Of a stretch of 64,000 nucleotides of DNA, positions 1 through 64,000 are shown one piece after another. The position numbers and the translations under genes were made by a program. The notes under the pieces were generated by a model. That model had not been told where the DNA came from, searched no databases, and was given only the letters and a program-made list of their open reading frames with translations. The DNA comes from Burkholderiaceae bacterium (lineage in GTDB: Bacteria; Pseudomonadota; Gammaproteobacteria; Burkholderiales; Burkholderiaceae_E). The stretch spans positions 1 to 64,000 of the forward strand of contig JAGXFG010000050.1 in assembly GCA_024637395.1 (NCBI GenBank), read 5' to 3'. The number at the start of each line of letters is the position of its first letter. Position 1 is the stretch's first letter.

Positions 1-815
1 ATCGCGCATTCACCCGACACGAACGTTGCATCGGCCTTGTAGCCGCGACCCTTGTAGACGAACAGCCCCTGGTTGGACATGTTCGCCAGGTTCGTCATGT
101 GACGCACGAACAGCGGGCCATTGATCTTCATGCGCGCATCAAGGCCGGTCATGCCGTTGCCCTTGGTGGCGAACTCGATGTTGTGCCAGGCGGCGAAGTT
201 CTCGAATTGCGTCCAGCCCATCCAGCTCGAGGTCATCGGGCACTGGTGCCCGCTCGCCTTGAGCTTGGCGGCGGCCAGCACGGCCTCGGGCCAGGTCTTG
301 GGCGGCTTCTCCGGATCCATTCCGGCAGCCCTGAAGGCGTCCTTGTTGTAGTAGAAGACGGGCGTCGAACTGTTGAACGGGAAGCTCAGCATTGCGCCGC
401 TGGGCGCCGTGTAGTAACCGGCGACGGCGTCGACGTAGGCCTTGGGATCGAAGGTCACGTTCGCTTTCTTCATAACCTCGGCAACCGGCACGATCGCACC
501 CTTGCTGGCCATCATGGTCGCGGTGCCGACTTCGAACACCTGGAGGATGTCGGGCGCGTTGCCGGCGCGGAAGGCCGCGATGCCGGCGGTCATCGACACG
601 TCATAGCTGCCCTTGTAGACCGGTGTGACCTTGTAGGCGCTCTGCTGCTTGTTGAAATCGGCAGCGAGGTCGTTGACCCACTCACCCAGCGCACCACCCA
701 TCGAATGCCACCACTGGATTTCGGTCACCGCGTGCGCGGGCGCCGCCCCTAACGTCGCTCCGGCAATGGCGGTTGCCATGGCGGCACGGCCAATGGTTCG
801 TTTCAAACTGGTCAT
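1..815 (-). CDS. ugpB: Glycerol-3-phosphate-type ABC transporter binding protein UgpB (3' end outside window)
   Basis: Periplasmic solute-binding protein, probably for sn-glycerol-3-phosphate or glycerophosphodiesters. The 271 codons present are roughly the first two thirds of a family protein of about 440 residues; the gene runs off the left edge. The start ATG at 815 follows a GGGAGAA ribosome site and opens a signal peptide ending in the Ala-rich stretch before AHA-VTEIQWWHSM. The motif QWWHSMGGALGEWVNDLA directly after the signal, and the later KTWPEAVLAAAKLK and MTSSWMGWTQFENFAAWHN segments, are typical of UgpB. The permease and ATPase partners would lie to the left and cannot be seen. 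A related sugar-binding family member is the main alternative. Confidence 0.85.
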   Translation of the reverse strand, partial: MTSLKRTIGRAAMATAIAGATLGAAPAHAVTEIQWWHSMGGALGEWVNDLAADFNKQQSAYKVTPVYKGSYDVSMTAGIAAFRAGNAPDILQVFEVGTATMMASKGAIVPVAEVMKKANVTFDPKAYVDAVAGYYTAPSGAMLSFPFNSSTPVFYYNKDAFRAAGMDPEKPPKTWPEAVLAAAKLKASGHQCPMTSSWMGWTQFENFAAWHNIEFATKGNGMTGLDARMKINGPLFVRHMTNLANMSNQGLFVYKGRGYKADATFVSGECA

Positions 816-962
816 CAGATTCTCCCTGTGGAAAGTTCTCGCTTGATTTGTTCTGGACCGTATATCTGACTCGGACGGTTTGACACCCATCACTTGGTCC
901 ATTCTACAGCCAGACGGAGCCATTTTTGTTGCGTCCGCCGCTCGCGCCGGCGCCGCGCCGGT

Positions 963-1895
963 TCAGTCCAGCGGAGCCGGATAAACGGGCGCCGGAGATC
1001 CGGCGAACTGGGCGACCGCGACTCCGGCCAGTGTGATCGCGGCGCCAAGCAGTTTCACCGCGGTAAAGATTTCGCCGCCGATGGCCCAGGAGACGAATCC
1101 GGCCACGGGCGGCATCAGGTAGATCAGCGGCGCGGTCCGCGCCACGCCGCGCACGCCGTTGATCCACGCCCAGGTAAGCCAGCCGCCGAATGCCGAGATG
1201 ATCACTGCCCAGAGCACTCCCAGCCAGACCGTGGCCGGCAGCGCTGCCCAGTCGATCGCGATCCCGGCCTGCAGGTTGATCGCCACCAGCGGGACAGCTC
1301 CGATCATGGTCGCGTAGGTCATCACGGTGACGCTGCCCAGCCGATCGATCAGCGGCTTGGCGGCCACCGTATAGTAGGAGAAGCATGACGCGGCAAGCAG
1401 CAGCACCAGGTCACCGCCCGAGGCGCGCCAGCGCCCGCCGAACATCTTGTCCGACAGGAACAGCAACACGCCGACCAGTGCAATCGCCACCCCGATCACC
1501 TGCATGCGGCGCAGGGTCTCGACGCGCATCGCGCGCAGGATCAGCAGGGTGAAGACCGGGCCGCAGGCCAGGATCACCGAACTGGAAAAAGCGGTCGAGA
1601 GAAAGATCCCATAGGTGACCAGACCGACGTGGAGCAGATGCCCTGACAGGCCGATCACGACCAGCCGCCAGGCATCGGCGCGCGAAACCCGGGGCCAGGC
1701 GAGGCCGTGGCGATAGGTGAGCAGCGCGGCGGCGCACAGCGGCATTATCAGGTAGCGCACGAACAGGAACGCGCCGGGGCCGGTATGGCCGAAGACGAAC
1801 TTCTGGACGCTGAAGTTGGCGCCCCAGACGATTACCAGTACGAATCCGGCGATGACTGCCTGGCGAGAGCGCCGGGCGATGGCCTGGGAAGTCAG
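963..1895 (-). CDS. EamA/DMT-family inner-membrane transporter with non-standard start
   Basis: Ten-helix drug/metabolite transporter-type exporter made of two EamA repeats. The C-terminal repeat contains GVLWAVIISAFGGWLTWAWINGV and PPVAGFVSWAIGGE, as expected. The first repeat, beginning AGFVLVIVWGANFSVQKFVF, is only included if translation starts upstream of the first standard in-frame start, a GTG at 1760. No ATG, GTG or TTG exists in frame between the previous stop and that GTG. A CTG at 1895 preceded by GGAG gives 310 residues, the normal family length. An ATG at 1906 lies in another frame and hits a stop after four codons; a one-base indel would join it. Substrate unknown. It lies 25 bases after the MAPEG gene and may share its transcript. 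Confidence 0.75.
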   Translation of the reverse strand: MTSQAIARRSRQAVIAGFVLVIVWGANFSVQKFVFGHTGPGAFLFVRYLIMPLCAAALLTYRHGLAWPRVSRADAWRLVVIGLSGHLLHVGLVTYGIFLSTAFSSSVILACGPVFTLLILRAMRVETLRRMQVIGVAIALVGVLLFLSDKMFGGRWRASGGDLVLLLAASCFSYYTVAAKPLIDRLGSVTVMTYATMIGAVPLVAINLQAGIAIDWAALPATVWLGVLWAVIISAFGGWLTWAWINGVRGVARTAPLIYLMPPVAGFVSWAIGGEIFTAVKLLGAAITLAGVAVAQFAGSPAPVYPAPLD

Positions 1896-1920
1896 GATTG
1901 CTCCATTATTGTTCAGTAGC

Positions 1921-2325
1921 TCAGCGGGTGGTCGCGCTCAGCAGGATTTGTCCGGCGATGGCCATCTGAGCGAGGAAACCAGCCAGGAAGGAAATCGTCC
2001 GCACCCATGGAAAGGCGAAGGTATAGCCGATCAGGTGCACCACCCTGGCCCAGAAATAGGCCATCGCAGCAAAGGCCGTCACCTCACCGCTGGCCCCAGC
2101 CAGGTGGGCGACCAGGACCAGAGTCGCGAACACCACCAGGTTCTCGACCGCATTGTAGTGGGCGGCACGCATCCTCGTCGCCCAGGGAGCGAGGGGCTTG
2201 AGGTGCGGCATGTAGCCGAGCGCGTCGTTCAGTCCGCGGACCGCCACCGAATTGACGATGTAGGGCACCCAGATCAGGGCGGTCAACACGCATACCCAGG
2301 CCAGGTACTTCAACTCGATGGTCAT
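1921..2325 (-). CDS. MAPEG family membrane protein
   Basis: Small integral membrane protein of 134 residues with four predicted helices, matching the MAPEG fold (membrane-associated proteins in eicosanoid and glutathione metabolism). Visible features are an N-terminal helix (ELKYLAWVCVLTALIWVPYI), the MRAAHYNAVENLVVFATLVL segment in which the RAxxNxxEN motif is the family hallmark, and a third and fourth helix ending in FLAGFLAQMAIAGQILL. The ATG at 2325 follows a GAGGAGAG ribosome site; a longer reading frame upstream is only the antisense of dnaE2. The biochemical role of bacterial members is mostly unknown, with glutathione transferase-like activity a possibility. Divergent from dnaE2, with 159 bases between the start codons. 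Confidence 0.85.
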   Translation of the reverse strand: MTIELKYLAWVCVLTALIWVPYIVNSVAVRGLNDALGYMPHLKPLAPWATRMRAAHYNAVENLVVFATLVLVAHLAGASGEVTAFAAMAYFWARVVHLIGYTFAFPWVRTISFLAGFLAQMAIAGQILLSATTR

Positions 2326-2466
2326 TTCGCTCTCCTCTGCCCCGGGATCAGGCCCGCGGTTCCAGTGCCCGGCGCTTACCGTCGCGCACGGCACACCCCG
2401 GGGAGTGTCAGTATCGGGCAATTGCCGGCCAGCGACAATTGGAACTGCCGGCACCAAAGCAAAAGA

Positions 2467-2482
2467 CTGTATATTCATACAG
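2467..2482. promoter_or_regulatory. LexA-binding SOS box of dnaE2
   Basis: CTGTATATTCATACAG is a perfect CTGT-N8-ACAG palindrome with an AT-rich centre, the classic LexA operator. It ends two bases before the dnaE2 ATG, so bound LexA would cover the promoter core or the transcription start. The internal TATATT (2470-2475) could itself be the -10 element, though no convincing -35 is visible at the right distance. Confidence 0.9.
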
Positions 2483-2484
2483 TC

Positions 2485-5400
2485 ATGATCCCCGACTACG
2501 CCGAACTCCACTGCACCACCAATTTCTCGTTCCTGCGCGGCGCGTCGCACCCCGAGGAACTGGTCGAGCGCGCCCTCGAGCTCGGCTACTCGGCGCTCGC
2601 CATCACCGACGAATGCTCGCTCGCCGGCGTGGTTCGCGCCCACCTGCAGGCGCGCACCACCCGGCTGCCGCTGCTGATCGGGGCGAGCTTCGCGCTGTGC
2701 GACGCGTGGCCGCAGCGCCCGCGCGCGGATGGTAGCCCGGCGGACTCGCTCGCGTCGGCATCGCGCCTCATATTGCTGGCGTCCAACCGCAACGGCTACG
2801 GCAATCTGGCGGAACTGATCACCACCGCCCGCAGGCGCGCCGCCAAGGGCTCTTACCAGCTGTGGCGCAGCGACCTGGAAGCCGGCGTCGCCGACTGCCT
2901 CGCCCTGCTGGTGCCAGCGCCCGCGCTCGCCGGCGCCCTACCAGGAGAGTTCGCCGCCTTGTGCGAACAGGCGCGGTTCCTGGGCGAGCGCTTCCCCGGC
3001 AGCTGCTGGCTGGGAGCTGAGTTGCTCACCCGCGGCCACGATGCGGCGCTGCTCGACGCTTTGCGCAGCCTCGGGCGGACCAGTTCGCTGCCGCTGGTGG
3101 CAGCCGGTGACGTGCTTTTTCACGTGCGCTCGCGCAAGCGGCTGCAGGACACGCTGAGTGCGATCCGCCTGAACCGGCCACTGCGTGAGCTGGGCCGGGC
3201 GGTGGCGCCCAACGCCGAGCAGCACCTGCGCAGCCGCCTGCGGCTGGCGCGGATCTACCCGCCGGAACTGCTCGCCGAGAGTGTTGCGATCGCCGGGCGC
3301 TGCAGTTTTTCGCTCGCCGAACTGCGCTACGAGTATCCCCGCGAAATCGTCCCCGAGGGCCGCACTCCGGGCGACTGGCTGCGCCAGCTCACGCTCGAAG
3401 GGGCCGCGCTGCGCTACCCCGGCGGCACTCCGGACGCAGTCACGGCGCAGATCGGGCACGAGCTGGCGCTGATCGCCGAGCTGGGCTACGAGCCCTATTT
3501 CCTGACCGTTGCCGACATCGTCGCCTTTGCTCGCGGCCAGGGCATCCTGTGCCAGGGACGCGGCTCGGCCGCCAATTCGGCAGTCTGCTACTGCCTCGGG
3601 ATCACCGAGGTCGATCCGGCGCGGATGAACATCCTGTTCGAGCGCTTCATCAGCCGCGAGCGCGACGAACCGCCGGACATCGACGTCGATTTCGAGCACC
3701 AGCGCCGCGATGAGGTGATCGCCTACCTCTATCGCAAGTACGGTCGTCATCGGGCGGCGCTCACCGCGACGGTGATCTCCTACCGCGCTCGCTCGGCGCT
3801 GCGCGACGTCGGCAAGGCGCTGGGGATCGACGCGCAGCGCATCGACGCACTATCGCGCGCCCATCAGTGGTGGGCAGACGGGCTTGAAGAGGAGCGGCTG
3901 CGCGAAGCCGGCTTCGACCCTGAGTCGCCGGTCGTGGCGCTGTGGCTCGAACTTACCGCCCAGTTGCGCGGTTTCCCGCGCCACCTCTCGCAGCACCCGG
4001 GAGGTTTCGTGCTCGCTCGCGAGAGCCTCAGCCGGCTGGTGCCGATCGAGAACGCCGCCATGGCCGGGCGCAGCGTGATCGAGTGGGACAAGGACGATCT
4101 CGACGCGCTGGGCATCCTCAAGGTCGACGTGCTGGCGCTGGGGATGCTCTCGGCCATCCGGCGCGCGCTCGAGCGCATCGGACAACGTCGCGGCGCCGTT
4201 GCCGGCGAACCGGCCTTTCGCATCCAGGACATCCCGGCCGAGGACCCGGAAACCTACGAGATGATCTGCCGCGCCGATACCGTCGGGGCTTTCCAGATCG
4301 AATCGCGCGCCCAGATGAGCATGCTGCCGCGCCTGCAGCCGCGCTGCTTCTACGACCTGGTGATCGAGGTCGCGATCGTTCGGCCTGGGCCGATCCAGGG
4401 CGGGATGGTCCACCCCTACCTGCGCCGGCGCCAGGGACTCGAGCCGGTAGCCTACCCGCGCGAGGAAATCCGGCCGGCGTTGGCGCGCACCCTGGGGATT
4501 CCGATTTTCCAGGAACAGGTGATGCAGATCGCAATCCTCGCGGCCGGTTTCACTCCCGGTGAGGCCGACCAGCTGCGCCGGGGCATGGCGGCGTGGCGGC
4601 GCAAGGGCGGCTTGCACGTCTTTCGCGACCGCGTGGTCAACGGGATGCTGGCGCGCGGCTATGACCTGGAGTTCGCCGAGGCGATCTTCCGGCAGATCGA
4701 GGGCTTTGGCGAATACGGCTTTCCGGAAAGTCACGCGGCGAGCTTCGCATTGCTGGTCTACGTCTCGTGCTGGATCAAATGCCACGAGCCCGCCGCATTC
4801 CTGGCCGCGCTGCTCGACAGCCAGCCGATGGGCTTCTACGCCCCGGCGCAACTGGTGCGCGATGCGCGTGCGCACGGGGTCGAGGTGCGCGGGGTCGATG
4901 CACTGGTGAGCCAATGGGAGAGCACGCTGGAGGAGACCACGGTCTCGGCGCCGTGCCTGCGCGCGAGCGTCGACCATCGCCCGCAACCGGCGGTGCGCCT
5001 GGGCCTGAATCGGATTCACGGACTCTCCGAGAGCGGCGCCCGGCGGCTGCTGGCGGTCCGCGACAGCCGCCGGCGCGAGCGTGGCATAGCCGCACCGGTG
5101 CCGGGCGAACCGCTGCTCGACTTTCCCTTCGACAGCGTCGAGGACCTGGCCCGCGCCTGCTCCCTGGGGCAGTCCGACCTGCAGGCGCTGGCGCGCTCCG
5201 ACGCGCTCGCGGCGCTCGCCGGGCACCGCGTCCAGGCCAACTGGGAAGTGGCGGCGATCCGGCCGCTGCCCGAGTTGCTGGCCAACGCGCGCTTCGACGA
5301 ATCGCCGGCGGTGCTCGCGGAACCGTCCGAGGGCGAGGGCATCATCGCCGACTACCAGTCATTGGGTATCCCGATGGGCCGCCATCCAGTGGCGCTGTTG

Positions 5401-5754
5401 CGCCCGCTGCTCAAGCGCCTGCGCATTTGCCAGGCCAGCAGCCTGCGCGACTGGCGTTCCGGCCAGATCGCCCGCGCCAGCGGGCTGGTCACCCACCGCC
5501 AGCGGCCCCAGACCGCCAGCGGCACGATCTTCGTCACCATCGAGGACGAAACCGGCACGGTCAACGTGATCATCTGGCCGGCGGTGTTCGAACGCTTCCG
5601 CGCTGCGGTGCTGGGCGCCAGCCTGATGAGCGTCTACGGCATCTGGCAGCGCGACTCCGAGAGCGGAGCGGTGATGCACCTGATCGCGCGGCGCGTGGTC
5701 GACCATTCGGCGCTGCTGGGCCGGCTGGCTACCGGCAGCCGCGATTTTCGCTGA
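2485..5754 (+). CDS. dnaE2: Error-prone DNA polymerase DnaE2 (ImuC)
   Basis: C-family DNA polymerase used for SOS-induced translesion synthesis; 1089 residues, the usual DnaE2 length and shorter than replicative DnaE. Order of parts: PHP domain from residue 1 (YAELHCTTNFSFLRGASHPEEL), polymerase core with GRGSAANSAVCYCLGI, the catalytic aspartates in PPDIDVDF (D398, D400, D402), fingers and beta-binding regions, and an OB fold at about 1015-1032 (IFVTIEDETGTVNVIIWP). The start is set by conservation (MIPDYAELH); the frame is open upstream but that part overlaps the divergent MAPEG gene. No Shine-Dalgarno sequence precedes the ATG because the LexA box sits there. The usual partner genes imuA and imuB are not adjacent; the next gene, metZ, is convergent. 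Confidence 0.96.
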   Translation: MIPDYAELHCTTNFSFLRGASHPEELVERALELGYSALAITDECSLAGVVRAHLQARTTRLPLLIGASFALCDAWPQRPRADGSPADSLASASRLILLASNRNGYGNLAELITTARRRAAKGSYQLWRSDLEAGVADCLALLVPAPALAGALPGEFAALCEQARFLGERFPGSCWLGAELLTRGHDAALLDALRSLGRTSSLPLVAAGDVLFHVRSRKRLQDTLSAIRLNRPLRELGRAVAPNAEQHLRSRLRLARIYPPELLAESVAIAGRCSFSLAELRYEYPREIVPEGRTPGDWLRQLTLEGAALRYPGGTPDAVTAQIGHELALIAELGYEPYFLTVADIVAFARGQGILCQGRGSAANSAVCYCLGITEVDPARMNILFERFISRERDEPPDIDVDFEHQRRDEVIAYLYRKYGRHRAALTATVISYRARSALRDVGKALGIDAQRIDALSRAHQWWADGLEEERLREAGFDPESPVVALWLELTAQLRGFPRHLSQHPGGFVLARESLSRLVPIENAAMAGRSVIEWDKDDLDALGILKVDVLALGMLSAIRRALERIGQRRGAVAGEPAFRIQDIPAEDPETYEMICRADTVGAFQIESRAQMSMLPRLQPRCFYDLVIEVAIVRPGPIQGGMVHPYLRRRQGLEPVAYPREEIRPALARTLGIPIFQEQVMQIAILAAGFTPGEADQLRRGMAAWRRKGGLHVFRDRVVNGMLARGYDLEFAEAIFRQIEGFGEYGFPESHAASFALLVYVSCWIKCHEPAAFLAALLDSQPMGFYAPAQLVRDARAHGVEVRGVDALVSQWESTLEETTVSAPCLRASVDHRPQPAVRLGLNRIHGLSESGARRLLAVRDSRRRERGIAAPVPGEPLLDFPFDSVEDLARACSLGQSDLQALARSDALAALAGHRVQANWEVAAIRPLPELLANARFDESPAVLAEPSEGEGIIADYQSLGIPMGRHPVALLRPLLKRLRICQASSLRDWRSGQIARASGLVTHRQRPQTASGTIFVTIEDETGTVNVIIWPAVFERFRAAVLGASLMSVYGIWQRDSESGAVMHLIARRVVDHSALLGRLATGSRDFR

Positions 5755-5794
5755 CCGGCGCCGCGCCCGCAGGCAGCGCCAGCGCGAGCGGCCG

Positions 5795-7021
5795 TCAGCC
5801 CGCTGCCAGTCCTCGCGCGAGGTCGGCGCTGAGGTCGGTGACGTTCTCGACCCCGACCGCGATTCGCAGCAACCCTTCGCCGATGCCAGCCGCCAGGCGC
5901 GCCTCGGAACCAGCTCGCGAGTGGGTGGTGCTCGCCGGATGGGTGATGGTGGTTTTGACATCACCCAGATTGGCGGTTATCGATAGCAGCCGGCAATTGT
6001 CGATGACCTGCCACGCCCGGCGCCGCCGCGTCTCGTCGTCCGCGCCGCGCACCTCGAAAGCGATGACGGCGCCGCCGGCGCTTTGTTGGGACATCGCCAG
6101 GCGGTGCTGGGGATGCGAAGTCAGCCCCGGATAAAGCACCCGCTCGACTGCCGGATGAGCCTCCAGCCAGCGCGCGAGTTCCAGCGCATTGGCGCACTGG
6201 CGCTCCATGCGCAGGCCCAGCGTCTCCATCCCCTTGAGCAGCACCCAGGCGTTGAACGCCGACAGAGTCGGGCCGGTGGTGCGCACGAACGGCACCAGCG
6301 TCTCCTCGATGAATGCCCTGCTGCCCAGCACCGCCCCGCCCAGCACCCTGCCCTGGCCGTCGAGATACTTGGTGGCCGAGTGCACCACGATGTCGGCACC
6401 CAGAGCCAGCGGGCGCTGCAGCGCCGGCGAACACAGGCAATTGTCGACGACCAGCGGCAACCCCGCCGCGCGAGCAATGCCGCTGATCGCGCCCAGATCG
6501 GCGATCTCGGTGAGCGGGTTCGACGGCGACTCGAGGTAGAAGAGCCTGGTTTCGGGGCGCAGTGCGGCCCGCCACTGCTGCGGTTCGGTCACCTTCACGT
6601 AGTCGACCGATACCCCGAAGCGTTCGAGGATCTTGAACATCTGCAGCGTCGCACCGAACAGTTCCCGGGCCGCGACCACGCGGCTACCGCTGGCCGTGAG
6701 GCTCATCACGGTCGCCATGATCGCTGACATCCCGGAGGCGGTCGCAACGCAGGCTTCGGCGCCCTCGAGCATCGCCAGGCGGTTCTGGAATGCCGTAACG
6801 GTCGGATTGCCGGCCCGCGAATAGACGAATCCTGGTTCATCACCGGCAAAGCGCGCCGCTGCCTGGGCCGCATTGTCGAACACGAAGCTGGAAGTCAGGA
6901 AGATCGGATCGCTGTGCTCGAGATAGTGGGTGCGCTCGACCCCGCTGCGCACCGCCAGGGTGTCAAAACCCGGCGCCGGGTCAGTGCTGCCGCCGTCATC
7001 GCGCTTTTCGCTCATCGCCAT
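5795..7021 (-). CDS. metZ: O-succinylhomoserine sulfhydrylase MetZ
   Basis: PLP-dependent Cys/Met-metabolism enzyme that makes homocysteine from O-succinylhomoserine and sulfide; 408 residues. The schiff-base lysine is K218 in HSATKYLDGQGRVLGG, and the substrate and cofactor motifs YSRAGNPTVTAFQNRLAMLEGAE, ATASGMSAIMA and DNCLCSPALQRPL are all present. The TKYLDGQGRV segment is typical of the MetZ branch rather than of cystathionine gamma-synthase. It follows purF by 9 bases, and purF-metZ adjacency is common in betaproteobacteria, so it is probably the last gene of the cvpA-purF-metZ transcript. An O-acetylhomoserine-using relative is the alternative. Confidence 0.92.
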   Translation of the reverse strand: MAMSEKRDDGGSTDPAPGFDTLAVRSGVERTHYLEHSDPIFLTSSFVFDNAAQAAARFAGDEPGFVYSRAGNPTVTAFQNRLAMLEGAEACVATASGMSAIMATVMSLTASGSRVVAARELFGATLQMFKILERFGVSVDYVKVTEPQQWRAALRPETRLFYLESPSNPLTEIADLGAISGIARAAGLPLVVDNCLCSPALQRPLALGADIVVHSATKYLDGQGRVLGGAVLGSRAFIEETLVPFVRTTGPTLSAFNAWVLLKGMETLGLRMERQCANALELARWLEAHPAVERVLYPGLTSHPQHRLAMSQQSAGGAVIAFEVRGADDETRRRRAWQVIDNCRLLSITANLGDVKTTITHPASTTHSRAGSEARLAAGIGEGLLRIAVGVENVTDLSADLARGLAAG

Positions 7022-7030
7022 TTCTTCCGG

Positions 7031-8560
7031 CTACTCGTCGCCGCGGGACTGATAGTGGAGGTTCATCTGATTGCCGCCCGAGTCTTCTTCGACGTTCTGC
7101 GGAGCCGCCAGCCGCGACGCCTCGAGTCCGCCGAGATATTCCGGCGTTACGTCGCCGGTGACGTAGATGCCGTCGAAACAGGCGCAGTCCAGGCTCTGGA
7201 GCTGCGGGTTGATGTCCTCGATCGCCCGGCGCATCCCGGCCACGTCCTGGTAGATCAACGCATCGGCCCCGATTGCGAGACGAATCTCCTCGGTGTCGCG
7301 CCCATGGGCAATCAGCTCACCCGGGGTCGGCATGTCGATCCCGTAGACATTCTGGTACCGCACCGGTGGCGCAGCCGAGGCAAAGTAGACCCGGTTAGCG
7401 CCCGAATCACGCGCCATCTGGACGATTTCCTGGGAGGTCGTGCCGCGCACGATCGAATCATCGACCAGCAACACGTTCTTGCCGCGAAACTCCACGCTCA
7501 TCGCGTTGAGCTTCTGGCGCACGGATTGTTGGCGAATCTGCTGCCCAGGCATGATGAAGGTGCGCCCAACATAGCGGTTCTTCAGGTAGCCCTCGCGATA
7601 GTCGAGCCCGAGCTTGCTGGCGAGCTGCATCGCGGCCGGACGGGAGGTGTCGGGAATGGGCATGACCACGTCGATCGCCCCGTGCGACAGGCCGTCCGAG
7701 ACCCGATCAGCGAGATATTCGCCCATCCGCAGCCGCGTCGCGTAGACCGACGCGCCGTCAAGGATCGAATCCGGCCGCGCGAAATAGACGTACTCGAAAG
7801 CACAAGGGTTCAGTGAGGAACTGGCCGCGCACTGGCTGGCGTGCAGTCCGCCGTCGAGGTCGATGAAGATGGCTTCCCCGGGGGCGACGTCGCGAACCAG
7901 GCGAAAACCAAGCCCCTCGAGTGCCACCGACTCCGATGCCACCAGGTATTCGGTTCCTCCCCGCGCCTCGCGCTCTCCCAGGCACAGCGGGCGAATGCCA
8001 AACGGGTCGCGAAACGCCAGGACCCCGTAGCCGGCGATCTCCGCGACACAAGCGTAGGCACCGCGCACCCGGCCGTGGAGCTCGCTGACCGCGCGAAAGA
8101 TCGTCGCCGGATCGAGCGACACTCCCACCGTCGCCTCCTGCAGGGCGTTGGCCAGCACGTTGAGCAGCACTTCGGAGTCGGACGCGGTGTTGATGTGCCG
8201 CCGATCACGGCGGAACATCTCGATGCTGAGCTGCGCCGAATTGGTCAGGTTGCCATTGTGGGCGAGCGTCAGGCCAAACGGCGCATTGACGTAGAACGGC
8301 TGCGCTTCTTCCGAACTCGACGCCGAACCGGCGGTCGGATAGCGGACGTGTGCGATTCCCGAATTGCCGGTCAGGGCACGCATGTTGCGGGTACGAAAGA
8401 CGTCGCGGACCAGGCCGTTGCCCTTTTGCATGTGGAAGGTGCTGGCGGCACAGGTGGCGATGCCCGCGGCGTCCTGTCCGCGATGCTGCAACAGCAGCAA
8501 ACCGTCGTAGAGCAGTTGGTTGATCGGCCCCTTGCCGACTATTCCCAGGATTCCACACAT
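7031..8560 (-). CDS. purF: Amidophosphoribosyltransferase PurF
   Basis: First committed enzyme of purine synthesis, transferring glutamine-derived ammonia to PRPP; 509 residues. The N-terminal nucleophile is Cys2 in MCGILGIVGKGPINQ, followed by the glutaminase motifs LLLLQHRGQDAAGI and LAHNGNLTN. The C-terminal phosphoribosyltransferase half has IPDTSRPAAMQLA and the PRPP loop VLLVDDSIVRGTTS. Full length, with no missing catalytic residue seen. It sits 5 bases downstream of cvpA, the same pairing as in E. coli, and just before metZ. Confidence 0.97.
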   Translation of the reverse strand: MCGILGIVGKGPINQLLYDGLLLLQHRGQDAAGIATCAASTFHMQKGNGLVRDVFRTRNMRALTGNSGIAHVRYPTAGSASSSEEAQPFYVNAPFGLTLAHNGNLTNSAQLSIEMFRRDRRHINTASDSEVLLNVLANALQEATVGVSLDPATIFRAVSELHGRVRGAYACVAEIAGYGVLAFRDPFGIRPLCLGEREARGGTEYLVASESVALEGLGFRLVRDVAPGEAIFIDLDGGLHASQCAASSSLNPCAFEYVYFARPDSILDGASVYATRLRMGEYLADRVSDGLSHGAIDVVMPIPDTSRPAAMQLASKLGLDYREGYLKNRYVGRTFIMPGQQIRQQSVRQKLNAMSVEFRGKNVLLVDDSIVRGTTSQEIVQMARDSGANRVYFASAAPPVRYQNVYGIDMPTPGELIAHGRDTEEIRLAIGADALIYQDVAGMRRAIEDINPQLQSLDCACFDGIYVTGDVTPEYLGGLEASRLAAPQNVEEDSGGNQMNLHYQSRGDE

Positions 8561-8565
8561 CGACC

Positions 8566-9108
8566 CTATACCTCCTCGAATCCATCAGGCCGCCGTTGCG
8601 GCGCCCGCTCGCGGGGCTCGGTCAGCCTGATCTGGCGCTCGGGCCGGGCCGACAGGTAGGGATCAATTACCTCTGCAATCCAGTCGAGCAGTGGTCGCGA
8701 ACGCGCCTGCTGCCACGACTGGTCCTTGTCGAATCCGGCAAACCGCGCCACCGCCACCAGCAGCGCCACCAGCACCAGCGCCCTGAGTACGCCCAACATG
8801 CCGCCGGCGAGCCGATCGGCGCCGCCCAGCCCGATGCCGTTGACCGCCTTGGCGAGCAGCGCCCCGAGCAGTCGCACCAGTACAAAGAGCACCAGGAAAA
8901 CCAGCACCACCATAACCCAGGATTTATCCTGGAAACCGGTGTATTGGATGGCCAGCGGCGCCAGTTGCGGGGCGCCGATCAGCGCAATCACCCAGGCACC
9001 GAGCGCGAACACCGTCCGGATCATGCCGCGAATCAGCCCGATGAGCACCGAAATGCCGACGATCAGCACCAGCAGATAGTCCCAGCCGGTAAGGGAGCCG
9101 AAATCCAT
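8566..9108 (-). CDS. cvpA: CvpA family membrane protein
   Basis: Inner-membrane protein of 180 residues with four hydrophobic segments (WDYLLVLIVGISVLIGLIRG, a segment around ALIGAPQLAPLA, VMVVLVFLVLFVLVRLLGALL, and VLRALVLVALLVAVARF) and a charged C-terminal tail. GxxRGxxR (GLIRGMIR) in the first loop and the GGADRLAGGMLGVLRA stretch fit the CvpA/colicin V production family. Its role is envelope- or purF-linked and not precisely defined. The start ATG at 9108 is chosen because MDFGSLTGWDYLLV directly precedes the first helix; the frame is open further upstream inside the SPOR gene. Sits between dedD and purF, as in gammaproteobacteria. Confidence 0.93.
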   Translation of the reverse strand: MDFGSLTGWDYLLVLIVGISVLIGLIRGMIRTVFALGAWVIALIGAPQLAPLAIQYTGFQDKSWVMVVLVFLVLFVLVRLLGALLAKAVNGIGLGGADRLAGGMLGVLRALVLVALLVAVARFAGFDKDQSWQQARSRPLLDWIAEVIDPYLSARPERQIRLTEPRERAPQRRPDGFEEV

Positions 9109-9112
9109 CGCG

Positions 9113-9835
9113 TCAGGGGGCGATAATCGCCGAGTCGATACCGGCAGCCTTGAGACGCACCCGCGCCTTCTCGGCATCTTCCCGGGTCTTGAACGGACCA
9201 ACCCGGACCCTGATCCGCTCTCCCTTGGGGGTCGGGAGCCGCTCGGTATAGGCCTTCAATCCGGCCTTGCGGGCCCGCGCGAGCTGTTCCTTGGCACCCT
9301 TCTCGCTGGCAAAGGCGCCGATCTGGACCGCGAAGGGGCGCTCCGGCGAAGTACCGTTGGGAGCCGTCTTGACCGCCGTCGGCTTGGGCGCGGTGCCGGC
9401 GGCCTTCACAGCCTCGGCGCCCTGCCTGGGCTTGGCCGCGCTCGGGGGCGGCGTCACCGCGGCGGCCGGTTTGGTCTTGGAGGCGATTTCCGGCGCACCC
9501 GATTCGGCTGGCTCCGGCCCTGGCTGCGCGGCCTCAGGTTTGGGGGGTGGTGTTTCCGCTACCACCGCGGCGGCGGCGCTCGAATTTGCGCTGCTCTCCG
9601 GGGGGGATTGCGCCTCGGCCCGCGCTGGATCGCGCGGCTCCCGGGGCTGGATCTCGACCTGCACGTCCTGAACCGGCTTGCGGGGCTCGGAATCGAGGAA
9701 CAGCGGCAGCACCACCGCTGCCAGCAAAGCCAGCACGACGGCGCCCAGCAGACGCCGGCGCGCGCGTTTCTTCTCTTCTAGATCGGGGTCGGACGCCAGT
9801 GTATCTGGGGCGCGTTTGGGCATATCAGTTGGCAT
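9113..9835 (-). CDS. dedD: SPOR-domain inner-membrane protein, DedD-like
   Basis: Division-associated bitopic membrane protein of 240 residues. A short cytoplasmic N-terminus with RKR-type charges (EEKKRARRR) precedes one membrane helix (LLGAVVLALLAAVVLPLFL). A long Pro/Ala-rich periplasmic linker follows, then a C-terminal SPOR domain (PFAVQIGAFASEKGAKEQLA to IRVRVGPFKTREDAEKARVR) that binds denuded septal peptidoglycan. Position between folC and cvpA matches dedD in other proteobacteria. The first start, ATG at 9835, overlaps the folC stop by 11 bases; a second ATG at 9823 would also serve. Confidence 0.9.
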   Translation of the reverse strand: MPTDMPKRAPDTLASDPDLEEKKRARRRLLGAVVLALLAAVVLPLFLDSEPRKPVQDVQVEIQPREPRDPARAEAQSPPESSANSSAAAAVVAETPPPKPEAAQPGPEPAESGAPEIASKTKPAAAVTPPPSAAKPRQGAEAVKAAGTAPKPTAVKTAPNGTSPERPFAVQIGAFASEKGAKEQLARARKAGLKAYTERLPTPKGERIRVRVGPFKTREDAEKARVRLKAAGIDSAIIAP

Positions 9836-11225
9836 CCGCGTCTGGGGACAACTCGCGCTCCGCGAGAATGTCAGCCACGGTCAGGAAAGAACCGAAGATC
9901 ACGATTCTATCATCGCGACCAGCCACTTGCCGCGCCGCAGCAAGGCCTGCGCGCGGGCTGGGATGAGTCGAAACCTCCGCCGGGACACCAGCGCCTGGCT
10001 GGTCGTCGTTGAGCGCGGGGCCGATCCCCGCCCGAGCGGTCTGCGCGACGATTTCCTGCGCAAGTCCCGTGGCGGCAGCGGCGCGCTCGCCTGGCAACTC
10101 GACCACGAACCAGTGGCTGATCGTTCCCAGCAATGGTTCCAGCACCCCCGCGATGTCCTTGTCCGCCATGATCCCGAAGACCGCCATCGTGGCGCCGGTG
10201 CAGCCCTGCTCGGCGAGATTGCGGGCCAGTTGCGCGCTCGCGTGCGGGTTGTGCGCGACATCGAGCACGACCATCGGGTCACTCTCCAGCACCTGGAACC
10301 GCCCTGGCAGCCGCGCCGCCACCAGCCCGCGCTGAATCGCCAACCGGTCGCACCGTGGCTGGCCAGCCGAGCCGTCCAATCCCGTGGCGACTGGCAGCGC
10401 CTCGAGCGCGGCAATCGCCCCGGTCGCGTTGGCGATCTGGTTGGAACCGCGCAAGGCCGGCAGCGGCAGATCCTCGTGGCGCCATCCCCGACCCCAGCAG
10501 TTCCAACTCTGCCCGTGGACCTCGAAGCCAAAGTCCCGACCGATCAGCTGCAGTTCCGCTCCGATCTCGCCAGCGTAAGCGATCAGGCTCGCCGGTGGCC
10601 GATCGTCGCCGCACAAGGCCGGCCGGCCGCGCCGGAAGATGTGGGCCTTCTCCCAGCCGATCGATTCCCGGTTATCACCCAGAAAGACCTGGTGGTCGAT
10701 GTCGATGCAGGTCACGATCGAGCACTCGGCGTCGATCACGTTGACCGCGTCGAGCCTTCCTCCCAAACCGACCTCCAGGATCACGACGTCGGGAGCAGCG
10801 CGCTGGAACAGCGCCAGGATCGCGAGAGTGGTGAATTCGAAATAGGTCAGCGAGACCTCGGCCCGGGCCGTTTCGACCTGTTCCAGGTGCGCCACCAGCA
10901 GTTCATCGGCCACCGGTGCGCCGCCCAGCCGCGCACGCTCGTTGAAGCGCACCAGGTGCGGCGAGGTGTAGGTGGCGACCCGGTGCCCGGCCGCCGCGAG
11001 CATGGCTTCAAGCAGCGCGCAGGTCGAACCCTTGCCGTTGGTTCCGCCGACCGTGATCACCGGAGACGACAAGTGCAGGCCAAGCCGTTGAGCGACCAGG
11101 GCAACCCGGTCCAGGCCCAGCTCGATCGGCCGGGCGTGCAGCCGTTCGATGTACTCGAGCCATTGGCCCAGTGGCGCGGCGAGCGGCGGCGCGGTGCCAG
11201 CCTGACTGGTGCTGCTCGAGACCAC
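9825..11225 (-). CDS. folC: Bifunctional folylpolyglutamate/dihydrofolate synthase FolC
   Basis: Mur-ligase-like ATP-dependent enzyme that adds glutamate to dihydropteroate and to reduced folates; 466 residues. The P-loop is TVGGTNGKGSTCALLEAML, followed by TYTSPHLVRFNERARL and the omega-loop and metal regions LTYFEFTTLAILALF and VVILEVGLGGRLDAVN. The C-terminal domain carries VLDVAHNPHASAQLA. The start is the GTG at 11225, 23 bases after accD. accD-folC-dedD-cvpA is a widely conserved order, so these genes probably share one transcript. Confidence 0.96.
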   Translation of the reverse strand: MVSSSTSQAGTAPPLAAPLGQWLEYIERLHARPIELGLDRVALVAQRLGLHLSSPVITVGGTNGKGSTCALLEAMLAAAGHRVATYTSPHLVRFNERARLGGAPVADELLVAHLEQVETARAEVSLTYFEFTTLAILALFQRAAPDVVILEVGLGGRLDAVNVIDAECSIVTCIDIDHQVFLGDNRESIGWEKAHIFRRGRPALCGDDRPPASLIAYAGEIGAELQLIGRDFGFEVHGQSWNCWGRGWRHEDLPLPALRGSNQIANATGAIAALEALPVATGLDGSAGQPRCDRLAIQRGLVAARLPGRFQVLESDPMVVLDVAHNPHASAQLARNLAEQGCTGATMAVFGIMADKDIAGVLEPLLGTISHWFVVELPGERAAAATGLAQEIVAQTARAGIGPALNDDQPGAGVPAEVSTHPSPRAGLAAARQVAGRDDRIVIFGSFLTVADILAERELSPDADAN

Positions 11226-11248
11226 GCGCTCGGAAGCCCGGGCCTTGA

Positions 11249-12118
11249 TCAGGCCAGCGTGTCGATGGGCTGCTTGTGCAGCAAGGCCAGCAACTGGGCG
11301 ATCTCATCGCGGAGATTGCGGCGGTCGACGATCATGTCCACGGCGCCCTTCTCGATCAGGAATTCGGCCCGCTGGAACCCCTCGGGCAGTTTCTCGCGCA
11401 CGGTCTGTTCGATCACCCGTGGGCCCGCGAAGCCGATCAGGGCCTTGGGCTCGGCGATCACCACATCGCCAATGAAGGCGAAACTCGCCGATACCCCGCC
11501 CATGGTGGGATCGGTCAGCACCGAGATGTAGGGCAAGTGGGCCTCCGCGAGCTTCCTGAGCATCGCCGTGGTCTTGGCCATCTGCAGCAGCGAGAGCATT
11601 CCCTCCTGCATCCGTGCGCCGCCCGAGGCCGCGACGCAGATGAACGCGACCCGCTGCTCGATCGCCGCCTGCACGCCGCGGGCGAAGCGCTCACCGACGA
11701 CCGAACCCATCGAGCCGCCCATGAAATCGAATTCGAAGGCCGCCACGACCACCGGCAGCGAACGAATCGCCCCGCCCATCACCACCAGCGCATCGGTCTC
11801 GCCCGTCTGCTCGATTGCCTCTTGCAGCCGATCCGGATACTTGCGGCTGTCGCGAAACTTCAGGACGTCGAGCGGCAGGACCTCCTGGCCGATCTCGTAG
11901 CGCCCCTCCTGGTCGAGCAGCGTATCGATCCGCAGCCGGGCGTCGATGCGCATGTGGTGCGAGCACTTCGGGCAGACGTTGAGGTTGGCGACCAGGTCGG
12001 CCGAATACAGCGCAGCCTCGCAGGCCCGGCACTTGACCCAGACGCCTTCCGGCACCCGCTTGCCACCAGAACTGGAACGCTTGATCCGCGGGGGCAACAG
12101 TTTTTCGAGCCAGCTCAT
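11249..12118 (-). CDS. accD: Acetyl-CoA carboxylase carboxyltransferase subunit beta AccD
   Basis: Beta half of the carboxyltransferase that moves CO2 from biotin to acetyl-CoA, forming malonyl-CoA; 289 residues. The N-terminal four-cysteine zinc finger is present (C30, C33, C49, C52 in [12 protein letters not shown]...VCPKC). The crotonase-like core has the oxyanion segments [20 protein letters not shown] and [19 protein letters not shown]. Full length. It follows trpA by 9 bases, the usual trpFBA-accD-folC betaproteobacterial arrangement. Confidence 0.97.
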
Positions 12119-12127
12119 GCCTTGTCC

Positions 12128-12931
12128 TCAGCTCTCGTCGAGCGCCTGCCTGATCCCGGCGATGAAGCTGCCGGCCCGTGCAATGGCCTGCCCGGGATCG
12201 CCATCGTCGATCAATTCGATCAGCCGCGATCCGATCACCACCGCATCGGCATGCTCGCCCAGTGCGCGCGCGGTCGGGCCGTCGCGAATACCGAATCCTA
12301 CCCCCACCGGCAGCGCGATCCTCGCCTTGATGCGCGCCAGCTGCGCGATGACATCGGCAGTATCGAGGTTCCCGGCGCCGGTCACCCCGCGCAGCGACAC
12401 GTAATAGACGTAGCCGCTGGCGAGCTTGGCCACCGCATCGATGCGCTCCTCTCCGGAGGTCGGCGCCAACAGGTAGATCGGATCGACCCCGGCGGTGCGC
12501 GCCGCAGCGGCGAAGTCAGCCGACTCCTCGGGCGGATAATCGACCACCAGTACGCCATCGACGCCGGCTTTGGCCGCGGCGGCCAGGAAGGCTGCGCTGC
12601 CCATGCGCTCGATCGGGTTGGCATAGCCCATCAGCACCACCGGGGTCGCGCTGTCGGTACTGCGGAAGGCGCTCACGAAATCAAGCACGTCGGTCATGCC
12701 GACGCCATCGCGCAGCGCATGTTCGCTGGCGCGCTGGATCACTGGCCCATCGGCCATCGGATCCGAAAATGGCACCCCCAGCTCGATCACGTCGGCGCCG
12801 CTGGCTGCCAGCGCATGCATCAGCGGCACCGTGGTCGCACGCTCGGGATAGCCGGCGGTAACGAACGGGATCAATGCCACCCGCCCGGCCACGTGCAGGC
12901 TTTCGAACCTCTCGCGCATCCGGGCACTCAA
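12128..12931 (-). CDS. trpA: Tryptophan synthase alpha subunit TrpA
   Basis: Cleaves indole-3-glycerol phosphate to indole and glyceraldehyde-3-phosphate; 267 residues as annotated. Catalytic Glu50 and Asp61 are in [18 protein letters not shown], and the phosphate-binding loop [20 protein letters not shown] is intact. I chose the TTG at 12931 because GGGGAG lies seven bases before it and the protein then starts [12 protein letters not shown], close to other TrpA proteins. An ATG at 12919 and a TTG at 12946 are alternatives. It follows trpB by 35 bases without an intervening gene. Confidence 0.96.
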
Positions 12932-12966
12932 TGCCGCTCTCCCCAAAACCGCCGCAGTGTTCGCAT

Positions 12967-14162
<1,196 letters not shown>

Positions 14163-14166
<4 letters not shown>

Positions 14167-14837
14167 CGTTCCCCCTCGCCCGTGACCGCCCCTGGCATTT
14201 CACGCCGGGCATCTGCCAGCAGGACTTGCTGCACGAATCGCGCCATCTTTTCGCTGTCCTTTTCCCTCGGATCGGCACCCTGGATGCCACTCGAAACGTC
14301 GACCCCGGTAGGGGCAACCTGTTCAATTGAACGCCCGACATTTTCCACTGTCAGGCCGCCGGCGAGAATCAACCGGGTGGGCCTCTGCCGCGGGATCGCC
14401 GCCCAGTCGAAACGCTTGCCGCTACCCCCGAAATCGCTACTGAACGAGTCGGCAATGAAGGCCTCGGCGGCGGGAAAGCGGGCAAATGATTCTAGCAAAT
14501 CATCCTGCCCGCGGACCCTGACCGCCCGCCAGTATGGCACTCCCGCCGCCAGCGCCCGGGCGCACTGCGCCGGAGATTCGTCCCCATGGAACTGGACCAC
14601 GTCGAGACCCACCCGGGTCATCGTCTGCGCCAGCACGCTCTCCTCAGGGTCGACGAACAGGCCCACCACTGCCACCCATGACGGTGCCCGCCGGCGCAGG
14701 GCAATCGCCTCGTCGATCGCCAGGAACCGCGAGCTCCCGGGGTGAAAGACCAGCCCGATGGCGTCGACCCCGAGCGCTGCCGCCGTATCGACGTCACCCG
14801 GTCGCACCATTCCGCAGAACTTGATCCGCGTTCGCAT
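14163..14837 (-). CDS. trpF: Phosphoribosylanthranilate isomerase TrpF
   Basis: TIM-barrel isomerase of the tryptophan pathway; 224 residues. Motifs are the N-terminal [16 protein letters not shown] with the catalytic cysteine (C8), [36 protein letters not shown] and the terminal phosphate loop [17 protein letters not shown] containing the catalytic aspartate. Its stop overlaps the trpB GTG by four bases. It begins three bases after the truA stop, so truA-trpFBA-accD-folC may be a single transcript. Confidence 0.96.
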
Positions 14838-14840
14838 CTG

Positions 14841-15644
14841 TTACTCCAGCCGGGACGCGCCCTGCCACAATGGCATCCCCGGAGGCGGGGTTGGCAGCCC
14901 GAAATGCTCATCGTACGTCACCGCCTGCAGGTACAACCCCTCCGCTGAAAAGGTCGGGGCCGCAAGGCTGCGATCGCGCCCCTCCAGCACCGCGCCGATC
15001 CAGTGCTCGGGGTGCCGTCCGGTTCCGACGTAGACCAGCGAGCCGACGATGTTGCGCACCATGTGGTGCAGAAAAGCATTGCCCTCGAAGCAGAGCGCGA
15101 GCAGCGGTCCCGACTCGTCGATGGTGAGCGATTCGATGCGCCGCACCGGCGTCTTCGCCTGGCATTGCGACGAGCGAAACGCCGAAAAATCGTGCTCGCC
15201 GACCAGGCGCCTGGCGCCGGCCCGCATGGCCGCGACGTCGAGGTCGCGAAATACCCAGCCTGCCCGTCCGACCCAGAGCGGATGGCGCACCGCAGCCCGG
15301 TGGATCAGGTAGACGTAGCGCCGTGACCGGGCGCTGAAGCGGGCGTGGAAATCCGGATCGACCTCCTGGGCATGAAGCACCGCCACCGCCGCCGGCAGTC
15401 TGGCATTGGTGCCGCGCACCCAGGCATGCACTGGCCGTGCGGTATCGGTGTCGAAATGGACCACCTGAGCGGTGGCGTGCACCCCGGCGTCGGTCCGACC
15501 GGCACAGGTCACCCGCAGCGGGTGTCCGGCCAACGCCGCCAGCGACGCTTCCAGCGCGTCCTGAATCGCGCCACCGCCCGATTGCGTCTGCCAGCCGGAG
15601 AAGTGGCTACCGTCGTAGCCAAGGATCAGGGCGATTCGTTTCAC
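14841..15644 (-). CDS. truA: tRNA pseudouridine(38-40) synthase TruA
   Basis: Isomerises uridines 38-40 in the tRNA anticodon arm; 267 residues from the chosen start. The catalytic aspartate is D52 in VTCAGRTDAGVHATAQVVHF. YDGSHFSGWQTQ near the N-terminus and FLHHMVRNIVGSLVYVG in the C-terminal half complete the family pattern. I favour the GTG at 15644 (MKRIALILGYDG). A TTG at 15653 lies in the T-tract of the fimV terminator and is an unlikely start on a read-through message. Neither has a strong ribosome site. It lies between fimV and trpF. Confidence 0.94.
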   Translation of the reverse strand: MKRIALILGYDGSHFSGWQTQSGGGAIQDALEASLAALAGHPLRVTCAGRTDAGVHATAQVVHFDTDTARPVHAWVRGTNARLPAAVAVLHAQEVDPDFHARFSARSRRYVYLIHRAAVRHPLWVGRAGWVFRDLDVAAMRAGARRLVGEHDFSAFRSSQCQAKTPVRRIESLTIDESGPLLALCFEGNAFLHHMVRNIVGSLVYVGTGRHPEHWIGAVLEGRDRSLAAPTFSAEGLYLQAVTYDEHFGLPTPPPGMPLWQGASRLE

Positions 15645-15651
15645 GATGCTC

Positions 15652-15683
15652 AAAAAAAATGCGGGAAAGCCAAGCTTTCCCGC
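15652..15683 (-). terminator. Intrinsic terminator after fimV
   Basis: On the minus strand a perfect ten-pair stem GCGGGAAAGC / GCTTTCCCGC with a three-base loop is followed by an A and eight Ts. It lies 45 bases after the fimV stop and directly before truA, so it should reduce read-through from fimV into the truA-trp genes. Confidence 0.9.
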
Positions 15684-15727
15684 GGTTTACCCAAGGTGCA
15701 AGAGCCGCCGCCAGCGGCCGCCGGCAC

Positions 15728-18586
15728 CTAGCGAATCTTGGCCAGCAGCGTGCGTGCCTGTTCCTGCTGGGACGAATCCCCGCCGGCGATGACTTCTTCC
15801 AGCAACTCGCGTGCTCCTTCCTTGTCGCCGATCTCTTCATAGGCCCCGGCCAGATCGAGCTTGGTCGCCATCTCCTGCCAGCGCTCCGCGTCGCCATCGA
15901 CTGGCAGGGTCACCGTGTCAGGGTTCAGGTCGAGACCGATCGACGACAGGTCAACCATCCCCGGTTCGGGCTCCAGCGGTCCGCTGAGCGTATCGAAGGA
16001 GGGAATATCGACGTCGTACTCGTGCAGATCGGCGATCGCGTCCGGCTCGGCTCGTGCCGCCGACTTCGCAGTGGCCGACCTCTTGTCTGGCGCCCGGCGG
16101 GATTGGCCGGACCCAGTGGTTTCGACCTCGGCAGACTGGTCCCCACCGATATCGAGCGATGGCAGTTCAATACGCCCATCGAGCGACTTCTCGAGGCTTG
16201 ACCCGTGGGACTGCGCCGGCGCGGTATCGGCCGCACGCTGCTTCTCGGCCCGCACTACCGTCGAATCCGCTGCGGTGTCGAGCTGGAAATCGAGGTCGGT
16301 AAGGGTCGTTCCGGCTGTGTTCGGCCCGCTGCCGGCCACTGCCGGTTCGGGTTCGGTCACGGCCGGCCCTGATTCGGTCATTGCCGGTCCGGGTTCGGTC
16401 ACTGCCAGCCAGGGTTCGGTCACTGCCGGCGCCGCGTCTTCCCCCGCGCCGAGTCCGGCGGGAGCGCCAGTTACGGTGTCGGGCTCGTTGACCGGCTCCT
16501 CGCCGGTATACAAGGGGTTCTCCGGATCGATCGCCAGCCCGAGCATCACGACCTTGGGCCATTCCTCGTTCTGCCCACCGGTCATGGTGAACATCTCCTG
16601 GGCCAGCGCTCCCAAGCCACCCACGTCGCTGCGCCCGGCCAGTATTTCACCCAGTTTCAGTCGAATCGCCTGGCGGTCGGGTTGGCGGACAAGGGCCTCG
16701 CGCAGGATCTCTTCGGCCTGCGCTTCACGCCCATAGGCGATGTAGACCTCGGCCTCGGCGATCGGATCGACCTCGGTGGAATGCACTTCGAGCCCGTTGT
16801 TCCGAGTGCTGGTCCCGAACAGGCTGTCGCCCGTGTCAACCTTCTGCCCACCGGTCGCCCCGAACAGCGAATTCGCGGTAAAGGCGTCGGTCGCGACCAG
16901 GCTGTCCTCGAAGCGTTCGACGCTCTTGCGCCGCCGGCGCACGTACCAGGCGTAGAAACCACCCAGCAGGGCCAGTCCACCCAGTCCGGGCAGCAGCAAC
17001 GGGTTCTCGATCAGTTCATCGAAGAAACTGGGCGCCTGCGGGGCCGGCACCGGCGGTTTGGCCGCTTCCGGAGCTGGCTGAATGGCGGGCGACGGGGTGG
17101 GCGCCTCGGTGGGCGACGGGGTGGGCGACGGGGTGGGCGCCTCGGCTGCCGGCGCCGCCGCCGGAGCGGGGCTTTCGGCAGGAGCCGCGCTCGTCACGGC
17201 AGCCGGCGCGGCCGGAGCCTCAACCACTGCCGCCGGCGCCGATGCCGCTTCCCCGGCTGGTTCGGGCGCTGCTGTCACAGCTCCCGCGACCGGCCGGGAA
17301 CTCATCCGGGCCTCCGACAACTGGCGTTCGAGATCGGCCAGTTGGCGATTCTTGAGTTCGAGCAGTTTCTGCAGATCGGCAACGTTGCGTTCGAGGTCGG
17401 TCATCCGCGACTGCATTTCCCGCAGTGCAGCGCCGCTGGCCACCTGCGCTTCGGCGGCCTGTCCGACAGCCGCGCCCCCGGAGGCTCCCTTGCCGCCGCC
17501 GGCGTCCGAAGCACCGCCGGCAGCAGTGCCGGAGACGCCCTGCTTGGAGAGTTTGAGCTGGTCACCCGGTACGCTGGGAGCGCGCTCGGGCGCCTTGGGG
17601 CCGATCGCCCCGACCGCCGCCTGTCCCGCACTGGTGGCCGGGATCTCGCGCGCCGCTTCGGCAAGCCGCATCCGATAAGCCTGGAATTCGCGGGCGCTCT
17701 CGCGCAGTTCGCGGCTTGCCTCCGCTGGATCGATCGCCAGTGTGACGGCGGTATCCGGAACCTTGAGCGTGCGCCCCGAGTACATCTGATGCGGACTGCC
17801 GAAGAACACCTCCGGATTCGCCCGGTACAGCGAGATGATCATCTGGTCGAGGGTTGCCGCCTGCGGCCTGACGCCGGCGGCGATCTCGGTCAGGGTGTCG
17901 CCCCGATTCACCATCACGCCACCTGGCGTTGCGGCCGGAACCGGTTTCGAGGACCGTGCTCCGGTCTTGGCCGCTGGTGCGGCAGCGACCGCAGCCGCTT
18001 TGGCGGGGGCGGGGGCCGGGGCCGCAGCGGTTGCCGGGGCCGACGGTTTCACCGGCGCTGCCACAATGCTGGCCGCAGTCACCGGAGCGCTGGCGCTCGT
18101 CGGCCGGGCAGCCACTTCCGCCGACCGGGCGGCGGTGAGCCGCATCTCAGGCGGGTCGAGCAGGAACGTGTATTCCCGCATCAGCCTGCCGCTGGCCCAG
18201 TTCAGTTCGACCAGCAGATCCATGAACGCTTCGTTCACCGGGCGGCGGGAGGTGATCGTGATCACCGGTCGACCGTCAGCCCGGCGGACAATTGCCACCG
18301 CCATGGCGGAAACCGCCGGGTTGTACTGCAAGCCTGCCTGCCGGAACGCATCAGGCGAGGCGATTCGTGCCGTCATCGTGGCGGCTTCATCGGCACCCAG
18401 CGCAGCAATCTCGACTTCGGCACGCAATGGTTGACCGAGCCCCGATTGGACCGTCAGTCGTCCCAGTCCGGCACCAAACGCCGGCGCACAAAAACCGGTC
18501 GCAATGGCTAGTGCAACGGCTGCGGCAAGCGCTTTCGGTCGAACCGAGAAGCATGACAAAACAGGTTCAATATTCCGTGTAGGCAC
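15728..18586 (-). CDS. fimV: FimV/HubP polar hub protein
   Basis: Large inner-membrane protein that organises the cell pole and type IV pilus function; 952 residues. Order: signal peptide (to about residue 38, ending PAFGA), FimV N-terminal domain (LGRLTVQSGLGQPLRAEVEI), Ala/Pro linker, LysM peptidoglycan-binding domain at about 224-278, coiled coil (MTDLERNVADLQKLLELKN), Pro/Thr repeats, one membrane helix near 530-550 and an acidic cytoplasmic part with TPR-like segments and the FimV C-terminal signature (LDLAGAYEEIGDKEGARELL). The GTG at 18586 follows AAGGGGAA; a start further upstream has no ribosome site. asd-fimV-truA order is typical of the lineage. Confidence 0.93.
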   Translation of the reverse strand: MPTRNIEPVLSCFSVRPKALAAAVALAIATGFCAPAFGAGLGRLTVQSGLGQPLRAEVEIAALGADEAATMTARIASPDAFRQAGLQYNPAVSAMAVAIVRRADGRPVITITSRRPVNEAFMDLLVELNWASGRLMREYTFLLDPPEMRLTAARSAEVAARPTSASAPVTAASIVAAPVKPSAPATAAAPAPAPAKAAAVAAAPAAKTGARSSKPVPAATPGGVMVNRGDTLTEIAAGVRPQAATLDQMIISLYRANPEVFFGSPHQMYSGRTLKVPDTAVTLAIDPAEASRELRESAREFQAYRMRLAEAAREIPATSAGQAAVGAIGPKAPERAPSVPGDQLKLSKQGVSGTAAGGASDAGGGKGASGGAAVGQAAEAQVASGAALREMQSRMTDLERNVADLQKLLELKNRQLADLERQLSEARMSSRPVAGAVTAAPEPAGEAASAPAAVVEAPAAPAAVTSAAPAESPAPAAAPAAEAPTPSPTPSPTEAPTPSPAIQPAPEAAKPPVPAPQAPSFFDELIENPLLLPGLGGLALLGGFYAWYVRRRRKSVERFEDSLVATDAFTANSLFGATGGQKVDTGDSLFGTSTRNNGLEVHSTEVDPIAEAEVYIAYGREAQAEEILREALVRQPDRQAIRLKLGEILAGRSDVGGLGALAQEMFTMTGGQNEEWPKVVMLGLAIDPENPLYTGEEPVNEPDTVTGAPAGLGAGEDAAPAVTEPWLAVTEPGPAMTESGPAVTEPEPAVAGSGPNTAGTTLTDLDFQLDTAADSTVVRAEKQRAADTAPAQSHGSSLEKSLDGRIELPSLDIGGDQSAEVETTGSGQSRRAPDKRSATAKSAARAEPDAIADLHEYDVDIPSFDTLSGPLEPEPGMVDLSSIGLDLNPDTVTLPVDGDAERWQEMATKLDLAGAYEEIGDKEGARELLEEVIAGGDSSQQEQARTLLAKIR
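16340..16423 (-). repeat. Four 21-bp imperfect tandem repeats inside fimV
   Basis: Units at 16340-16360, 16361-16381, 16382-16402 and 16403-16423 share a core reading GTCACTGCCGG/TTCGGG in one or other orientation. They encode a seven-residue repeat of the type AVTEPGP in the cytoplasmic acidic linker of FimV; a degenerate fifth copy flanks the array. Length changes would stay in frame. Confidence 0.85.
17087..17145 (-). repeat. Pro/Thr-coding short tandem repeats in fimV
   Basis: A GGGCGACGGGGT-type 12-base unit recurs three times, with two GGGCGCCTCGG-type interruptions, coding for a PSPTPSPTEAPTPSP-like periplasmic linker just before the FimV membrane helix. In-frame length variation is plausible. 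Confidence 0.75.
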
Positions 18587-18618
18587 GGCATTCCCCTTAC
18601 GAACTTCTCGACGAATCG

Positions 18619-18647
18619 AGGCTAGCATCAGACACTTGCACACGCAA
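18619..18647 (-). promoter_or_regulatory. Putative sigma-70 promoter of fimV
   Basis: On the minus strand TTGCGT (18642-18647) and TAGCCT (18619-18624) are separated by 17 bases, and the -10 is preceded by TG to make an extended -10. The predicted start would be about 25 bases before the GTG of fimV. Confidence 0.45.
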
Positions 18648-18698
18648 GCTAAAGTGCAGTCGAGGGTTCCGGAATGTCTCCCGAACCCGACGAACGGC

Positions 18699-19805
18699 CT
18701 AATTTTGCAGGATTCGCAGCATCCGGCGCAGCGGTTCGGCAGCGCCCCAGAGCAACTGGTCGCCGACCGTAAATGCGCTCAGGAACTCGGGACCCATCGA
18801 AAGTTTGCGCAGGCGGCCCACCGGCACGGTCAACTTGCCGGTCACTGCCGCCGGGCTGAGTTCTCGGATGCTCTCCTCGCGCCGGTTCGGGATGCGCCGC
18901 ACCCACTCGTTGCCCGAATCGACGATCGCCTCGATGTCGGCGAGCGGCACATCGCGGCGCAATTTGATGGTCATCGCCTGGCTGTGGCAGCGCATCGCGC
19001 CCACCCGGACACACAGGCTCTCGACCGGAATGTGGCCCTCGCCCTGTTGCGGCAAGCCGAGGATCTTGTTGCACTCGGCGTCGCCCTTCCATTCCTCGCG
19101 CGAGGTGCCGTTGCCGAGATCCTTGTCGATCCAGGGGATAAGGCTGCCGGCGAGCGCCACCCCGAAGTTATCCACCGGGAAACCGGGGGAAACCAGGGTC
19201 TGCGCCACCTTGCGGTCAATCTCCAGGATCGCCGACTTGGGGTCGGCCAGCAATGGCGCCACCGCGGCGTGGGCCGCGCCCATCTGGGCGATCAGTTCGC
19301 GCATGTTCTGCGCCCCGGCCCCGGAAGCGGCCTGGTAGGTCATTGCCGTGATCCACTCGATCAGGCCTTCGCGGAACAGCCCGTTGAGCGCCATCATCAT
19401 CAGGCTGACCGTGCAGTTGCCGCCAACGAAGTCGCGCGTGCCGGCCGCGAGCGCCGCGTCGATGACGTTGCGGTTGAGCGGGTCGAGGATGATGACCGAA
19501 TGGTCCTTCATCCGCAAGGTCGACGCGGCATCGATCCAGTAGCCCTTCCAGCCAGCTTCGCGCAGCTTGCCGAATACCGCGCCGGTGTAGTCCCCGCCCT
19601 GGCAGGTCACGATCACGTCCATGGCCCGCAGCGCGTCGATGGACATCGCGTCCTTGAGCTTGTCCGCGCCCAGCGGCGCGTCGCCGCCGACGTCGGAGGT
19701 GCTGAAGAATACCGGCTCGATCAGCCGGAAATCGTCTTCCTCGTGCATGCGCTGCATCAGCACCGAGCCGACCATCCCGCGCCAGCCGACCATTCCCACT
19801 TTCAT
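18699..19805 (-). CDS. asd: Aspartate-semialdehyde dehydrogenase Asd
   Basis: Reduces aspartyl phosphate to the semialdehyde for lysine, threonine and methionine; 368 residues, of the gammaproteobacterial-type (E. coli-like) Asd. The NADP-binding start is [16 protein letters not shown], and the catalytic cysteine is C131 in [26 protein letters not shown] carries the general-base histidine. The ATG at 19805 has AGGA seven bases upstream; a second ATG at 19811 adds two residues. It lies between leuB and fimV, with 55 bases after leuB. Confidence 0.96.
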
Positions 19806-19860
19806 TGCCATTTCCTGACGTCCTTTACTGAAATTGAACTTCCCGACCCGCCCCCGCCTG

Positions 19861-20925
19861 TCACAGCCTGGCGAGCACTGCATCTCCCATTGCCGCTGTC
19901 CCCAGGGTGGGTTCGCCCTCGCGGGCAATATCCGCGCTGCGGGCGCCGTCGCGCAGTGCCGCACGCACGCCGGCTTCGACCCGCGCCGCAGCGCTCTCCT
20001 GCCCCAGCGAGTAGCGCAGCATCATCGCCGCCGAGAGGATCGTCCCGAGCGGGTTGGCGAGATCCTTGCCGGCAATATCCGGCGCCGACCCGTGAATCGG
20101 CTCATAGAGCCCGAACCCGCGCGAATTCAGCGACGCCGAAGGCAGCATCCCGATCGACCCGGTCAACATCGAGGCCTCGTCGGAGAGGATGTCCCCGAAC
20201 ATGTTGCCCGTGACCATGACGTCGAATTGGCGGGGGTTGCGGATCAGCTGCATGGCGGCGTTGTCGACATACATGTGTGAGAGTTCCACGTCGGCATAGT
20301 CGGCGTGCACCTCGGTCACCACATCGCGCCAAAGCTGCGTGGTCTCGAGCACATTGGCCTTGTCGACCGAGCACAGGCGGCGGGAGCGCTTGCGCGCGGT
20401 CTCGAACGCCGTCACCGCGATCCGCCTGATCTCGCTCTCGGTGTAGCGCATCGTGTCGTAGCCCTCGCGCTCGCCGGACTCGTTGACGATGACCCCGCGC
20501 GGCTTGCCGAAATAGATGTCACTGGTGAGTTCGCGAATGATCAGCAGATCGAGCCCCGCCACGACCTCGGGGCGCAGCGTCGAGGCGTGCGCCAGCTCGG
20601 GGTAAACCAGCGCCGGGCGCAGATTGGCGAACAGATCGAAGTGCTTGCGCAGGCGCAGCAACCCCTGCTCCGGGCGCAGGGCCCGCTCGAGCCGGTCGTA
20701 GCGCGGCGCGCCAACCGCACCGAAGAGGATCGCGTCGGCGCGCTCGCACAGCGCGAGCGTTGCCGGCGGCAGCGGGTCTCCGGCTGCGTCGTAGCCAGCT
20801 CCTCCGACCAGACCGTATTCCATTTCCAGCGTCAGGCCGTCAATGGCCAGCGCCTCCAGTACGCGCACTGCCTGGGCGGTAATTTCGGGTCCGATGCCGT
20901 CGCCCGCAAGGACTGCAATCTTCAT
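19861..20925 (-). CDS. leuB: 3-Isopropylmalate dehydrogenase LeuB
   Basis: NAD-dependent oxidative decarboxylase of leucine synthesis; 354 residues. Recognised by [15 protein letters not shown], the substrate arginines around [20 protein letters not shown][TS][10 protein letters not shown], and the metal- and NAD-site motifs [17 protein letters not shown] and [25 protein letters not shown]. The ATG at 20925 overlaps the leuD stop in ATGA, indicating coupling. The frame is open upstream but that is inside leuD. Confidence 0.97.
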
Positions 20926-21587
20926 GCCACCACCCCCCCGACCTTGCCACCCGCAAGCCACGGGAAGCGTGCCAGGCGCCGCTCTTCAAAGGCACGGATT
21001 TCGTCGGCGTGGCGCAGGCTCAGCCCGATCTCGTCGAGGCCGTTCAACAGGCAATACTTGCGAAAATCCGAGATCTCGAAGCCGTACTCGGCCGACCCGT
21101 CGACCGTCGCGACCTTCTGTGCCGGCACATCGACGATCAGCTCAAAGCCCGGGAAGGCGGCGACATCGTGAAACAGCCGGTCAACCGCCGCCGCCGGCAA
21201 CACGATCGGCAGCAAGCCGTTCTTGAAGCAGTTGTTGTAGAAGATATCCGCGAACGAGGGGGCGATCACCGCCTTGAAGCCGTAGTCGAGCAGGGCCCAG
21301 GGGGCGTGCTCCCGCGACGACCCACAGCCGAAATTCTCCCGTGCCAGCAAGACGCTCGCCCCCCGGAAACGCGGCTGGTTGAGCGCAAATTCCGGGTTCA
21401 ACGGCCTGACGCTGTTGTCCCGGCCCGGCTCGCCACGATCGAGGTAACGCCAGGCGTCAAACAGGTTGGGGCCGAAACCGGTGCGCTCGATCGACTTCAG
21501 GAACTGCTTGGGGATGATCGCGTCGGTATCGACGTTGGCCCGGTCAAGCGCGGCCACCAGGCCGCGATGGATTACCAGTTTTTCCAT
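20922..21587 (-). CDS. leuD: 3-Isopropylmalate dehydratase small subunit LeuD
   Basis: Swivelling-domain subunit that pairs with LeuC to isomerise 2- and 3-isopropylmalate; 221 residues. Motifs are [20 protein letters not shown], the [28 protein letters not shown] region and [14 protein letters not shown]. It is separated from leuC by 60 bases with no gene and shares four bases with leuB. Confidence 0.97.
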
Positions 21588-21647
21588 CCGATGTGATTCC
21601 GTTTAGGGGTAGACGGTCAGAACCGTGGTTGAACGATCAGGCCAGGA

Positions 21648-23051
21648 TCAGCGGCGGCGGACATCCGCGAAGTGCCCCGCGATCGCGGCCGCGGCGGCCA
21701 TTGCCGGGCTGACCAGGTGCGTCCGCCCGAGTGACCCCTGGCGGCCTTCGAAATTGCGGTTCGACGTCGAGGCGCAGCGCTCGCCCGGCTCGAGGCGATC
21801 GTCGTTCATCGCCAGGCACATCGAGCAGCCCGGTTCGCGCCACTCGAAGCCGGCGTCGATGAAAATCCGGTCGAGCCCCTCGGCCTGGGCCTGTCTCTTG
21901 ATCAGCCCGGAACCCGGCACCACCATCGCCACTTTCACGCTCGCCGACTTGCGCCGGCCGCGCACCACCGCCGCCGCCTGGCGCAGGTCCTCGATGCGCG
22001 AGTTGGTGCACGAACCGATGAAGACCTTGTCGACCTTGATATCGACGATCGCGGTGTTGGGCTTGAGCCCCATGTATTCGAGTGCCCGGGCCATGCCTTC
22101 GCGCTTGACCGGATCGCGCTCACGATCAGGATCCGGCACCCGTCCGTCGACCGGCACCACCATTTCCGGCGAAGTGCCCCAGGTGACCTGCGGCGCGACG
22201 GTGCCGGCGTCAAGCGTCACGGTGGTATCGAAGTGAGCGCCCGGGTCGCTGCGCAAGGTGCGCCAGTGGGCAACCGCCTCATCCCACATGGCCCCGGCGG
22301 GAGCCATCGGCCGGCCCTTCAGATAGGCGATGGTCTGCTCGTCGACCGCAACCATCCCGGTGCGGGCGCCAGCCTCGATCGCCATGTTGCACACCGTCAT
22401 CCGCCCTTCCATCGACAGCGCCTGGATCGCAGTGCCGGCGAATTCGATCGCGTGGCCGGTGCCGCCGGCAGTGCCGATCTTGCCGATCACCGCCAGGACC
22501 AGGTCCTTGGCAGTGACACCCGGCCCGGCCTGCCCATTGATCAACACCAGCATGTTGCGCATCTTGCGCGCCATCAGGGTCTGTGCCGCGAGCACGTGCT
22601 CAACCTCCGAGGTGCCGATCCCGAAGGCCAGGCAGGCAAAAGCGCCGTGGGTGCTGGTGTGGGAATCCCCGCACACCACCGTCATCCCCGGCAAAGTGGC
22701 GCCCTGCTCAGGTCCGATCACATGGACGATGCCCTGGCGGGGATCGTCGATGTCGAAGTACGGCATGCCGTATTCGCGCGCGTTGCTCTGCAGCGTCTCG
22801 ACTTGCAGTCGGGCGATCGGATCCGCGATCCCGAGCTCACGCCCCGTGGTCGGAACGTTGTGATCGACCACCGCGAGATTGGCGGCAATGCGCCAGGGCT
22901 TGCGACCCGCCAGCCTGAGGCCGGAGAATGCCTGCGGGCTGGTCACCTCATGGACCAGGTGACGATCGATATAGATCAGGGCGGTGCCATCGTCGTCCTG
23001 ATGGACCAGATGCTCATCCCACAGCTTGTCGTAGAGAGTGCGCGGCGACAT
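21648..23051 (-). CDS. leuC: 3-Isopropylmalate dehydratase large subunit LeuC
   Basis: Iron-sulfur aconitase-family subunit of leucine synthesis; 467 residues. The three [4Fe-4S] cysteines lie in [20 protein letters not shown]-adjacent sequence, [16 protein letters not shown] and [15 protein letters not shown]. The start ATG at 23051 has only a weak GGGAT site. First gene of leuCDB; the CATAAT at 23155-23160 on the minus strand could be part of its promoter but no matching -35 is clear. Confidence 0.97.
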
Positions 23052-23186
23052 CGATATCCCGGGGGGTTGGTGATCGGATTGGCCTGGCGGGCAACTGGTG
23101 CTTGCGGCCGGCCTGGGGACCTGCCCACCCTGCCCCTGCCAGACGCGGTTTTCGATTATGCCATAGGGCTGGGAACGGCCTGCAGC

Positions 23187-24338
23187 CTAGTTCGGCACTG
23201 CTCGCCGGGCACTGGCCAGGGCCGCCGCGCAACCCAGCAGCGCGGCGAACGCGGAACCCAGAAAGGCCGCCGCCGGGGAAAAACCGATCCAGAGCGCACT
23301 GACCATCAGCCCGCCGACCGTGCCCCCGCAGCCGTACGCGACCGTCACGTAGAGCGCCTGGGCCCGAGCCTGGCGACTGGGCTCGAACCACTCGTGCAGC
23401 CGGGCCATCACCGCGCTGTGGTGCAAGCCGAAGGTGACGCCGTGCAACAGCTGCGCGAAGATCAGCAGCGGTAGCCAGCCCCCTGAAAGGCCGATCATCG
23501 CAAAGCGCAGCGCCGCCACCGCGATGCTCGCCGGCAGCAGGACCGCCGCGCCGAAACGCTGGAACAGCGGACGTTGCAGGCGAAACAGCGCGATCTCGGC
23601 GAGCACCGCCAGCGCCCAGAGCAGTCCGATCGCGGTCTTCGAGTACCCCAGCTCCGACAGGTACAGCGAGTAGAAGACATAGAGCCCCATGTGGGCGACG
23701 ATCATCAGGAAATTGGCCAGGAAGAACCACTGGATGCGCCTCTCGCGCAAACGCAGGCGCATCGTGCCGACGCCGCCCGAGATGCCATGGCCTGACGGCG
23801 CCGCCCCCAGCCGCCAGCTCGCTGCCAGCAGCCCGAGAGCCATCGCCGCCATCCACCATGGCAGCGAGGCGACCCCGGCCTGGTCCAGCACCCAGCCAAT
23901 TGCGCTCACCGCCACGATGAAGCCAACCGACCCCCACAGCCGCATCTTGCCGTAGCGGCCGAAATCGCCACCGGCGGATTCAAGGGCCATCGCCTCGGCG
24001 AGCGGGGCCTGCGCCGAGGTCATGAAATAGAGCACCGCGACCAGCGCCAGCGTCGCGGCGTAACCAGAACTTGAGGCGAGCGGCAGCAAGATCGCCAGCG
24101 CCAGCACCGCGCTGGCGCTCGCGCGCAGCAGGGTGCCGCGCCGCGACATGCGATCGGCGAGCCAGCCCCAGAACGGCGGCCCGATGATGCGCAATACCTG
24201 GGGGACCGTCATCAACACGCCAATTTCGGCGACGGTGAAGCCGCGGTCGGCGAAATAAAGGCTCAGGTACGGCGACGTCATCCCGACAAAGGCGAAATAG
24301 CTGAAGAACAGCGCCTTGACGCCGGAGGTTCCGGGCAC
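23187..24338 (-). CDS. MFS transporter, HcaT/MFS_1-like
   Basis: Twelve-helix major facilitator of 383 residues. The N-terminal half (FFSYFAFVGMTSPYLSLYF, GVLMTVPQVLRIIGPPFWGWLADRM) and the second half (QLLHGVTFGLHHSAVMARLHEWF) resemble the HcaT/LacY-like proton symporter group of small bacterial MFS proteins. The GTG at 24338 has AGGA ten bases upstream and gives the family length; an open frame further upstream overlaps aroC. Its stop is 135 bases from leuC. Substrate cannot be read from the sequence. Confidence 0.85.
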   Translation of the reverse strand: MPGTSGVKALFFSYFAFVGMTSPYLSLYFADRGFTVAEIGVLMTVPQVLRIIGPPFWGWLADRMSRRGTLLRASASAVLALAILLPLASSSGYAATLALVAVLYFMTSAQAPLAEAMALESAGGDFGRYGKMRLWGSVGFIVAVSAIGWVLDQAGVASLPWWMAAMALGLLAASWRLGAAPSGHGISGGVGTMRLRLRERRIQWFFLANFLMIVAHMGLYVFYSLYLSELGYSKTAIGLLWALAVLAEIALFRLQRPLFQRFGAAVLLPASIAVAALRFAMIGLSGGWLPLLIFAQLLHGVTFGLHHSAVMARLHEWFEPSRQARAQALYVTVAYGCGGTVGGLMVSALWIGFSPAAAFLGSAFAALLGCAAALASARRAVPN

Positions 24339-24370
24339 TTCGGGGAAATCCTGAACGCGCGCGGTACGGC

Positions 24371-25480
24371 TCAGGCCGCGCCCGGCGCCTGGCCGGGAAT
24401 CGGCGCGACCAGGCCATGCACCTGCCCGCATTGCGCCCGCTGGAGCAGCGCCTGGTCCATCAGCACCAGCGCCAGCATTGCCTCCGCTATCGGGGCGGCG
24501 CGAATCCCGACGCAAGGATCGTGGCGTCCCTGGGTCTGCACCGTAACCGGCTCGCCAGCGATGTCGATCGAGCGCCGCGGCGTGCGAATGCTCGAGGTCG
24601 GCTTGAGTGCAATCGACACCGTCAGCGGCTGCCCGGAAGAGATTCCGCCCAGCGTCCCGCCAGCGTGATTGCTGAGGAAACCCGCCGGCGTCAGCTCGTC
24701 ACCGTGCTCGCTGCCGCGTTGCACCACCGCGCCGAAACCGGCGCCGATTTCGACGCCCTTGACCGCGTTGATGCCCATCATGGCGTGGGCGATGGCAGCG
24801 TCGAGCTTGTCGTAGATCGGCGCACCCAGGCCCACCGGTACCGAGTCGGCGACCACGTTGACCCTGGCGCCGCAGGAATCACCTTCGCGCCGCAACTGGT
24901 CGACGTACGCTTCGAGCTCGGCGACGATCCCGGCGTTGGGCGCGAAGAACGGATTGCGCCCGACCTCGGCCCAGTCGACAAAGGGGATCGCGATCGTGCC
25001 GATCTGGGCTACCCAGGCGCGAATCCGGGTGCCATATTCCTTGGCCAGCCACTTGCGGGCGATGGCCCCGGCGGCCACCGCCGGGGCGGTGACGCGCGCC
25101 GACGAGCGCCCGCCGCCACGATGATCGCGCAAGCCGTACTTGTGCCAATAGGTGTAGTCGGCGTGCCCCGGGCGAAACACCCGCGCGATGTCGCCGTAGT
25201 CGGAACTGCGGGCATCCTCGTTGCGGATCACCAGCGCGATCGGCGTCCCGGTGGTCACCCCGTCGAACACCCCCGACAGGATCTCGACCCGGTCCGGTTC
25301 GCGCCGCTGGGTGACATGGCGCGAGGTCCCCGGGCGGCGGCGATCGAGATCGGGCTGGATGTCGTCGACGGTGAGCGCCATGCCTGGCGGGCAGCCATCG
25401 ACCACGCAGCCGATCGCCGGGCCGTGCGACTCGCCAAAAGTCGTCACCCGAAATAACTGTCCTATGCTGCTGCCTGCCAT
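24371..25480 (-). CDS. aroC: Chorismate synthase AroC
   Basis: Last shikimate-pathway enzyme, converting EPSP to chorismate with reduced FMN; 369 residues. Signatures: [73 protein letters not shown] and [19 protein letters not shown]. After RSSAR the sequence is VTAPAVAAG where E. coli has ETAMRVAAG; this may be lineage-typical. It lies 51 bases after pcaD and just before the MFS gene. Confidence 0.97.
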
Positions 25481-25531
25481 TGGATCTGTCCGGTCAAAAC
25501 TGCAGTTTAGCGAAACCCGGCCAGCCCGCGA

Positions 25532-26332
25532 TCAGCGCTTGGGCGCGAGCAGGAAATCGGTCAGCAACTGGTTGAAGCGCTCGGGCTGCTCGAGGTTCGA
25601 GAGGTGGGCCGCGTCGCGGATCACCTCCAGCCGCGAGCCCGCGATCTCGCGGTGGATCACCTCGGCCTGCGCCACGGTGCAGGCGGGATCGAACTCCCCG
25701 GCGATGATCAGCGTCGGCGTCGTGATGAGGTGCAGGGTCGCGGTCTGGGCGACGTCGCGCACCGCGCAGGAGCAGGCGATATACCCCTCCACCCCGGTCG
25801 CCTCGATCCCGGCGCGAATGCGTTTGACCGTTGCGGGTTCGCGCGCAATGAAACCGGGCGTGAACCAGCGCTGGATCGTACCCTCGGCGAGTGACGCGAC
25901 CCCGTCGCGGCGCGCGGTCTCGAGGCGCTGCTTCCACACCGACGAGTCCGGCATCTCGCTGGTGGTGTCGCACAGCGCGAGCGAGAGCAGGCGGTCGCCG
26001 TAGGCGGCGCCGAGCTGCTGGCCGATCATCCCGCCCATCGACAGGCCGACAAAGTGAACCTGCCCGAGCCCGAGCGCATCAAGCATCGCGATCACGTCGT
26101 CGGCCAGGAAGCCGATCGTGTAGGGGCCGGGAGTGGTATCGCTGGCGCCGTGGCCGCGGGTATCGTGGCGCAACACGCGGAAGTGCCGGGTCAGCGCCGG
26201 CAACTGCGGCTCCCACATCGCCATCGTCGACATCAGGCTGTTGGAGAGCACCACCACCGGTGCATCGGCCGGTCCGTCGAAACGGTACGCCAGCCGTGCG
26301 CCACCCTGAACCGTCACGTATTCATGCGTCAT
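25532..26332 (-). CDS. pcaD: 3-Oxoadipate enol-lactonase, PcaD-type alpha/beta hydrolase
   Basis: Alpha/beta hydrolase of 266 residues. The nucleophile elbow is FVGLSMGGMIGQ, the oxyanion region is VVVLSNSLMSTMAMWEPQ, and the acid and histidine are in IIAGEFDPACT and RDAAHLSNLEQPERF. SNSLGT-like SNSLMS, RHDTRGHGASDTTPGPYTI and the YI-ACSCAVRDVAQT stretch match beta-ketoadipate enol-lactonases. The ATG at 26332 follows AGGAGG. No other protocatechuate-pathway gene is nearby, so the exact substrate is uncertain. Confidence 0.8.
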   Translation of the reverse strand: MTHEYVTVQGGARLAYRFDGPADAPVVVLSNSLMSTMAMWEPQLPALTRHFRVLRHDTRGHGASDTTPGPYTIGFLADDVIAMLDALGLGQVHFVGLSMGGMIGQQLGAAYGDRLLSLALCDTTSEMPDSSVWKQRLETARRDGVASLAEGTIQRWFTPGFIAREPATVKRIRAGIEATGVEGYIACSCAVRDVAQTATLHLITTPTLIIAGEFDPACTVAQAEVIHREIAGSRLEVIRDAAHLSNLEQPERFNQLLTDFLLAPKR

Positions 26333-26437
26333 GCTTTCTTCCTCCTAACCAGGTTGTCGCCGCGGCGTCGGCACGCCCGGCCAATGCCCAATGATAGCGG
26401 CAGTGCTGCCGGGCAGAGCCCCGCCCTGCCCCGGGTA

Positions 26438-27841
26438 TCAGGCCGAACGCAGACGCCGGATCGTCTCGTCGCGCGCCAGCACTGCCAGCACCGCGTCGAG
26501 CCCGGGGGTCTGGCGCCGCCCGAACACCGCCACCCTCAGCGGGACGCCGAGCTGGGGCATCTTCAGGCCATGCTGCGCGACGAACGACTTGATCGCTGCC
26601 GCGATCGCATCGCGGTTCCAGGGCGTGGTGGCGCAAACCTCGGCAAAGTCAGCGAGCAGAGCCCGCGCGGCCGGGGTCAGCAATGCCGCCAGTTCGCCAT
26701 CCAGCTCGGCCGGCGGCGCGTAGAACATCAGCGCCTCGTCGGCGATCTGCTCGAGCGTGGTGCAGCGTTCCTTGAGCAGCGCACACACCCCGGCGAGATC
26801 GACCGCCGCGGCGCCGGGATCGACCCCACGCGCTTGCAGCCGCGGCGCCAGCAGCCGGGCCAGTTCGCCATCCGCTGTGGCCTTGAGGTAGTGCTGGTTG
26901 ACCCAGCCGAACTTCTCGGGATCGAGCTGCGACGGGGCCTGCGAAAGATGGCTGCCGTCGAACCATTCGATCAGCTGGGCACGCGAAAACAGCTCGTCGT
27001 CGCCGTGGCTCCAACCCAGCCTGGCAAGGTAGTTGACCACCGCGTCCGGGAGGAAGCCCTGGCGCTCGTAGTCGAGTACCGAGACCGCGCCGTGGCGCTT
27101 GGAAAGCTTGAGTCCGTCGGGGCCGTGGATCATCGGCACGTGGCCGTACACCGGCAATGGCGCCCCCAACGCGCGCAGGATGTTGATCTGGCGCGGCGTG
27201 TTGTTGACGTGGTCGTCGCCCCGGATTACGTGGGTGATGCGCATGTCATGGTCGTCGACCACGACGCAGAAGTTGTAGGTCGGAGTGCCATCTGAGCGCG
27301 CGATCACGAGGTCGTCGAGCTCGGTGTTGGCGATCCGGATCGGGCCCTTGACCAGATCGTCCCAGGCAACCACCCCGTCGAGTGGATTGCGAAAACGAAC
27401 CGCCGGCGCAACCCCTGAGGGCGGCTCGCGCCCGGCACTGTTCTCCGGCCGCCAGCGCCCGTCGTAGCGCGGTTTATCGCCCCGGGCGCGCTGCTCCTCG
27501 CGCATCGCCTCGAGCTCGGCCGGCGTGCAGTAGCAGTGGTAGGCGCTGCCCTCGGCGAGCATGCGTTCGATCACCTCGCGGTAGCGCGCCATGCGCTCGC
27601 TCTGGTAGAACGGTCCTTCATCGTGGCTGAATCCCAGCCACGCCATCCCGTCGCGGATCGCCTGGACTGCTTCCGGCGTCGAACGCGCCAGATCGGTGTC
27701 CTCGACCCGCAGGACGAACTGGCCGCCATAGTGCCGGGCGAATGCCCAGGCAAAAAGCGCCGTGCGCGCCCCGCCGATATGGAGGTAGCCGGTCGGGCTC
27801 GGGGCGAAGCGGGTTCGGACTGACTGCGCTGCTGCGGACAT
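26438..27841 (-). CDS. gltX: Glutamyl-tRNA synthetase GltX
   Basis: Class I aminoacyl-tRNA synthetase; 467 residues. HIGH motif variant HIGG at residues 21-24 ([20 protein letters not shown]) and KMSKS variant [11 protein letters not shown]. Discriminating GluRS features include [15 protein letters not shown] and [20 protein letters not shown]. The ATG at 27841 gives the conserved N-terminus; upstream extensions of the frame lack family similarity. It is divergent from the tRNA-Val gene, with 207 bases between that hold the tRNA promoter and nothing else recognised. Confidence 0.97.
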
Positions 27842-28001
27842 GGGCGACTCGAAAAGCGATGGAAGACTGGCACAACGATGCACCCTCGCACTGTGCGGGA
27901 GCATCTGCAGGGGCGCCGCAGCGGCGGATTCTAGCCGATAGCGGACAGCGCCGATTGTCCCACTCCGCGCCGCGACGCGCCGCAATCCAGGTGCACCGGG
28001 G

Positions 28002-28031
28002 TCGAAACGGCCACAAAATCTGCGGTAGAAT
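28002..28031 (+). promoter_or_regulatory. Putative sigma-70 promoter of tRNA-Val
   Basis: TCGAAA (28002-28007) and TAGAAT (28026-28031) are 18 bases apart, and the predicted transcription start falls about ten bases before the tRNA 5' end. Confidence 0.5.
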
Positions 28032-28048
28032 GCCCATCCGCAGGAAGC

Positions 28049-28123
28049 GGGCGATTAGCTCAGCGGTAGAGCACTCCCCTCACACGGGAGGGGTCACTGG
28101 TTCGATCCCAGTATCGCCCACCA
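28049..28123 (+). tRNA. tRNA-Val (anticodon CAC)
   Basis: Complete cloverleaf of 75 bases including an encoded CCA end. The acceptor stem GGGCGAT pairs with ATCGCCC; D arm GCTC...GAGC; anticodon stem CTCCC/GGGAG around the loop CTCACAC with CAC at 28081-28083; T arm ACTGG-TTCGATC-CCAGT. It reads GUG codons. Confidence 0.97.
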
Positions 28124-28202
28124 GTCCTTTGACAGCGTCGCCCCGCAACGGGGCGCGCCATCCTGCTACAGTTGGACGTTGCCCTTTTGCACTGGAGACG
28201 TC

Positions 28203-29780
28203 ATGGCCACTCCGCAGGACTTCCGACTGACCTATTCCACGATGTTCGACCCGCCGAGCGCGCTGCATGAGCGTTTCGACGCCGCGCTCATCAAGGTCCG
28301 CGGTCAATTCGGGCGCGACTACCCGATGGTCATCGACGGGCACGATCGCCGCGCCGAGCACTGGTTCGAGGTTCGCTCGCCGATCGATCGCGAATGGCTG
28401 CTCGCGCGCTTTCCCAAAGGCGACGCCACTGATGTGCGCGCCGCGGTGTCAGCCGCCAGCGCCGCATTTCCGGCTTGGGCAGCGACTCCGGTGGCCGAGC
28501 GCATCGCGCTGCTGCGCCGCGCCGCCGACCTGATCGAGCAACGGGTCTACGAAATTTCGGCCGCAGTCGCGCTGGAGATCGGCAAGAACCGGATGGAAGC
28601 CCTGGGCGAGGTGCAGGAAACAGCCGAACTGGTGCGCTGGTATTGCGACCAGATGGAGGAAAACGACGGCTTTGTGCGCGATCTGCCCAACGAACCGCTG
28701 GCGAATTTCGTCAGCCGCAACCGCACCCAGCTCCGCCCCTACGGGGTCTGGGCGGTAATAGCGCCGTTCAACTTCCCGTTTGCGCTCGCCGGCGGACCGA
28801 TCGGGGCCGCGCTGGTTTGCGGCAATACAGTTGTCTTCAAGGTGGCCAGTGTCGCGGCCTGGAGCGGAGCGCTGCTGATGGCGGCCTTCCGTGACGCCGG
28901 GCTACCGGCCGGGGCGCTGTCGATGGTCACCGGCGCCGGCGCCAAGGTCGGGAACGCGCTGATCGCCGACCCGGACATTGCCGGCGCGACTTTCACCGGC
29001 TCCTACGAGGTCGGAATGGGGATCGTGCGCGCTTTTGCCGCCCGCCGCTGGCCGCGCCCGTGCATTGCCGAAATGGGCGGCAAGAACGCCGTGATCGTCA
29101 GCCGTCATGCCGATCTGGAGCGCGCCGCCGTTGGCATAATGCGCTCGGCGTTCGGCCTGCAGGGCCAGAAGTGCTCGGCGTGCTCGCGCGTCTATGTCGA
29201 ACGCCAGGTCGCCGGGGAATTGCGCGACCGCCTGGTGGCGCTGACCAGCGCAATCGCGATCGGCGATCCGACCGAGCGCGCCAACTGGATGGGGCCGGTG
29301 ATCGGCGATGCGACGGTCGTGCGCTATCTGGAAGCAGTGGTTCAACTGCGCGCGCACGGGGAGATCCTGACCGGTGGCTCACGGCTCGCCGAGGGCGCGC
29401 TGGAGCGCGGCCATTTCGTCGCGCCGACAGTGGCGACGGTACCCGCCGATCACCGCTTGTGGCAGGACGAACTGTTCGCCCCGCTGGTGCTGGTCGCCGA
29501 GATCGATTCGGTCGCCGAAGGAATCGCCCGCGCCAATGCCAGCGAATACGGCCTCACCGCCGGTTTCTACGGGGCGCCGGACGAAATTCCGGACTTCCTG
29601 GCAGGAATCGCGGTCGGGGTGACTTACGTCAATCGTCCCCAGGGAGCGACCACCGGCGCCTGGCCCGGCTATCAGCCATTCGGTGGCTGGAAGGCCAGCG
29701 GCACCACCGGCAAGTCGATCGGGTCGTTCTGGTACCTGCCGCTGTACCTGCGCGAGCAGTCGCAGACGATCGTCGACTGA
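28203..29780 (+). CDS. L-glutamate gamma-semialdehyde (P5C) dehydrogenase-type aldehyde dehydrogenase
   Basis: NAD-dependent aldehyde dehydrogenase of 525 residues. The catalytic cysteine is C324 in AFGLQGQKCSACSRVYVE; the GQKCSACSR form is that of the stand-alone P5C dehydrogenase (RocA-like) group. Other parts are PYGVWAVIAPFNFPFALAGG, FTGSYEVGMG, the general-base region EMGGKNAVIVS and PFGGWKASGTTGK near the end. It should oxidise glutamate semialdehyde to glutamate in proline or arginine catabolism. It lies 79 bases after the tRNA and is convergent with livM. No proline dehydrogenase is in the window. Another semialdehyde substrate is possible. Confidence 0.8.
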   Translation: MATPQDFRLTYSTMFDPPSALHERFDAALIKVRGQFGRDYPMVIDGHDRRAEHWFEVRSPIDREWLLARFPKGDATDVRAAVSAASAAFPAWAATPVAERIALLRRAADLIEQRVYEISAAVALEIGKNRMEALGEVQETAELVRWYCDQMEENDGFVRDLPNEPLANFVSRNRTQLRPYGVWAVIAPFNFPFALAGGPIGAALVCGNTVVFKVASVAAWSGALLMAAFRDAGLPAGALSMVTGAGAKVGNALIADPDIAGATFTGSYEVGMGIVRAFAARRWPRPCIAEMGGKNAVIVSRHADLERAAVGIMRSAFGLQGQKCSACSRVYVERQVAGELRDRLVALTSAIAIGDPTERANWMGPVIGDATVVRYLEAVVQLRAHGEILTGGSRLAEGALERGHFVAPTVATVPADHRLWQDELFAPLVLVAEIDSVAEGIARANASEYGLTAGFYGAPDEIPDFLAGIAVGVTYVNRPQGATTGAWPGYQPFGGWKASGTTGKSIGSFWYLPLYLREQSQTIVD

Positions 29781-29825
29781 GGGTTCGAGCGTTGCCGGAC
29801 GCACGCGCCCGCCAGCGGATCGGCG

Positions 29826-30806
29826 CTAGAGCGGCTTCTTGATCAGGTTGGCGATCTCGCCGACGATGCCGCGCCGGAAGGCCAAGACGCAGATGACGAA
29901 GACCACGCCCTGCGCCACCGTCACCCAGGAGCCGAGTTGCGCCAGGTAGTTCTCCATGGTGACGATGATCGCGGCACCCACTACCGGCCCGAACAAGGTC
30001 CCCAGTCCGCCCAGCAACGTCATCAGCACCACTTCGCCCGACATCGTCCAGTGCACGTCGGTGAGCGACGCCAGCTGGAAGACGATCGACTTGGTCGCGC
30101 CCGCCATCCCGGCAATCCCGGCCGAGAGCACGAAGGCCATCAGCTTGTAGCGATCGGCATCGTAGCCCAGGGAGATCGCGCGACTTTCATTCTCGCGAAT
30201 CGCCTTGAGCACCTGGCCGAATGGTGAGTGCACGACGCGGTAGATCAGCAGAAAGCCGCCAAGAAAGACCACCAGCACGACGCCATACATCGCCAGCGGA
30301 TCCGACAGGTCGATCATGCCGAAGAGCTTGCCGCGCGGCACGCCCTGGATGCCGTCTTCACCACCGGTGAACGGCGCCTGCAGGGCGAAGAAATACACCA
30401 TCTGGGCCAACGCCAGGGTGATCATCGTCAAGTAGATGCCCTGGCGGCGAATGGCCAGCAAGCCAACCGCCAGGCCCAGCACCACGGCGACCGCGGTGCC
30501 AAACAGAATCGCCAGCTCCGGGGTCACACCCCAGACCTTGGCGGCATGAGCCGCCGCATACCCGGCACTGCCCAGGAACATCGCGTGGCCGAACGACAGC
30601 AGGCCGCCGAAACCGAGCAGCAGGTTGAAGGCGCACGCGAACAACGCGAACAACATGACCTTCATCATGAAGATCGGGTAGATGAATGACGGTGCGATCA
30701 ACAGGAACGCAGCCATCGCCAGGAACACGATGCGCTGCATGCGCAACTCGTCGCCCATCTTCGACGCGGGCGCAGCCGCCTTGCCCACAGCGGTGCTTTC
30801 CATCAT
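29826..30806 (-). CDS. livM: Branched-chain amino acid ABC transporter permease LivM
   Basis: Inner-membrane permease of 326 residues, the second permease of the Liv transporter. About nine hydrophobic segments are visible. LivM marks are NLLLGFGGLLSFGHAMFLGSAGY, the GDEDGIQGVPRG-like GGEDGIQGVPRGK segment, and the ATPase-contact region IRENESRAISLGYDADRYKL. The ATG at 30806 overlaps the livH stop by four bases, so livH and livM are coupled. It is last in the operon. Confidence 0.93.
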   Translation of the reverse strand: MMESTAVGKAAAPASKMGDELRMQRIVFLAMAAFLLIAPSFIYPIFMMKVMLFALFACAFNLLLGFGGLLSFGHAMFLGSAGYAAAHAAKVWGVTPELAILFGTAVAVVLGLAVGLLAIRRQGIYLTMITLALAQMVYFFALQAPFTGGEDGIQGVPRGKLFGMIDLSDPLAMYGVVLVVFLGGFLLIYRVVHSPFGQVLKAIRENESRAISLGYDADRYKLMAFVLSAGIAGMAGATKSIVFQLASLTDVHWTMSGEVVLMTLLGGLGTLFGPVVGAAIIVTMENYLAQLGSWVTVAQGVVFVICVLAFRRGIVGEIANLIKKPL

Positions 30807-31687
30807 TTCTGGGTCCCGAAAAGTCCGGCCGGCTTGATCAGCAGCACGATCACCATGATGACGAAGATCACTATGTTCGAGGCCTCCGGGTAGAAGACCT
30901 TGGTCAGCCCTTCGGCCACCCCCAGCCCGAAGCCGGTCACGATAGCTCCCATGATCGAACCCATGCCGCCGATTACCACCACCGCAAATACCACGATGAT
31001 GAGATCAGCCCCCATCATCGGATTCACCTGATAGATCGGCGCGGCCATGACCCCCGCGAACGCCGCCAGGGCCACTCCAAAGCCGTAGGTCAAGGTGACC
31101 ATGCGCGGCACATTGATGCCGAAGGCCTGGACCAACTGGGGGTTTTCGGTAGCGGCGCGCAGATAGGCGCCGAGCTTGGTCCGCTCGATCACGTACCAGG
31201 TGGCCAGGCAAACGATCGCCGACGCCAGGATCACCCAGGCGCGATAGTTGGGCAGAAACATGAAGCCCAGATTGGTGCCGCCGCTCAACTGTGCCGGCAT
31301 CCGATAAGGCAGTCCCGAGGAACCAAACTCGTTGCGGAAGATGCCCTGGATGATCAGGGCCAGACCGAAGGTCAGCAGTAGTCCGTAGAGATGATCGAGT
31401 TGGTAGAGCCGCTTCAACATCGTGCGCTCGAGAACCATGCCCAGGGCGCCGACCGCGAGCGGTGCGATCGCGAGCGACCACCAGTAACCGACACCGAGCA
31501 GGTTAAGCAGGAAATACGCGCAGAACGCACCCATCATGTAGAGCGCGCCGTGCGTGAAGTTGATGATGTTCAACAAGCCAAAAATGACTGCCAGACCGAG
31601 CGACAGCAACGCATAGAACGAGCCGTTGATCAACCCGATCAGCAGTTGGCCGAACAGCGCCTGGCTGGGAATTCCGAAGATGTCCAT
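30803..31687 (-). CDS. livH: Branched-chain amino acid ABC transporter permease LivH
   Basis: First permease of the Liv complex, 294 residues. Recognised by LLIGLINGSFYALLSLGLAVIFGLLNIINFTHGALYM at the N-terminus and by the ATPase-contact loop LGAYLRAATENPQLVQAFGI. The ATG at 31687 comes 52 bases after livK, across a strong hairpin that may limit downstream expression. Confidence 0.93.
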   Translation of the reverse strand: MDIFGIPSQALFGQLLIGLINGSFYALLSLGLAVIFGLLNIINFTHGALYMMGAFCAYFLLNLLGVGYWWSLAIAPLAVGALGMVLERTMLKRLYQLDHLYGLLLTFGLALIIQGIFRNEFGSSGLPYRMPAQLSGGTNLGFMFLPNYRAWVILASAIVCLATWYVIERTKLGAYLRAATENPQLVQAFGINVPRMVTLTYGFGVALAAFAGVMAAPIYQVNPMMGADLIIVVFAVVVIGGMGSIMGAIVTGFGLGVAEGLTKVFYPEASNIVIFVIMVIVLLIKPAGLFGTQK

Positions 31688-31703
31688 GACTATGCTTGCG
31701 AGA

Positions 31704-31733
31704 CGGGCGCCCCGCGCTGTTGCGAGGCGCCCG
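31704..31733 (-). other. Strong hairpin between livK and livH
   Basis: CGGGCGCC (31704-31711) pairs perfectly with GGCGCCCG (31726-31733) around a 14-base loop that can pair further. No T-tract follows, so it is more likely an mRNA-stabilising or attenuating element than a full terminator. Such hairpins after binding-protein genes fit higher levels of the binding protein than of the permeases. Confidence 0.7.
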
Positions 31734-31739
31734 GCAGGA

Positions 31740-32951
31740 TCACTTCACCAGCGGACAGTTGCCATCGGCCAGGGGCCGGAAAGCCTCGTTGGCCGGGATG
31801 GTCGCACGAACCTTGTAGTAGTCGTACGGGCCTTTGGACTCGGACGGCTTCTTGACCTCGACCAGATAGACCGGATGAATCTTGCGGCCGTCGGCGCGAA
31901 TCGTGCCCTTGCCGAACAACTGGTCGTCGGTCGGCATCTCTTTCATCTTCGCGACCACCTTGGTGCCGTCATCGCTCTTGAGCGCTTCCACGGCTTTGAG
32001 GTAATGCAACACCGACGAGTACACGCCCGCCTGCACCATGGTCGGGAACTTGCCGTCGTTGGCCCCCGAGAAACGCTTCGCGAAGGCGCGCGTCTGGTCG
32101 TTGGTATCCCAGTAGAAGGATGTCGTGAAGATCAGGCCCTGCGCGGTCTGCAGTCCCAGGCCGTGGATGTCGGTCAGGAACACCAGCATGCCGGCGAGGT
32201 TCTGTCCGGCCTTGACGATGCCGAACTCAGCCGCCTGCTTGATCGCGTTGGTGGTGTCACCACCGGCGTTGGCCAGCCCGATGATCTTGGCCTTGGAGGC
32301 CTGGGCCTGGAGCAGGAAGGACGAGAAGTCCTGGGTGTTGAGCGGGTGGCGAACTTCGCCCAAGACCTTGCCGCCGTTCTTGACCACCACTGCCGCGGTG
32401 TCACGTTCGAGCGCCTGCCCGAACGCATAGTCCGCGGTCAGGAAGAACCAGGTGTCGCCGCCGGTCTTGACGATCGCCTTGCCGGTGCCGTTGGCCAGCA
32501 TCCAGGTGTCGTAGGTCCAGTGAACGGTGTTGGGGGAACAGGACTTGCCGGTCAGGTCCGAACTGGCCGCACCGGAGATCAGGAATACCTTGCCCTTGTC
32601 GCGCGTGATTTGGTTCACGGCCAACGCCACGCCCGAGTTGGGACTATCGACGATCACATCGACTTTGTCGGTGTCGTACCAGGTCCGGGCGATCGTCGAG
32701 CCGACGTCCGGCTTGTTCTGATGATCGGCCGAAATGATTTCGACCTTGAGTCCTTTCTTGGCAGCGCCAAAATCATCGATCGCCATCTTGGCCGCCAGCA
32801 CGGAACCCTTGCCGGCGAGGTCGGTGTAAAGGCTCGACATATCGGTCAGGACACCAATCTTGATGATTCCGTCCGAAAGCTGGGCCTGGGCTGCGCCGGC
32901 GCCCAGCGCCAGAGCGGCGGCCACCATGGTTGTCAGGACTTTCTGTTTCAT
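31740..32951 (-). CDS. livK: Branched-chain amino acid-type ABC transporter binding protein LivK
   Basis: Periplasmic type I binding protein of 403 residues with a signal peptide (MKQKVLTTMVAAALALGAGAAQA, about 23 residues). The mature protein begins QLSDGIIKIGVLTDMSSLYTDLAG. The ATG at 32951 follows AAGGAGACG; an upstream start is less likely. It lies between livF and livH in one operon. This clade (with SKGPYDYYKVRATIPANEAFRPL at the end) also includes transporters for amides, urea or aromatic acids, so the substrate is not certain. Confidence 0.88.
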   Translation of the reverse strand: MKQKVLTTMVAAALALGAGAAQAQLSDGIIKIGVLTDMSSLYTDLAGKGSVLAAKMAIDDFGAAKKGLKVEIISADHQNKPDVGSTIARTWYDTDKVDVIVDSPNSGVALAVNQITRDKGKVFLISGAASSDLTGKSCSPNTVHWTYDTWMLANGTGKAIVKTGGDTWFFLTADYAFGQALERDTAAVVVKNGGKVLGEVRHPLNTQDFSSFLLQAQASKAKIIGLANAGGDTTNAIKQAAEFGIVKAGQNLAGMLVFLTDIHGLGLQTAQGLIFTTSFYWDTNDQTRAFAKRFSGANDGKFPTMVQAGVYSSVLHYLKAVEALKSDDGTKVVAKMKEMPTDDQLFGKGTIRADGRKIHPVYLVEVKKPSESKGPYDYYKVRATIPANEAFRPLADGNCPLVK

Positions 32952-32998
32952 CTCGTCTCCTTGGTTATGAGTAAAAACGGTCTTAGGGCCAATCGTGT

Positions 32999-33706
32999 TC
33001 AAACTCCAAGATACTCGTGCAGCATACCCATTTTGGCTTTGAGTTCGGAAGCGGTGAAAGCCTCCGCGATGCGACCGTGCTCCATCACGTAGAACCGATC
33101 GGCCAAGGGTGCGGCAAAGCGGAAATTCTGCTCGACCATAACAATGGTCAAACCTTTCTGGCGCAAGGTACGAATGGCGTTTGCCAGCGCCTGCACGATC
33201 ACCGGCGCCAGTCCTTCGGAAATTTCGTCGAGCAACAGCAACGTGGCGCCGGTGCGCAGGATACGCGCTACCGAGAGCATCTGCTGTTCACCACCGGACA
33301 GGCGCGTGCCCGGACTCAGGCGGCGCTCCTCCAGGTTCGGGAACAGCTCGTAGATTTCCTCGAGCGACATGCCGCCGCTGGCCACTGCCGGCGGCAACAG
33401 CAGGTTTTCCTCGCAATTGAGGCTGGCAAAGATGCCGCGTTCTTCCGGGCAGTAACCGATGCCCAGGCGCGCGATCTTGTGCGGCGGCAAGCCGACCGTC
33501 TCGACGCCGTTGATCATGATCGAACCGGTGCGGCGGCCCACCAGACCCATGATCGATTTCAGCGTCGTGGTGCGCCCGGCGCCGTTGCGGCCCAGCAGGG
33601 TTACGACCTCGCCGCTGCGCACGGTCAGGTCGACACCGTGCAGGATATGCGACTCGCCGTAGAAGGAGTGCAGGTCCGAGATCCGCAGGAATTCGTTATC
33701 AGCCAT
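32999..33706 (-). CDS. livF: Liv-type ABC transporter ATPase LivF
   Basis: ABC ATPase of 235 residues. Walker A reads LLGRNGAGRTTTLKSIMG, with arginine in place of the usual P-loop lysine. Signature RLSGGEQQMLSVARIL, Walker B LLLLDEISEGLAP (I in place of the usual P after DE) and the H-loop VEQNF (Q in the switch region, as in LivF) follow. It overlaps livG by eight bases and precedes livK by 47. GAGR-type P-loops occur in other LivF proteins, so it need not be inactive. Confidence 0.92.
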   Translation of the reverse strand: MADNEFLRISDLHSFYGESHILHGVDLTVRSGEVVTLLGRNGAGRTTTLKSIMGLVGRRTGSIMINGVETVGLPPHKIARLGIGYCPEERGIFASLNCEENLLLPPAVASGGMSLEEIYELFPNLEERRLSPGTRLSGGEQQMLSVARILRTGATLLLLDEISEGLAPVIVQALANAIRTLRQKGLTIVMVEQNFRFAAPLADRFYVMEHGRIAEAFTASELKAKMGMLHEYLGV

Positions 33707-34478
33707 GAGCGCCCTGCAGCTCGGTTTCGCTGCTGCCCATATAGGCCTCGAGCACTTGCGGATTCTTCGAAACCTGCTCGTACGGACCTTCGGCGATTAC
33801 CTCGCCGCGCGCCAGCACCGTAATCGTATCGGCAATCTGCGCCACCACGTCCATATTGTGTTCAACCATCAACACCGTGCGGTTGAGGGCCACGCGCTTG
33901 ATCAACTGGGTGACGCGTTCGACATCCTCATGACCCATGCCCTGGGTGGGCTCATCGAGCAGCATCAGTTCCGGATCCATCGCCAGCGTGGTGGCGATTT
34001 CCAGGGCGCGCTTGCGCCCATACGACAGCTCGATGGTCACGACATCGGCAAACTCGGTCAGCCCCACGGTTTCGAGCAACTCCATCGCCCGCGGCGACAA
34101 CTGCTCCAGTGAGCGTTCCGACTTCCAGAAGTGATACGAGGTGCCAAGCTTGCGCTGCAGCCCGATCCGAACATTCTCCAACACCGTCAGGTGGGGAAAG
34201 GTCGCCGAAATCTGGAACGAGCGGATGATCCCGCGCCGCGCGATCTGCGCCGACTTCTCGAAGGTGATGTCGTGGCCCTTGAAGAAGATATGCCCGCGGG
34301 TCGGGATCAGGAACTTGGTGAGCAGATTGAAGAAGGTCGTCTTGCCGGCGCCGTTGGGGCCGATCAGCGCGTGAATATCCCCGCGCTTCACCGCCAGGTC
34401 AACATTGCTGACCGCGGCAAAGCCCTTGAAATCCATGCACAGGTCCTTTGTCTCCAGGACCTTGTCCCCTTCGGTCAT
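33699..34478 (-). CDS. livG: Liv-type ABC transporter ATPase LivG
   Basis: Second ATPase of the complex, 259 residues. Walker A is ALIGPNGAGKTTFFNLLTKF, the signature ELSYGRKRALEIATTLAM, Walker B LMLLDEPTQGMG and the H-loop MVEHNMDVV. The ATG at 34478 (MTEGDKVLETKDLCMDFKGF) is chosen because the longer frame upstream has no family similarity; the ribosome site is weak. First gene of livGFKHM; a promoter is placed about 50 bases upstream. Confidence 0.93.
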   Translation of the reverse strand: MTEGDKVLETKDLCMDFKGFAAVSNVDLAVKRGDIHALIGPNGAGKTTFFNLLTKFLIPTRGHIFFKGHDITFEKSAQIARRGIIRSFQISATFPHLTVLENVRIGLQRKLGTSYHFWKSERSLEQLSPRAMELLETVGLTEFADVVTIELSYGRKRALEIATTLAMDPELMLLDEPTQGMGHEDVERVTQLIKRVALNRTVLMVEHNMDVVAQIADTITVLARGEVIAEGPYEQVSKNPQVLEAYMGSSETELQGAHG

Positions 34479-34529
34479 ATTATTTTGACGCCCCTTTGAC
34501 GGCGGCGACGATCGTGTCTCGATGCGCAG

Positions 34530-34558
34530 ATTATGGACAACGCCCCCTGAGGGCGCAA
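34530..34558 (-). promoter_or_regulatory. Putative sigma-70 promoter of the liv operon
   Basis: On the minus strand TTGCGC (34553-34558) and CATAAT (34530-34535) are separated by 17 bases, placing the transcript start about 45 bases before livG. Confidence 0.45.
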
Positions 34559-34723
34559 GCTGGCCCCATGTTGGTAAGGGCATCTGCCAGGACTCGCACA
34601 GAATCCAGCTACCCCCTCTTGCAGCGCCGCGCCGCTGATCCTGTTGACTTGTGCAGGCTCTCGACGGCAAGATGCGCAGGCTGGCGAAAACCTCAACCGC
34701 CAGCGAAACCGGAGGATCGCGCG

Positions 34724-34822
34724 ATGGCCAAGTCCCAGGACACCAAGAAGGACCAGAAGAAGCAGCCGCTGAAGACTGCCAAGGAAAAAAAGCAGGCCAA
34801 GAAGGAAAAGAAGGGCAAGTGA
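34724..34822 (+). CDS. Very small lysine-rich basic protein, function unknown
   Basis: A 32-residue open frame beginning MAKSQDTKKDQKKQ, with 14 lysines and no hydrophobic stretch. A near-perfect ribosome site GGAGGA stands eight bases before the ATG. A TTGACT at 34644-34649 could be a -35, though the -10 (CAAGAT, 18 bases on) is poor. An intrinsic terminator follows 38 bases after the stop. The gene therefore looks like a self-contained unit and not a chance frame. The composition suggests a disordered nucleic-acid- or polyanion-binding peptide, but that is inference. It is divergent from the liv operon; the 245 bases between hold only promoter sequence. Confidence 0.7.
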   Translation: MAKSQDTKKDQKKQPLKTAKEKKQAKKEKKGK

Positions 34823-34859
34823 ACTGTCCCTTTGGGGCAAATCAGCAGGGGAACAGTGC

Positions 34860-34892
34860 GGGCGGAACCGGAGGTCGGTCCGCCCGTTTTTT
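34860..34892 (+). terminator. Intrinsic terminator after the lysine-rich small gene
   Basis: GGGCGGA (34860-34866) pairs with TCCGCCC (34879-34885), with further pairing possible in the loop, and is followed by G and six Ts on the plus strand. It ends at the stop codon of the convergent small gene. Confidence 0.88.
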
Positions 34893-35208
34893 ATTCCGCT
34901 TCCCGATACGGGTTTTCGAGCCGTTCGATCATCTCGGCGAACACCGCCCGCACCTGCGCCTCGCTGCAGCCCAACAGCACTGCGTCTTCCAGCGCGTCCT
35001 GGAGCATCTGCCGCAGCTCGACGAAGTTTTCGTTGAGCACCTTGATCTTCTCGTGGCAGGCCACCGGCGTGCCATCAGGCATGCGCCACACCAGGCCTGA
35101 GGGCGGGCCAGATGGGGGGCGGTTTCCGGGACTGTCGGTCATGGTCGTTGGGGCGCCTGGTTTGAACGGGCGCAGATCAGCGCTGTCGAAAATGGCATTG
35201 TCGCGCAT
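34891..35208 (-). CDS. Conserved hypothetical protein, about 105 residues
   Basis: Soluble protein with no signal peptide or membrane helix. A Pro-rich first part leads to a predicted helical C-terminal half (VACHEKIKVLNENFVELRQM to VRAVFAEMIERLENPYREAE). The SGLVWRMPDGTPVACHEKIKVLNEN segment looks like a small betaproteobacterial family I recall only as hypothetical. The ATG at 35208 has GGAG five bases upstream; a later ATG at 35142 would remove the first 22 residues. Convergent with the lysine-rich gene and divergent from the lipid kinase, with 47 bases between starts. No function proposed. Confidence 0.65.
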   Translation of the reverse strand: MRDNAIFDSADLRPFKPGAPTTMTDSPGNRPPSGPPSGLVWRMPDGTPVACHEKIKVLNENFVELRQMLQDALEDAVLLGCSEAQVRAVFAEMIERLENPYREAE

Positions 35209-35255
35209 TTCTGCTCCGCGCTCCGCCACCCACTTCCTTCAAGTCCGGGAGCCGC

Positions 35256-36176
35256 ATGCAACCTGATGAGTGGCTGGTGGTCCTGAACCCGGTGTCGGGC
35301 CGGGGGCAGGCGTTGCGCCGCCAGCCTGAAATAGTGCGTCTGCTCGAGCTGCATGGCATGCGCCACAGTGTGGCCATCAGCCGCTTCCATGGCCATGCCA
35401 TCGAGCTGGTCAGCGCCGCCGTGGCGGCCGGCTGCCGACGCCTGCTCATAGCTGGGGGGGATGGCAGCCTCAACGAGGCGGTCAATGCCATCCTGGCGCA
35501 GGACAAGGTCCCGCCGGCCGAGATCCTGCTGGCAACGCTGCCGGTCGGGACCGGCAACGACTGGGCGCGCAGCCACCGCGTGCCAGGCAACTGGCCGGCG
35601 GCCGTGGCTCTTGCCGCCAGTGAAACCAGCGCCCTGCACGACGCCGGCGTGGCCGAATTCGGCGATGGCAGCCGACGCTGGTTCATCAACGTAGCCGGGG
35701 TGGGTTTCGACGCCGCGGTGGTCGAGCGCAAGATGGCGCGCGGCTTTGGTCAACTGGCCTATGTGCTGGGCCTGCTCGGGGCGCTCTGGTCGTATCGCCC
35801 GGTGGCGGTGCGGGTCTCGCAGGATGATGGCGCGGCCCGTGAGGCCAGCATCCTGGTCCAGTTCGCTGCGCTCGGGCGAAACTGTGGCGGAGGCATGCTG
35901 ATCGCCCCCGACGCGGTCCCTGATGACGGCCGCTTCGCTTCAGTGCTGGTGCACGCGATGTCGCGCCTCGAGGTGCTCGCCAGCCTCAAGTGCCTGTTCG
36001 ACGGCACGCTGCCCGGACATCCCAAGGTTGAAGCCAGCCCCTGCGCCACGATCAGAGTCGATGCGCCAACGGCGCTGGCCGTCGAGGCCGACGGCGAACT
36101 CATCGGGCATACTCCCGTAACTTTCCGGGTGCTGCCGCGCGCGATCCGCGTGGTGGTGCCGGCAACACCTGAATGA
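35256..36176 (+). CDS. Diacylglycerol/lipid kinase family protein (YegS-like)
   Basis: Cytoplasmic lipid kinase-fold protein of 306 residues. The N-terminal LVVLNPVSGRGQALRR and the nucleotide motif LLIAGGDGSLNEAVNAILA (GGDGT/S-N-E) are the diagnostic features, with TLPVGTGNDWARS and NVAGVGFDAAVVERK following. The GGDGSxNE version with GTGND is of the DagK/YegS/LCB5 superfamily. The ATG at 35256 follows GGGAG. The physiological lipid cannot be told from the sequence. Confidence 0.88.
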   Translation: MQPDEWLVVLNPVSGRGQALRRQPEIVRLLELHGMRHSVAISRFHGHAIELVSAAVAAGCRRLLIAGGDGSLNEAVNAILAQDKVPPAEILLATLPVGTGNDWARSHRVPGNWPAAVALAASETSALHDAGVAEFGDGSRRWFINVAGVGFDAAVVERKMARGFGQLAYVLGLLGALWSYRPVAVRVSQDDGAAREASILVQFAALGRNCGGGMLIAPDAVPDDGRFASVLVHAMSRLEVLASLKCLFDGTLPGHPKVEASPCATIRVDAPTALAVEADGELIGHTPVTFRVLPRAIRVVVPATPE

Positions 36177-36204
36177 ACCAGCAACCAACCGGAGCCAGAG
36201 CCAG

Positions 36205-37377
36205 ATGAACGTACCGCAGTCAATCCTGGGAATGCACGACGAACTGACCCAATGGCGGCGTGATTTCCACGCCCACCCGGAACTCGGCTTCGAGGAGTCA
36301 CGTACCGCCGATCTGGTCGCCGAGCGGCTCGGTCAGTGCGAAGGTATCGAGATCAATCGCGGCATCGGCAAGACCGGGATCGTGGCGACGCTGCGGGTCG
36401 GATCAGGCAAGGGCAGCGTGGGGCTGCGCGCCGATATGGACGCGCTGCCGATGGCCGAGGAAAACGAGTTCGACCATCGTTCGCAGAGCGCCGGCAGGAT
36501 GCACGCCTGCGGCCACGACGGCCATACCACCATGTTGCTCGGCGCAGCGCGTCACCTGGCCAAGACCGGCAACTTCGACGGCACGGTCCATTTCATCTTC
36601 CAGCCGGCCGAGGAAGGCCGCGGCGGGGCCGGCGCGATGCTCGCCGATGGGCTGTTCGAGCGGTTCCCCTGCGACGCCATCTTTGGCATGCACAACATGC
36701 CCACCCTCGGGCTCGGCAAGTTCGCGGTGCGCGCCGGCCCGATGATGGCCGGCGGCGCCTTTTTCGACATCCGCATTACCGGCAAGGGCTCCCACGGGGC
36801 GCGCCCGGAGTCCGGCGTCGACCCGGTGATGGTGGCGTCGCACATCGCGATCGCGCTCCAGACGATCGTTTCCCGCAACACCCCACCGGTTGAAAGCGTG
36901 GTCGTCTCGGTGACCAAGATCGCCAGCGGCGAGGCCTACAACGTGATTCCCCAAACTGCCCTGCTGGCGGGCACCGTGCGCACCTTCTCCAAGGAGATGA
37001 TGGCGCTCGCCGAAGCCTCGATGAAGCGGATTGTCAGCGGAGTGGCGGCCACCTTCGGTGCCCAGGTGGAGCTCGACTTCCGCGTGCTCTTCCCTCCGAC
37101 CGTGAATGACGCGGAACAGGCCGACTTCGCCGCCCGGATCTGCAACGAAGTGGTCGGTGAAGACATGGTCGAGCGCAATCCGCCGCTGAACATGGGCTCG
37201 GAAGACTTTTCGCTGATGCTCGAGCGCCGGCCGGGATGTTTCATCAATCTCGGCGGCATGCGCGAGACCGGGAACTTCGAACTCCACAATCCGCGCTTTG
37301 ACTTCAACGACACAATTCTGCCGCTGGGCGTAGCCTTCTTCGCCCGTCTCGTGGAAACCAGGCTCAGCAGGGCTTGA
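36205..37377 (+). CDS. M20-family amidohydrolase (hippurate hydrolase-like)
   Basis: Zinc- or manganese-dependent M20D amidohydrolase of 390 residues. Metal ligands are in GRMHACGHDGHTTMLLGAA and FIFQPAEEGRGGAGAML, with the dimerisation domain starting at FFDIRITGKGSHGARPESG and the last ligand histidine at FELHNPRFDFND. The N-terminal LTQWRRDFHAHPELGFEE is typical. Relatives hydrolyse N-acyl amino acids such as hippurate; substrate not determined. It starts 28 bases after the lipid kinase and overlaps the end of the convergent DUF1850 gene by 14 bases. Confidence 0.88.
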   Translation: MNVPQSILGMHDELTQWRRDFHAHPELGFEESRTADLVAERLGQCEGIEINRGIGKTGIVATLRVGSGKGSVGLRADMDALPMAEENEFDHRSQSAGRMHACGHDGHTTMLLGAARHLAKTGNFDGTVHFIFQPAEEGRGGAGAMLADGLFERFPCDAIFGMHNMPTLGLGKFAVRAGPMMAGGAFFDIRITGKGSHGARPESGVDPVMVASHIAIALQTIVSRNTPPVESVVVSVTKIASGEAYNVIPQTALLAGTVRTFSKEMMALAEASMKRIVSGVAATFGAQVELDFRVLFPPTVNDAEQADFAARICNEVVGEDMVERNPPLNMGSEDFSLMLERRPGCFINLGGMRETGNFELHNPRFDFNDTILPLGVAFFARLVETRLSRA

Positions 37378-37735
37378 CGCGGATGAACTGCACCTCGCTT
37401 GCGGCGCCGAGCCAGTGCTCGAGCGCCCGGCAGGTGCCGTTCCGGCACCAATCGTAGTCCTGGGCGTAGGGAGAGCGGGTCAGCGCGAGCTCTTCGAAGC
37501 GCTGGTGCCGATCGCTTTGCCAGGCGCCATCGCGCCAGTACCCGCCGTCCTCCGGCTCCATCCCCGCTCCCGAGCCGCGCACCCGGCTGCCAACGAGTTC
37601 AAGGTGATCGGGATGAACTTCGTAGTCCTCTTCCCAGGCGACGTGTTCGACCGAATGCAGCCAGCGCAGCGTGAAGTCCTCCCCCGGGATCCTGGCGAGA
37701 ACCACCGTCCCCGCCAGCAAACACGCCGCAATCAT
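37364..37735 (-). CDS. DUF1850 family protein of the TAXI-TRAP locus
   Basis: Protein of 123 residues with an N-terminal hydrophobic segment (MIAACLLAGTVVLA), probably a signal or anchor. It is followed by the DUF1850 pattern FTLRWLHSVEHVAWEEDYEV and a C-terminal Trp- and Cys-containing part. The ATG overlaps the permease stop in ATGA. Genes of this family commonly sit beside fused TAXI TRAP permeases, so an accessory role in that transporter is likely, but its mechanism is unknown. Confidence 0.85.
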   Translation of the reverse strand: MIAACLLAGTVVLARIPGEDFTLRWLHSVEHVAWEEDYEVHPDHLELVGSRVRGSGAGMEPEDGGYWRDGAWQSDRHQRFEELALTRSPYAQDYDWCRNGTCRALEHWLGAASEVQFIRVKPC

Positions 37736-39762
37736 CCCTGCGCCGCGCCCGCCGGCACCCGATGGCGCCACCAGTGCTGCACGACGAACAAGGCGGTCAG
37801 GGCCAAGCCGATCTCGTCGGTGGCCGGCAGCGCGGCGACCAGCGAGAATGCGGCACCCATTGCGAGCAACCTCTCCCACCATGCGAGCCGCTGCTGGAAG
37901 TGGCCGATGCTCGCCGCCCCCCACAGTCCGATCGCGATCATCGCCTTCATCACGATGTAGACGACGTCCATCGCGCCGCCGTCGCCCTGGAGCATCAGCG
38001 CGGGCGCATAGACCGCCATGAAGGGAATCACAAAACCGGCAATGGCCAGGCGCATCGCCTGCACGCCAATCCGCAATCCGCTCACCTTCGCAATGGGGGA
38101 AGCCGCGAAAGCGGCGAGCGCCACCGGCGGAGTCAGGTCGGCCATGATCCCGAAATAGAACACGAACATGTGCGAAACGATCAGCGGCACGCCCAGCGCC
38201 AGCAGCGCGGGCGCGGCCAGCGAACTGGTGATGATGTAGTTCGGAATCGTGGGAATTCCCATGCCCAGAATCAGACAGACGAGCATGGTGAGCAGCAGGC
38301 TCAGAAACAGACTCTGCTGCCCGAGCGCGATCACGTAGCCGGCGAACAGGGTCGCGATCCCGGTGAGCGTCACCACCCCGATGATGACCCCGACCAGCGC
38401 ACAGGCGATGCCGACCGGCAGCGCGTGGCGTGCGCCGTCCTGCAGCGCCGTGACCATCAACGCGAGCGTCGGACGGCGCCCGCCAAGCAGCAGAGCCGCA
38501 ACCACCAGCACGAAGGCCAGCACGAAGAATATCCCGACGCCATACTTGAAGAAGGTCGAACTGAGCAGCGCCAGCACCACCCAGAATGCCACCCGCAGGG
38601 CGACCGGGCTGCTCGTCCCGGTAATCGCGACCCCGAGGATCAGCAAGCATGTCAACGCCAGCCCGACCATGCCCGAAAAGAGCGGCGTATAACCCGAGAA
38701 CAGCAGATAGACGAGCGCCGCCAGCGGCAGGATCAGGTACCAACGATCACGCACCGCCGTCCAGGGGTTCGGGCAATCCTCTTTCGGGAGACCGGTCAGG
38801 CCGCGCCGGCCGGCCTCCAGATGGACCATCCAGAACACCGTAACGAAATACAGGATGGCCGGAATCAGCGCCGCCTTGACGATCTCGACGTAGGGCACGT
38901 CGATGGTCTCGGCCATGATGAACGCGACCGCGCCCATCACCGGCGGCATGATCTGCCCGCCCATGCTCGAAGTTGCCTCGACGCCACCGGCGAACTCGGC
39001 CCGATAGCCGAAGCGCTTCATCAGCGGAATCGTGAACTGCCCGGTGGTGACCACGTTGGCCACCCCGGAACCGTTGATGGTGCCCATCAGCCCGGACGAA
39101 ATCACCGACACCTTGGCCGGTCCGCCGCGGGTGTGCCCGACGGTACCCATCGCGAAATCGGTGAACAGCCTGATCATCCCGGCCTGTTCAAGAAAGCTGC
39201 CGAACAGGATGAACAGGAAGATGTAGCTCGAGGAGACGTAGGTCGGAATGCCGTAGATGCCTTCGGTGCCGAAAGCAAGTTGATCGACCACTTGCGAGAA
39301 CGCAAAACCGCGGTGGGCAAATTCACCCGGAAGATGGTTGCCGAACAAGGCGTAGGAGACAAAAAGCGCACAGATGAACGGCAGCGCGACTCCCATCACG
39401 CGCCGCGCGCCTTCAAAAACCAGCACGATCGTGATCACGCCGACGATCATGTCGATGGTGGTCGGAGTACCCGCGCGCTCGATCAGGTCGCCCTCGAAGA
39501 TCCAGTGATAGAAGGCCAGCACGAAGCCGAGAATTCCCAGCGCCCACGAGCCAACCCGCAGCGGGGTGCTGGTGCTGCGGGTCGAGCAGAAGATCAGCAG
39601 CAACAGGAAACCGACGTGCACCGCGCGCACGATGCTGCTCGACAGTGGGCTGAACGCCGCCGTGATGATCTGGAAGGTCGAGAACGCGATGGCGGCCCCG
39701 AGAATGAAGCGACTCGATCCCAGGGGTGAATCAAACTCGTCGGGCGCTGCGGTTGCCGGCAT
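37732..39762 (-). CDS. TRAP transporter fused permease (4TM/12TM), TAXI type
   Basis: Integral membrane protein of 676 residues in which the small DctQ-like and large DctM-like TRAP subunits are fused, as in TAXI-dependent systems. The large-subunit marks are PAKVSVISSGLMGTINGSGVANV, EATSSMGGQIMPPVMGAVAF, ILGMGIPTIPNYIITSSLAAP and FYFGIMADLTPPVALAAFAA. It drives sodium- or proton-coupled uptake of a substrate delivered by the TAXI binding protein just upstream. An intrinsic terminator lies between the two genes. Substrate unknown, often a dicarboxylate or amino acid-like acid. Confidence 0.93.
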   Translation of the reverse strand: MPATAAPDEFDSPLGSSRFILGAAIAFSTFQIITAAFSPLSSSIVRAVHVGFLLLLIFCSTRSTSTPLRVGSWALGILGFVLAFYHWIFEGDLIERAGTPTTIDMIVGVITIVLVFEGARRVMGVALPFICALFVSYALFGNHLPGEFAHRGFAFSQVVDQLAFGTEGIYGIPTYVSSSYIFLFILFGSFLEQAGMIRLFTDFAMGTVGHTRGGPAKVSVISSGLMGTINGSGVANVVTTGQFTIPLMKRFGYRAEFAGGVEATSSMGGQIMPPVMGAVAFIMAETIDVPYVEIVKAALIPAILYFVTVFWMVHLEAGRRGLTGLPKEDCPNPWTAVRDRWYLILPLAALVYLLFSGYTPLFSGMVGLALTCLLILGVAITGTSSPVALRVAFWVVLALLSSTFFKYGVGIFFVLAFVLVVAALLLGGRRPTLALMVTALQDGARHALPVGIACALVGVIIGVVTLTGIATLFAGYVIALGQQSLFLSLLLTMLVCLILGMGIPTIPNYIITSSLAAPALLALGVPLIVSHMFVFYFGIMADLTPPVALAAFAASPIAKVSGLRIGVQAMRLAIAGFVIPFMAVYAPALMLQGDGGAMDVVYIVMKAMIAIGLWGAASIGHFQQRLAWWERLLAMGAAFSLVAALPATDEIGLALTALFVVQHWWRHRVPAGAAQG

Positions 39763-39782
39763 GATCTACCCTTCAAATGCGT

Positions 39783-39826
39783 AAAAAACCCGGGCGGCAC
39801 CGAACAACGCTCGGTACCGGCCGGGT
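39783..39826 (-). terminator. Intrinsic terminator between TAXI binding protein and permease
   Basis: On the minus strand ACCCGGCCGGTACCGA pairs, with two mismatches, with TCGGTGCCGCCCGGGT across a seven-base loop and is followed by a run of Ts (39783-39788). It lies 18 bases after the binding-protein stop and about 20 bases before the permease ATG, and should let only part of the transcripts continue. Confidence 0.88.
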
Positions 39827-39843
39827 CAGATTATGAGCGCCGA

Positions 39844-40794
39844 TTACTTGATTGCGCCCACTTCCCGGTAATACTTCTCCGCGCCCGGATGCAGCGGAAT
39901 CGACATCGTCGGGGCGTTCTTGATGTTGATCGCCGCCGCCGCCTTGTGCGCCGCGACCATCGAGTCCAGGTTGGTGAACAGTTGCTTGGTCATCTGGTAG
40001 GCCAGCTCGTTCGACACCCCGGCGTGCGTGGCCAGATAGTTGGGGATGCTCGCCGTCGTCACGTCGGTGGTCTGCCCGTCGTAGGTGTTGGCCGGGATGA
40101 TCCCGGGCTGGTAGGCGGCGTCACCAACCTTGGCAACGATATCGTGAGGGATCGAAACCACCACGATCTTCACCGAAGTGGCGAGGTCGCGGATCGAGGC
40201 GACCCCGAGGCCGGCTGACTGCAGCGTGGCATCAAGCTGACGATTCTTGATCAGCTCGACCGATTCCCCAAACGGCAGGTACTCGACCTTGCTCAAATCG
40301 CTGTAGCTCAGACCGGCAGCCTTGAAGATTGCCCGGGCGTTGACTTCGGTTCCCGACTTGGGCGCACCGACCGAGACCCGCTTGCCCTTGAGGTCAGCCA
40401 GGGTCTTGATGCCCGACTCGGCACTGGCAACGATCTGGATGTAGTTGGAATAGATGGCGGCAATCCCGCGCAATTTCGCGCGCGGCTTGTCGAATCCGAG
40501 GTCGGAATTGCCGGTGTAGGCGCCGCTCACGGTGTCGGCCAGCGCAAAGGCGATCTCGCCGCGAGCGGCCTCGAGCAGGTTGACGTTCTCGACCGAGGCC
40601 TTGGTCGACTGGACGGTCGCCTTGGCGTTGGGAATGTTCTTGTTGTAGATCGTCGCCAAGGCCGTGCCGAGCGGGAAATAGACTCCGCTGGTGCCGCCCG
40701 TGAGGACATTTATGAACTGCTGTTGCGCCTGAGCGGCTGACAACGTCAATACACCGAGCGCCGCGATCGCGACTTTTGCTAACAAGCGTTTCAT
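39844..40794 (-). CDS. TAXI-family TRAP transporter solute-binding protein
   Basis: Periplasmic binding protein of 316 residues with a signal peptide (MKRLLAKVAIAALGVLTLSAAQA). The mature N-terminus QQFINVLTGGTSGVYFPLG carries the TGGTxGxYxPxG motif of the TAXI group; DLKGKRVSVGAPKSGTEVNA and LQSAGLGVASIRDLA follow. The ATG at 40794 is preceded by TTGGAGAAA; another ATG four bases upstream is out of frame. It feeds the fused permease downstream. Confidence 0.92.
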   Translation of the reverse strand: MKRLLAKVAIAALGVLTLSAAQAQQQFINVLTGGTSGVYFPLGTALATIYNKNIPNAKATVQSTKASVENVNLLEAARGEIAFALADTVSGAYTGNSDLGFDKPRAKLRGIAAIYSNYIQIVASAESGIKTLADLKGKRVSVGAPKSGTEVNARAIFKAAGLSYSDLSKVEYLPFGESVELIKNRQLDATLQSAGLGVASIRDLATSVKIVVVSIPHDIVAKVGDAAYQPGIIPANTYDGQTTDVTTASIPNYLATHAGVSNELAYQMTKQLFTNLDSMVAAHKAAAAINIKNAPTMSIPLHPGAEKYYREVGAIK

Positions 40795-40864
40795 CCATTT
40801 CTCCAAGAAATTGTGAACAAAGCGGAGGCCAGTATAGCGAAACACAGCTGCCGGGACAGTGTTT

Positions 40865-41062
40865 TCAGCCCATAAAGGCGATCGCAACCGCTATCGGGCA
40901 GGCCAGGGCAACGGCAATTCCCACTGCCAGGTCCGGCGAAATGCCGCGCCTGATCGGTCGCTGCGTTGTCCATCTGGCGTCGGCATATTGGCGCAAGGGG
41001 ACCCGAAGCGACGGTGAATTGAGCCCTGCGGCGGTCTTGGGGGTGGCGGCGTTTCTGATCAT
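40865..41062 (-). CDS. Small putative membrane protein, 65 residues
   Basis: Begins MIRNAATPKTAAGLN and ends in one hydrophobic segment (LAVGIAVALACPIAVAIAF), so it may be tail-anchored. GGAG lies nine bases before the ATG at 41062. No similarity recognised. It sits upstream of the TAXI gene in the same direction with 70 bases between. The spaces on either side of it show no further gene. Could be a chance frame. Confidence 0.45.
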   Translation of the reverse strand: MIRNAATPKTAAGLNSPSLRVPLRQYADARWTTQRPIRRGISPDLAVGIAVALACPIAVAIAFMG

Positions 41063-41225
41063 GTCATCGTTCTCCAGGTGAGTGGACAAGATGTCACAAT
41101 CGGGGCTCAAGAGATGAGCCCAACTACCGGCGGCGCGCCCGATCAATCCTGCGCTGGCGCAACTACAACGCGAAAAGTATCGCTTCCTGCGGCGCTGATC
41201 CTGAAACCGTCAGCCCTGGCAGGGT

Positions 41226-41444
41226 TCAGTCAGCGAGGCCCAGTTCGCGCATCATCCGACGATCTTCCAGTTCAGCGCGGGCCTCGTGGAGCCGTTTGGC
41301 GTGCTCCGAGGGGGCAATATTGCGATAATCCTCGGGCGAGGACTCGACTCTGCCCTTGCGCATCCGTTCCGCCTGCCGCTTGCTGACCACCGATTTCTGA
41401 TGGGTTGCACTCATCTCCGAACTGGGTTTAGGCGTGGCTTTCAA
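41226..41444 (-). CDS. Small charged hypothetical protein, 72 residues
   Basis: Very polar protein (KSVVSKRQAERMRKGRVESS, EHAKRLHEARAELEDRRMM) with a predicted helical C-terminal half and no membrane segment. The TTG at 41444 has CGGAG six bases upstream; an internal ATG at 41414 is the alternative. Not recognised. It lies alone in the 0.85-kb space between the TAXI gene and the lipoprotein gene, which otherwise holds only the 65-residue frame. Confidence 0.5.
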   Translation of the reverse strand: MKATPKPSSEMSATHQKSVVSKRQAERMRKGRVESSPEDYRNIAPSEHAKRLHEARAELEDRRMMRELGLAD

Positions 41445-41642
41445 TGCGAACTCCGGTTAATTCAGCGAATCGTCCTTTATATCAGATTTTGGCCATCGCG
41501 GCGGGTTGAGCCGCTTTGGCAGCGGTCATGGCTGCCGCCGGGCCCGGCGCCGAGCTGCGGAAATTGGCCCTAAGCCGGTGCCGGACGTCATCCCCGGCTC
41601 ATGAGAGAATTGCCGCAGCAGCAATATCAACGGAGATTCAGC

Positions 41643-42107
41643 ATGAAGCATTCAGCAATTAGCGCAGTGGCAACCATCACGCTCATCGGCGCATTGGCGG
41701 CCGGCTGTGCCGGGCCGGCGGCCACCAGCGGCGTCTATCGGGCGCGCCAGACCGGCAGCGAGCAGATAGTCCGGATGGCGGTCGTCGAAAGCGTTCGCGA
41801 AGTGCTCATCGATCGCGGTGAAACCGGGGTCGGTACCACTGCCGGCGCAATCGTCGGTGGCGTGGCTGGCAGCACCGTCGGCGGCGGTCGCGGATCGGCG
41901 GTCGGCACCGTGCTTGGTGCCGTGGCCGGGGGTCTCGTCGGCCAGTCCGTCGAACGGCAGAACAACCAGGTGCGCGGCCTCGAGATCACCGTCCGGCTAG
42001 AAAACGGCCAGCTGCGCGCCATCACCCAGGAGGCCGACGAACACTTCCGGCCCGGCGATCGGGTGCGGCTGGTCAGCGGCCGCGGCGGCACCAGAGTGAC
42101 GCACTAG
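41643..42107 (+). CDS. Glycine-zipper lipoprotein, SlyB/Pcp-like
   Basis: Outer-membrane-type lipoprotein of 154 residues. The signal ends in the lipobox LAAGC with C22 as the lipidated residue. The mature part has the 17-kDa-antigen / SlyB glycine zipper (TTAGAIVGGVAGSTVGGG and VLGAVAGGLVGQ), followed by a small beta domain (RGLEITVRLENGQLRAITQE) typical of this family. GGAG precedes the ATG. The family stabilises the envelope. The next gene begins three bases after the stop. Confidence 0.88.
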   Translation: MKHSAISAVATITLIGALAAGCAGPAATSGVYRARQTGSEQIVRMAVVESVREVLIDRGETGVGTTAGAIVGGVAGSTVGGGRGSAVGTVLGAVAGGLVGQSVERQNNQVRGLEITVRLENGQLRAITQEADEHFRPGDRVRLVSGRGGTRVTH

Positions 42108-42110
42108 GAC

Positions 42111-43268
42111 ATGGCGGCACCGGAGCTAATTCCAGCTGATTTCATAGTCATTGGCGCCGGCATCGCCGGTGCTTCGATTGCCTACTGGCTGGTGCCCCAC
42201 GGGCGCACGGTGATGCTCGAGCGCGAGTCGCACCCCGGCTATCACACCACCGGGCGCTCGGCGGCCTTCTACCTGACCAGCTACGGCACGCCCCAGATCC
42301 GGCGGCTGACGATGGCCAGCCGGGCCTTCTTCGCGGCCCCGCCGGCCGGATTCACTGAACACCCGGTCATCGGACCGCGGGTCGGGCTGATGCTCGCCGG
42401 GATCGGCCAGGAAGCCCAACTCGACGAAGCCGAGGCGACGGTGCGCTCGGTCTTCCCGGCGGCCCCCCGGCTCGATCGCGCTGCCACCTGTGCGCTGGTG
42501 CCAGTGCTGCGCCCCGAATGCGTCCTGGGCTCGGTGACCCAGCCTGACGGCGGTGACATCGACGTTCACGGCCTGCACCAGGGTTTCCTGCGCGGCGCGC
42601 GCCAAGCCGGTGGCCAGTTGGTCTGCGACGCCGAGGTCACCGCGCTCGAGCGCGACTCCGGCCAATGGCTGGTGCGCACCGGCAGCGGCGCCGCGACGCG
42701 CACCTACCGCGCCCCGGTGGTGATCAACGCCGCGGGTGCCTGGTGCGACCAGATCGGGGCACTGGCCGGGCTGCGTCCGCTCGGTTTACAGCCGATGCGC
42801 CGCTCGGCATTCCTGTTCGCCCCGCCGCCGGGCATTGAAGTCGGCAGCTGGCCGCTGACTATCGCGACCGACCACAGCTGCTACTTCAAGCCGGATGCCG
42901 GGCTGATACTGGCCAGTCCAGCCAATGCCGACCCGGTCGAACCCCAAGACGTTCAACCCGAGGAATTCGACATCGCACTCGGCATCCAGCGGATCGAAGC
43001 GCTCACCACGATGAAGATCAGGCGCCCGACCAAGACCTGGGCCGGATTGCGCTCCTTCGTTCCCGATGGCGACCTGGCTGGCGGATTCGATCCCGATGCC
43101 CCCGGCTTCTTCTGGCTCGCCGGACAGGGGGGCTATGGAGTCCAGACCTCGCCAGCCGCCGGGGCGGCCTGCGCGGCGCTTGCCCGCGGGGTCCCGTTGC
43201 CGGGTTCGGTAGCGGAATTCGGACTGACCGCCGACATGCTCTCCCCGGCCCGACTGCGCACCGCCTGA
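42111..43268 (+). CDS. dauA: D-arginine dehydrogenase DauA-like FAD oxidoreductase
   Basis: DAO-family flavoenzyme of 385 residues that oxidatively deaminates D-amino acids, best basic ones. FAD-binding motif DFIVIGAGIAGASIAYWL; the DauA landmarks are HPGYHTTGRSAAFYLTSYGTP, RPLGLQPMRRSAFLFAPPPG, SPANADPVEPQDVQPEEFDIA and TWAGLRSFVPDGDLAGGFDP, which I recognise from the Pseudomonas enzyme. Starts three bases after the lipoprotein gene, so probably co-transcribed. The usual partner DauB (which restores L-arginine from the oxoacid) is not adjacent. A broader D-amino acid dehydrogenase is possible. Confidence 0.85.
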   Translation: MAAPELIPADFIVIGAGIAGASIAYWLVPHGRTVMLERESHPGYHTTGRSAAFYLTSYGTPQIRRLTMASRAFFAAPPAGFTEHPVIGPRVGLMLAGIGQEAQLDEAEATVRSVFPAAPRLDRAATCALVPVLRPECVLGSVTQPDGGDIDVHGLHQGFLRGARQAGGQLVCDAEVTALERDSGQWLVRTGSGAATRTYRAPVVINAAGAWCDQIGALAGLRPLGLQPMRRSAFLFAPPPGIEVGSWPLTIATDHSCYFKPDAGLILASPANADPVEPQDVQPEEFDIALGIQRIEALTTMKIRRPTKTWAGLRSFVPDGDLAGGFDPDAPGFFWLAGQGGYGVQTSPAAGAACAALARGVPLPGSVAEFGLTADMLSPARLRTA

Positions 43269-43282
43269 GCCAGCGGTGCAAG

Positions 43283-43303
43283 CTGACGGTCAACCACCGT
43301 CAG
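43283..43303. terminator. Hairpin between convergent dauA and DUF2863 genes
   Basis: CTGACGGT pairs perfectly with ACCGTCAG around a five-base loop, at the junction of two converging genes; the second arm overlaps the DUF2863 stop codon. No T-tract on either strand, so termination is only presumed. Confidence 0.4.
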
Positions 43304-44505
43304 TGAAAGTGGGCTGACTCCGGCTCGATGTCGGCCGGCATCTCGGCATGGACCACTTCGCCCTTGCCGTTGGGAAAGAGCGGCGCACCGCAATCTTCAC
43401 AATAGTCGGGTTCGGTCATCTCCGGCCAGAGTCGGACATCGGTAACGCCGGCTTCACGCAGTGTTTCGCGAATTTTCTCGATCGGCGGCGAGTCGTCGCT
43501 CTCGCCTTCGGCGCCGAGCAGCGGCCAGACCATCCCCTGGACCACTTCTTCCTCGTCATCGACCGACAGTCCGATCCGGTACTCGTCGACCCGCTCTTCG
43601 CCGAACGCGGCCACGGTCGCCCGGATTTCACTGGGCTCGATATTGAGAGCATGAATCAGGAAATGAACCGCGGCCCGAATCGCGAATGGCCGCACCCTGC
43701 GGTCTGATTCGCGCATGTTGATGTGGTAGGCATCCGGCAGCAGGCACTCGAAACCGCAACCCTGGAGCAGCGGTTCGAGATTGGGCCGCCCCTGCGCAAT
43801 CCACTGCTCGAGACTCTGGACCCGGCTGGCGTAGTTCTTCGCGTCGAGGTCCTGCCAGCGAAACACCGGGGCTCCTACCGGCACCGCCACCGCCCCGATC
43901 AGGAAACGGGCGTCAGCGAGCATGTCGGCCGTTTCCGGAAAGGATTTCGAGTCGCTGCGCACCGGGGCACCGACGATCGCCGCATTGCCCAGGCGCCGGC
44001 ACAGCTTGCGCAACTCGCAAAAATCGCGCGGGAACTGATCGATGCTGTAGAGCGCCGGCACCATCGCCAAGCGGGCACCGTCGACCATGATCTGGGCCTG
44101 CAGATGGGCCGCTATGGCGCGGGCATCAGCGGCCGGGATCGGCCCGGTGGGAATCCGGAAGCGGGTCCACGCGACCACCGGCACAGTCACCAGCAACACC
44201 TGCCAGGCGCGACCGTCGACCTCCAGCACCATCGATTCGGCTGCCTCCTCGACCACTTCGACGAGCGCGCCGTAGGCCTCCGAGTCGGTCTTGGTCAGGC
44301 GCTCGAGCGCATCGTAGATCGAGCGCGGATGGCCGCCATCGAGCAGACGTTCGACGCGAGCGGCGAGGCTCTGTTCCCAATAACTGTCCTCGACCCTGCT
44401 GCCCGAATTGGCCAGGCCGAGTGCCGCCGCCACCATCCGCTCAGCATCTGGAGAGAGGTGCGGCTTGCGTTCGCCGCGGGCGTGCTGATGGCGAGATTCC
44501 TTCAT
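43300..44505 (-). CDS. DUF2863 family protein
   Basis: Soluble protein of 401 residues matching the betaproteobacterial DUF2863 pattern: LSPDAERMVAAALGLANSGSRVED near the N-terminus, SMVLEVDGRAWQVLLVTVPVVAW and LQGCGFECLLPDAYHINMRESDRR in the middle, and a C-terminal CEDCGAPLFPNGKGEVVHAEMP with two cysteines that may bind zinc. Function unknown. It lies 47 bases after dnaQ in the same direction and is convergent with dauA. Confidence 0.85.
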   Translation of the reverse strand: MKESRHQHARGERKPHLSPDAERMVAAALGLANSGSRVEDSYWEQSLAARVERLLDGGHPRSIYDALERLTKTDSEAYGALVEVVEEAAESMVLEVDGRAWQVLLVTVPVVAWTRFRIPTGPIPAADARAIAAHLQAQIMVDGARLAMVPALYSIDQFPRDFCELRKLCRRLGNAAIVGAPVRSDSKSFPETADMLADARFLIGAVAVPVGAPVFRWQDLDAKNYASRVQSLEQWIAQGRPNLEPLLQGCGFECLLPDAYHINMRESDRRVRPFAIRAAVHFLIHALNIEPSEIRATVAAFGEERVDEYRIGLSVDDEEEVVQGMVWPLLGAEGESDDSPPIEKIRETLREAGVTDVRLWPEMTEPDYCEDCGAPLFPNGKGEVVHAEMPADIEPESAHFH

Positions 44506-44552
44506 TTCTTATCCGATGGGTAATTGATTATTTTAGCCGTTACCCGCGCTCT

Positions 44553-45272
44553 TTACTCGACCGCGTCAGGCTCCTGCCAGACCGCCGGCGCCCGCCGCTC
44601 GGCTTCGATGCCTGCCAGCAATTGCTCGTGCGCCGCGCATTCCTCGGCATTGGCCGAGATCCGGCGCAGGCGCGGCGGCCATTCGTCGCCCGGCTTGCGG
44701 GCGGCTGATTCACCTCCGTCCTCGGCGGCAAGCATCTCGAGGCTCTCCTGCCCACGGGTCATGGCGAGGAACACGTCGGCCAGCAACTCCGCGTCCAGCA
44801 AGGCGCCATGCAGCGTCCGCCGGGCGTTGGAAACGCCGTAGCGGTCGCACAGGGCATCGAGCGAATTGCGCTTGCCGGGGTGCAGCGAGCGTGCCAGTGC
44901 GAGCGTGTCGAGGACCCCCTCGCACGACCCGACGAATGCCGGCTTGCCGATGCGTTCGAGTTCGGCGTCGAGAAAGCCGAGATCGAACGGCGCGTTGTGA
45001 ATCAGCACCTCGGCGCCAGCGACGAAATCGAGGATGCGCTCGGCGACATCGGCAAAGCGCGGCTCGCTCTCGAGCCGTTCGCGGCTCAGCCCATGGATCT
45101 CCTGGGCTCGAGCCTCGACATCGCGCTCGGGATTCAGGTACTGGTGCAGCGTTCGTCCCGACAGCCGCCGGTTGACGATCTCGACGCAGCCGATTTCGAC
45201 GATCCGGTGACCGTCGTTGGCATACAGTCCGGTTGTCTCGGTATCGAGCACCACCTGGCGCACCGTGCTCAT
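44553..45272 (-). CDS. dnaQ: DNA polymerase III epsilon subunit DnaQ
   Basis: Proofreading 3'-5' exonuclease, 239 residues. DEDDh site: D10 and E12 in VVLDTETTG, the aspartate in HNAPFDLGFLDAEL, and the histidine and aspartate in LHGALLDAELLADVFLAMT. The C-terminal tail (about 60 residues) should bind the alpha subunit. The ATG at 45272 follows AGGGA. In related genomes rnhA lies directly before it; here an aminotransferase gene on the other strand is inserted. Confidence 0.96.
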   Translation of the reverse strand: MSTVRQVVLDTETTGLYANDGHRIVEIGCVEIVNRRLSGRTLHQYLNPERDVEARAQEIHGLSRERLESEPRFADVAERILDFVAGAEVLIHNAPFDLGFLDAELERIGKPAFVGSCEGVLDTLALARSLHPGKRNSLDALCDRYGVSNARRTLHGALLDAELLADVFLAMTRGQESLEMLAAEDGGESAARKPGDEWPPRLRRISANAEECAAHEQLLAGIEAERRAPAVWQEPDAVE

Positions 45273-45390
45273 TGCTGTCCCTCGCGATTCGAATTGCGGT
45301 GCTGCAATCTAGCATAGCGAACCGCGTGTGGTTGCCCGGGCGGCAAACGGCTAACATTCCGCTCTCCAACCACGCGACACCACGCTCACG

Positions 45391-46593
45391 ATGAACAGCC
45401 CGCGCATTACCCCGACGCTTAGAGAATCGATCCGCACCCTCGGCGCATCAAGAATCCGCGAAGTCGCCAACGCGGCGATCGGGCGAGAAGGGGTGCTGCC
45501 GTTCTGGTTCGGCGAGCCCGATGCGGTCACCCCCGACTTCATCCGCGCGGCGGCAGTGGCAGCGCTGGGCGCGGGCGACACTTTCTACCATCACAACCTC
45601 GGCATATTGCCGCTGCGCGAGGCCCTGGCCGGATATCTGGCGATGCGCCATCCGCCCGTCGATGTTTCCCGGCTCGCGATCACCAGTTCGGGAGTCAACG
45701 CACTGATGATCGCGGCGCAGGCCCTGTTCGGGCCCGGCGATCGGGTGGTCGCGGTGGTTCCGCTCTGGCCCAACGTCACCGAAATTCCGCGCATTCTGGG
45801 CGCCGAAGTCGAGCGTGTGGCGCTCGAGTTCGACCCCGCTTCGGGACTCTGGAAACTCGACCTGCAACGGCTGCTCGACGCCCTCACCCCTGGCACCAGG
45901 GCGGTGATCGTCAACTCACCGAATAACCCTACCGGCTGGGTCATGAACCGCGACGACCAGAAGGCACTGCTCGAGCATTGCCGCGGCCGCGGGATCTGGG
46001 TGATCTCCGACGAAGCCTACGAGCGGCTGGTTTTCGACGGCAGCACGCAGGCGCCTTCGCTGCTCGACATCGCCGACCCGCAAGACCTGCTGATGGTCGC
46101 CAACACCTTCTCGAAGGCCTGGCAGATGACCGGCTGGCGACTGGGATGGCTGGTCGCGCCAGCCGCCACCGTGCCCGACCTGGGCAAACTGATCGAATAC
46201 AACACCTCGTGCGCTCCCGGCTTCATCCAGCAGGCGGCGCTGGTCGGGATGCGCGACGGCGAAGAGTCGGTGCGCGCTTTCGTGGCCCAGTTGGCGCAGC
46301 GCCGCGATGCGCTGGTGAGCGCCCTCAGTGCCATCGAGGGAGTGGAAGTCGGTCCTCCCCCGGGGGCCATGTACCTCTTCTTCCGGCTCGCCGGCGAGCG
46401 CGACAGTCTCGGGCTGGCCAAGCGCCTGGTTGCCGAAGCCGGACTCGGCCTGGCGCCGGGCAGCGCCTTCGGGCCCGAAGGCGAGGGATTCCTGCGCTGG
46501 TGCTTCGCGCGCCCGGTAGAACAACTGGAGGATGGCGCCGGGCGGCTGCGCCGCTTCCTAGCGGGCGGCGCCGCCCGCTCCGGGGGCGATTGA
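45391..46593 (+). CDS. Class I/II PLP aminotransferase
   Basis: Fold-type I aminotransferase of 400 residues. PLP lysine is in [18 protein letters not shown]; other motifs are [24 protein letters not shown] and the C-terminal RWCFARP arginine that binds the substrate carboxylate. N-terminal [15 protein letters not shown] is like other aspartate/aromatic or alanine-type aminotransferases. Specific substrate unknown. It is oriented against both neighbours, dnaQ and rnhA, and its last 36 bases overlap the rnhA 3' end. Confidence 0.85.
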
Positions 46594-47019
46594 CTCGACG
46601 CCGAGATTGGCCAACTGGTCGGCGCGCTCGTTCTCCGGGTGTCCGGAATGGCCACGAACCCAGTGCCAGCTGAGATCGTGCTGGGCGAGCAACGGTTCCA
46701 GTTCCTGCCAGAGATCGAGGTTGCGCACCGGTTGGCGACTGGCAGTGCGCCAGCCGCGCGCCTTCCAGCCGGCCAGCCACTCGGTGACGCCCTTTTGCAC
46801 ATACTGCGAATCGGTGTGGATCCGTGCCCGGCTGCGCCGCTTGAGCGCCTGGAGTGCGCGAATGACCGCAGTCAATTCCATGCGGTTGTTGGTGGTATCG
46901 GGTGCGCCACCGAAAAGTTCCTTCTCATGGATGCCGGAACGCAACAGCGCACCCCACCCGCCCGGGCCGGGGTTTCCCTTGCACGCACCATCGGTGTAGA
47001 TTTCGACCGTATTGGCCAT
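46558..47019 (-). CDS. rnhA: Ribonuclease HI RnhA
   Basis: Degrades RNA in RNA-DNA hybrids; 153 residues. All four catalytic acids keep the E. coli numbering: D10 ([17 protein letters not shown]), E48 ([13 protein letters not shown]), D70 ([20 protein letters not shown]) and D134 ([10 protein letters not shown]). Its end overlaps the convergent aminotransferase by 36 bases. Confidence 0.97.
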
Positions 47020-47170
47020 CGACGCGGTTTTTAAACTTCCATTAAGGCTGTTCGCGATCGCCGGCTACGGGCCCGCGGCACGAGAATCGACAGTCGATCC
47101 CGCCAGCAAGGCTTGCGGCTCGACCGGTGCCACGGGATTCTACCCTCGCCGCTGAGGAGGATTTCCCGAA

Positions 47171-48385
47171 ATGTTTGAAAGCAGAATCACCCGCTATCTG
47201 AAAAGACTGGGCGCGCGCCACCAATTGCCGCTGGAGGTTGCTCTCTGGGACGGCACCCTCGTCTCTTTCGGCGACCAGCCAGTGGTCTCGATTGCGCTGC
47301 GTGAGCCGGCGGCGGCCCGCGACCTGCTGCACGCGTCGATCGCCACTCTCGGCGAGGCGTATGTCGAGGGACGACTCGACGTCCGTGGCCCGATCCAGGA
47401 GGTCATCCGCATTGCCCAGGCGCTCGCTGGCGAGACCGTCATTCCGGGACGCTCGGCGCGGCTGGGCAGTTGGTTCGCCCGGCACAGTCGAACCTCTGAC
47501 CGCCGTGCGATCAGCTACCACTACGACGCCTCCAACGAGTTTTACGCCCTGTGGCTCGATCCGGCCATGGTCTACTCGTGCGCCTACTTCCGCTCCGGCG
47601 AGGAGGATCTCGCCACCGCGCAAACCGAGAAACTGGAACTCATCTGCCGCAAGTTGGCACTCGAGCCCGGGCAGACGCTGCTCGACATCGGCTGCGGCTG
47701 GGGGGCACTGGCCATGCACGCCGCACAGCACCACGGGGTGCGGGTCACCGGCATCACGCTCTCGGAAAACCAGCACGAACTGGCCACCAAACGAGTCGCC
47801 GAGGCAGGCCTTGCCGACCAGGTCGAGATTCGGCTGCAGGACTACCGTGACATCCCCGGAGAGGCGGTGTACGACCGCATTTCCTCGGTCGGCATGTTCG
47901 AGCACGTCGGGCTGCGCAAGCTGGGCGGTTACTTTCAGATCATCCACCGTTTGCTCAAGCCCGGCGGAGTGGCATTGAACCACGGCATCACCTCCCAGGA
48001 TCCGGATAGCGCCAGTGTTGGCCTTGGAGTTGGCGAGTTCATCGACCGCTACGTCTTTCCCGACGGCGAACTACCCCACGTGGCGCTCGCCATCAGGGAA
48101 ATGTCGGCGGCAGGACTGGAACTGGTCGACGCCGAATCGCTGCGCCGCCATTACGCCCGGACCCTGGAACTGTGGTCGCAGGCCTTCGAACAACAGTTCG
48201 GCGAGATCACCGCGATGGTCGGTGAACGGCGCGCCCGGATCTGGCGGATTTACCTTGCCGGATGTGCCCACGCCTTCGCGCAAAGCTGGATCAACGTCTA
48301 TCAGTTGCTGGCGGTGCGCCCGCGCATCGAAGGCGACAGTATCGTCAATCCGCTGCCGCTGACGCGCGACCACATCTACCGCTGA
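47171..48385 (+). CDS. cfa: Cyclopropane-fatty-acyl-phospholipid synthase
   Basis: SAM-dependent enzyme that adds a methylene bridge to unsaturated acyl chains of membrane lipids; 404 residues. An N-terminal lipid-binding domain is followed by SYHYDASNEFYALWLDPAMVYS, the SAM loop TLLDIGCGWGALAMHAAQHH and GITLSENQHELA. C-terminal VGLGVGEFIDRYVFPDGELPH and the AGCAHAFAQSWINVYQLL segment complete the pattern. GAGGAGGA lies ten bases before the ATG. It is inserted between rnhA and the methyltransferase gene and its 3' end overlaps the latter by ten bases. Confidence 0.94.
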   Translation: MFESRITRYLKRLGARHQLPLEVALWDGTLVSFGDQPVVSIALREPAAARDLLHASIATLGEAYVEGRLDVRGPIQEVIRIAQALAGETVIPGRSARLGSWFARHSRTSDRRAISYHYDASNEFYALWLDPAMVYSCAYFRSGEEDLATAQTEKLELICRKLALEPGQTLLDIGCGWGALAMHAAQHHGVRVTGITLSENQHELATKRVAEAGLADQVEIRLQDYRDIPGEAVYDRISSVGMFEHVGLRKLGGYFQIIHRLLKPGGVALNHGITSQDPDSASVGLGVGEFIDRYVFPDGELPHVALAIREMSAAGLELVDAESLRRHYARTLELWSQAFEQQFGEITAMVGERRARIWRIYLAGCAHAFAQSWINVYQLLAVRPRIEGDSIVNPLPLTRDHIYR

Positions 48386-49269
48386 TCTTCCTCGCAGACA
48401 CCGGCAGGTGAAGTGCCGGCGCTGGCGACCGGAGCCGGGTCAGAAGCCCGAACTGGCACCGGGAGACGGGTGAACCGCGATGGCGCCGGGACCACCCCCT
48501 TGGCGGCGACCGGCTTTTTCCAGGCCGGTCCGATCAACCGCATGCCGCGGACCCGCTTGACGGCTGAAATCGTGTAAACCGAGCCGAGAATCGGCCACCA
48601 GCGATCGCCAGCGTGTTCCATAAATGCCCAGCGATCGAGCCAGCGTTGGGTGCGGCATGGCGGCCGGTAGCACCCGTAGCGCCCGCGCTCGATGCCATAG
48701 CCCAGCAGCTTGAGCCAGTCGCGCAGGCGCTGCACGGCGAGGAACGGGCCAGTGCAGGGAGGGCACGGCCGGGACAGTGTGCGCGCCGCCAGATGGCGCG
48801 CGCCCCAGAAACTGACCGGGTTGAAGCCGATGACCATCAGCCGGCCTTCCGGACGCAGCACGCGATCAACTTCGCGCAGAATCTGGTGCGGATCAGGGGC
48901 GCACTCCAGCACATGGCACAGGACGACCAGATCAAGTGACTGGCCGTCAAACGGGAGATCCTCGAAACTTGCCACCCGCACCAGGCTGCGCTCGGCCTGT
49001 TCGCAGGCAACGTCGGCGCCGAGCGCCGCGACGACCCGGGTCGGCATGCGGTTGGCGGCGAGCGCATCGAGTTCGGGCAGACTGCATTGCAGGGCGACAT
49101 AACCGAAGACATCGGCCACCGCAGCGTCACACTGCTCTTGTTCCCATCCCAGCAGATAGCGCCCGGCTGGCGTCTGCGACCACGCCCGCCACTGGTGCCC
49201 CCCTATAATGGGGTCGCCCGCCGCGCCGCAGGCCGCTGCGCCATCAGTTTCCGGTTCAACTGGACTCAT
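48376..49269 (-). CDS. Class I SAM-dependent methyltransferase next to gloB
   Basis: Protein of 297 residues with a methyltransferase-11 domain: LPFDGQSLDLVVLCHVLECAPDPHQILREVDRVLRPEGRLMVIGFNPVSFWG. The rest continues with WLKLLGYGIERGRYGCYRPP and a C-terminal Pro-rich tail. It is the conserved neighbour of gloB and rnhA in betaproteobacteria, but its substrate is unknown. Its ATG at 49269 is eight bases from the divergent gloB ATG, so its promoter must lie within gloB. Confidence 0.88.
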   Translation of the reverse strand: MSPVEPETDGAAACGAAGDPIIGGHQWRAWSQTPAGRYLLGWEQEQCDAAVADVFGYVALQCSLPELDALAANRMPTRVVAALGADVACEQAERSLVRVASFEDLPFDGQSLDLVVLCHVLECAPDPHQILREVDRVLRPEGRLMVIGFNPVSFWGARHLAARTLSRPCPPCTGPFLAVQRLRDWLKLLGYGIERGRYGCYRPPCRTQRWLDRWAFMEHAGDRWWPILGSVYTISAVKRVRGMRLIGPAWKKPVAAKGVVPAPSRFTRLPVPVRASDPAPVASAGTSPAGVCEEDQR

Positions 49270-49277
49270 TGCCTATC

Positions 49278-50111
49278 ATGCCCGATCAATATCCCTGGCT
49301 CCATTGTCCGCCCCCCCACCCTCAGATCGAAGCGATTCCGGCGCTGCGCGACAATTACTTCTGGCTCATCTCCGCAGCAGACGGGCGTTCGGCGACGGTG
49401 GTCGACCCCGGCGAGGCCGCCCCGGTGCAGGCCGCCCTGGCAGCGCGCAATTGCACCCTTGGGGCGATTCTACTCACGCACCATCACGGCGACCATGTCG
49501 GTGGGGTCGAGGAACTTGCGGGACACTGGCAGTGCCAGGTGTTTGGCCCGGCCGACGAAGCCATCGCCGGCGACACAGCCCCGCTAGCGGCTGGCGCAAC
49601 CATCAGCCCGGCGGGCCTGGGCACCACCTTCGAGGTCATCGCGGTCCCGGGACACACCAGCGGCCACATCGCCTACTTCGCCGCCAGCCACGGCAGCGAC
49701 GCTCGCCCGGTGCTGTTTTGTGGCGACACGCTCTTTGCCGGCGGCTGCGGCCGCATCTTCGAAGGCACCCCGGCGCAAATGCTGGCCTCGCTTGACCGCC
49801 TGGCCGCGCTGCCCGATGAGACGCTGGTCTACTGCGCCCACGAATACACGGTGGCGAACCTGCGTTTCGCGCTGGCGGCCGAATCGGGCTCGGCAGAACT
49901 GGCACGGCGCTACGACGAGGCCTTGCGGATGCGCGCCGCCGGCGTCGCGACGGTCCCGTCCAGCATTGCGATTGAGCTCGCCACCAACCCTTTCCTGCGC
50001 TGCGACCAGGATGGTATTCGCACCACGGTCGCGGCACGGCTTGGCAAGGCGCCGGGCAGCAGGGTCGAGATATTTACAGAATTGCGCGCGTGGAAGAACG
50101 GGTTTGCGTAG
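49278..50111 (+). CDS. gloB: Hydroxyacylglutathione hydrolase (glyoxalase II) GloB
   Basis: Metallo-beta-lactamase-fold enzyme that hydrolyses S-D-lactoylglutathione in methylglyoxal detoxification; 277 residues. Metal ligands are in LLTHHHGDHVGGVEEL (residues 67-73), VIAVPGHTSGHIAYF and LFCGDTLFAGGCGRIFEG, and HEYTVANLRFAL is characteristic. N-terminal IEAIPALRDNYFWLI is the usual GloB start. No strong ribosome site precedes the ATG; a TTG nine bases upstream is in frame but overlaps the divergent start codon. Confidence 0.95.
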   Translation: MPDQYPWLHCPPPHPQIEAIPALRDNYFWLISAADGRSATVVDPGEAAPVQAALAARNCTLGAILLTHHHGDHVGGVEELAGHWQCQVFGPADEAIAGDTAPLAAGATISPAGLGTTFEVIAVPGHTSGHIAYFAASHGSDARPVLFCGDTLFAGGCGRIFEGTPAQMLASLDRLAALPDETLVYCAHEYTVANLRFALAAESGSAELARRYDEALRMRAAGVATVPSSIAIELATNPFLRCDQDGIRTTVAARLGKAPGSRVEIFTELRAWKNGFA

Positions 50112-50150
50112 TAAACTGCGCTGCGTCACCGGCGGTTTGCTAGCCAACCC

Positions 50151-50179
50151 TTGACCGGGCACGGATCATTCCGTAGCAT
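50151..50179 (+). promoter_or_regulatory. Putative sigma-70 promoter of mltD
   Basis: TTGACC (50151-50156) and TAGCAT (50174-50179) with an ideal 17-base spacer, placing the transcription start about 37 bases before the mltD start. Confidence 0.6.
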
Positions 50180-50222
50180 GCGGGCAAGTTTATGAACTGA
50201 ATCAATGTCTTGGGAGACATCG

Positions 50223-52085
50223 TTGCAGCGTTTTCGAGCAACGCGCCCGTGCCACTCCGGGATAGCTGTCGCGACCCTTCTGGTTGCAGCCCTGACCGGC
50301 TGCTCCACCGTCCCCAATACCACCACTGCAAACCCGACCGCGGCGCCGATTGCGCGCGCCGGCGCAACCGCAGCCAACCAGCAGCCCGCTCAGGCGCCCG
50401 GCCGGACTGAGCCGGCAGCGGCGACGCTGTCGCCGGCAACCGTGCTGGCCGCGACACCGCCAGCAGCCCCGGTGCCTGCAATCGCCCCGCCGACCCCCGC
50501 GCCGCTCCCCGCGCAGACCTTCGCGCCCACGGCACCGCCGAAATCCGGCCCGCAACTGGCGAGCAACTTGCCGGCAAAGCTCGCTTCGCAAACCGCGGCG
50601 GCAGAGGCCAACCCGGTGCCGCCCGCTCCACCCGCCCCGGAGCAGAATCTCTGGACGAGAATCAGGGCCGGTTTCGCGCTGCCCGAACTGGACACCCCGC
50701 TGGTCGCTGAGAAGGAGAGCTTCTACCTTTCCAAGCCCGAATACCTCCAGCGCATGATGGCGCGCAGTGAGCCCTACCTGTACTACATCGTCGATGAGAT
50801 CGAGAAGCGGGGCATGCCCACTGAAATCGCCCTGCTCCCCTTCGTCGAAAGCGCGATGAACCCGAAGGCGCTGTCCTCGTCAAAGGCGGCCGGGTTGTGG
50901 CAATTCATTCCCTCAACCGGCAAGTCCTACAACCTGAGCCAGAACTGGTGGGTCGACAACCGCCGTGACGTGGTCAAGTCGACCCAGGCCGCACTCGATT
51001 ATCTGCAGAAGATCTACGAGATGCACAACAACGACTGGTTCCTCGCGCTGGCGTCATACAACTGGGGCGAAGGTGCCGTGGGACGCGCGGTCAGGAAGAA
51101 CCAGGCCAAGGGCCTGCCGGCGACCTACCTCGACCTTAAGATGCCGACCGAGACGCGGCACTATGTTCCCAAACTGATCGCCCTCAAGCACCTGATCCAG
51201 AACGCCGAAGAACTTGGCCTGGCGCTTCCCGACCTCCCCAACCAGCCCTATTTCGCGGTCATCCAAAAAACCCGGCCAATCGATCTGAAACTGGCCGCGA
51301 AGTTCGCCGGCATGACCGTCGACGAATTCGTTGCCCTCAATCCGGCCCATAACCGACCGGTGATTTCGGCCAGCAAGAACAACCAGATCAAGTTGCCCGC
51401 CGACCGGGTCGAGGATTTCCTGGCGGCCATCGAGCGCCACAGCGACGGCAACCGGATCTTCGCGAGCTGGCAGCCGCACACCCTGGCGGCCAACGAGACA
51501 CTGGCTTCGGTGGCCTCGCGGGGCGGGGTCTCGGAGCCGGAACTGCGCCGTGCCAACAGCCTTGGCGCCAGCCAGCGCATCCTGCCCGGCACCAGGATCC
51601 TGGCGCCCCAGAAGGCGGTGGCGGACGAGTCTTCGGTGGAGAACTTCGTGGCGCCCCGGGTCTACGAGCAGGTGTCCAAGGCACCGCTCTATTACAAGGT
51701 GCGCAAGCGTGATTCACTGTCCTCGATCGCCAGGCGTTACCGGATTTCCGAGAGGACACTCGCGTCGCTCAACGACTTGCGCAAGGGGATCCGCAGCGGC
51801 ATGCGGCTGCTGGTGCGCCGCGGCGGAACCCAGACCATGCTCACCGACGAGAAAGGAAACAGGCGGATAGTCGCATCCTCTGCGTCGACCAATGGCAAGG
51901 TCAGCTCTACGGGCAAGAAACGCAATGGGGCGCGTGCCAAGACCATGGTTTCCGACCAGTCACCGGCCAAGACCAAGCCAGCGGGCAAACTGACTACTGC
52001 TGACGGCAGGGAGTTCGCGGCCAAGGTCAGGCCGGTTTCGCACCATCCGACGGCAGGGGCCGGGCGGCGCAGTCCGCCAACCTGA
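50223..52085 (+). CDS. mltD: Membrane-bound lytic murein transglycosylase D MltD
   Basis: Lipoprotein that cleaves peptidoglycan to anhydromuropeptides; 620 residues. Signal with lipobox ALTGC (C27); an Ala/Pro-rich linker to about 140; the SLT domain with catalytic E209 in [44 protein letters not shown] and [16 protein letters not shown] LysM domain lies near the C-terminus ([20 protein letters not shown]) after a weaker repeat, followed by a basic tail. I prefer the TTG at 50223 because GGGAG lies six bases upstream; an ATG at 50205 has no ribosome site. Confidence 0.93.
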
Positions 52086-52221
52086 AAAAAGGTTCCCGCG
52101 CAATGGCAGCGGTTCGTGTCGCGCGCGACACTTACCCCCGCCAAGTCCTCGGTGCAATCATTCGCAGCGCCTTGCCCGTGCGAGAATCGCGGGTGCCTAC
52201 CAATCAAGCGGAGACTACCGG

Positions 52222-53013
52222 ATGGGATTTCTCGACGGCAAGCGCATCCTGATTACCGGATTGCTCTCCAATCGCTCGATCGCATACGGGGTCGCCAAGG
52301 CCTGCCGTCAACAGGGTGCCGAGCTGGCGTTTACCTATCAGTCGGACCGTTTTCGCGAGCGGGTCGCCGAAATGGCTGCCGGACTCGGCTCGACACTGGT
52401 ATTTCCGTGCGACGTCACGCATGACGAGCAGATCACCGGACTCTTCGGTGCACTGGCCAATTCCTGGGATGGTCTCGACGGACTGGTTCATGCCATCGCC
52501 TATGCACCGCGCGAGGCCCTGGGCGGAGATTTTCTCGAAGGACTCGATCGCGAAGCATTTCGCGCCGCCCACGATATTTCATCCTACAGTTTTATCGCTC
52601 TCACCAAGGCAGCCCTGCCAATGATGGAGGGACGCCATGCGGCGCTGCTGACGATGAGCTACCTCGGCGCGGGCATGGTGCTGCCCCACTACAACGTGAT
52701 GGGCCTGGCCAAGGCCAGCCTCGAATCGGGGGTGCGCTATCTCGCCGACAATCTTGGACCGCAGGGAATTCGGGTCAACGGCATCTCGGCCGGACCGATC
52801 CGTACGCTGGCGGCCGCCGGCATCAAGGATTTCGGGAAGATCTTCTCGTTCGTCGAGCGCAACGCGCCGCTGCGGCGCAATGTCACCATTGAGGACGTCG
52901 GCAACGTCGCCGCCTTCCTGCTCTCGGATCTCGCCGCCGGCGTTACCGGCGAAATCACCATGGTTGACGGCGGCTTCAGCCGCGTGATCGGGGGCATGGC
53001 CGAACTGGCCTGA
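52222..53013 (+). CDS. fabI: Enoyl-ACP reductase (NADH) FabI
   Basis: Last step of each fatty acid elongation cycle, the target of triclosan; 263 residues. SDR-fold: [21 protein letters not shown] (divergent FabI Rossmann motif), [21 protein letters not shown], and the catalytic YxxxxxxK pair in [37 protein letters not shown] and EITMVDGGF complete it. The ATG has GGAG upstream. It is 135 bases after mltD and convergent with senA. Confidence 0.97.
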
Positions 53014-53030
53014 GCCTTGTCCTGAACTGC

Positions 53031-54185
53031 TCAGTCGGTGGCACAGCTGCGAAAGCCGACGAAGATATCCCCGCGTTCAGGCAGGTAGAAATTCCGGAAA
53101 CGGGAATCGACCATCCCGCGGGGAGTCGCGAAAGATCCGCCACGGACCACCCGATGGTTGCCGAACCACGGCGCCGAGTACTGCTCGTAGGGGTCGGGCG
53201 AGAAACCGGGATAGGGTTCGAAGGCACTGGCGGTCCATTCCCAGACCAGGTCGCCCCATTCGAAATTGGCCTGGCTCCGGGCCGCGAGTTCCCACTCCCG
53301 CTCGTCAGGCAGGCGCCGCCCGGCCCAACGGCACCAGGCCTCGGCTTCGTGCGCGTCGACGTGCACCACCGAGGCTTCCGGATCCGGTTGCAGCCAGTGC
53401 TCGAAGCGGCGCGCGTAAACCTTGCCGCCCGCCATCCGCCAGTAGCGCGGGAGTTCCCGGCCCGCTGCCCGCAGCGCGGCATAGCCCTCGCCGCCCCACC
53501 AACGGGGCTCGCGATAGCCGCCGTCAGCGACGAAGGCCAGGAACTGCGCATTGGTGACCGGTCGTGCCGCTATCCGGTACGCAGCCACCGCGGCGGTATG
53601 CGACCATTTTTCGTTGTCGAAGCAGAAGCCCTCGCCCGGGCGGGCGCCAAACTCTGCAGTGCCGCCGGTGAGTGCCAGCTCGAGCCTCTGCCCGCCGGGG
53701 TCAACGATCGGCGCCGGGTGCAGCGGTGCGCGGTAGGACAGCGTCTGCCAGGTATAGGCGAGCGCCTCGACGTGCATCATTTCGTGGAACAGCGCGAGCC
53801 GGAAGAAATACAGTCCGGCGTCCGTCTCCGGGGCGGCGGCGAGCGCCTCCAGGCAGGCATCGAGCACCTCGCGCAGATAGGCCTCGGTCTCAGCGAGCCG
53901 CGGCAGGTCGAGGTCCCAGCGGGTTTGGTGGGCGACCTCGTTCGAATCGTAGAACCGGTCGCTGCCGGGCAGCATCGAGTCGCTGGCCAGTGAACCATCA
54001 CGGGTGCGCAGGCACCAACGTTCCTGGAACCAGGCGACGTGGCCGATTTCCCACAGCGGCGGATTGATGCTCGCCAGATAAGGTACGCGCCACTGCGCCT
54101 CGGCGAGAGTTTCGACCAGACGCAAGGTCTGGACCCGGACCGCGGCAAGTGCGGCGGCAAGTTCGGTACGGCCAGCTGAGCGCAC
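53031..54185 (-). CDS. senA: Selenoneine synthase SenA (EgtB-family)
   Basis: Non-heme iron enzyme of 384 residues predicted to join hercynine to a selenosugar (or, as EgtB, to a thiol). DinB-like N-terminal domain with the iron triad H49 (WEIGHVAWFQERW), H134 and H138 (LALFHEMMHVEALAYTWQ), matching EgtB positions, then an FGE-sulfatase-like domain (FEWGDLVWEWTASAFEPYPG) ending in SRFRNFYLPERGDIFVGFRSCA. The GTG at 54185 has GGGAG six bases upstream. The assignment to SenA over EgtB rests mainly on the divergent senB-senC pair 73 bases away; ergothioneine synthase is the alternative. Confidence 0.83.
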   Translation of the reverse strand: MRSAGRTELAAALAAVRVQTLRLVETLAEAQWRVPYLASINPPLWEIGHVAWFQERWCLRTRDGSLASDSMLPGSDRFYDSNEVAHQTRWDLDLPRLAETEAYLREVLDACLEALAAAPETDAGLYFFRLALFHEMMHVEALAYTWQTLSYRAPLHPAPIVDPGGQRLELALTGGTAEFGARPGEGFCFDNEKWSHTAAVAAYRIAARPVTNAQFLAFVADGGYREPRWWGGEGYAALRAAGRELPRYWRMAGGKVYARRFEHWLQPDPEASVVHVDAHEAEAWCRWAGRRLPDEREWELAARSQANFEWGDLVWEWTASAFEPYPGFSPDPYEQYSAPWFGNHRVVRGGSFATPRGMVDSRFRNFYLPERGDIFVGFRSCATD

Positions 54186-54258
54186 TGCTCTCTCCCTGGT
54201 CTATAGTGATGTTCCCCAGAATCTACCAGCGCTCCAGCGGCGCGCAAGTCACGACTCC

Positions 54259-55272
54259 GTGAAGCCACAAATTGCCATTATCTCCCCTGCCCTGGCCGAC
54301 GCGAACAACGGCAACTGGCAGACCGCCAGAAGGTGGGCCGGCTTCCTGCGCCATCAGGCGCGCGTCAGCGTCGCCCGCGTCTGGGACGGATCGGCCTGCT
54401 CGGCAATGATCGCGCTGCACGCGCGGCGCTCGGCGGATTCGATCGCCCGTTATGCCGCCGGCGGCAGCGGCGGCCTGGGAGTCGTGCTCACCGGCACCGA
54501 TCTCTACCGCGATATCGGTGAGGAAGCGAGCGCCCGGCGCTCGCTCGAACTGGCCGATCGGCTGGTGGTGCTGCAGCCGGCAGGTCTCGACGCCCTGGCC
54601 AGGGGCCAGCGCGCCAAGACAGTGGTCATCATCCAGTCCGCCCCGGCCCTGCTGCCTGGCAAGCCACGGCAGCGGACCTTCGACCTGCTGCTGGTTGCCC
54701 ACCTGCGTGCGGAAAAGGATCCGCTGACCGCGGCGCGCGCCCTCGCCAGGCTCGATGACCCGGCCCTGCGCCTGGTCCACATCGGCGCTACCGGGGATCG
54801 CTCAGGCGGACCGGCGGGAGGCACCGCCGACACCACCGGCGCAGACTTCGTGGCGGCCGCCGCCCGTGACTCGAGAATCGAACTTCACGGGGCGCTACCG
54901 CACGCTGCCACCAGGCAGATGATCCGGCGCGGACGAATCCTGCTGCTGCCCTCGAGGATCGAAGGTGGCGCCAATGTGATCATCGAAGCGATCAGGAGCG
55001 GGGTGCCAGTGATCGCATCGCGGATCGGCGGCTCGGTCGGGCTTCTGGGCGCTGATTATCCCGGCTTGTTCCCGGTCGGCGACGACGCGGCGCTCGCGGA
55101 ACTTATCACGCGGGCGCGGACCGAGCCGGGCTTTCTCGCGGGGCTGCGTCAGCGTTGCGAGCGGCGCAGCGCGCTCTTTGACCCTGCCCGCGAGCGGGAT
55201 GCGGTGTGCGCGCTGGCGCATAATTTGACGCTAGTGCATCGCGCAATGTCGAAGGAGCAAGACCAACAATGA
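54259..55272 (+). CDS. senB: Selenosugar synthase SenB (glycosyltransferase)
   Basis: GT-B fold glycosyltransferase of 337 residues. Family knowledge: SenB uses selenophosphate and UDP-GlcNAc to make a 1-selenosugar. Visible parts are an N-terminal domain with the conserved IISPALADANNGNWQTARRW, VVLTGTDLYRDI and a C-terminal GT4-like half with LLVAHLRAEKDPLTAARA, ELHGALPHA and the sugar-nucleotide contact LLPSRIEGGANVIIEAIRSGVPVI. The GTG at 54259 is the first start in frame; no clear ribosome site. It shares four bases with senC, so the enzyme that makes selenophosphate is made with it. Confidence 0.86.
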   Translation: MKPQIAIISPALADANNGNWQTARRWAGFLRHQARVSVARVWDGSACSAMIALHARRSADSIARYAAGGSGGLGVVLTGTDLYRDIGEEASARRSLELADRLVVLQPAGLDALARGQRAKTVVIIQSAPALLPGKPRQRTFDLLLVAHLRAEKDPLTAARALARLDDPALRLVHIGATGDRSGGPAGGTADTTGADFVAAAARDSRIELHGALPHAATRQMIRRGRILLLPSRIEGGANVIIEAIRSGVPVIASRIGGSVGLLGADYPGLFPVGDDAALAELITRARTEPGFLAGLRQRCERRSALFDPARERDAVCALAHNLTLVHRAMSKEQDQQ

Positions 55273-56330
55273 CCATCACCAGCGACTTGGCCGGCGCAGT
55301 CCGGCTGACTTCGTTCTCTCACGGCGGCGGCTGCGGCTGCAAGATCGCCCCCGGCGTGCTGTCCGAGATCCTGCGCGAGACCAAGGGCCTGCCGATCCCG
55401 CCCGAATTGCTCGTCGGCATCGAGACCGCCGACGACGCGGCGGTCTATCAGCTCAACGATGAGCAGGCCCTGATCGCGACCACCGATTTCTTCATGCCGA
55501 TCGTCGACGACCCCTACGACTTCGGGCGGATCGCCGCGGCCAATGCGCTCTCCGACGTCTACGCGATGGGCGGCAAACCGATTTTCGCGCTGGCAATCGT
55601 GGCGATGCCGATCGACCGGCTACCGCTTGAAACGATCCGCCAGGTGATCGAGGGCGGCAAGTCGATCTGCGCCGAAGCCGGTATTCCGATCGCGGGTGGA
55701 CACACCATCGATTCTGTCGAACCGATCTATGGCCTGGTCGCGCTGGGCCTGGTCCACCCCAGCAAGCTCAAGAAGAACTCGGGCGCTCGCCCCGGCGACA
55801 AGCTGGTGCTGGGCAAACCGCTCGGGGTCGGGGTCCTTTCGGCGGCGCTCAAACAGGACGAGCTGGGCCCGGAGGGTTACGCGGCACTCATTGCGAGCAC
55901 CACCCGGCTCAACGTTTCCGGTGCGGCGCTGTCAGAACTCGACGGCGTCCACGCGCTGACCGATATCACCGGGTTCGGAATTCTCGGCCACACCCTCGAG
56001 CTGTGCCGTGGCGCCCGGCTGACCGCGTCGTTGCGCATGGCCGACCTGCCGCTGCTCGACAATGTGGCCGAGCTGGCCGGGCGCGGCTTCATAACCGGTG
56101 CTTCATCGCGAAACTGGGCCGGGTACGGGGCCGATGTCGATCTTGGCAACGCCATCGGGGATACCGAGCGCGCGCTGCTTACCGATCCGCAGACTTCGGG
56201 CGGGCTGCTGGTGGCCTGCGCGCCGGAAGCTGTCGACGAGGTGCTCGCCTGCTTCGCGCGCGACGGGTTCGATCGCGCAGCGGTCATCGGTACCCTGAGT
56301 GCCGGTGCGCCACGAGTTCGCGTCGACTGA
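55269..56330 (+). CDS. senC: Selenophosphate synthetase SenC (SelD-type)
   Basis: ATP:selenide phosphotransferase giving selenophosphate; 353 residues, full length. Catalytic C22 and K25 are in SFSHGGGCGCKIAPGVL, with metal/ATP motifs ETADDAAVYQLN, TTDFFMPIVDDPYDFGRIAAANALSDVYAMGG, AGGHTIDSVEPIYG, and DITGFGILGH and LLTDPQTSGGLL. The ATG lies in ATGA with the senB stop and has AAGGAG 11 bases upstream. No selA, selB or tRNA-Sec is in the window, so its role here is read from senB, though it could also serve selenocysteine or selenouridine synthesis. Confidence 0.95.
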   Translation: MTITSDLAGAVRLTSFSHGGGCGCKIAPGVLSEILRETKGLPIPPELLVGIETADDAAVYQLNDEQALIATTDFFMPIVDDPYDFGRIAAANALSDVYAMGGKPIFALAIVAMPIDRLPLETIRQVIEGGKSICAEAGIPIAGGHTIDSVEPIYGLVALGLVHPSKLKKNSGARPGDKLVLGKPLGVGVLSAALKQDELGPEGYAALIASTTRLNVSGAALSELDGVHALTDITGFGILGHTLELCRGARLTASLRMADLPLLDNVAELAGRGFITGASSRNWAGYGADVDLGNAIGDTERALLTDPQTSGGLLVACAPEAVDEVLACFARDGFDRAAVIGTLSAGAPRVRVD

Positions 56331-56338
56331 CAACTTGC

Positions 56339-56366
56339 GGGGGCCAGCGCCAACGATCTGGCCCCC
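56339..56366. terminator. Hairpin between convergent senC and acylase genes
   Basis: GGGGGCCAG (56339-56347) and CTGGCCCCC (56358-56366) form a perfect nine-pair stem with a ten-base loop between two converging genes. No T-tract, so it may be a factor-assisted bidirectional terminator. Confidence 0.5.
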
Positions 56367-56378
56367 TGCGATCGATCG

Positions 56379-58907
56379 CTAGCGCCGCGGCAGCAGTTCC
56401 AGGCGCTCGACAGCTGAGAGCTCGACGGCCGCGGGGCTGCTGACCATCGGTAAGTACTCGACCCGCGACCACGGCAAGGCCAGATCGCCATATTGCGGTG
56501 ACAACACGTGGCCGCTCTGCCCGCTCGAAATCATGAATAGCGAACGATCGGGATTGGCAAGATCGTAGAGTGCGCGCAGGCTCGGTCCCCAGTGGTTGGC
56601 AAACGGCGCAGCCTGGTCCCAGGGGTTGTGGCGCCCGGCATTGACGCTGGCCGCGTCGCCGCCCGTGGGCACTGTCAGGTCGAAGATCCGCGCCAGCAGC
56701 GGCTGCTTGCCGAAGGGGCGATGCTCCGAAATCGCCCGGTGCGCCTTGCCCCAGCGCCACGCAGCGGGATCATCGCCATAACGCCCGACCAGTTCGGCCA
56801 GCGTCGACTCAAGGGTCGTGGCGGCCAACTCGGCGCCGGTCTCGACCGCCGGCGTGCGCACATCATCACACCACACCGCATCCTCAGGCCGAGTCAGCGC
56901 GCGCGACTGGGCGGTGTAGCGGGAACGCTGCGTGTCGAGCTGTGCGAACAGGTCCGCGCCCACCTCGTCGACGAACATCGCCTTGCGCAGCCGATCGATC
57001 CAGGCGAGCGCAATCAGGGGCTCCGGCCGCTCGGGAGCCATCCAGTTGGCGCCTCGCTTGCCCTCCGACTCCCAGGCCCGGAGCAGCGCCATCGCGCGGC
57101 GCCCGAGGTCGCTGCGCCCCTCGGTCTTGAGCAGCAGCGGCAAGATCTCGGCGACCGTGCCCGAGGCGACGTCAGCCTGGATCGCCGCGAAGCTCGCCAG
57201 GTCGTGGCGCGGCTTCTCGGCGAGCAGTTTCTGGATGCGATCGTAGCGCTCCGGCCGCGAAAACTCGGCACCGATGAAGGCCTGCGGGTCGGCCCCGACC
57301 ATCTTCTGGTTGGCGGTGACGATCGCGCCGTTGGCTGGCTGCACCACGCGCGGCAACTGCTCCCACGCCAGGTAGCCATCCCAGTCATAGTTCGCGTCCC
57401 AGCCCGGGGCCGGTGCCAGGCCGTGGAGCAGGTTGCCGGGCTTGCGCACCGGCACCCGCCCGGGCGCGACCAGCGCGACGGTTCCGTCACGGTCAGCGAA
57501 AACGATGTTCTGTTCCGGCGCATGGAAGTCGTGCAACGCGGTCTCGAACTCGGCCCAGTCACGCGCGCGGTTCATTCCGATGCCGGCGCGGATCGTGCGA
57601 TCCCCGGGCTCCAGCGCCGTCCAGCGCAGCGCCAGCACATAGCCGGCGTCCTGCCCGGCTGCCGTGAGCGCCTGCTGCGCCACGGGCAGCGCGTCCGAGA
57701 TCACCGGTCCGTGGCGGGTGCTGCGCACCGTCAGCTGCACGTCGCCCTGGCCGCGCACCACGATGGTCTCGCTGCGGGTCTCGAAGCGCGCCCAGCCCTC
57801 GGGGGTGCGGTAGCGGCCGGCGTCAGCCGGATCGACCCGCTCGAGGTAGAGATCCTCACTATCGGGGCTGGTATTGGTGAACCCCCAGGCGGTGCGCTCG
57901 GTGCGCCCGAGCACCACGTAGGGCAATCCCGGCAGGGTCGCGCCGATCACCTCGAGTCCCGGCGCGGAAAGCTGGGCCAGGTACCAGAGCGCCGGAGCAC
58001 CGAGCGCCAGATGGGGGTCGTTGGCCAGCAGCGCTCCGCCGGTGAGACTGCGCGACGCGTCGACCACCCAGTTGTTGGAACCGATGCCATCGTTGCCGGC
58101 CGACGGGAACGCCGCCTGCAGCGTGGCGTGCAGTTCTCCGCTGAGGGCCGCAACCGCTCCCAGCGCATCCCCGGCGGTCGCTGCCATTTTCGTGGGATCG
58201 GCATAGACCGTGTCGCGCTCGGGCAGCGCCAGCACTGGATCGGTGTCAAGCAGCCACGACAGCCGCTCCGACCCGAGTCGTGACCAGAGGGCCGCACGCA
58301 GCAACTCGGTGTTGAGGTTAGCCGACAGGTCCCAGGCCATCATCGTGGCCCAGCCAATCGCGTCCACCGGTTCCCACTGGCCGGGTTTGACTCCCAGGAT
58401 CAGGAATTCCGGCGAGAGCTTCCAGGGCTTCGCGCTGACCTCTTCGATGCCGGCATTAATGCCATCGACATATGCCTGGAGTATTGCGCGGGTCGACTGA
58501 TCGAGTTCGGCCCAGATCTCAGCCGCGTTGCGCCGCACTCCGAGCACGCGCAGCACCCGGTCGGTAGTGAGCGCCGCCGGCCCGAGCACCTCGGCGAGAC
58601 GGCCAGCGACGATCCGGCGGTTCATCTCCAGTTGCCACAGGCGGTCTGTGGCATGAGCGTGCCCCAGCGCGAAGAAGGCGTCGAGTTCGTTGGCAGCGCG
58701 GATGTGAACGATCCCGTGAGCATCGCGCAGCACCTGCACCGGCGCCCGCAGCCCGGCCAGTTCGACGCTGCCGGAACGATCGGGCAGCGTCACCGCCCGG
58801 TAGCCAACCAGCGCCACCACCACCAGCAGCGCCGCGCCCACCAACAGGAGTAACGTCCACCGCAGGGTGGTCACGATCATCGAGCGCCGCCGGCGAGCCT
58901 TGACCAT
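56379..58907 (-). CDS. Penicillin-acylase-family Ntn hydrolase
   Basis: Self-processing periplasmic amidohydrolase of 842 residues. A basic N-terminus and one membrane helix (TLRWTLLLLVGAALLVVVALVGY) suggest an anchor. Alpha-chain motifs are GIVHIRAANELDAFFALGHAHATDRLWQLE; the autoprocessing nucleophile is S277 in GNDGIGSNNWVV. NDPHLALGAPALWYLAQLSAPG and RPFGKQPLLARIFDLTVPTGGDAASVNAG are typical. Relatives cleave N-acylated amino acids, homoserine lactones or beta-lactam side chains; the substrate here is unknown. It follows egtD by 27 bases and is likely co-transcribed. Confidence 0.88.
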   Translation of the reverse strand: MVKARRRRSMIVTTLRWTLLLLVGAALLVVVALVGYRAVTLPDRSGSVELAGLRAPVQVLRDAHGIVHIRAANELDAFFALGHAHATDRLWQLEMNRRIVAGRLAEVLGPAALTTDRVLRVLGVRRNAAEIWAELDQSTRAILQAYVDGINAGIEEVSAKPWKLSPEFLILGVKPGQWEPVDAIGWATMMAWDLSANLNTELLRAALWSRLGSERLSWLLDTDPVLALPERDTVYADPTKMAATAGDALGAVAALSGELHATLQAAFPSAGNDGIGSNNWVVDASRSLTGGALLANDPHLALGAPALWYLAQLSAPGLEVIGATLPGLPYVVLGRTERTAWGFTNTSPDSEDLYLERVDPADAGRYRTPEGWARFETRSETIVVRGQGDVQLTVRSTRHGPVISDALPVAQQALTAAGQDAGYVLALRWTALEPGDRTIRAGIGMNRARDWAEFETALHDFHAPEQNIVFADRDGTVALVAPGRVPVRKPGNLLHGLAPAPGWDANYDWDGYLAWEQLPRVVQPANGAIVTANQKMVGADPQAFIGAEFSRPERYDRIQKLLAEKPRHDLASFAAIQADVASGTVAEILPLLLKTEGRSDLGRRAMALLRAWESEGKRGANWMAPERPEPLIALAWIDRLRKAMFVDEVGADLFAQLDTQRSRYTAQSRALTRPEDAVWCDDVRTPAVETGAELAATTLESTLAELVGRYGDDPAAWRWGKAHRAISEHRPFGKQPLLARIFDLTVPTGGDAASVNAGRHNPWDQAAPFANHWGPSLRALYDLANPDRSLFMISSGQSGHVLSPQYGDLALPWSRVEYLPMVSSPAAVELSAVERLELLPRR

Positions 58908-58934
58908 CTTCCGTCCCCTGGTAATGGACCGCCT

Positions 58935-59876
58935 TCAGGCGGCCTGCGCGAATATCACCGCGAACCAGCGCCGCGGGTCGGTCCAGCAACGCACATTGCT
59001 CCAGCCGGCAATCCTCAGCAACTCGATGAAGTCCTTCTCCCGGTACTTGTAGGAGTTCTCGGTGTGAATCCGTTCGCCGGCGCGAAACTGCCGTGCCCCG
59101 CCCGGCCAGGCAACAGTGACCTGGCGCAGCGCTTCAAGGTGCATCTCGATGCGGCTCCGGACAGGATCGAACAGCGCGAGGTGACGCCAGTCGCCGAGCG
59201 AGAAGTCGGCGCCCAGCAGGCGATTGGCGTGCAACAGCACATTGCGGTTGAAAGCGGCGGTCACCCCCAGCGCGTCGTCATAGGCTGCCACCAGCGTCGC
59301 CGGATCCTTGACCAGATCGACCCCGATCAGCAATTGTCCATCGGCGTCGGCGTTGGCGCGCAAGCGGGAAAGAAAGGTGCGCGCATCCTCGGGGGCGAAG
59401 TTCCCGATGCTCGAGCCGGGATAGAGGAACAGGCGAGCGTCGCGCGGCACTTCGGCGGGCAGCGACCAGTCGGTCGTGAGATCGCAGCCGTAACCATTTA
59501 TCACGAGAGCTGGATGCTCGCGCCTGAGGCGTGCCAGCGAGGCATCGAGAAAGTCCGCCGAAATGTCCAGTGCCACATAACGCCGGGGCTGTAACCGGGC
59601 GAAGAGATGTTCGGCCTTGACGCAATCACCGGCACCCAGGTCGATCAGCGTGCGCCCGGCACCGGCCAGACTCGCCAGTTCGTCGCAGCATCCCGCCAGC
59701 ACCTCGCGTTCGGTGCGCGTCGGGTAATACTCCTCGAGTTGGCAGATCGCCGCGAACAGCGCCGATCCGAGCCGATCGTAGAAGAATTTCGGCGCGATTT
59801 GCGCCGCCGCTTGCGCCAGTCCGGCAGCGAGTTCGCGCCGCTGATCGTCCGGCCAGGAAGATTCCAGTTCCTGCAT
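58935..59876 (-). CDS. egtD: Histidine N-alpha-methyltransferase EgtD
   Basis: SAM-dependent trimethylation of histidine to hercynine; 313 residues. Matches the EgtD family: PKFFYDRLGSALFAAICQLEEYYPTRTE, the SAM-binding TLIDLGAGDCVKAEHL, FLYPGSSIGNFAPEDARTFL and RVDLVKDP-like GVDLVKDPATLVAAYDD. C-terminal HTENSYKYREKDFIELL also fits. It provides the hercynine that senA would use. It is divergent from the putative selenium ABC transporter with 122 bases between starts, and heads an operon with the acylase. Confidence 0.94.
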   Translation of the reverse strand: MQELESSWPDDQRRELAAGLAQAAAQIAPKFFYDRLGSALFAAICQLEEYYPTRTEREVLAGCCDELASLAGAGRTLIDLGAGDCVKAEHLFARLQPRRYVALDISADFLDASLARLRREHPALVINGYGCDLTTDWSLPAEVPRDARLFLYPGSSIGNFAPEDARTFLSRLRANADADGQLLIGVDLVKDPATLVAAYDDALGVTAAFNRNVLLHANRLLGADFSLGDWRHLALFDPVRSRIEMHLEALRQVTVAWPGGARQFRAGERIHTENSYKYREKDFIELLRIAGWSNVRCWTDPRRWFAVIFAQAA

Positions 59877-59952
59877 CGTGATCGTTGGCCCCCACTCGCA
59901 CGCTTCACCACAATCAAGACCTCGTCGCCGACGCGGTCGCCATCACCTCCAA

Positions 59953-59971
59953 TTATCATATTAGCTTATCA
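59953..59971. promoter_or_regulatory. AT-rich direct repeat in the egtD/transporter intergenic region
   Basis: TTATCA at 59953-59958 and again at 59966-59971, 13 bases apart, in a conspicuously AT-rich patch. A CATACT at 59974-59979 may be the -10 of the transporter operon, so the repeat would sit on the promoter. A regulator site is inferred only. Confidence 0.35.
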
Positions 59972-59998
59972 GGCATACTTCCCCAGGAGGGTCTTCAG

Positions 59999-60892
59999 AT
60001 GCGCTTCCGAATCAATTGCCACGTCAGAGCATTCGCCGGATTGGTCGGAACCGCGCTGCACGTGCTCACGCTTGCCGCCGCGTTGACGCTGGCGCCGCAG
60101 GCCTCGGCCCAATCAGTCCTCCGGGTCACCGCCATTCCTGACGAGTCGCCGACCGAGCTGCAACGCAAGTTCAAGCCGCTCGGCACCTACCTCGAGAAGG
60201 CCGTGGGCATGCGGGTCGAATTCATCCCGGTCACCGACTACGCCGCGGCCGTCGAAGCGCTGGTCAACCGCAAGGTCGAATTGGCCTGGTTTGGCGGCTT
60301 CACCTTCGTGCAGGCGCGGAACCGCTCCAACGATGCAGTAATACCGCTGGTGCAGCGGGTCGAGGACGAGAAATTCCGCTCGGTGTTCGTCACCGCCGAT
60401 CCGTCGATCAAGCGCCTCGAGGACCTGAAGGGGAAGTCGCTGAGTTTCGGCTCGCCATCGTCGACATCCGGCCACCTGATGCCGCGCTCCTACCTGCTCC
60501 AGGCCGGCATCGACCCCGATCAGGATCTGCGAGTGTCGTTTTCCGGCGCCCATGACGCGACCGCGCTGGCGGTCGCCGGCGGCAAAGTCGCCGCTGGCGC
60601 ACTCAACATCTCGGTGTGGGAAAAACTGCTCGCTGATCACCGGATCGACACCTCGAGGGTGCACGTATTCTTTACGACGCCGCCCTATCACGACTACAAC
60701 TGGACTGTGCATCGGGATCTGGACCCGGTGGTGCGCAAGAAATTGCGCGACGCCTTCCTGGCGCTTTCGCCAGACACCCCGCAGGGCAGCGAAATTCTAG
60801 CCATGCAGCGGGCGACCCGCTTCGTGCCGACTCGCCCCGAGAATTACGCGGTCATCGAAACCGCGGCCCGCAGCGCGGGCTTGCTAAAGTAG
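59999..60892 (+). CDS. PhnD-like binding protein of a putative selenium-oxyanion ABC transporter
   Basis: Periplasmic binding protein of 297 residues with a signal peptide ending near ASAQSVLRV. Phosphonate-type type II binding fold: AIPDESPTELQRKFKPLGTYLEKA, VNRKVELAWFGGFTFVQAR, GKSLSFGSPSSTSGHLMPRSYLL and FSGAHDATALAVAGGKVAAGAL. AGGAGG lies nine bases before the ATG at 59999. I recall a clade of such proteins being called putative selenate binders because they co-occur with selD; that clade and this location support a selenium substrate. Phosphonate, phosphite or another oxyanion remain possible. Confidence 0.75.
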   Translation: MRFRINCHVRAFAGLVGTALHVLTLAAALTLAPQASAQSVLRVTAIPDESPTELQRKFKPLGTYLEKAVGMRVEFIPVTDYAAAVEALVNRKVELAWFGGFTFVQARNRSNDAVIPLVQRVEDEKFRSVFVTADPSIKRLEDLKGKSLSFGSPSSTSGHLMPRSYLLQAGIDPDQDLRVSFSGAHDATALAVAGGKVAAGALNISVWEKLLADHRIDTSRVHVFFTTPPYHDYNWTVHRDLDPVVRKKLRDAFLALSPDTPQGSEILAMQRATRFVPTRPENYAVIETAARSAGLLK

Positions 60893-60898
60893 CAACCA

Positions 60899-61729
60899 AT
60901 GTCCGGCGGCTTGTCGATCTCGGTCCAGCGCGCGTTTGTGCGCCATGGTGCGGCCCGCTGCGCACTCTGTGACCTCACGCTCGCGGTCGCGCCGGGTGAG
61001 CAGGTCGCGCTGATCGGGCCCAGCGGCGCCGGCAAGACGACGCTGCTGGCGGTGCTCGGCGCCGCCCAGCGCCCGGAACCGGGCTCGGTATTGATCGACG
61101 CTCAGGATCCGTGGTCGCTTTCGGGTGCGGCATTGCGGCGTCTGCGCCAGCGCCTGTTCATTGCCCCCCAGGCTCCGCCGCTGCCGCCGCGCCAGCGCGT
61201 GGTCCACGCCGTGCTGGCCGGACGGATGCCGCACTGGTCGCTGGGCAAGGCCCTCGGATCGCTGGTTCGCCCCACCGCGGCCGCCGTCGCCCACGACGCA
61301 CTGGCCACATTCTCGCTGGAGCACAAGCTCTGGTCACATGTCGACCGGCTTTCGGGCGGCGAACGCCAGCGGGTCGGACTCGCCCGGGCGCTGGTCTCGG
61401 AGGCACAGCTGCTGCTGATCGACGAGCCGCTCTCGGCGCTCGACCCGGCGCTCGGCCGCCAGGCGCTGCGCGTGCTGATCGATGCCGCACGCGCCAATGG
61501 CGCGACGCTCATCTGCAGCCTCCACCACGTCGAGTTTGCGCTGGAAAATTTTCCGCGAATAATCGGGCTGCGCGACGGCTCGGCAGTATTCGATCGGCCA
61601 CCGGCACAGATCAGCGCCGCCGACATCGAACGACTCTACCGCGACCGCGACGACCCCGGGACAGTGCCTGACGCCACCTCTCCTGGTCCAGGAGAAGGTC
61701 GCCCAGCGATCGCCGCGCGTTGTTTCTAG
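60899..61729 (+). CDS. ABC transporter ATPase, PhnC-like
   Basis: ATPase of 276 residues for the binding protein six bases upstream. Walker A VALIGPSGAGKTTLLAVLG, signature DRLSGGERQRVGLARALVS, Walker B LLLIDEPLSALDPAL and H-loop LHHVEFAL. A C-terminal extension of about 35 residues, Pro- and Gly-rich, follows the ABC core. No clear ribosome site, so probably coupled to the gene before it. Confidence 0.88.
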   Translation: MSGGLSISVQRAFVRHGAARCALCDLTLAVAPGEQVALIGPSGAGKTTLLAVLGAAQRPEPGSVLIDAQDPWSLSGAALRRLRQRLFIAPQAPPLPPRQRVVHAVLAGRMPHWSLGKALGSLVRPTAAAVAHDALATFSLEHKLWSHVDRLSGGERQRVGLARALVSEAQLLLIDEPLSALDPALGRQALRVLIDAARANGATLICSLHHVEFALENFPRIIGLRDGSAVFDRPPAQISAADIERLYRDRDDPGTVPDATSPGPGEGRPAIAARCF

Positions 61730-61758
61730 AACGGCACCGGGCCCGCCCGAGCTAACCA

Positions 61759-62619
61759 ATGGAACCGAGCTATCGCCGCGCTTCCCGAACCGCCAGTGCG
61801 CAGGCGCTGCGCGACCCGGCCTGGCGATCACGGGTTGGCTTCACGCTCCTGGCGCTGGTGCTGCTCTGGCCGATGGTGGTCGCGAGCGACTTCCGGCCAT
61901 GGTCGCTGCTGGAGCCGAACTCGCTCGACGCCGCCGGGAGATTTCTCGCCAGTTTCCTGCCCCCGGCCCATGACCCGGAATTCCTCACCCTGGTGGCTCA
62001 TTCGGCGTGGGTGACGATCGCCATCGCGACCGCCGGCCTCACCCTCGGCTGGCTCGGAGCCGTGCCGCTCACGCTGCTGGCCACTGCCCGCTTGTCGCAG
62101 TCGGCGCTCGGGCGCGAGATGCAGCTGGCGCCCACGATCGGCCGCCAGGTGGTGCGCGCCGTGCTGGTCTTCCTGCGCAGCGTCCCCGAGCTGGTCTGGG
62201 CGTTGCTGTTTGTGCGCGTCGTCGGGCTTGGTCCGACCGCCGGGGTGCTGGCGATCTCCCTGACCTACTGCGGGATGCTCGGCAAGGTCTACGCCGAAAT
62301 CCTCGAGTCCGGTGACCCTGCTCCAACCAACGCCTTGCTCGCCAACGGATCATCGCGACTGGGAGCCTTCCTCTATGGCACCCTGCCGCAGAATGCCACC
62401 GAACTGGTTTCCTACACGGTGTTCCGCTGGGAATGCGCAGTGCGTTCCTCGGTGATCATGGGGTTCGTGGGCGCCGGCGGACTGGGCCAGCAAATGGACG
62501 TCTCGATGAAGATGCTCGCCGGCGGCGAGGTGGCGACCCTGCTCGCGGTCTTCATGGTGCTGGTGGCCCTTGCCGATGGAACGAGCCGCGTGCTGCGCGC
62601 GCTGCTCAATCGCCGATGA
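61759..62619 (+). CDS. PhnE-like ABC transporter permease, first of two
   Basis: Inner-membrane permease of 286 residues with about six helices. The EAA-type coupling region around EILESGDPAPTNALLANGSS, SVPELVWALLFVRVVGLGP and VIMGFVGAGGLGQQMDVSM are typical of the phosphonate-type group. The ATG at 61759 is 30 bases after the ATPase and its stop overlaps the next start in ATGA. Confidence 0.88.
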   Translation: MEPSYRRASRTASAQALRDPAWRSRVGFTLLALVLLWPMVVASDFRPWSLLEPNSLDAAGRFLASFLPPAHDPEFLTLVAHSAWVTIAIATAGLTLGWLGAVPLTLLATARLSQSALGREMQLAPTIGRQVVRAVLVFLRSVPELVWALLFVRVVGLGPTAGVLAISLTYCGMLGKVYAEILESGDPAPTNALLANGSSRLGAFLYGTLPQNATELVSYTVFRWECAVRSSVIMGFVGAGGLGQQMDVSMKMLAGGEVATLLAVFMVLVALADGTSRVLRALLNRR

Positions 62620-63470
62620 GCCGCAACCCAGATGATCGCGCAGCTGGTTCCGGCGCGCCCGACCAGGACGGTGAGGTGACCGCGCTGCAGCGCCCCTCGG
62701 CGCTGCCCGGGCTGCTGGTCATCGGCGGGATCGCCGTAGTCATCTTCGCGAGCTTCTGGACGCTCGAGTTGCGCTGGGGGGACTTCCTCGCGCCGGACGC
62801 CGGCCGGCTGATGCTCGAGTTCATTGCCGGCTTCTTCCCGCCCGAGACCGCCCCCCGGTTCCTTGCCCGCCTCGGTAGCGCGACCCTCGAGACCCTGGCC
62901 ATGTCGGCGCTGGGCACAGTGCTGGCGGTGGTGCTGGCGGTGGTGCTGGCGGTGCCGGCATCGCGGGCCCCACGCACGGCCGGCGCGGCGCTGATGCGCA
63001 CCACGACGCGATTGCTGCTCAACGGCTTGCGCTCGATCCCGGAACTAGTCTGGGCGGCGATGTGGGTGATTGCCGCAGGCCTTGGCCCCTTCACCGGGAC
63101 GCTGGCGCTGGCGGCGCACACCCTCGGAGTGCTGGGACGGTTGTTCGCCGACACCTTCGAAAACCTGCCGCCCGAGCCGGCGCGCGCGCTGCGGGAAAAC
63201 GGTGCGCACCCGCTGGCAGCGTGGCTCTACGCGACGCTGCCGCAGGCGCTGCCGCAACTGCTCTCGTACACGCTCTACCGCTGGGAAAACAACATCCGCG
63301 CCGCTGCCGTGCTGGGCGTGGTCGGAGCCGGCGGTCTGGGGCAGATGCTCTACTTCCACCTCAGTCTGTTCCAGATGCGGGAAGCGGCGAGCGTGATCGT
63401 TGCGATGCTCCTGCTCGTCGCTCTGGTCGATGTCCTGAGCTACGCCGCGCGCCAGCGCCTCGCCCGATGA
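62616..63470 (+). CDS. PhnE-like ABC transporter permease, second of two
   Basis: Permease of 284 residues, clearly related to the preceding one (SIPELVWAAMWVIAAGLGP; LGVVGAGGLGQMLYFHLSLF), suggesting a heterodimeric channel. A 35-residue polar N-terminus precedes the first helix. The EAA region FENLPPEPARALRENGAH is present. It begins in ATGA overlap with permease 1 and ends in ATGA with the next gene. Three perfect 12-base repeats fall within one helix. Confidence 0.87.
   Translation: MSRNPDDRAAGSGAPDQDGEVTALQRPSALPGLLVIGGIAVVIFASFWTLELRWGDFLAPDAGRLMLEFIAGFFPPETAPRFLARLGSATLETLAMSALGTVLAVVLAVVLAVPASRAPRTAGAALMRTTTRLLLNGLRSIPELVWAAMWVIAAGLGPFTGTLALAAHTLGVLGRLFADTFENLPPEPARALRENGAHPLAAWLYATLPQALPQLLSYTLYRWENNIRAAAVLGVVGAGGLGQMLYFHLSLFQMREAASVIVAMLLLVALVDVLSYAARQRLAR
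62919..62954 (+). repeat. Three perfect 12-bp tandem repeats in the second permease
   Basis: GTGCTGGCGGTG is repeated at 62919-62930, 62931-62942 and 62943-62954, coding VLAV three times in a membrane helix. Unit gain or loss would change the helix by four residues. Confidence 0.9.
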
Positions 63471-64000
63471 CCGGGCTGGTCCTGTCACTCACGGCGGTAA
63501 GCAAGCGCTATCGCGAACGCTGGATCCTGCGCGACGCGAACCTCTCGATCAGGGCCGGCGAGCGCGTCGCGCTGCTGGGCGAATCCGGGGCCGGCAAGTC
63601 GACGCTGCTCAACCTGATCGCCGGGCTCGAGCCGCCCGACCAGGGGAGCATCGTGGCCGCGGGCTGCACCATCGGTGCGGCGGACCCCGACGCGGCCGCG
63701 GCCTTCCGCCGTGAAAAGCTCGGCTTCGTGTTCCAGGCCTTTCACCTCCTGCCCCATCTCGACCTGGTCCAGAACGTGGCAGTGCCGCTGCTGCTCAACG
63801 GCTGCCCGGTCGACGAGGCCCGCGAGCGCAGCAGCGCGCTGCTCGCCCGGCTCGGACTCGGCGATCGTGGCACCAGCCTCCCGCGCGAGCTCTCCGGCGG
63901 CGAGCAGCAACGGGTCGCGCTGGCCCGCGCCCTGGTGCACCGCCCTGCCCTGGTGCTGGCCGACGAGCCGACCGGGAACCTCGACCCCGCCACCGCCGGC
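63467..64000 (+). CDS. LolD/MacB-type ABC ATPase (3' end outside window)
   Basis: First 178 residues of an ABC ATPase of the LolD/FtsE/MacB type. Walker [21 protein letters not shown]-loop [22 protein letters not shown], signature [19 protein letters not shown] and Walker [17 protein letters not shown], the last being typical of the LolD-MacB group and not of PhnC. The ATG lies in ATGA with the second permease, so it is co-translated with the transporter. The partner permease, expected to be FtsX-like, should follow beyond the right edge. Confidence 0.85.

Follow-up and report, generated by a model that had tools for sequence, protein, structure and literature searches.

When transcribed from pRM, the cI gene of phage lambda has a repressor-controlled promoter whose −10 element lies ~6 nt before the AUG, and its mRNA is leaderless. 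It differs from the dnaE2 gene described here in having another repressor, in its positive autoregulation and in not being an SOS gene. Within the LexA system, the accessible text of one study describes Mycobacterium tuberculosis LexA as made from a leaderless message in which the transcription start is the translation start (PMC2897130). Compared on start sites, that lexA gene is like the present locus in being a leaderless gene of the LexA system and unlike it in belonging to an Actinobacterium; by analogy, the predicted dnaE2 layout is a variant of such known leaderless genes.

Burkholderia cenocepacia belongs to the same order as the organism studied here. According to the accessible part of a transcription start site study, transcription starts at the start codon in 72 of its genes and within 10 nt of it in another 42, 24 of these leaderless or near-leaderless transcripts are tRNAs, and the leaderless genes have a TA-rich motif just upstream; the terms ‘SOS’, ‘LexA’, ‘imuA’ and ‘dnaE2’ occur zero times in its main text (PMC4603805). 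As for LexA control, the accessible portions of two further sources state that LexA boxes as a rule lie near the promoter or over it and that imuA-imuB-dnaE2 is persistently LexA-controlled (PMC3323433), and describe split forms in which dnaE2 lies apart from imuAB (PMC8072749). The present locus resembles the LexA-repressed imuA-imuB-dnaE2 (ImuC) cassette in that dnaE2 has its own LexA box, with lexA and imuA together elsewhere under another box, and differs in that the box lies 2 nt from the dnaE2 ATG, with no Shine-Dalgarno sequence and a predicted −10 element in the operator. Among the open-access papers on LexA and leaderless genes, no title or abstract opening described a LexA operator touching a proteobacterial start codon.

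A LexA operator abuts the dnaE2 start codon

The window is the whole 64-kb stretch of DNA that was analysed; its genome (G000) and three genus mates (G001, G002 and G003) are the four genus members compared below. The dnaE2 gene (error-prone DNA polymerase, DnaE2/ImuC) occupies positions 2485..5754 of the plus strand and encodes 1089 aa. It matches NCBIfam PRK05672 with 1443 bits (cut-off 939), aligned from residue 2 to the end, and scores 559 bits against PRK05673 (replicative DnaE), which places it in the DnaE2 subfamily as a full-length member. Relatives found by DnaE2 similarity were mostly Burkholderiales records.

The sequence-only reading had claimed a LexA box 2 nt before this gene, and the box was found as described, the core operator CTGTATATTCATACAG (2467..2482, plus strand) being an exact CTGT-N8-ACAG that is followed by TC and then by the ATG at 2485-2487. 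The core sits in a 20-bp extended palindrome, GACTGTAT-ATTC-ATACAGTC (2465..2484, plus strand), which abuts the ATG directly. It is the single exact CTGT-N8-ACAG in the window; at up to one mismatch the core motif gave nine matches there, below the chance expectation of 12.9, and the 8-base core is thus little proof by itself. The extended motif TACTGTATNNNNATACAGTA, allowing up to three mismatches, occurs at three places in the 3.46-Mb genome, before lexA-imuA, dnaE2 (two mismatches) and uvrD, and its reversed control at none. A LexA gene is present in the genome (TIGR00498, 237 bits), and lexA and recA carry the same motif or one with a single mismatch. The CTGT-N8-ACAG operator makes dnaE2 a candidate member of the LexA regulon, with the promoter there being a prediction.

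The spacing from box through TC to ATG is fixed in all four genus members, as is the block AAAGACTGTATATT....CAGTCATG, which keeps its position relative to the ATG without indels, and the hexamer TATATT is invariant. The box itself is kept in G001 and G003 and has one anchor mismatch in G002, where its right arm is partly lost and TATATT is retained. Upstream of the block the sequence is variable, and the distance from a shared GCGACAA to the ATG in G002 exceeds that in the window by 14 nt (hand count). The dnaE2 box is thereby confirmed as a genuine feature that is conserved in the genus.

The gene stands alone between a divergent MAPEG-family membrane protein gene (1921..2328, minus strand; Pfam PF01124, 4.9e-21) and a convergent metZ-like gene. 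Given that LexA boxes are palindromes and that the MAPEG gene starts ~140 nt off on the other strand, the box could in principle serve mainly that gene and be close to dnaE2 by coincidence. We consider this extremely improbable: the distance of the box is constant to the dnaE2 ATG and not to the MAPEG promoter block, a box lies within 150 nt before dnaE2 in 34 of 51 family loci, and the MAPEG gene has a promoter-like block of its own. This block (2410..2438, minus strand), recognised by eye, consists of TTGTCG (2438-2433), a 17-nt spacer and GATACT (2415-2410), is for the most part kept in the alignment of the genus, though less well in G002, and probably serves the MAPEG gene and not dnaE2.

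The dnaE2 gene does not share an operon with imuA here, imuA being on another contig of this draft genome, beside lexA. The lexA box is on the dnaE2 contig in G001 and G002, ~13 kb from dnaE2, so that on both counts dnaE2 lies outside the lexA-imuA operon.

Elsewhere in the window, at 53031-60892, we observed a selenoneine/ergothioneine-type cluster, made up of SenA (53031-54185, minus strand), a glycosyltransferase (54259-55272, plus strand), SelD (55269-56330, plus strand), a histidine-specific methyltransferase (58935-59876, minus strand) and a putative selenate ABC transporter binding protein (59885-60892, plus strand).

The ATG next to the box is the start of dnaE2

Upstream of the ATG the reading frame is open in the window, G001 and G003. 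In G002 an in-frame TGA lies inside the box, so no upstream start is usable there and translation must begin at the ATG. Downstream, the next in-frame start is at residue 49 in G000 (GTG), G002 and G003, and at residue 27 in G001. Use of a downstream start had been named beforehand as an outcome that would overturn the leaderless reading, and this objection falls away, since such a start would cost the protein its conserved N-terminus, residue 49 being past the conserved YAELHC region. The in-box stop of G002 and the loss of conserved sequence from downstream starts rule out an upstream or alternative start, and establish the ATG as the start directly in G002 and by homology in the other genus members.

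A predicted −10 element lies inside the operator

Scored with a simple −10 matrix, the best −10 hexamer in all four genus members is TATATT (2470..2475, plus strand), which lies inside the operator and reaches 10.1 bits by itself, with the next best at 5.8 or less. When −10 and −35 scores are combined, TATATT leads in G000 (8.2), G001 and G003 and is third in G002 (5.0), where the best is CATGAT over the ATG (8.1). The best paired −35 differs among the four genus genomes, none of which has a convincing −35 for dnaE2, and a consensus scan of 2300-2600 found no promoter; a sigma-70 consensus promoter upstream of dnaE2 was dropped as a candidate on that scan.

The distance from the end of TATATT to the ATG is 9 nt in each of the four genus members, and a transcript beginning 6-10 nt past the last base of the hexamer would start at 2481..2485 (plus strand), with a predicted leader of 0-4 nt. 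Because the hexamer is 9 nt from the ATG, as against 5-7 nt at uvrD (see below), a leader of 3-4 nt is likelier than one of exactly zero. The locus has sequence features of the leaderless class, with a short, fixed distance from the predicted −10 to the ATG in place of a Shine-Dalgarno sequence (energy +0.7), although no −35 supports it, and the start codon is ATG in all five family dnaE2 loci with a gap of 2 nt or less. The LexA consensus core resembles a −10 element by nature and TATATT could therefore be incidental, so we treat it as support and not as proof.

Transcription could also begin within the box, ~10 nt before the ATG, from AAGACT (−22 to −17) as the −10 and TTGGAA as the −35, in which case the mRNA would keep half of the operator as a short leader without a Shine-Dalgarno sequence. 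This pair totals 7.3 in G000, close to the 8.2 of TATATT, and 5.3 in G003, and many relatives, on reading, show TATACT or GATACT overlapping the box in its left arm, which favours such a leader. AAGACT is nevertheless a poor −10 by itself (2.5 bits in G000 against 10.1 for TATATT) and the pair falls outside the best five in G001 and G002, and we consider this arrangement unlikely.

Weak Shine-Dalgarno sequences are a family habit of dnaE2

That dnaE2 has no ribosome site, as had been claimed from the sequence, holds in the comparison with its neighbours: its anti-Shine-Dalgarno duplex, at +0.7 kcal/mol, is the weakest of 22 window genes, and 12 of the other 21 have an energy of −5.8 or stronger. 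For these controls the starts were taken from profile alignments with the best-scoring candidate per gene, and folC was excluded because it had no candidate in range.

Across the family, a readable dnaE2 5' end was available for 51 of 61 genomes, the 5' end of the other ten being truncated, missing or outside the retrieved sequence; four of the 51 have no assignable start codon, and the genomes are not independent, as several come from one genus. In the 34 box-bearing loci among these the gap ranges between 1 and 118 nt. It is 1-2 nt in five, namely the four genus members and G054 (G002 and G054 each with one anchor mismatch), and 10-118 nt, measured to the assigned start, in the other 29. In one further genome, G047, an in-frame ATG lies 1 nt from the box, yet the locus was counted at the nearer GTG (gap 34).

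A weak Shine-Dalgarno sequence (energy above −4) is found in 29 of the 34 box-bearing loci, with all five exceptions in genus g16, and leaderless genes are an ordinary minority class in Burkholderia, as given in the accessible part of PMC4603805; on these two grounds the suggestion that dnaE2 translation is unusual calls for correction. Among the 16 dnaE2 genes with a box 30-118 nt away, 12 are weak by the same threshold (two of these without an assigned start). As orthologues with a distant box thus mostly have no Shine-Dalgarno sequence either, the idea that the box displaced that of dnaE2 is ruled out, and a start without a Shine-Dalgarno sequence is, on these sequence counts, a family habit of dnaE2 and not a consequence of the box. 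For the same reason its absence is no proof of leaderlessness.

These 12 of 16 genes indicate that dnaE2 can evidently start without a good Shine-Dalgarno sequence, which would also suit a long leader, that is, a promoter well upstream, a leader with the whole operator in it and translation of dnaE2 in an otherwise accessible region. We judge such a leader very unlikely, as the consensus scan found no upstream promoter, the upstream spacing is not conserved, and the operator, once transcribed, would fold into an 8-bp hairpin immediately next to the AUG in three of the four genomes (−8.1 kcal/mol in G000, G001 and G003). In G002 the hairpin reaches merely −3.3 kcal/mol, which weakens it as a candidate conserved element; Rfam at gathering threshold returned nothing but a tRNA in the window.

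The hairpin raises the further idea that the operator is also a translation barrier. Only RNA starting in the derepressed operator would expose a 5'-terminal AUG, and in any read-through RNA the hairpin (−8.1 kcal/mol) would block the AUG. We hold this double lock to be doubtful, with the weak hairpin of G002 speaking against it. If it were true, leaky synthesis of a mutagenic polymerase would be prevented in transcription as well as in translation, and DnaE2 and UvrD would rise together when damage moved the ribosome pool towards leaderless initiation.

The fused layout recurs at other genes

The pattern box-N0-3-ATG has 18 matches in 15 of 74 family genomes, and its reversed control has none. 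Ten of the 18 begin a plausible gene (by reading): four dnaE2, four uvrD, one integron integrase and one 166-aa open reading frame (ORF). Not every match can be taken as a gene start, as each of the other eight boxes either belongs to a different start or strand (lexA, integrase, dnaE2) or has nothing but short ORFs after it. Order-wide, the fused pattern occurs in 93 of 399 genomes and a reversed-control match in 12 (counted by eye). Of the 26 new loci that were read, just two clearly open an SOS gene: a lexA gene in G066 and, in G097, an ORF resembling ImuA, identities that were assigned by reading and not by a protein-family scan. The fused box-ATG layout is rare but recurring.

The 166-aa ORF (L270; G022:C10:8443-8462, minus strand) starts 1 nt after the LexA-like box CTGTATATATTTACAG. 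A different palindrome, of the CTGTTATATAKAACAG type, lies 1-2 nt before an ATG in six genomes of family f27 (L300, L301 and four other places), and in L300 and L301 this ATG opens a 477-aa GntR-like ORF (named by eye). This palindrome is perhaps the site of another regulator and not of LexA.

Separately, in G013, G028, G041 and G039 the gene immediately upstream of dnaE2, in the same orientation, codes for an integron integrase (TIGR02249, 437-451 bits); it either overlaps dnaE2 by 4 nt or is separated from it by 9 nt. The integrase loci are L016:4635-5720(-), L020:4915-6117(-), L034:4891-6084(-) and L025:476-1498(+), and a shortened integrase is at L063/L060:228-785(-). Ahead of the integrase domain there is a LexA box in G013, G028 and G041, that of G013 being 2 nt from an integrase ATG, and in G039 no LexA box was found before the integrase in the stretch examined. 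The arrangement suggests putative SOS-controlled operons that would join cassette shuffling and mutagenesis.

In uvrD the box and the predicted −10 element move together

The uvrD gene of the window genome (locus L255, C23, minus strand) has the start region CTGTGTAAAATTACAG-G-ATG, so that the box ends 1 nt before the ATG. This box is identical in G001 and has one base changed in G002. Our uvrD counts cover 44 of the 61 family genomes (the other uvrD loci being among L209-L256); G003 contributes no uvrD 5' end, and L253 is without a match.

A TANWAT hexamer (TAGAAT, TAAAAT or TACAAT) ends 5-7 nt before the start in 22 of the 44 genes, compared with 24 of 49,654 background positions (0.05%). 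These 22 represent six of 13 genera, and the other 22 of the 44 are without leaderless spacing. In 17 of the TANWAT-type genes there is no LexA box, leaving a plain leaderless-type promoter, and in the remaining five (G000, G001, G002, G017 and G053) TAAAAT is contained in a LexA box whose end is 1-2 nt from the ATG. A similar arrangement is seen in G008, with distances of 8 and 3 nt, and in genus g3 the box is at a distance of 12-22 nt, six of seven boxes containing the hexamer. Judged from these positions, the box and the putative −10 of uvrD move as one unit, which makes the same reading of dnaE2 plausible, and uvrD is probably leaderless in several genera of the family, with or without a LexA box.

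Other SOS genes of the window genome have room for a leader. The lexA site is 26 nt from the GTG with GGAG between, and at recA 51 nt separate a box with one mismatch from the first ATG, GGGAG being present. At dnaE2 and uvrD the gap between box and ATG is too small for a ribosome site. With gaps of 2 nt (dnaE2), 1 nt (uvrD), 26 nt (lexA) and 51 nt (recA), one genome holds both kinds of SOS leader.

Discussion

The layout is best explained by an SOS promoter in which the LexA operator, the −10 element and the start codon of dnaE2 would be fused. LexA on 2467-2482 would cover both TATATT (2470-2475) and the start point, and so block RNA polymerase. On DNA damage, RecA would trigger the self-cleavage of LexA and transcription would begin at the right-hand end of the box (about 2481-2485), giving a dnaE2 mRNA with a leader of about 0-4 nt, whose nearly 5'-terminal AUG would be read without a Shine-Dalgarno sequence. 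We infer the transcription start point, LexA binding and leaderless translation at dnaE2 from the sequence comparisons. That the message is leaderless or nearly so, or starts inside the box, as the sequence-only reading had proposed, appears the best-supported reading, given the best −10 in the box, the block from −10 to ATG fixed in all four genus members and the precedent of uvrD; a leaderless or nearly leaderless dnaE2 message from such a fused promoter is, in our assessment, likely. The layout might also give very tight repression, as that reading had suggested.

These loci suggest a compact class of Burkholderiales SOS promoters whose operator, −10 element and start codon would form one unit, as proposed for dnaE2 and uvrD, with recA and lexA having normal leaders. 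Start-codon and SOS-box annotation should allow for sites that touch the ATG. If mapped 5' ends confirm the arrangement, leaderless initiation would serve for some SOS proteins but not for others, and this would provide a direct test of the effect of DNA damage on leaderless translation.
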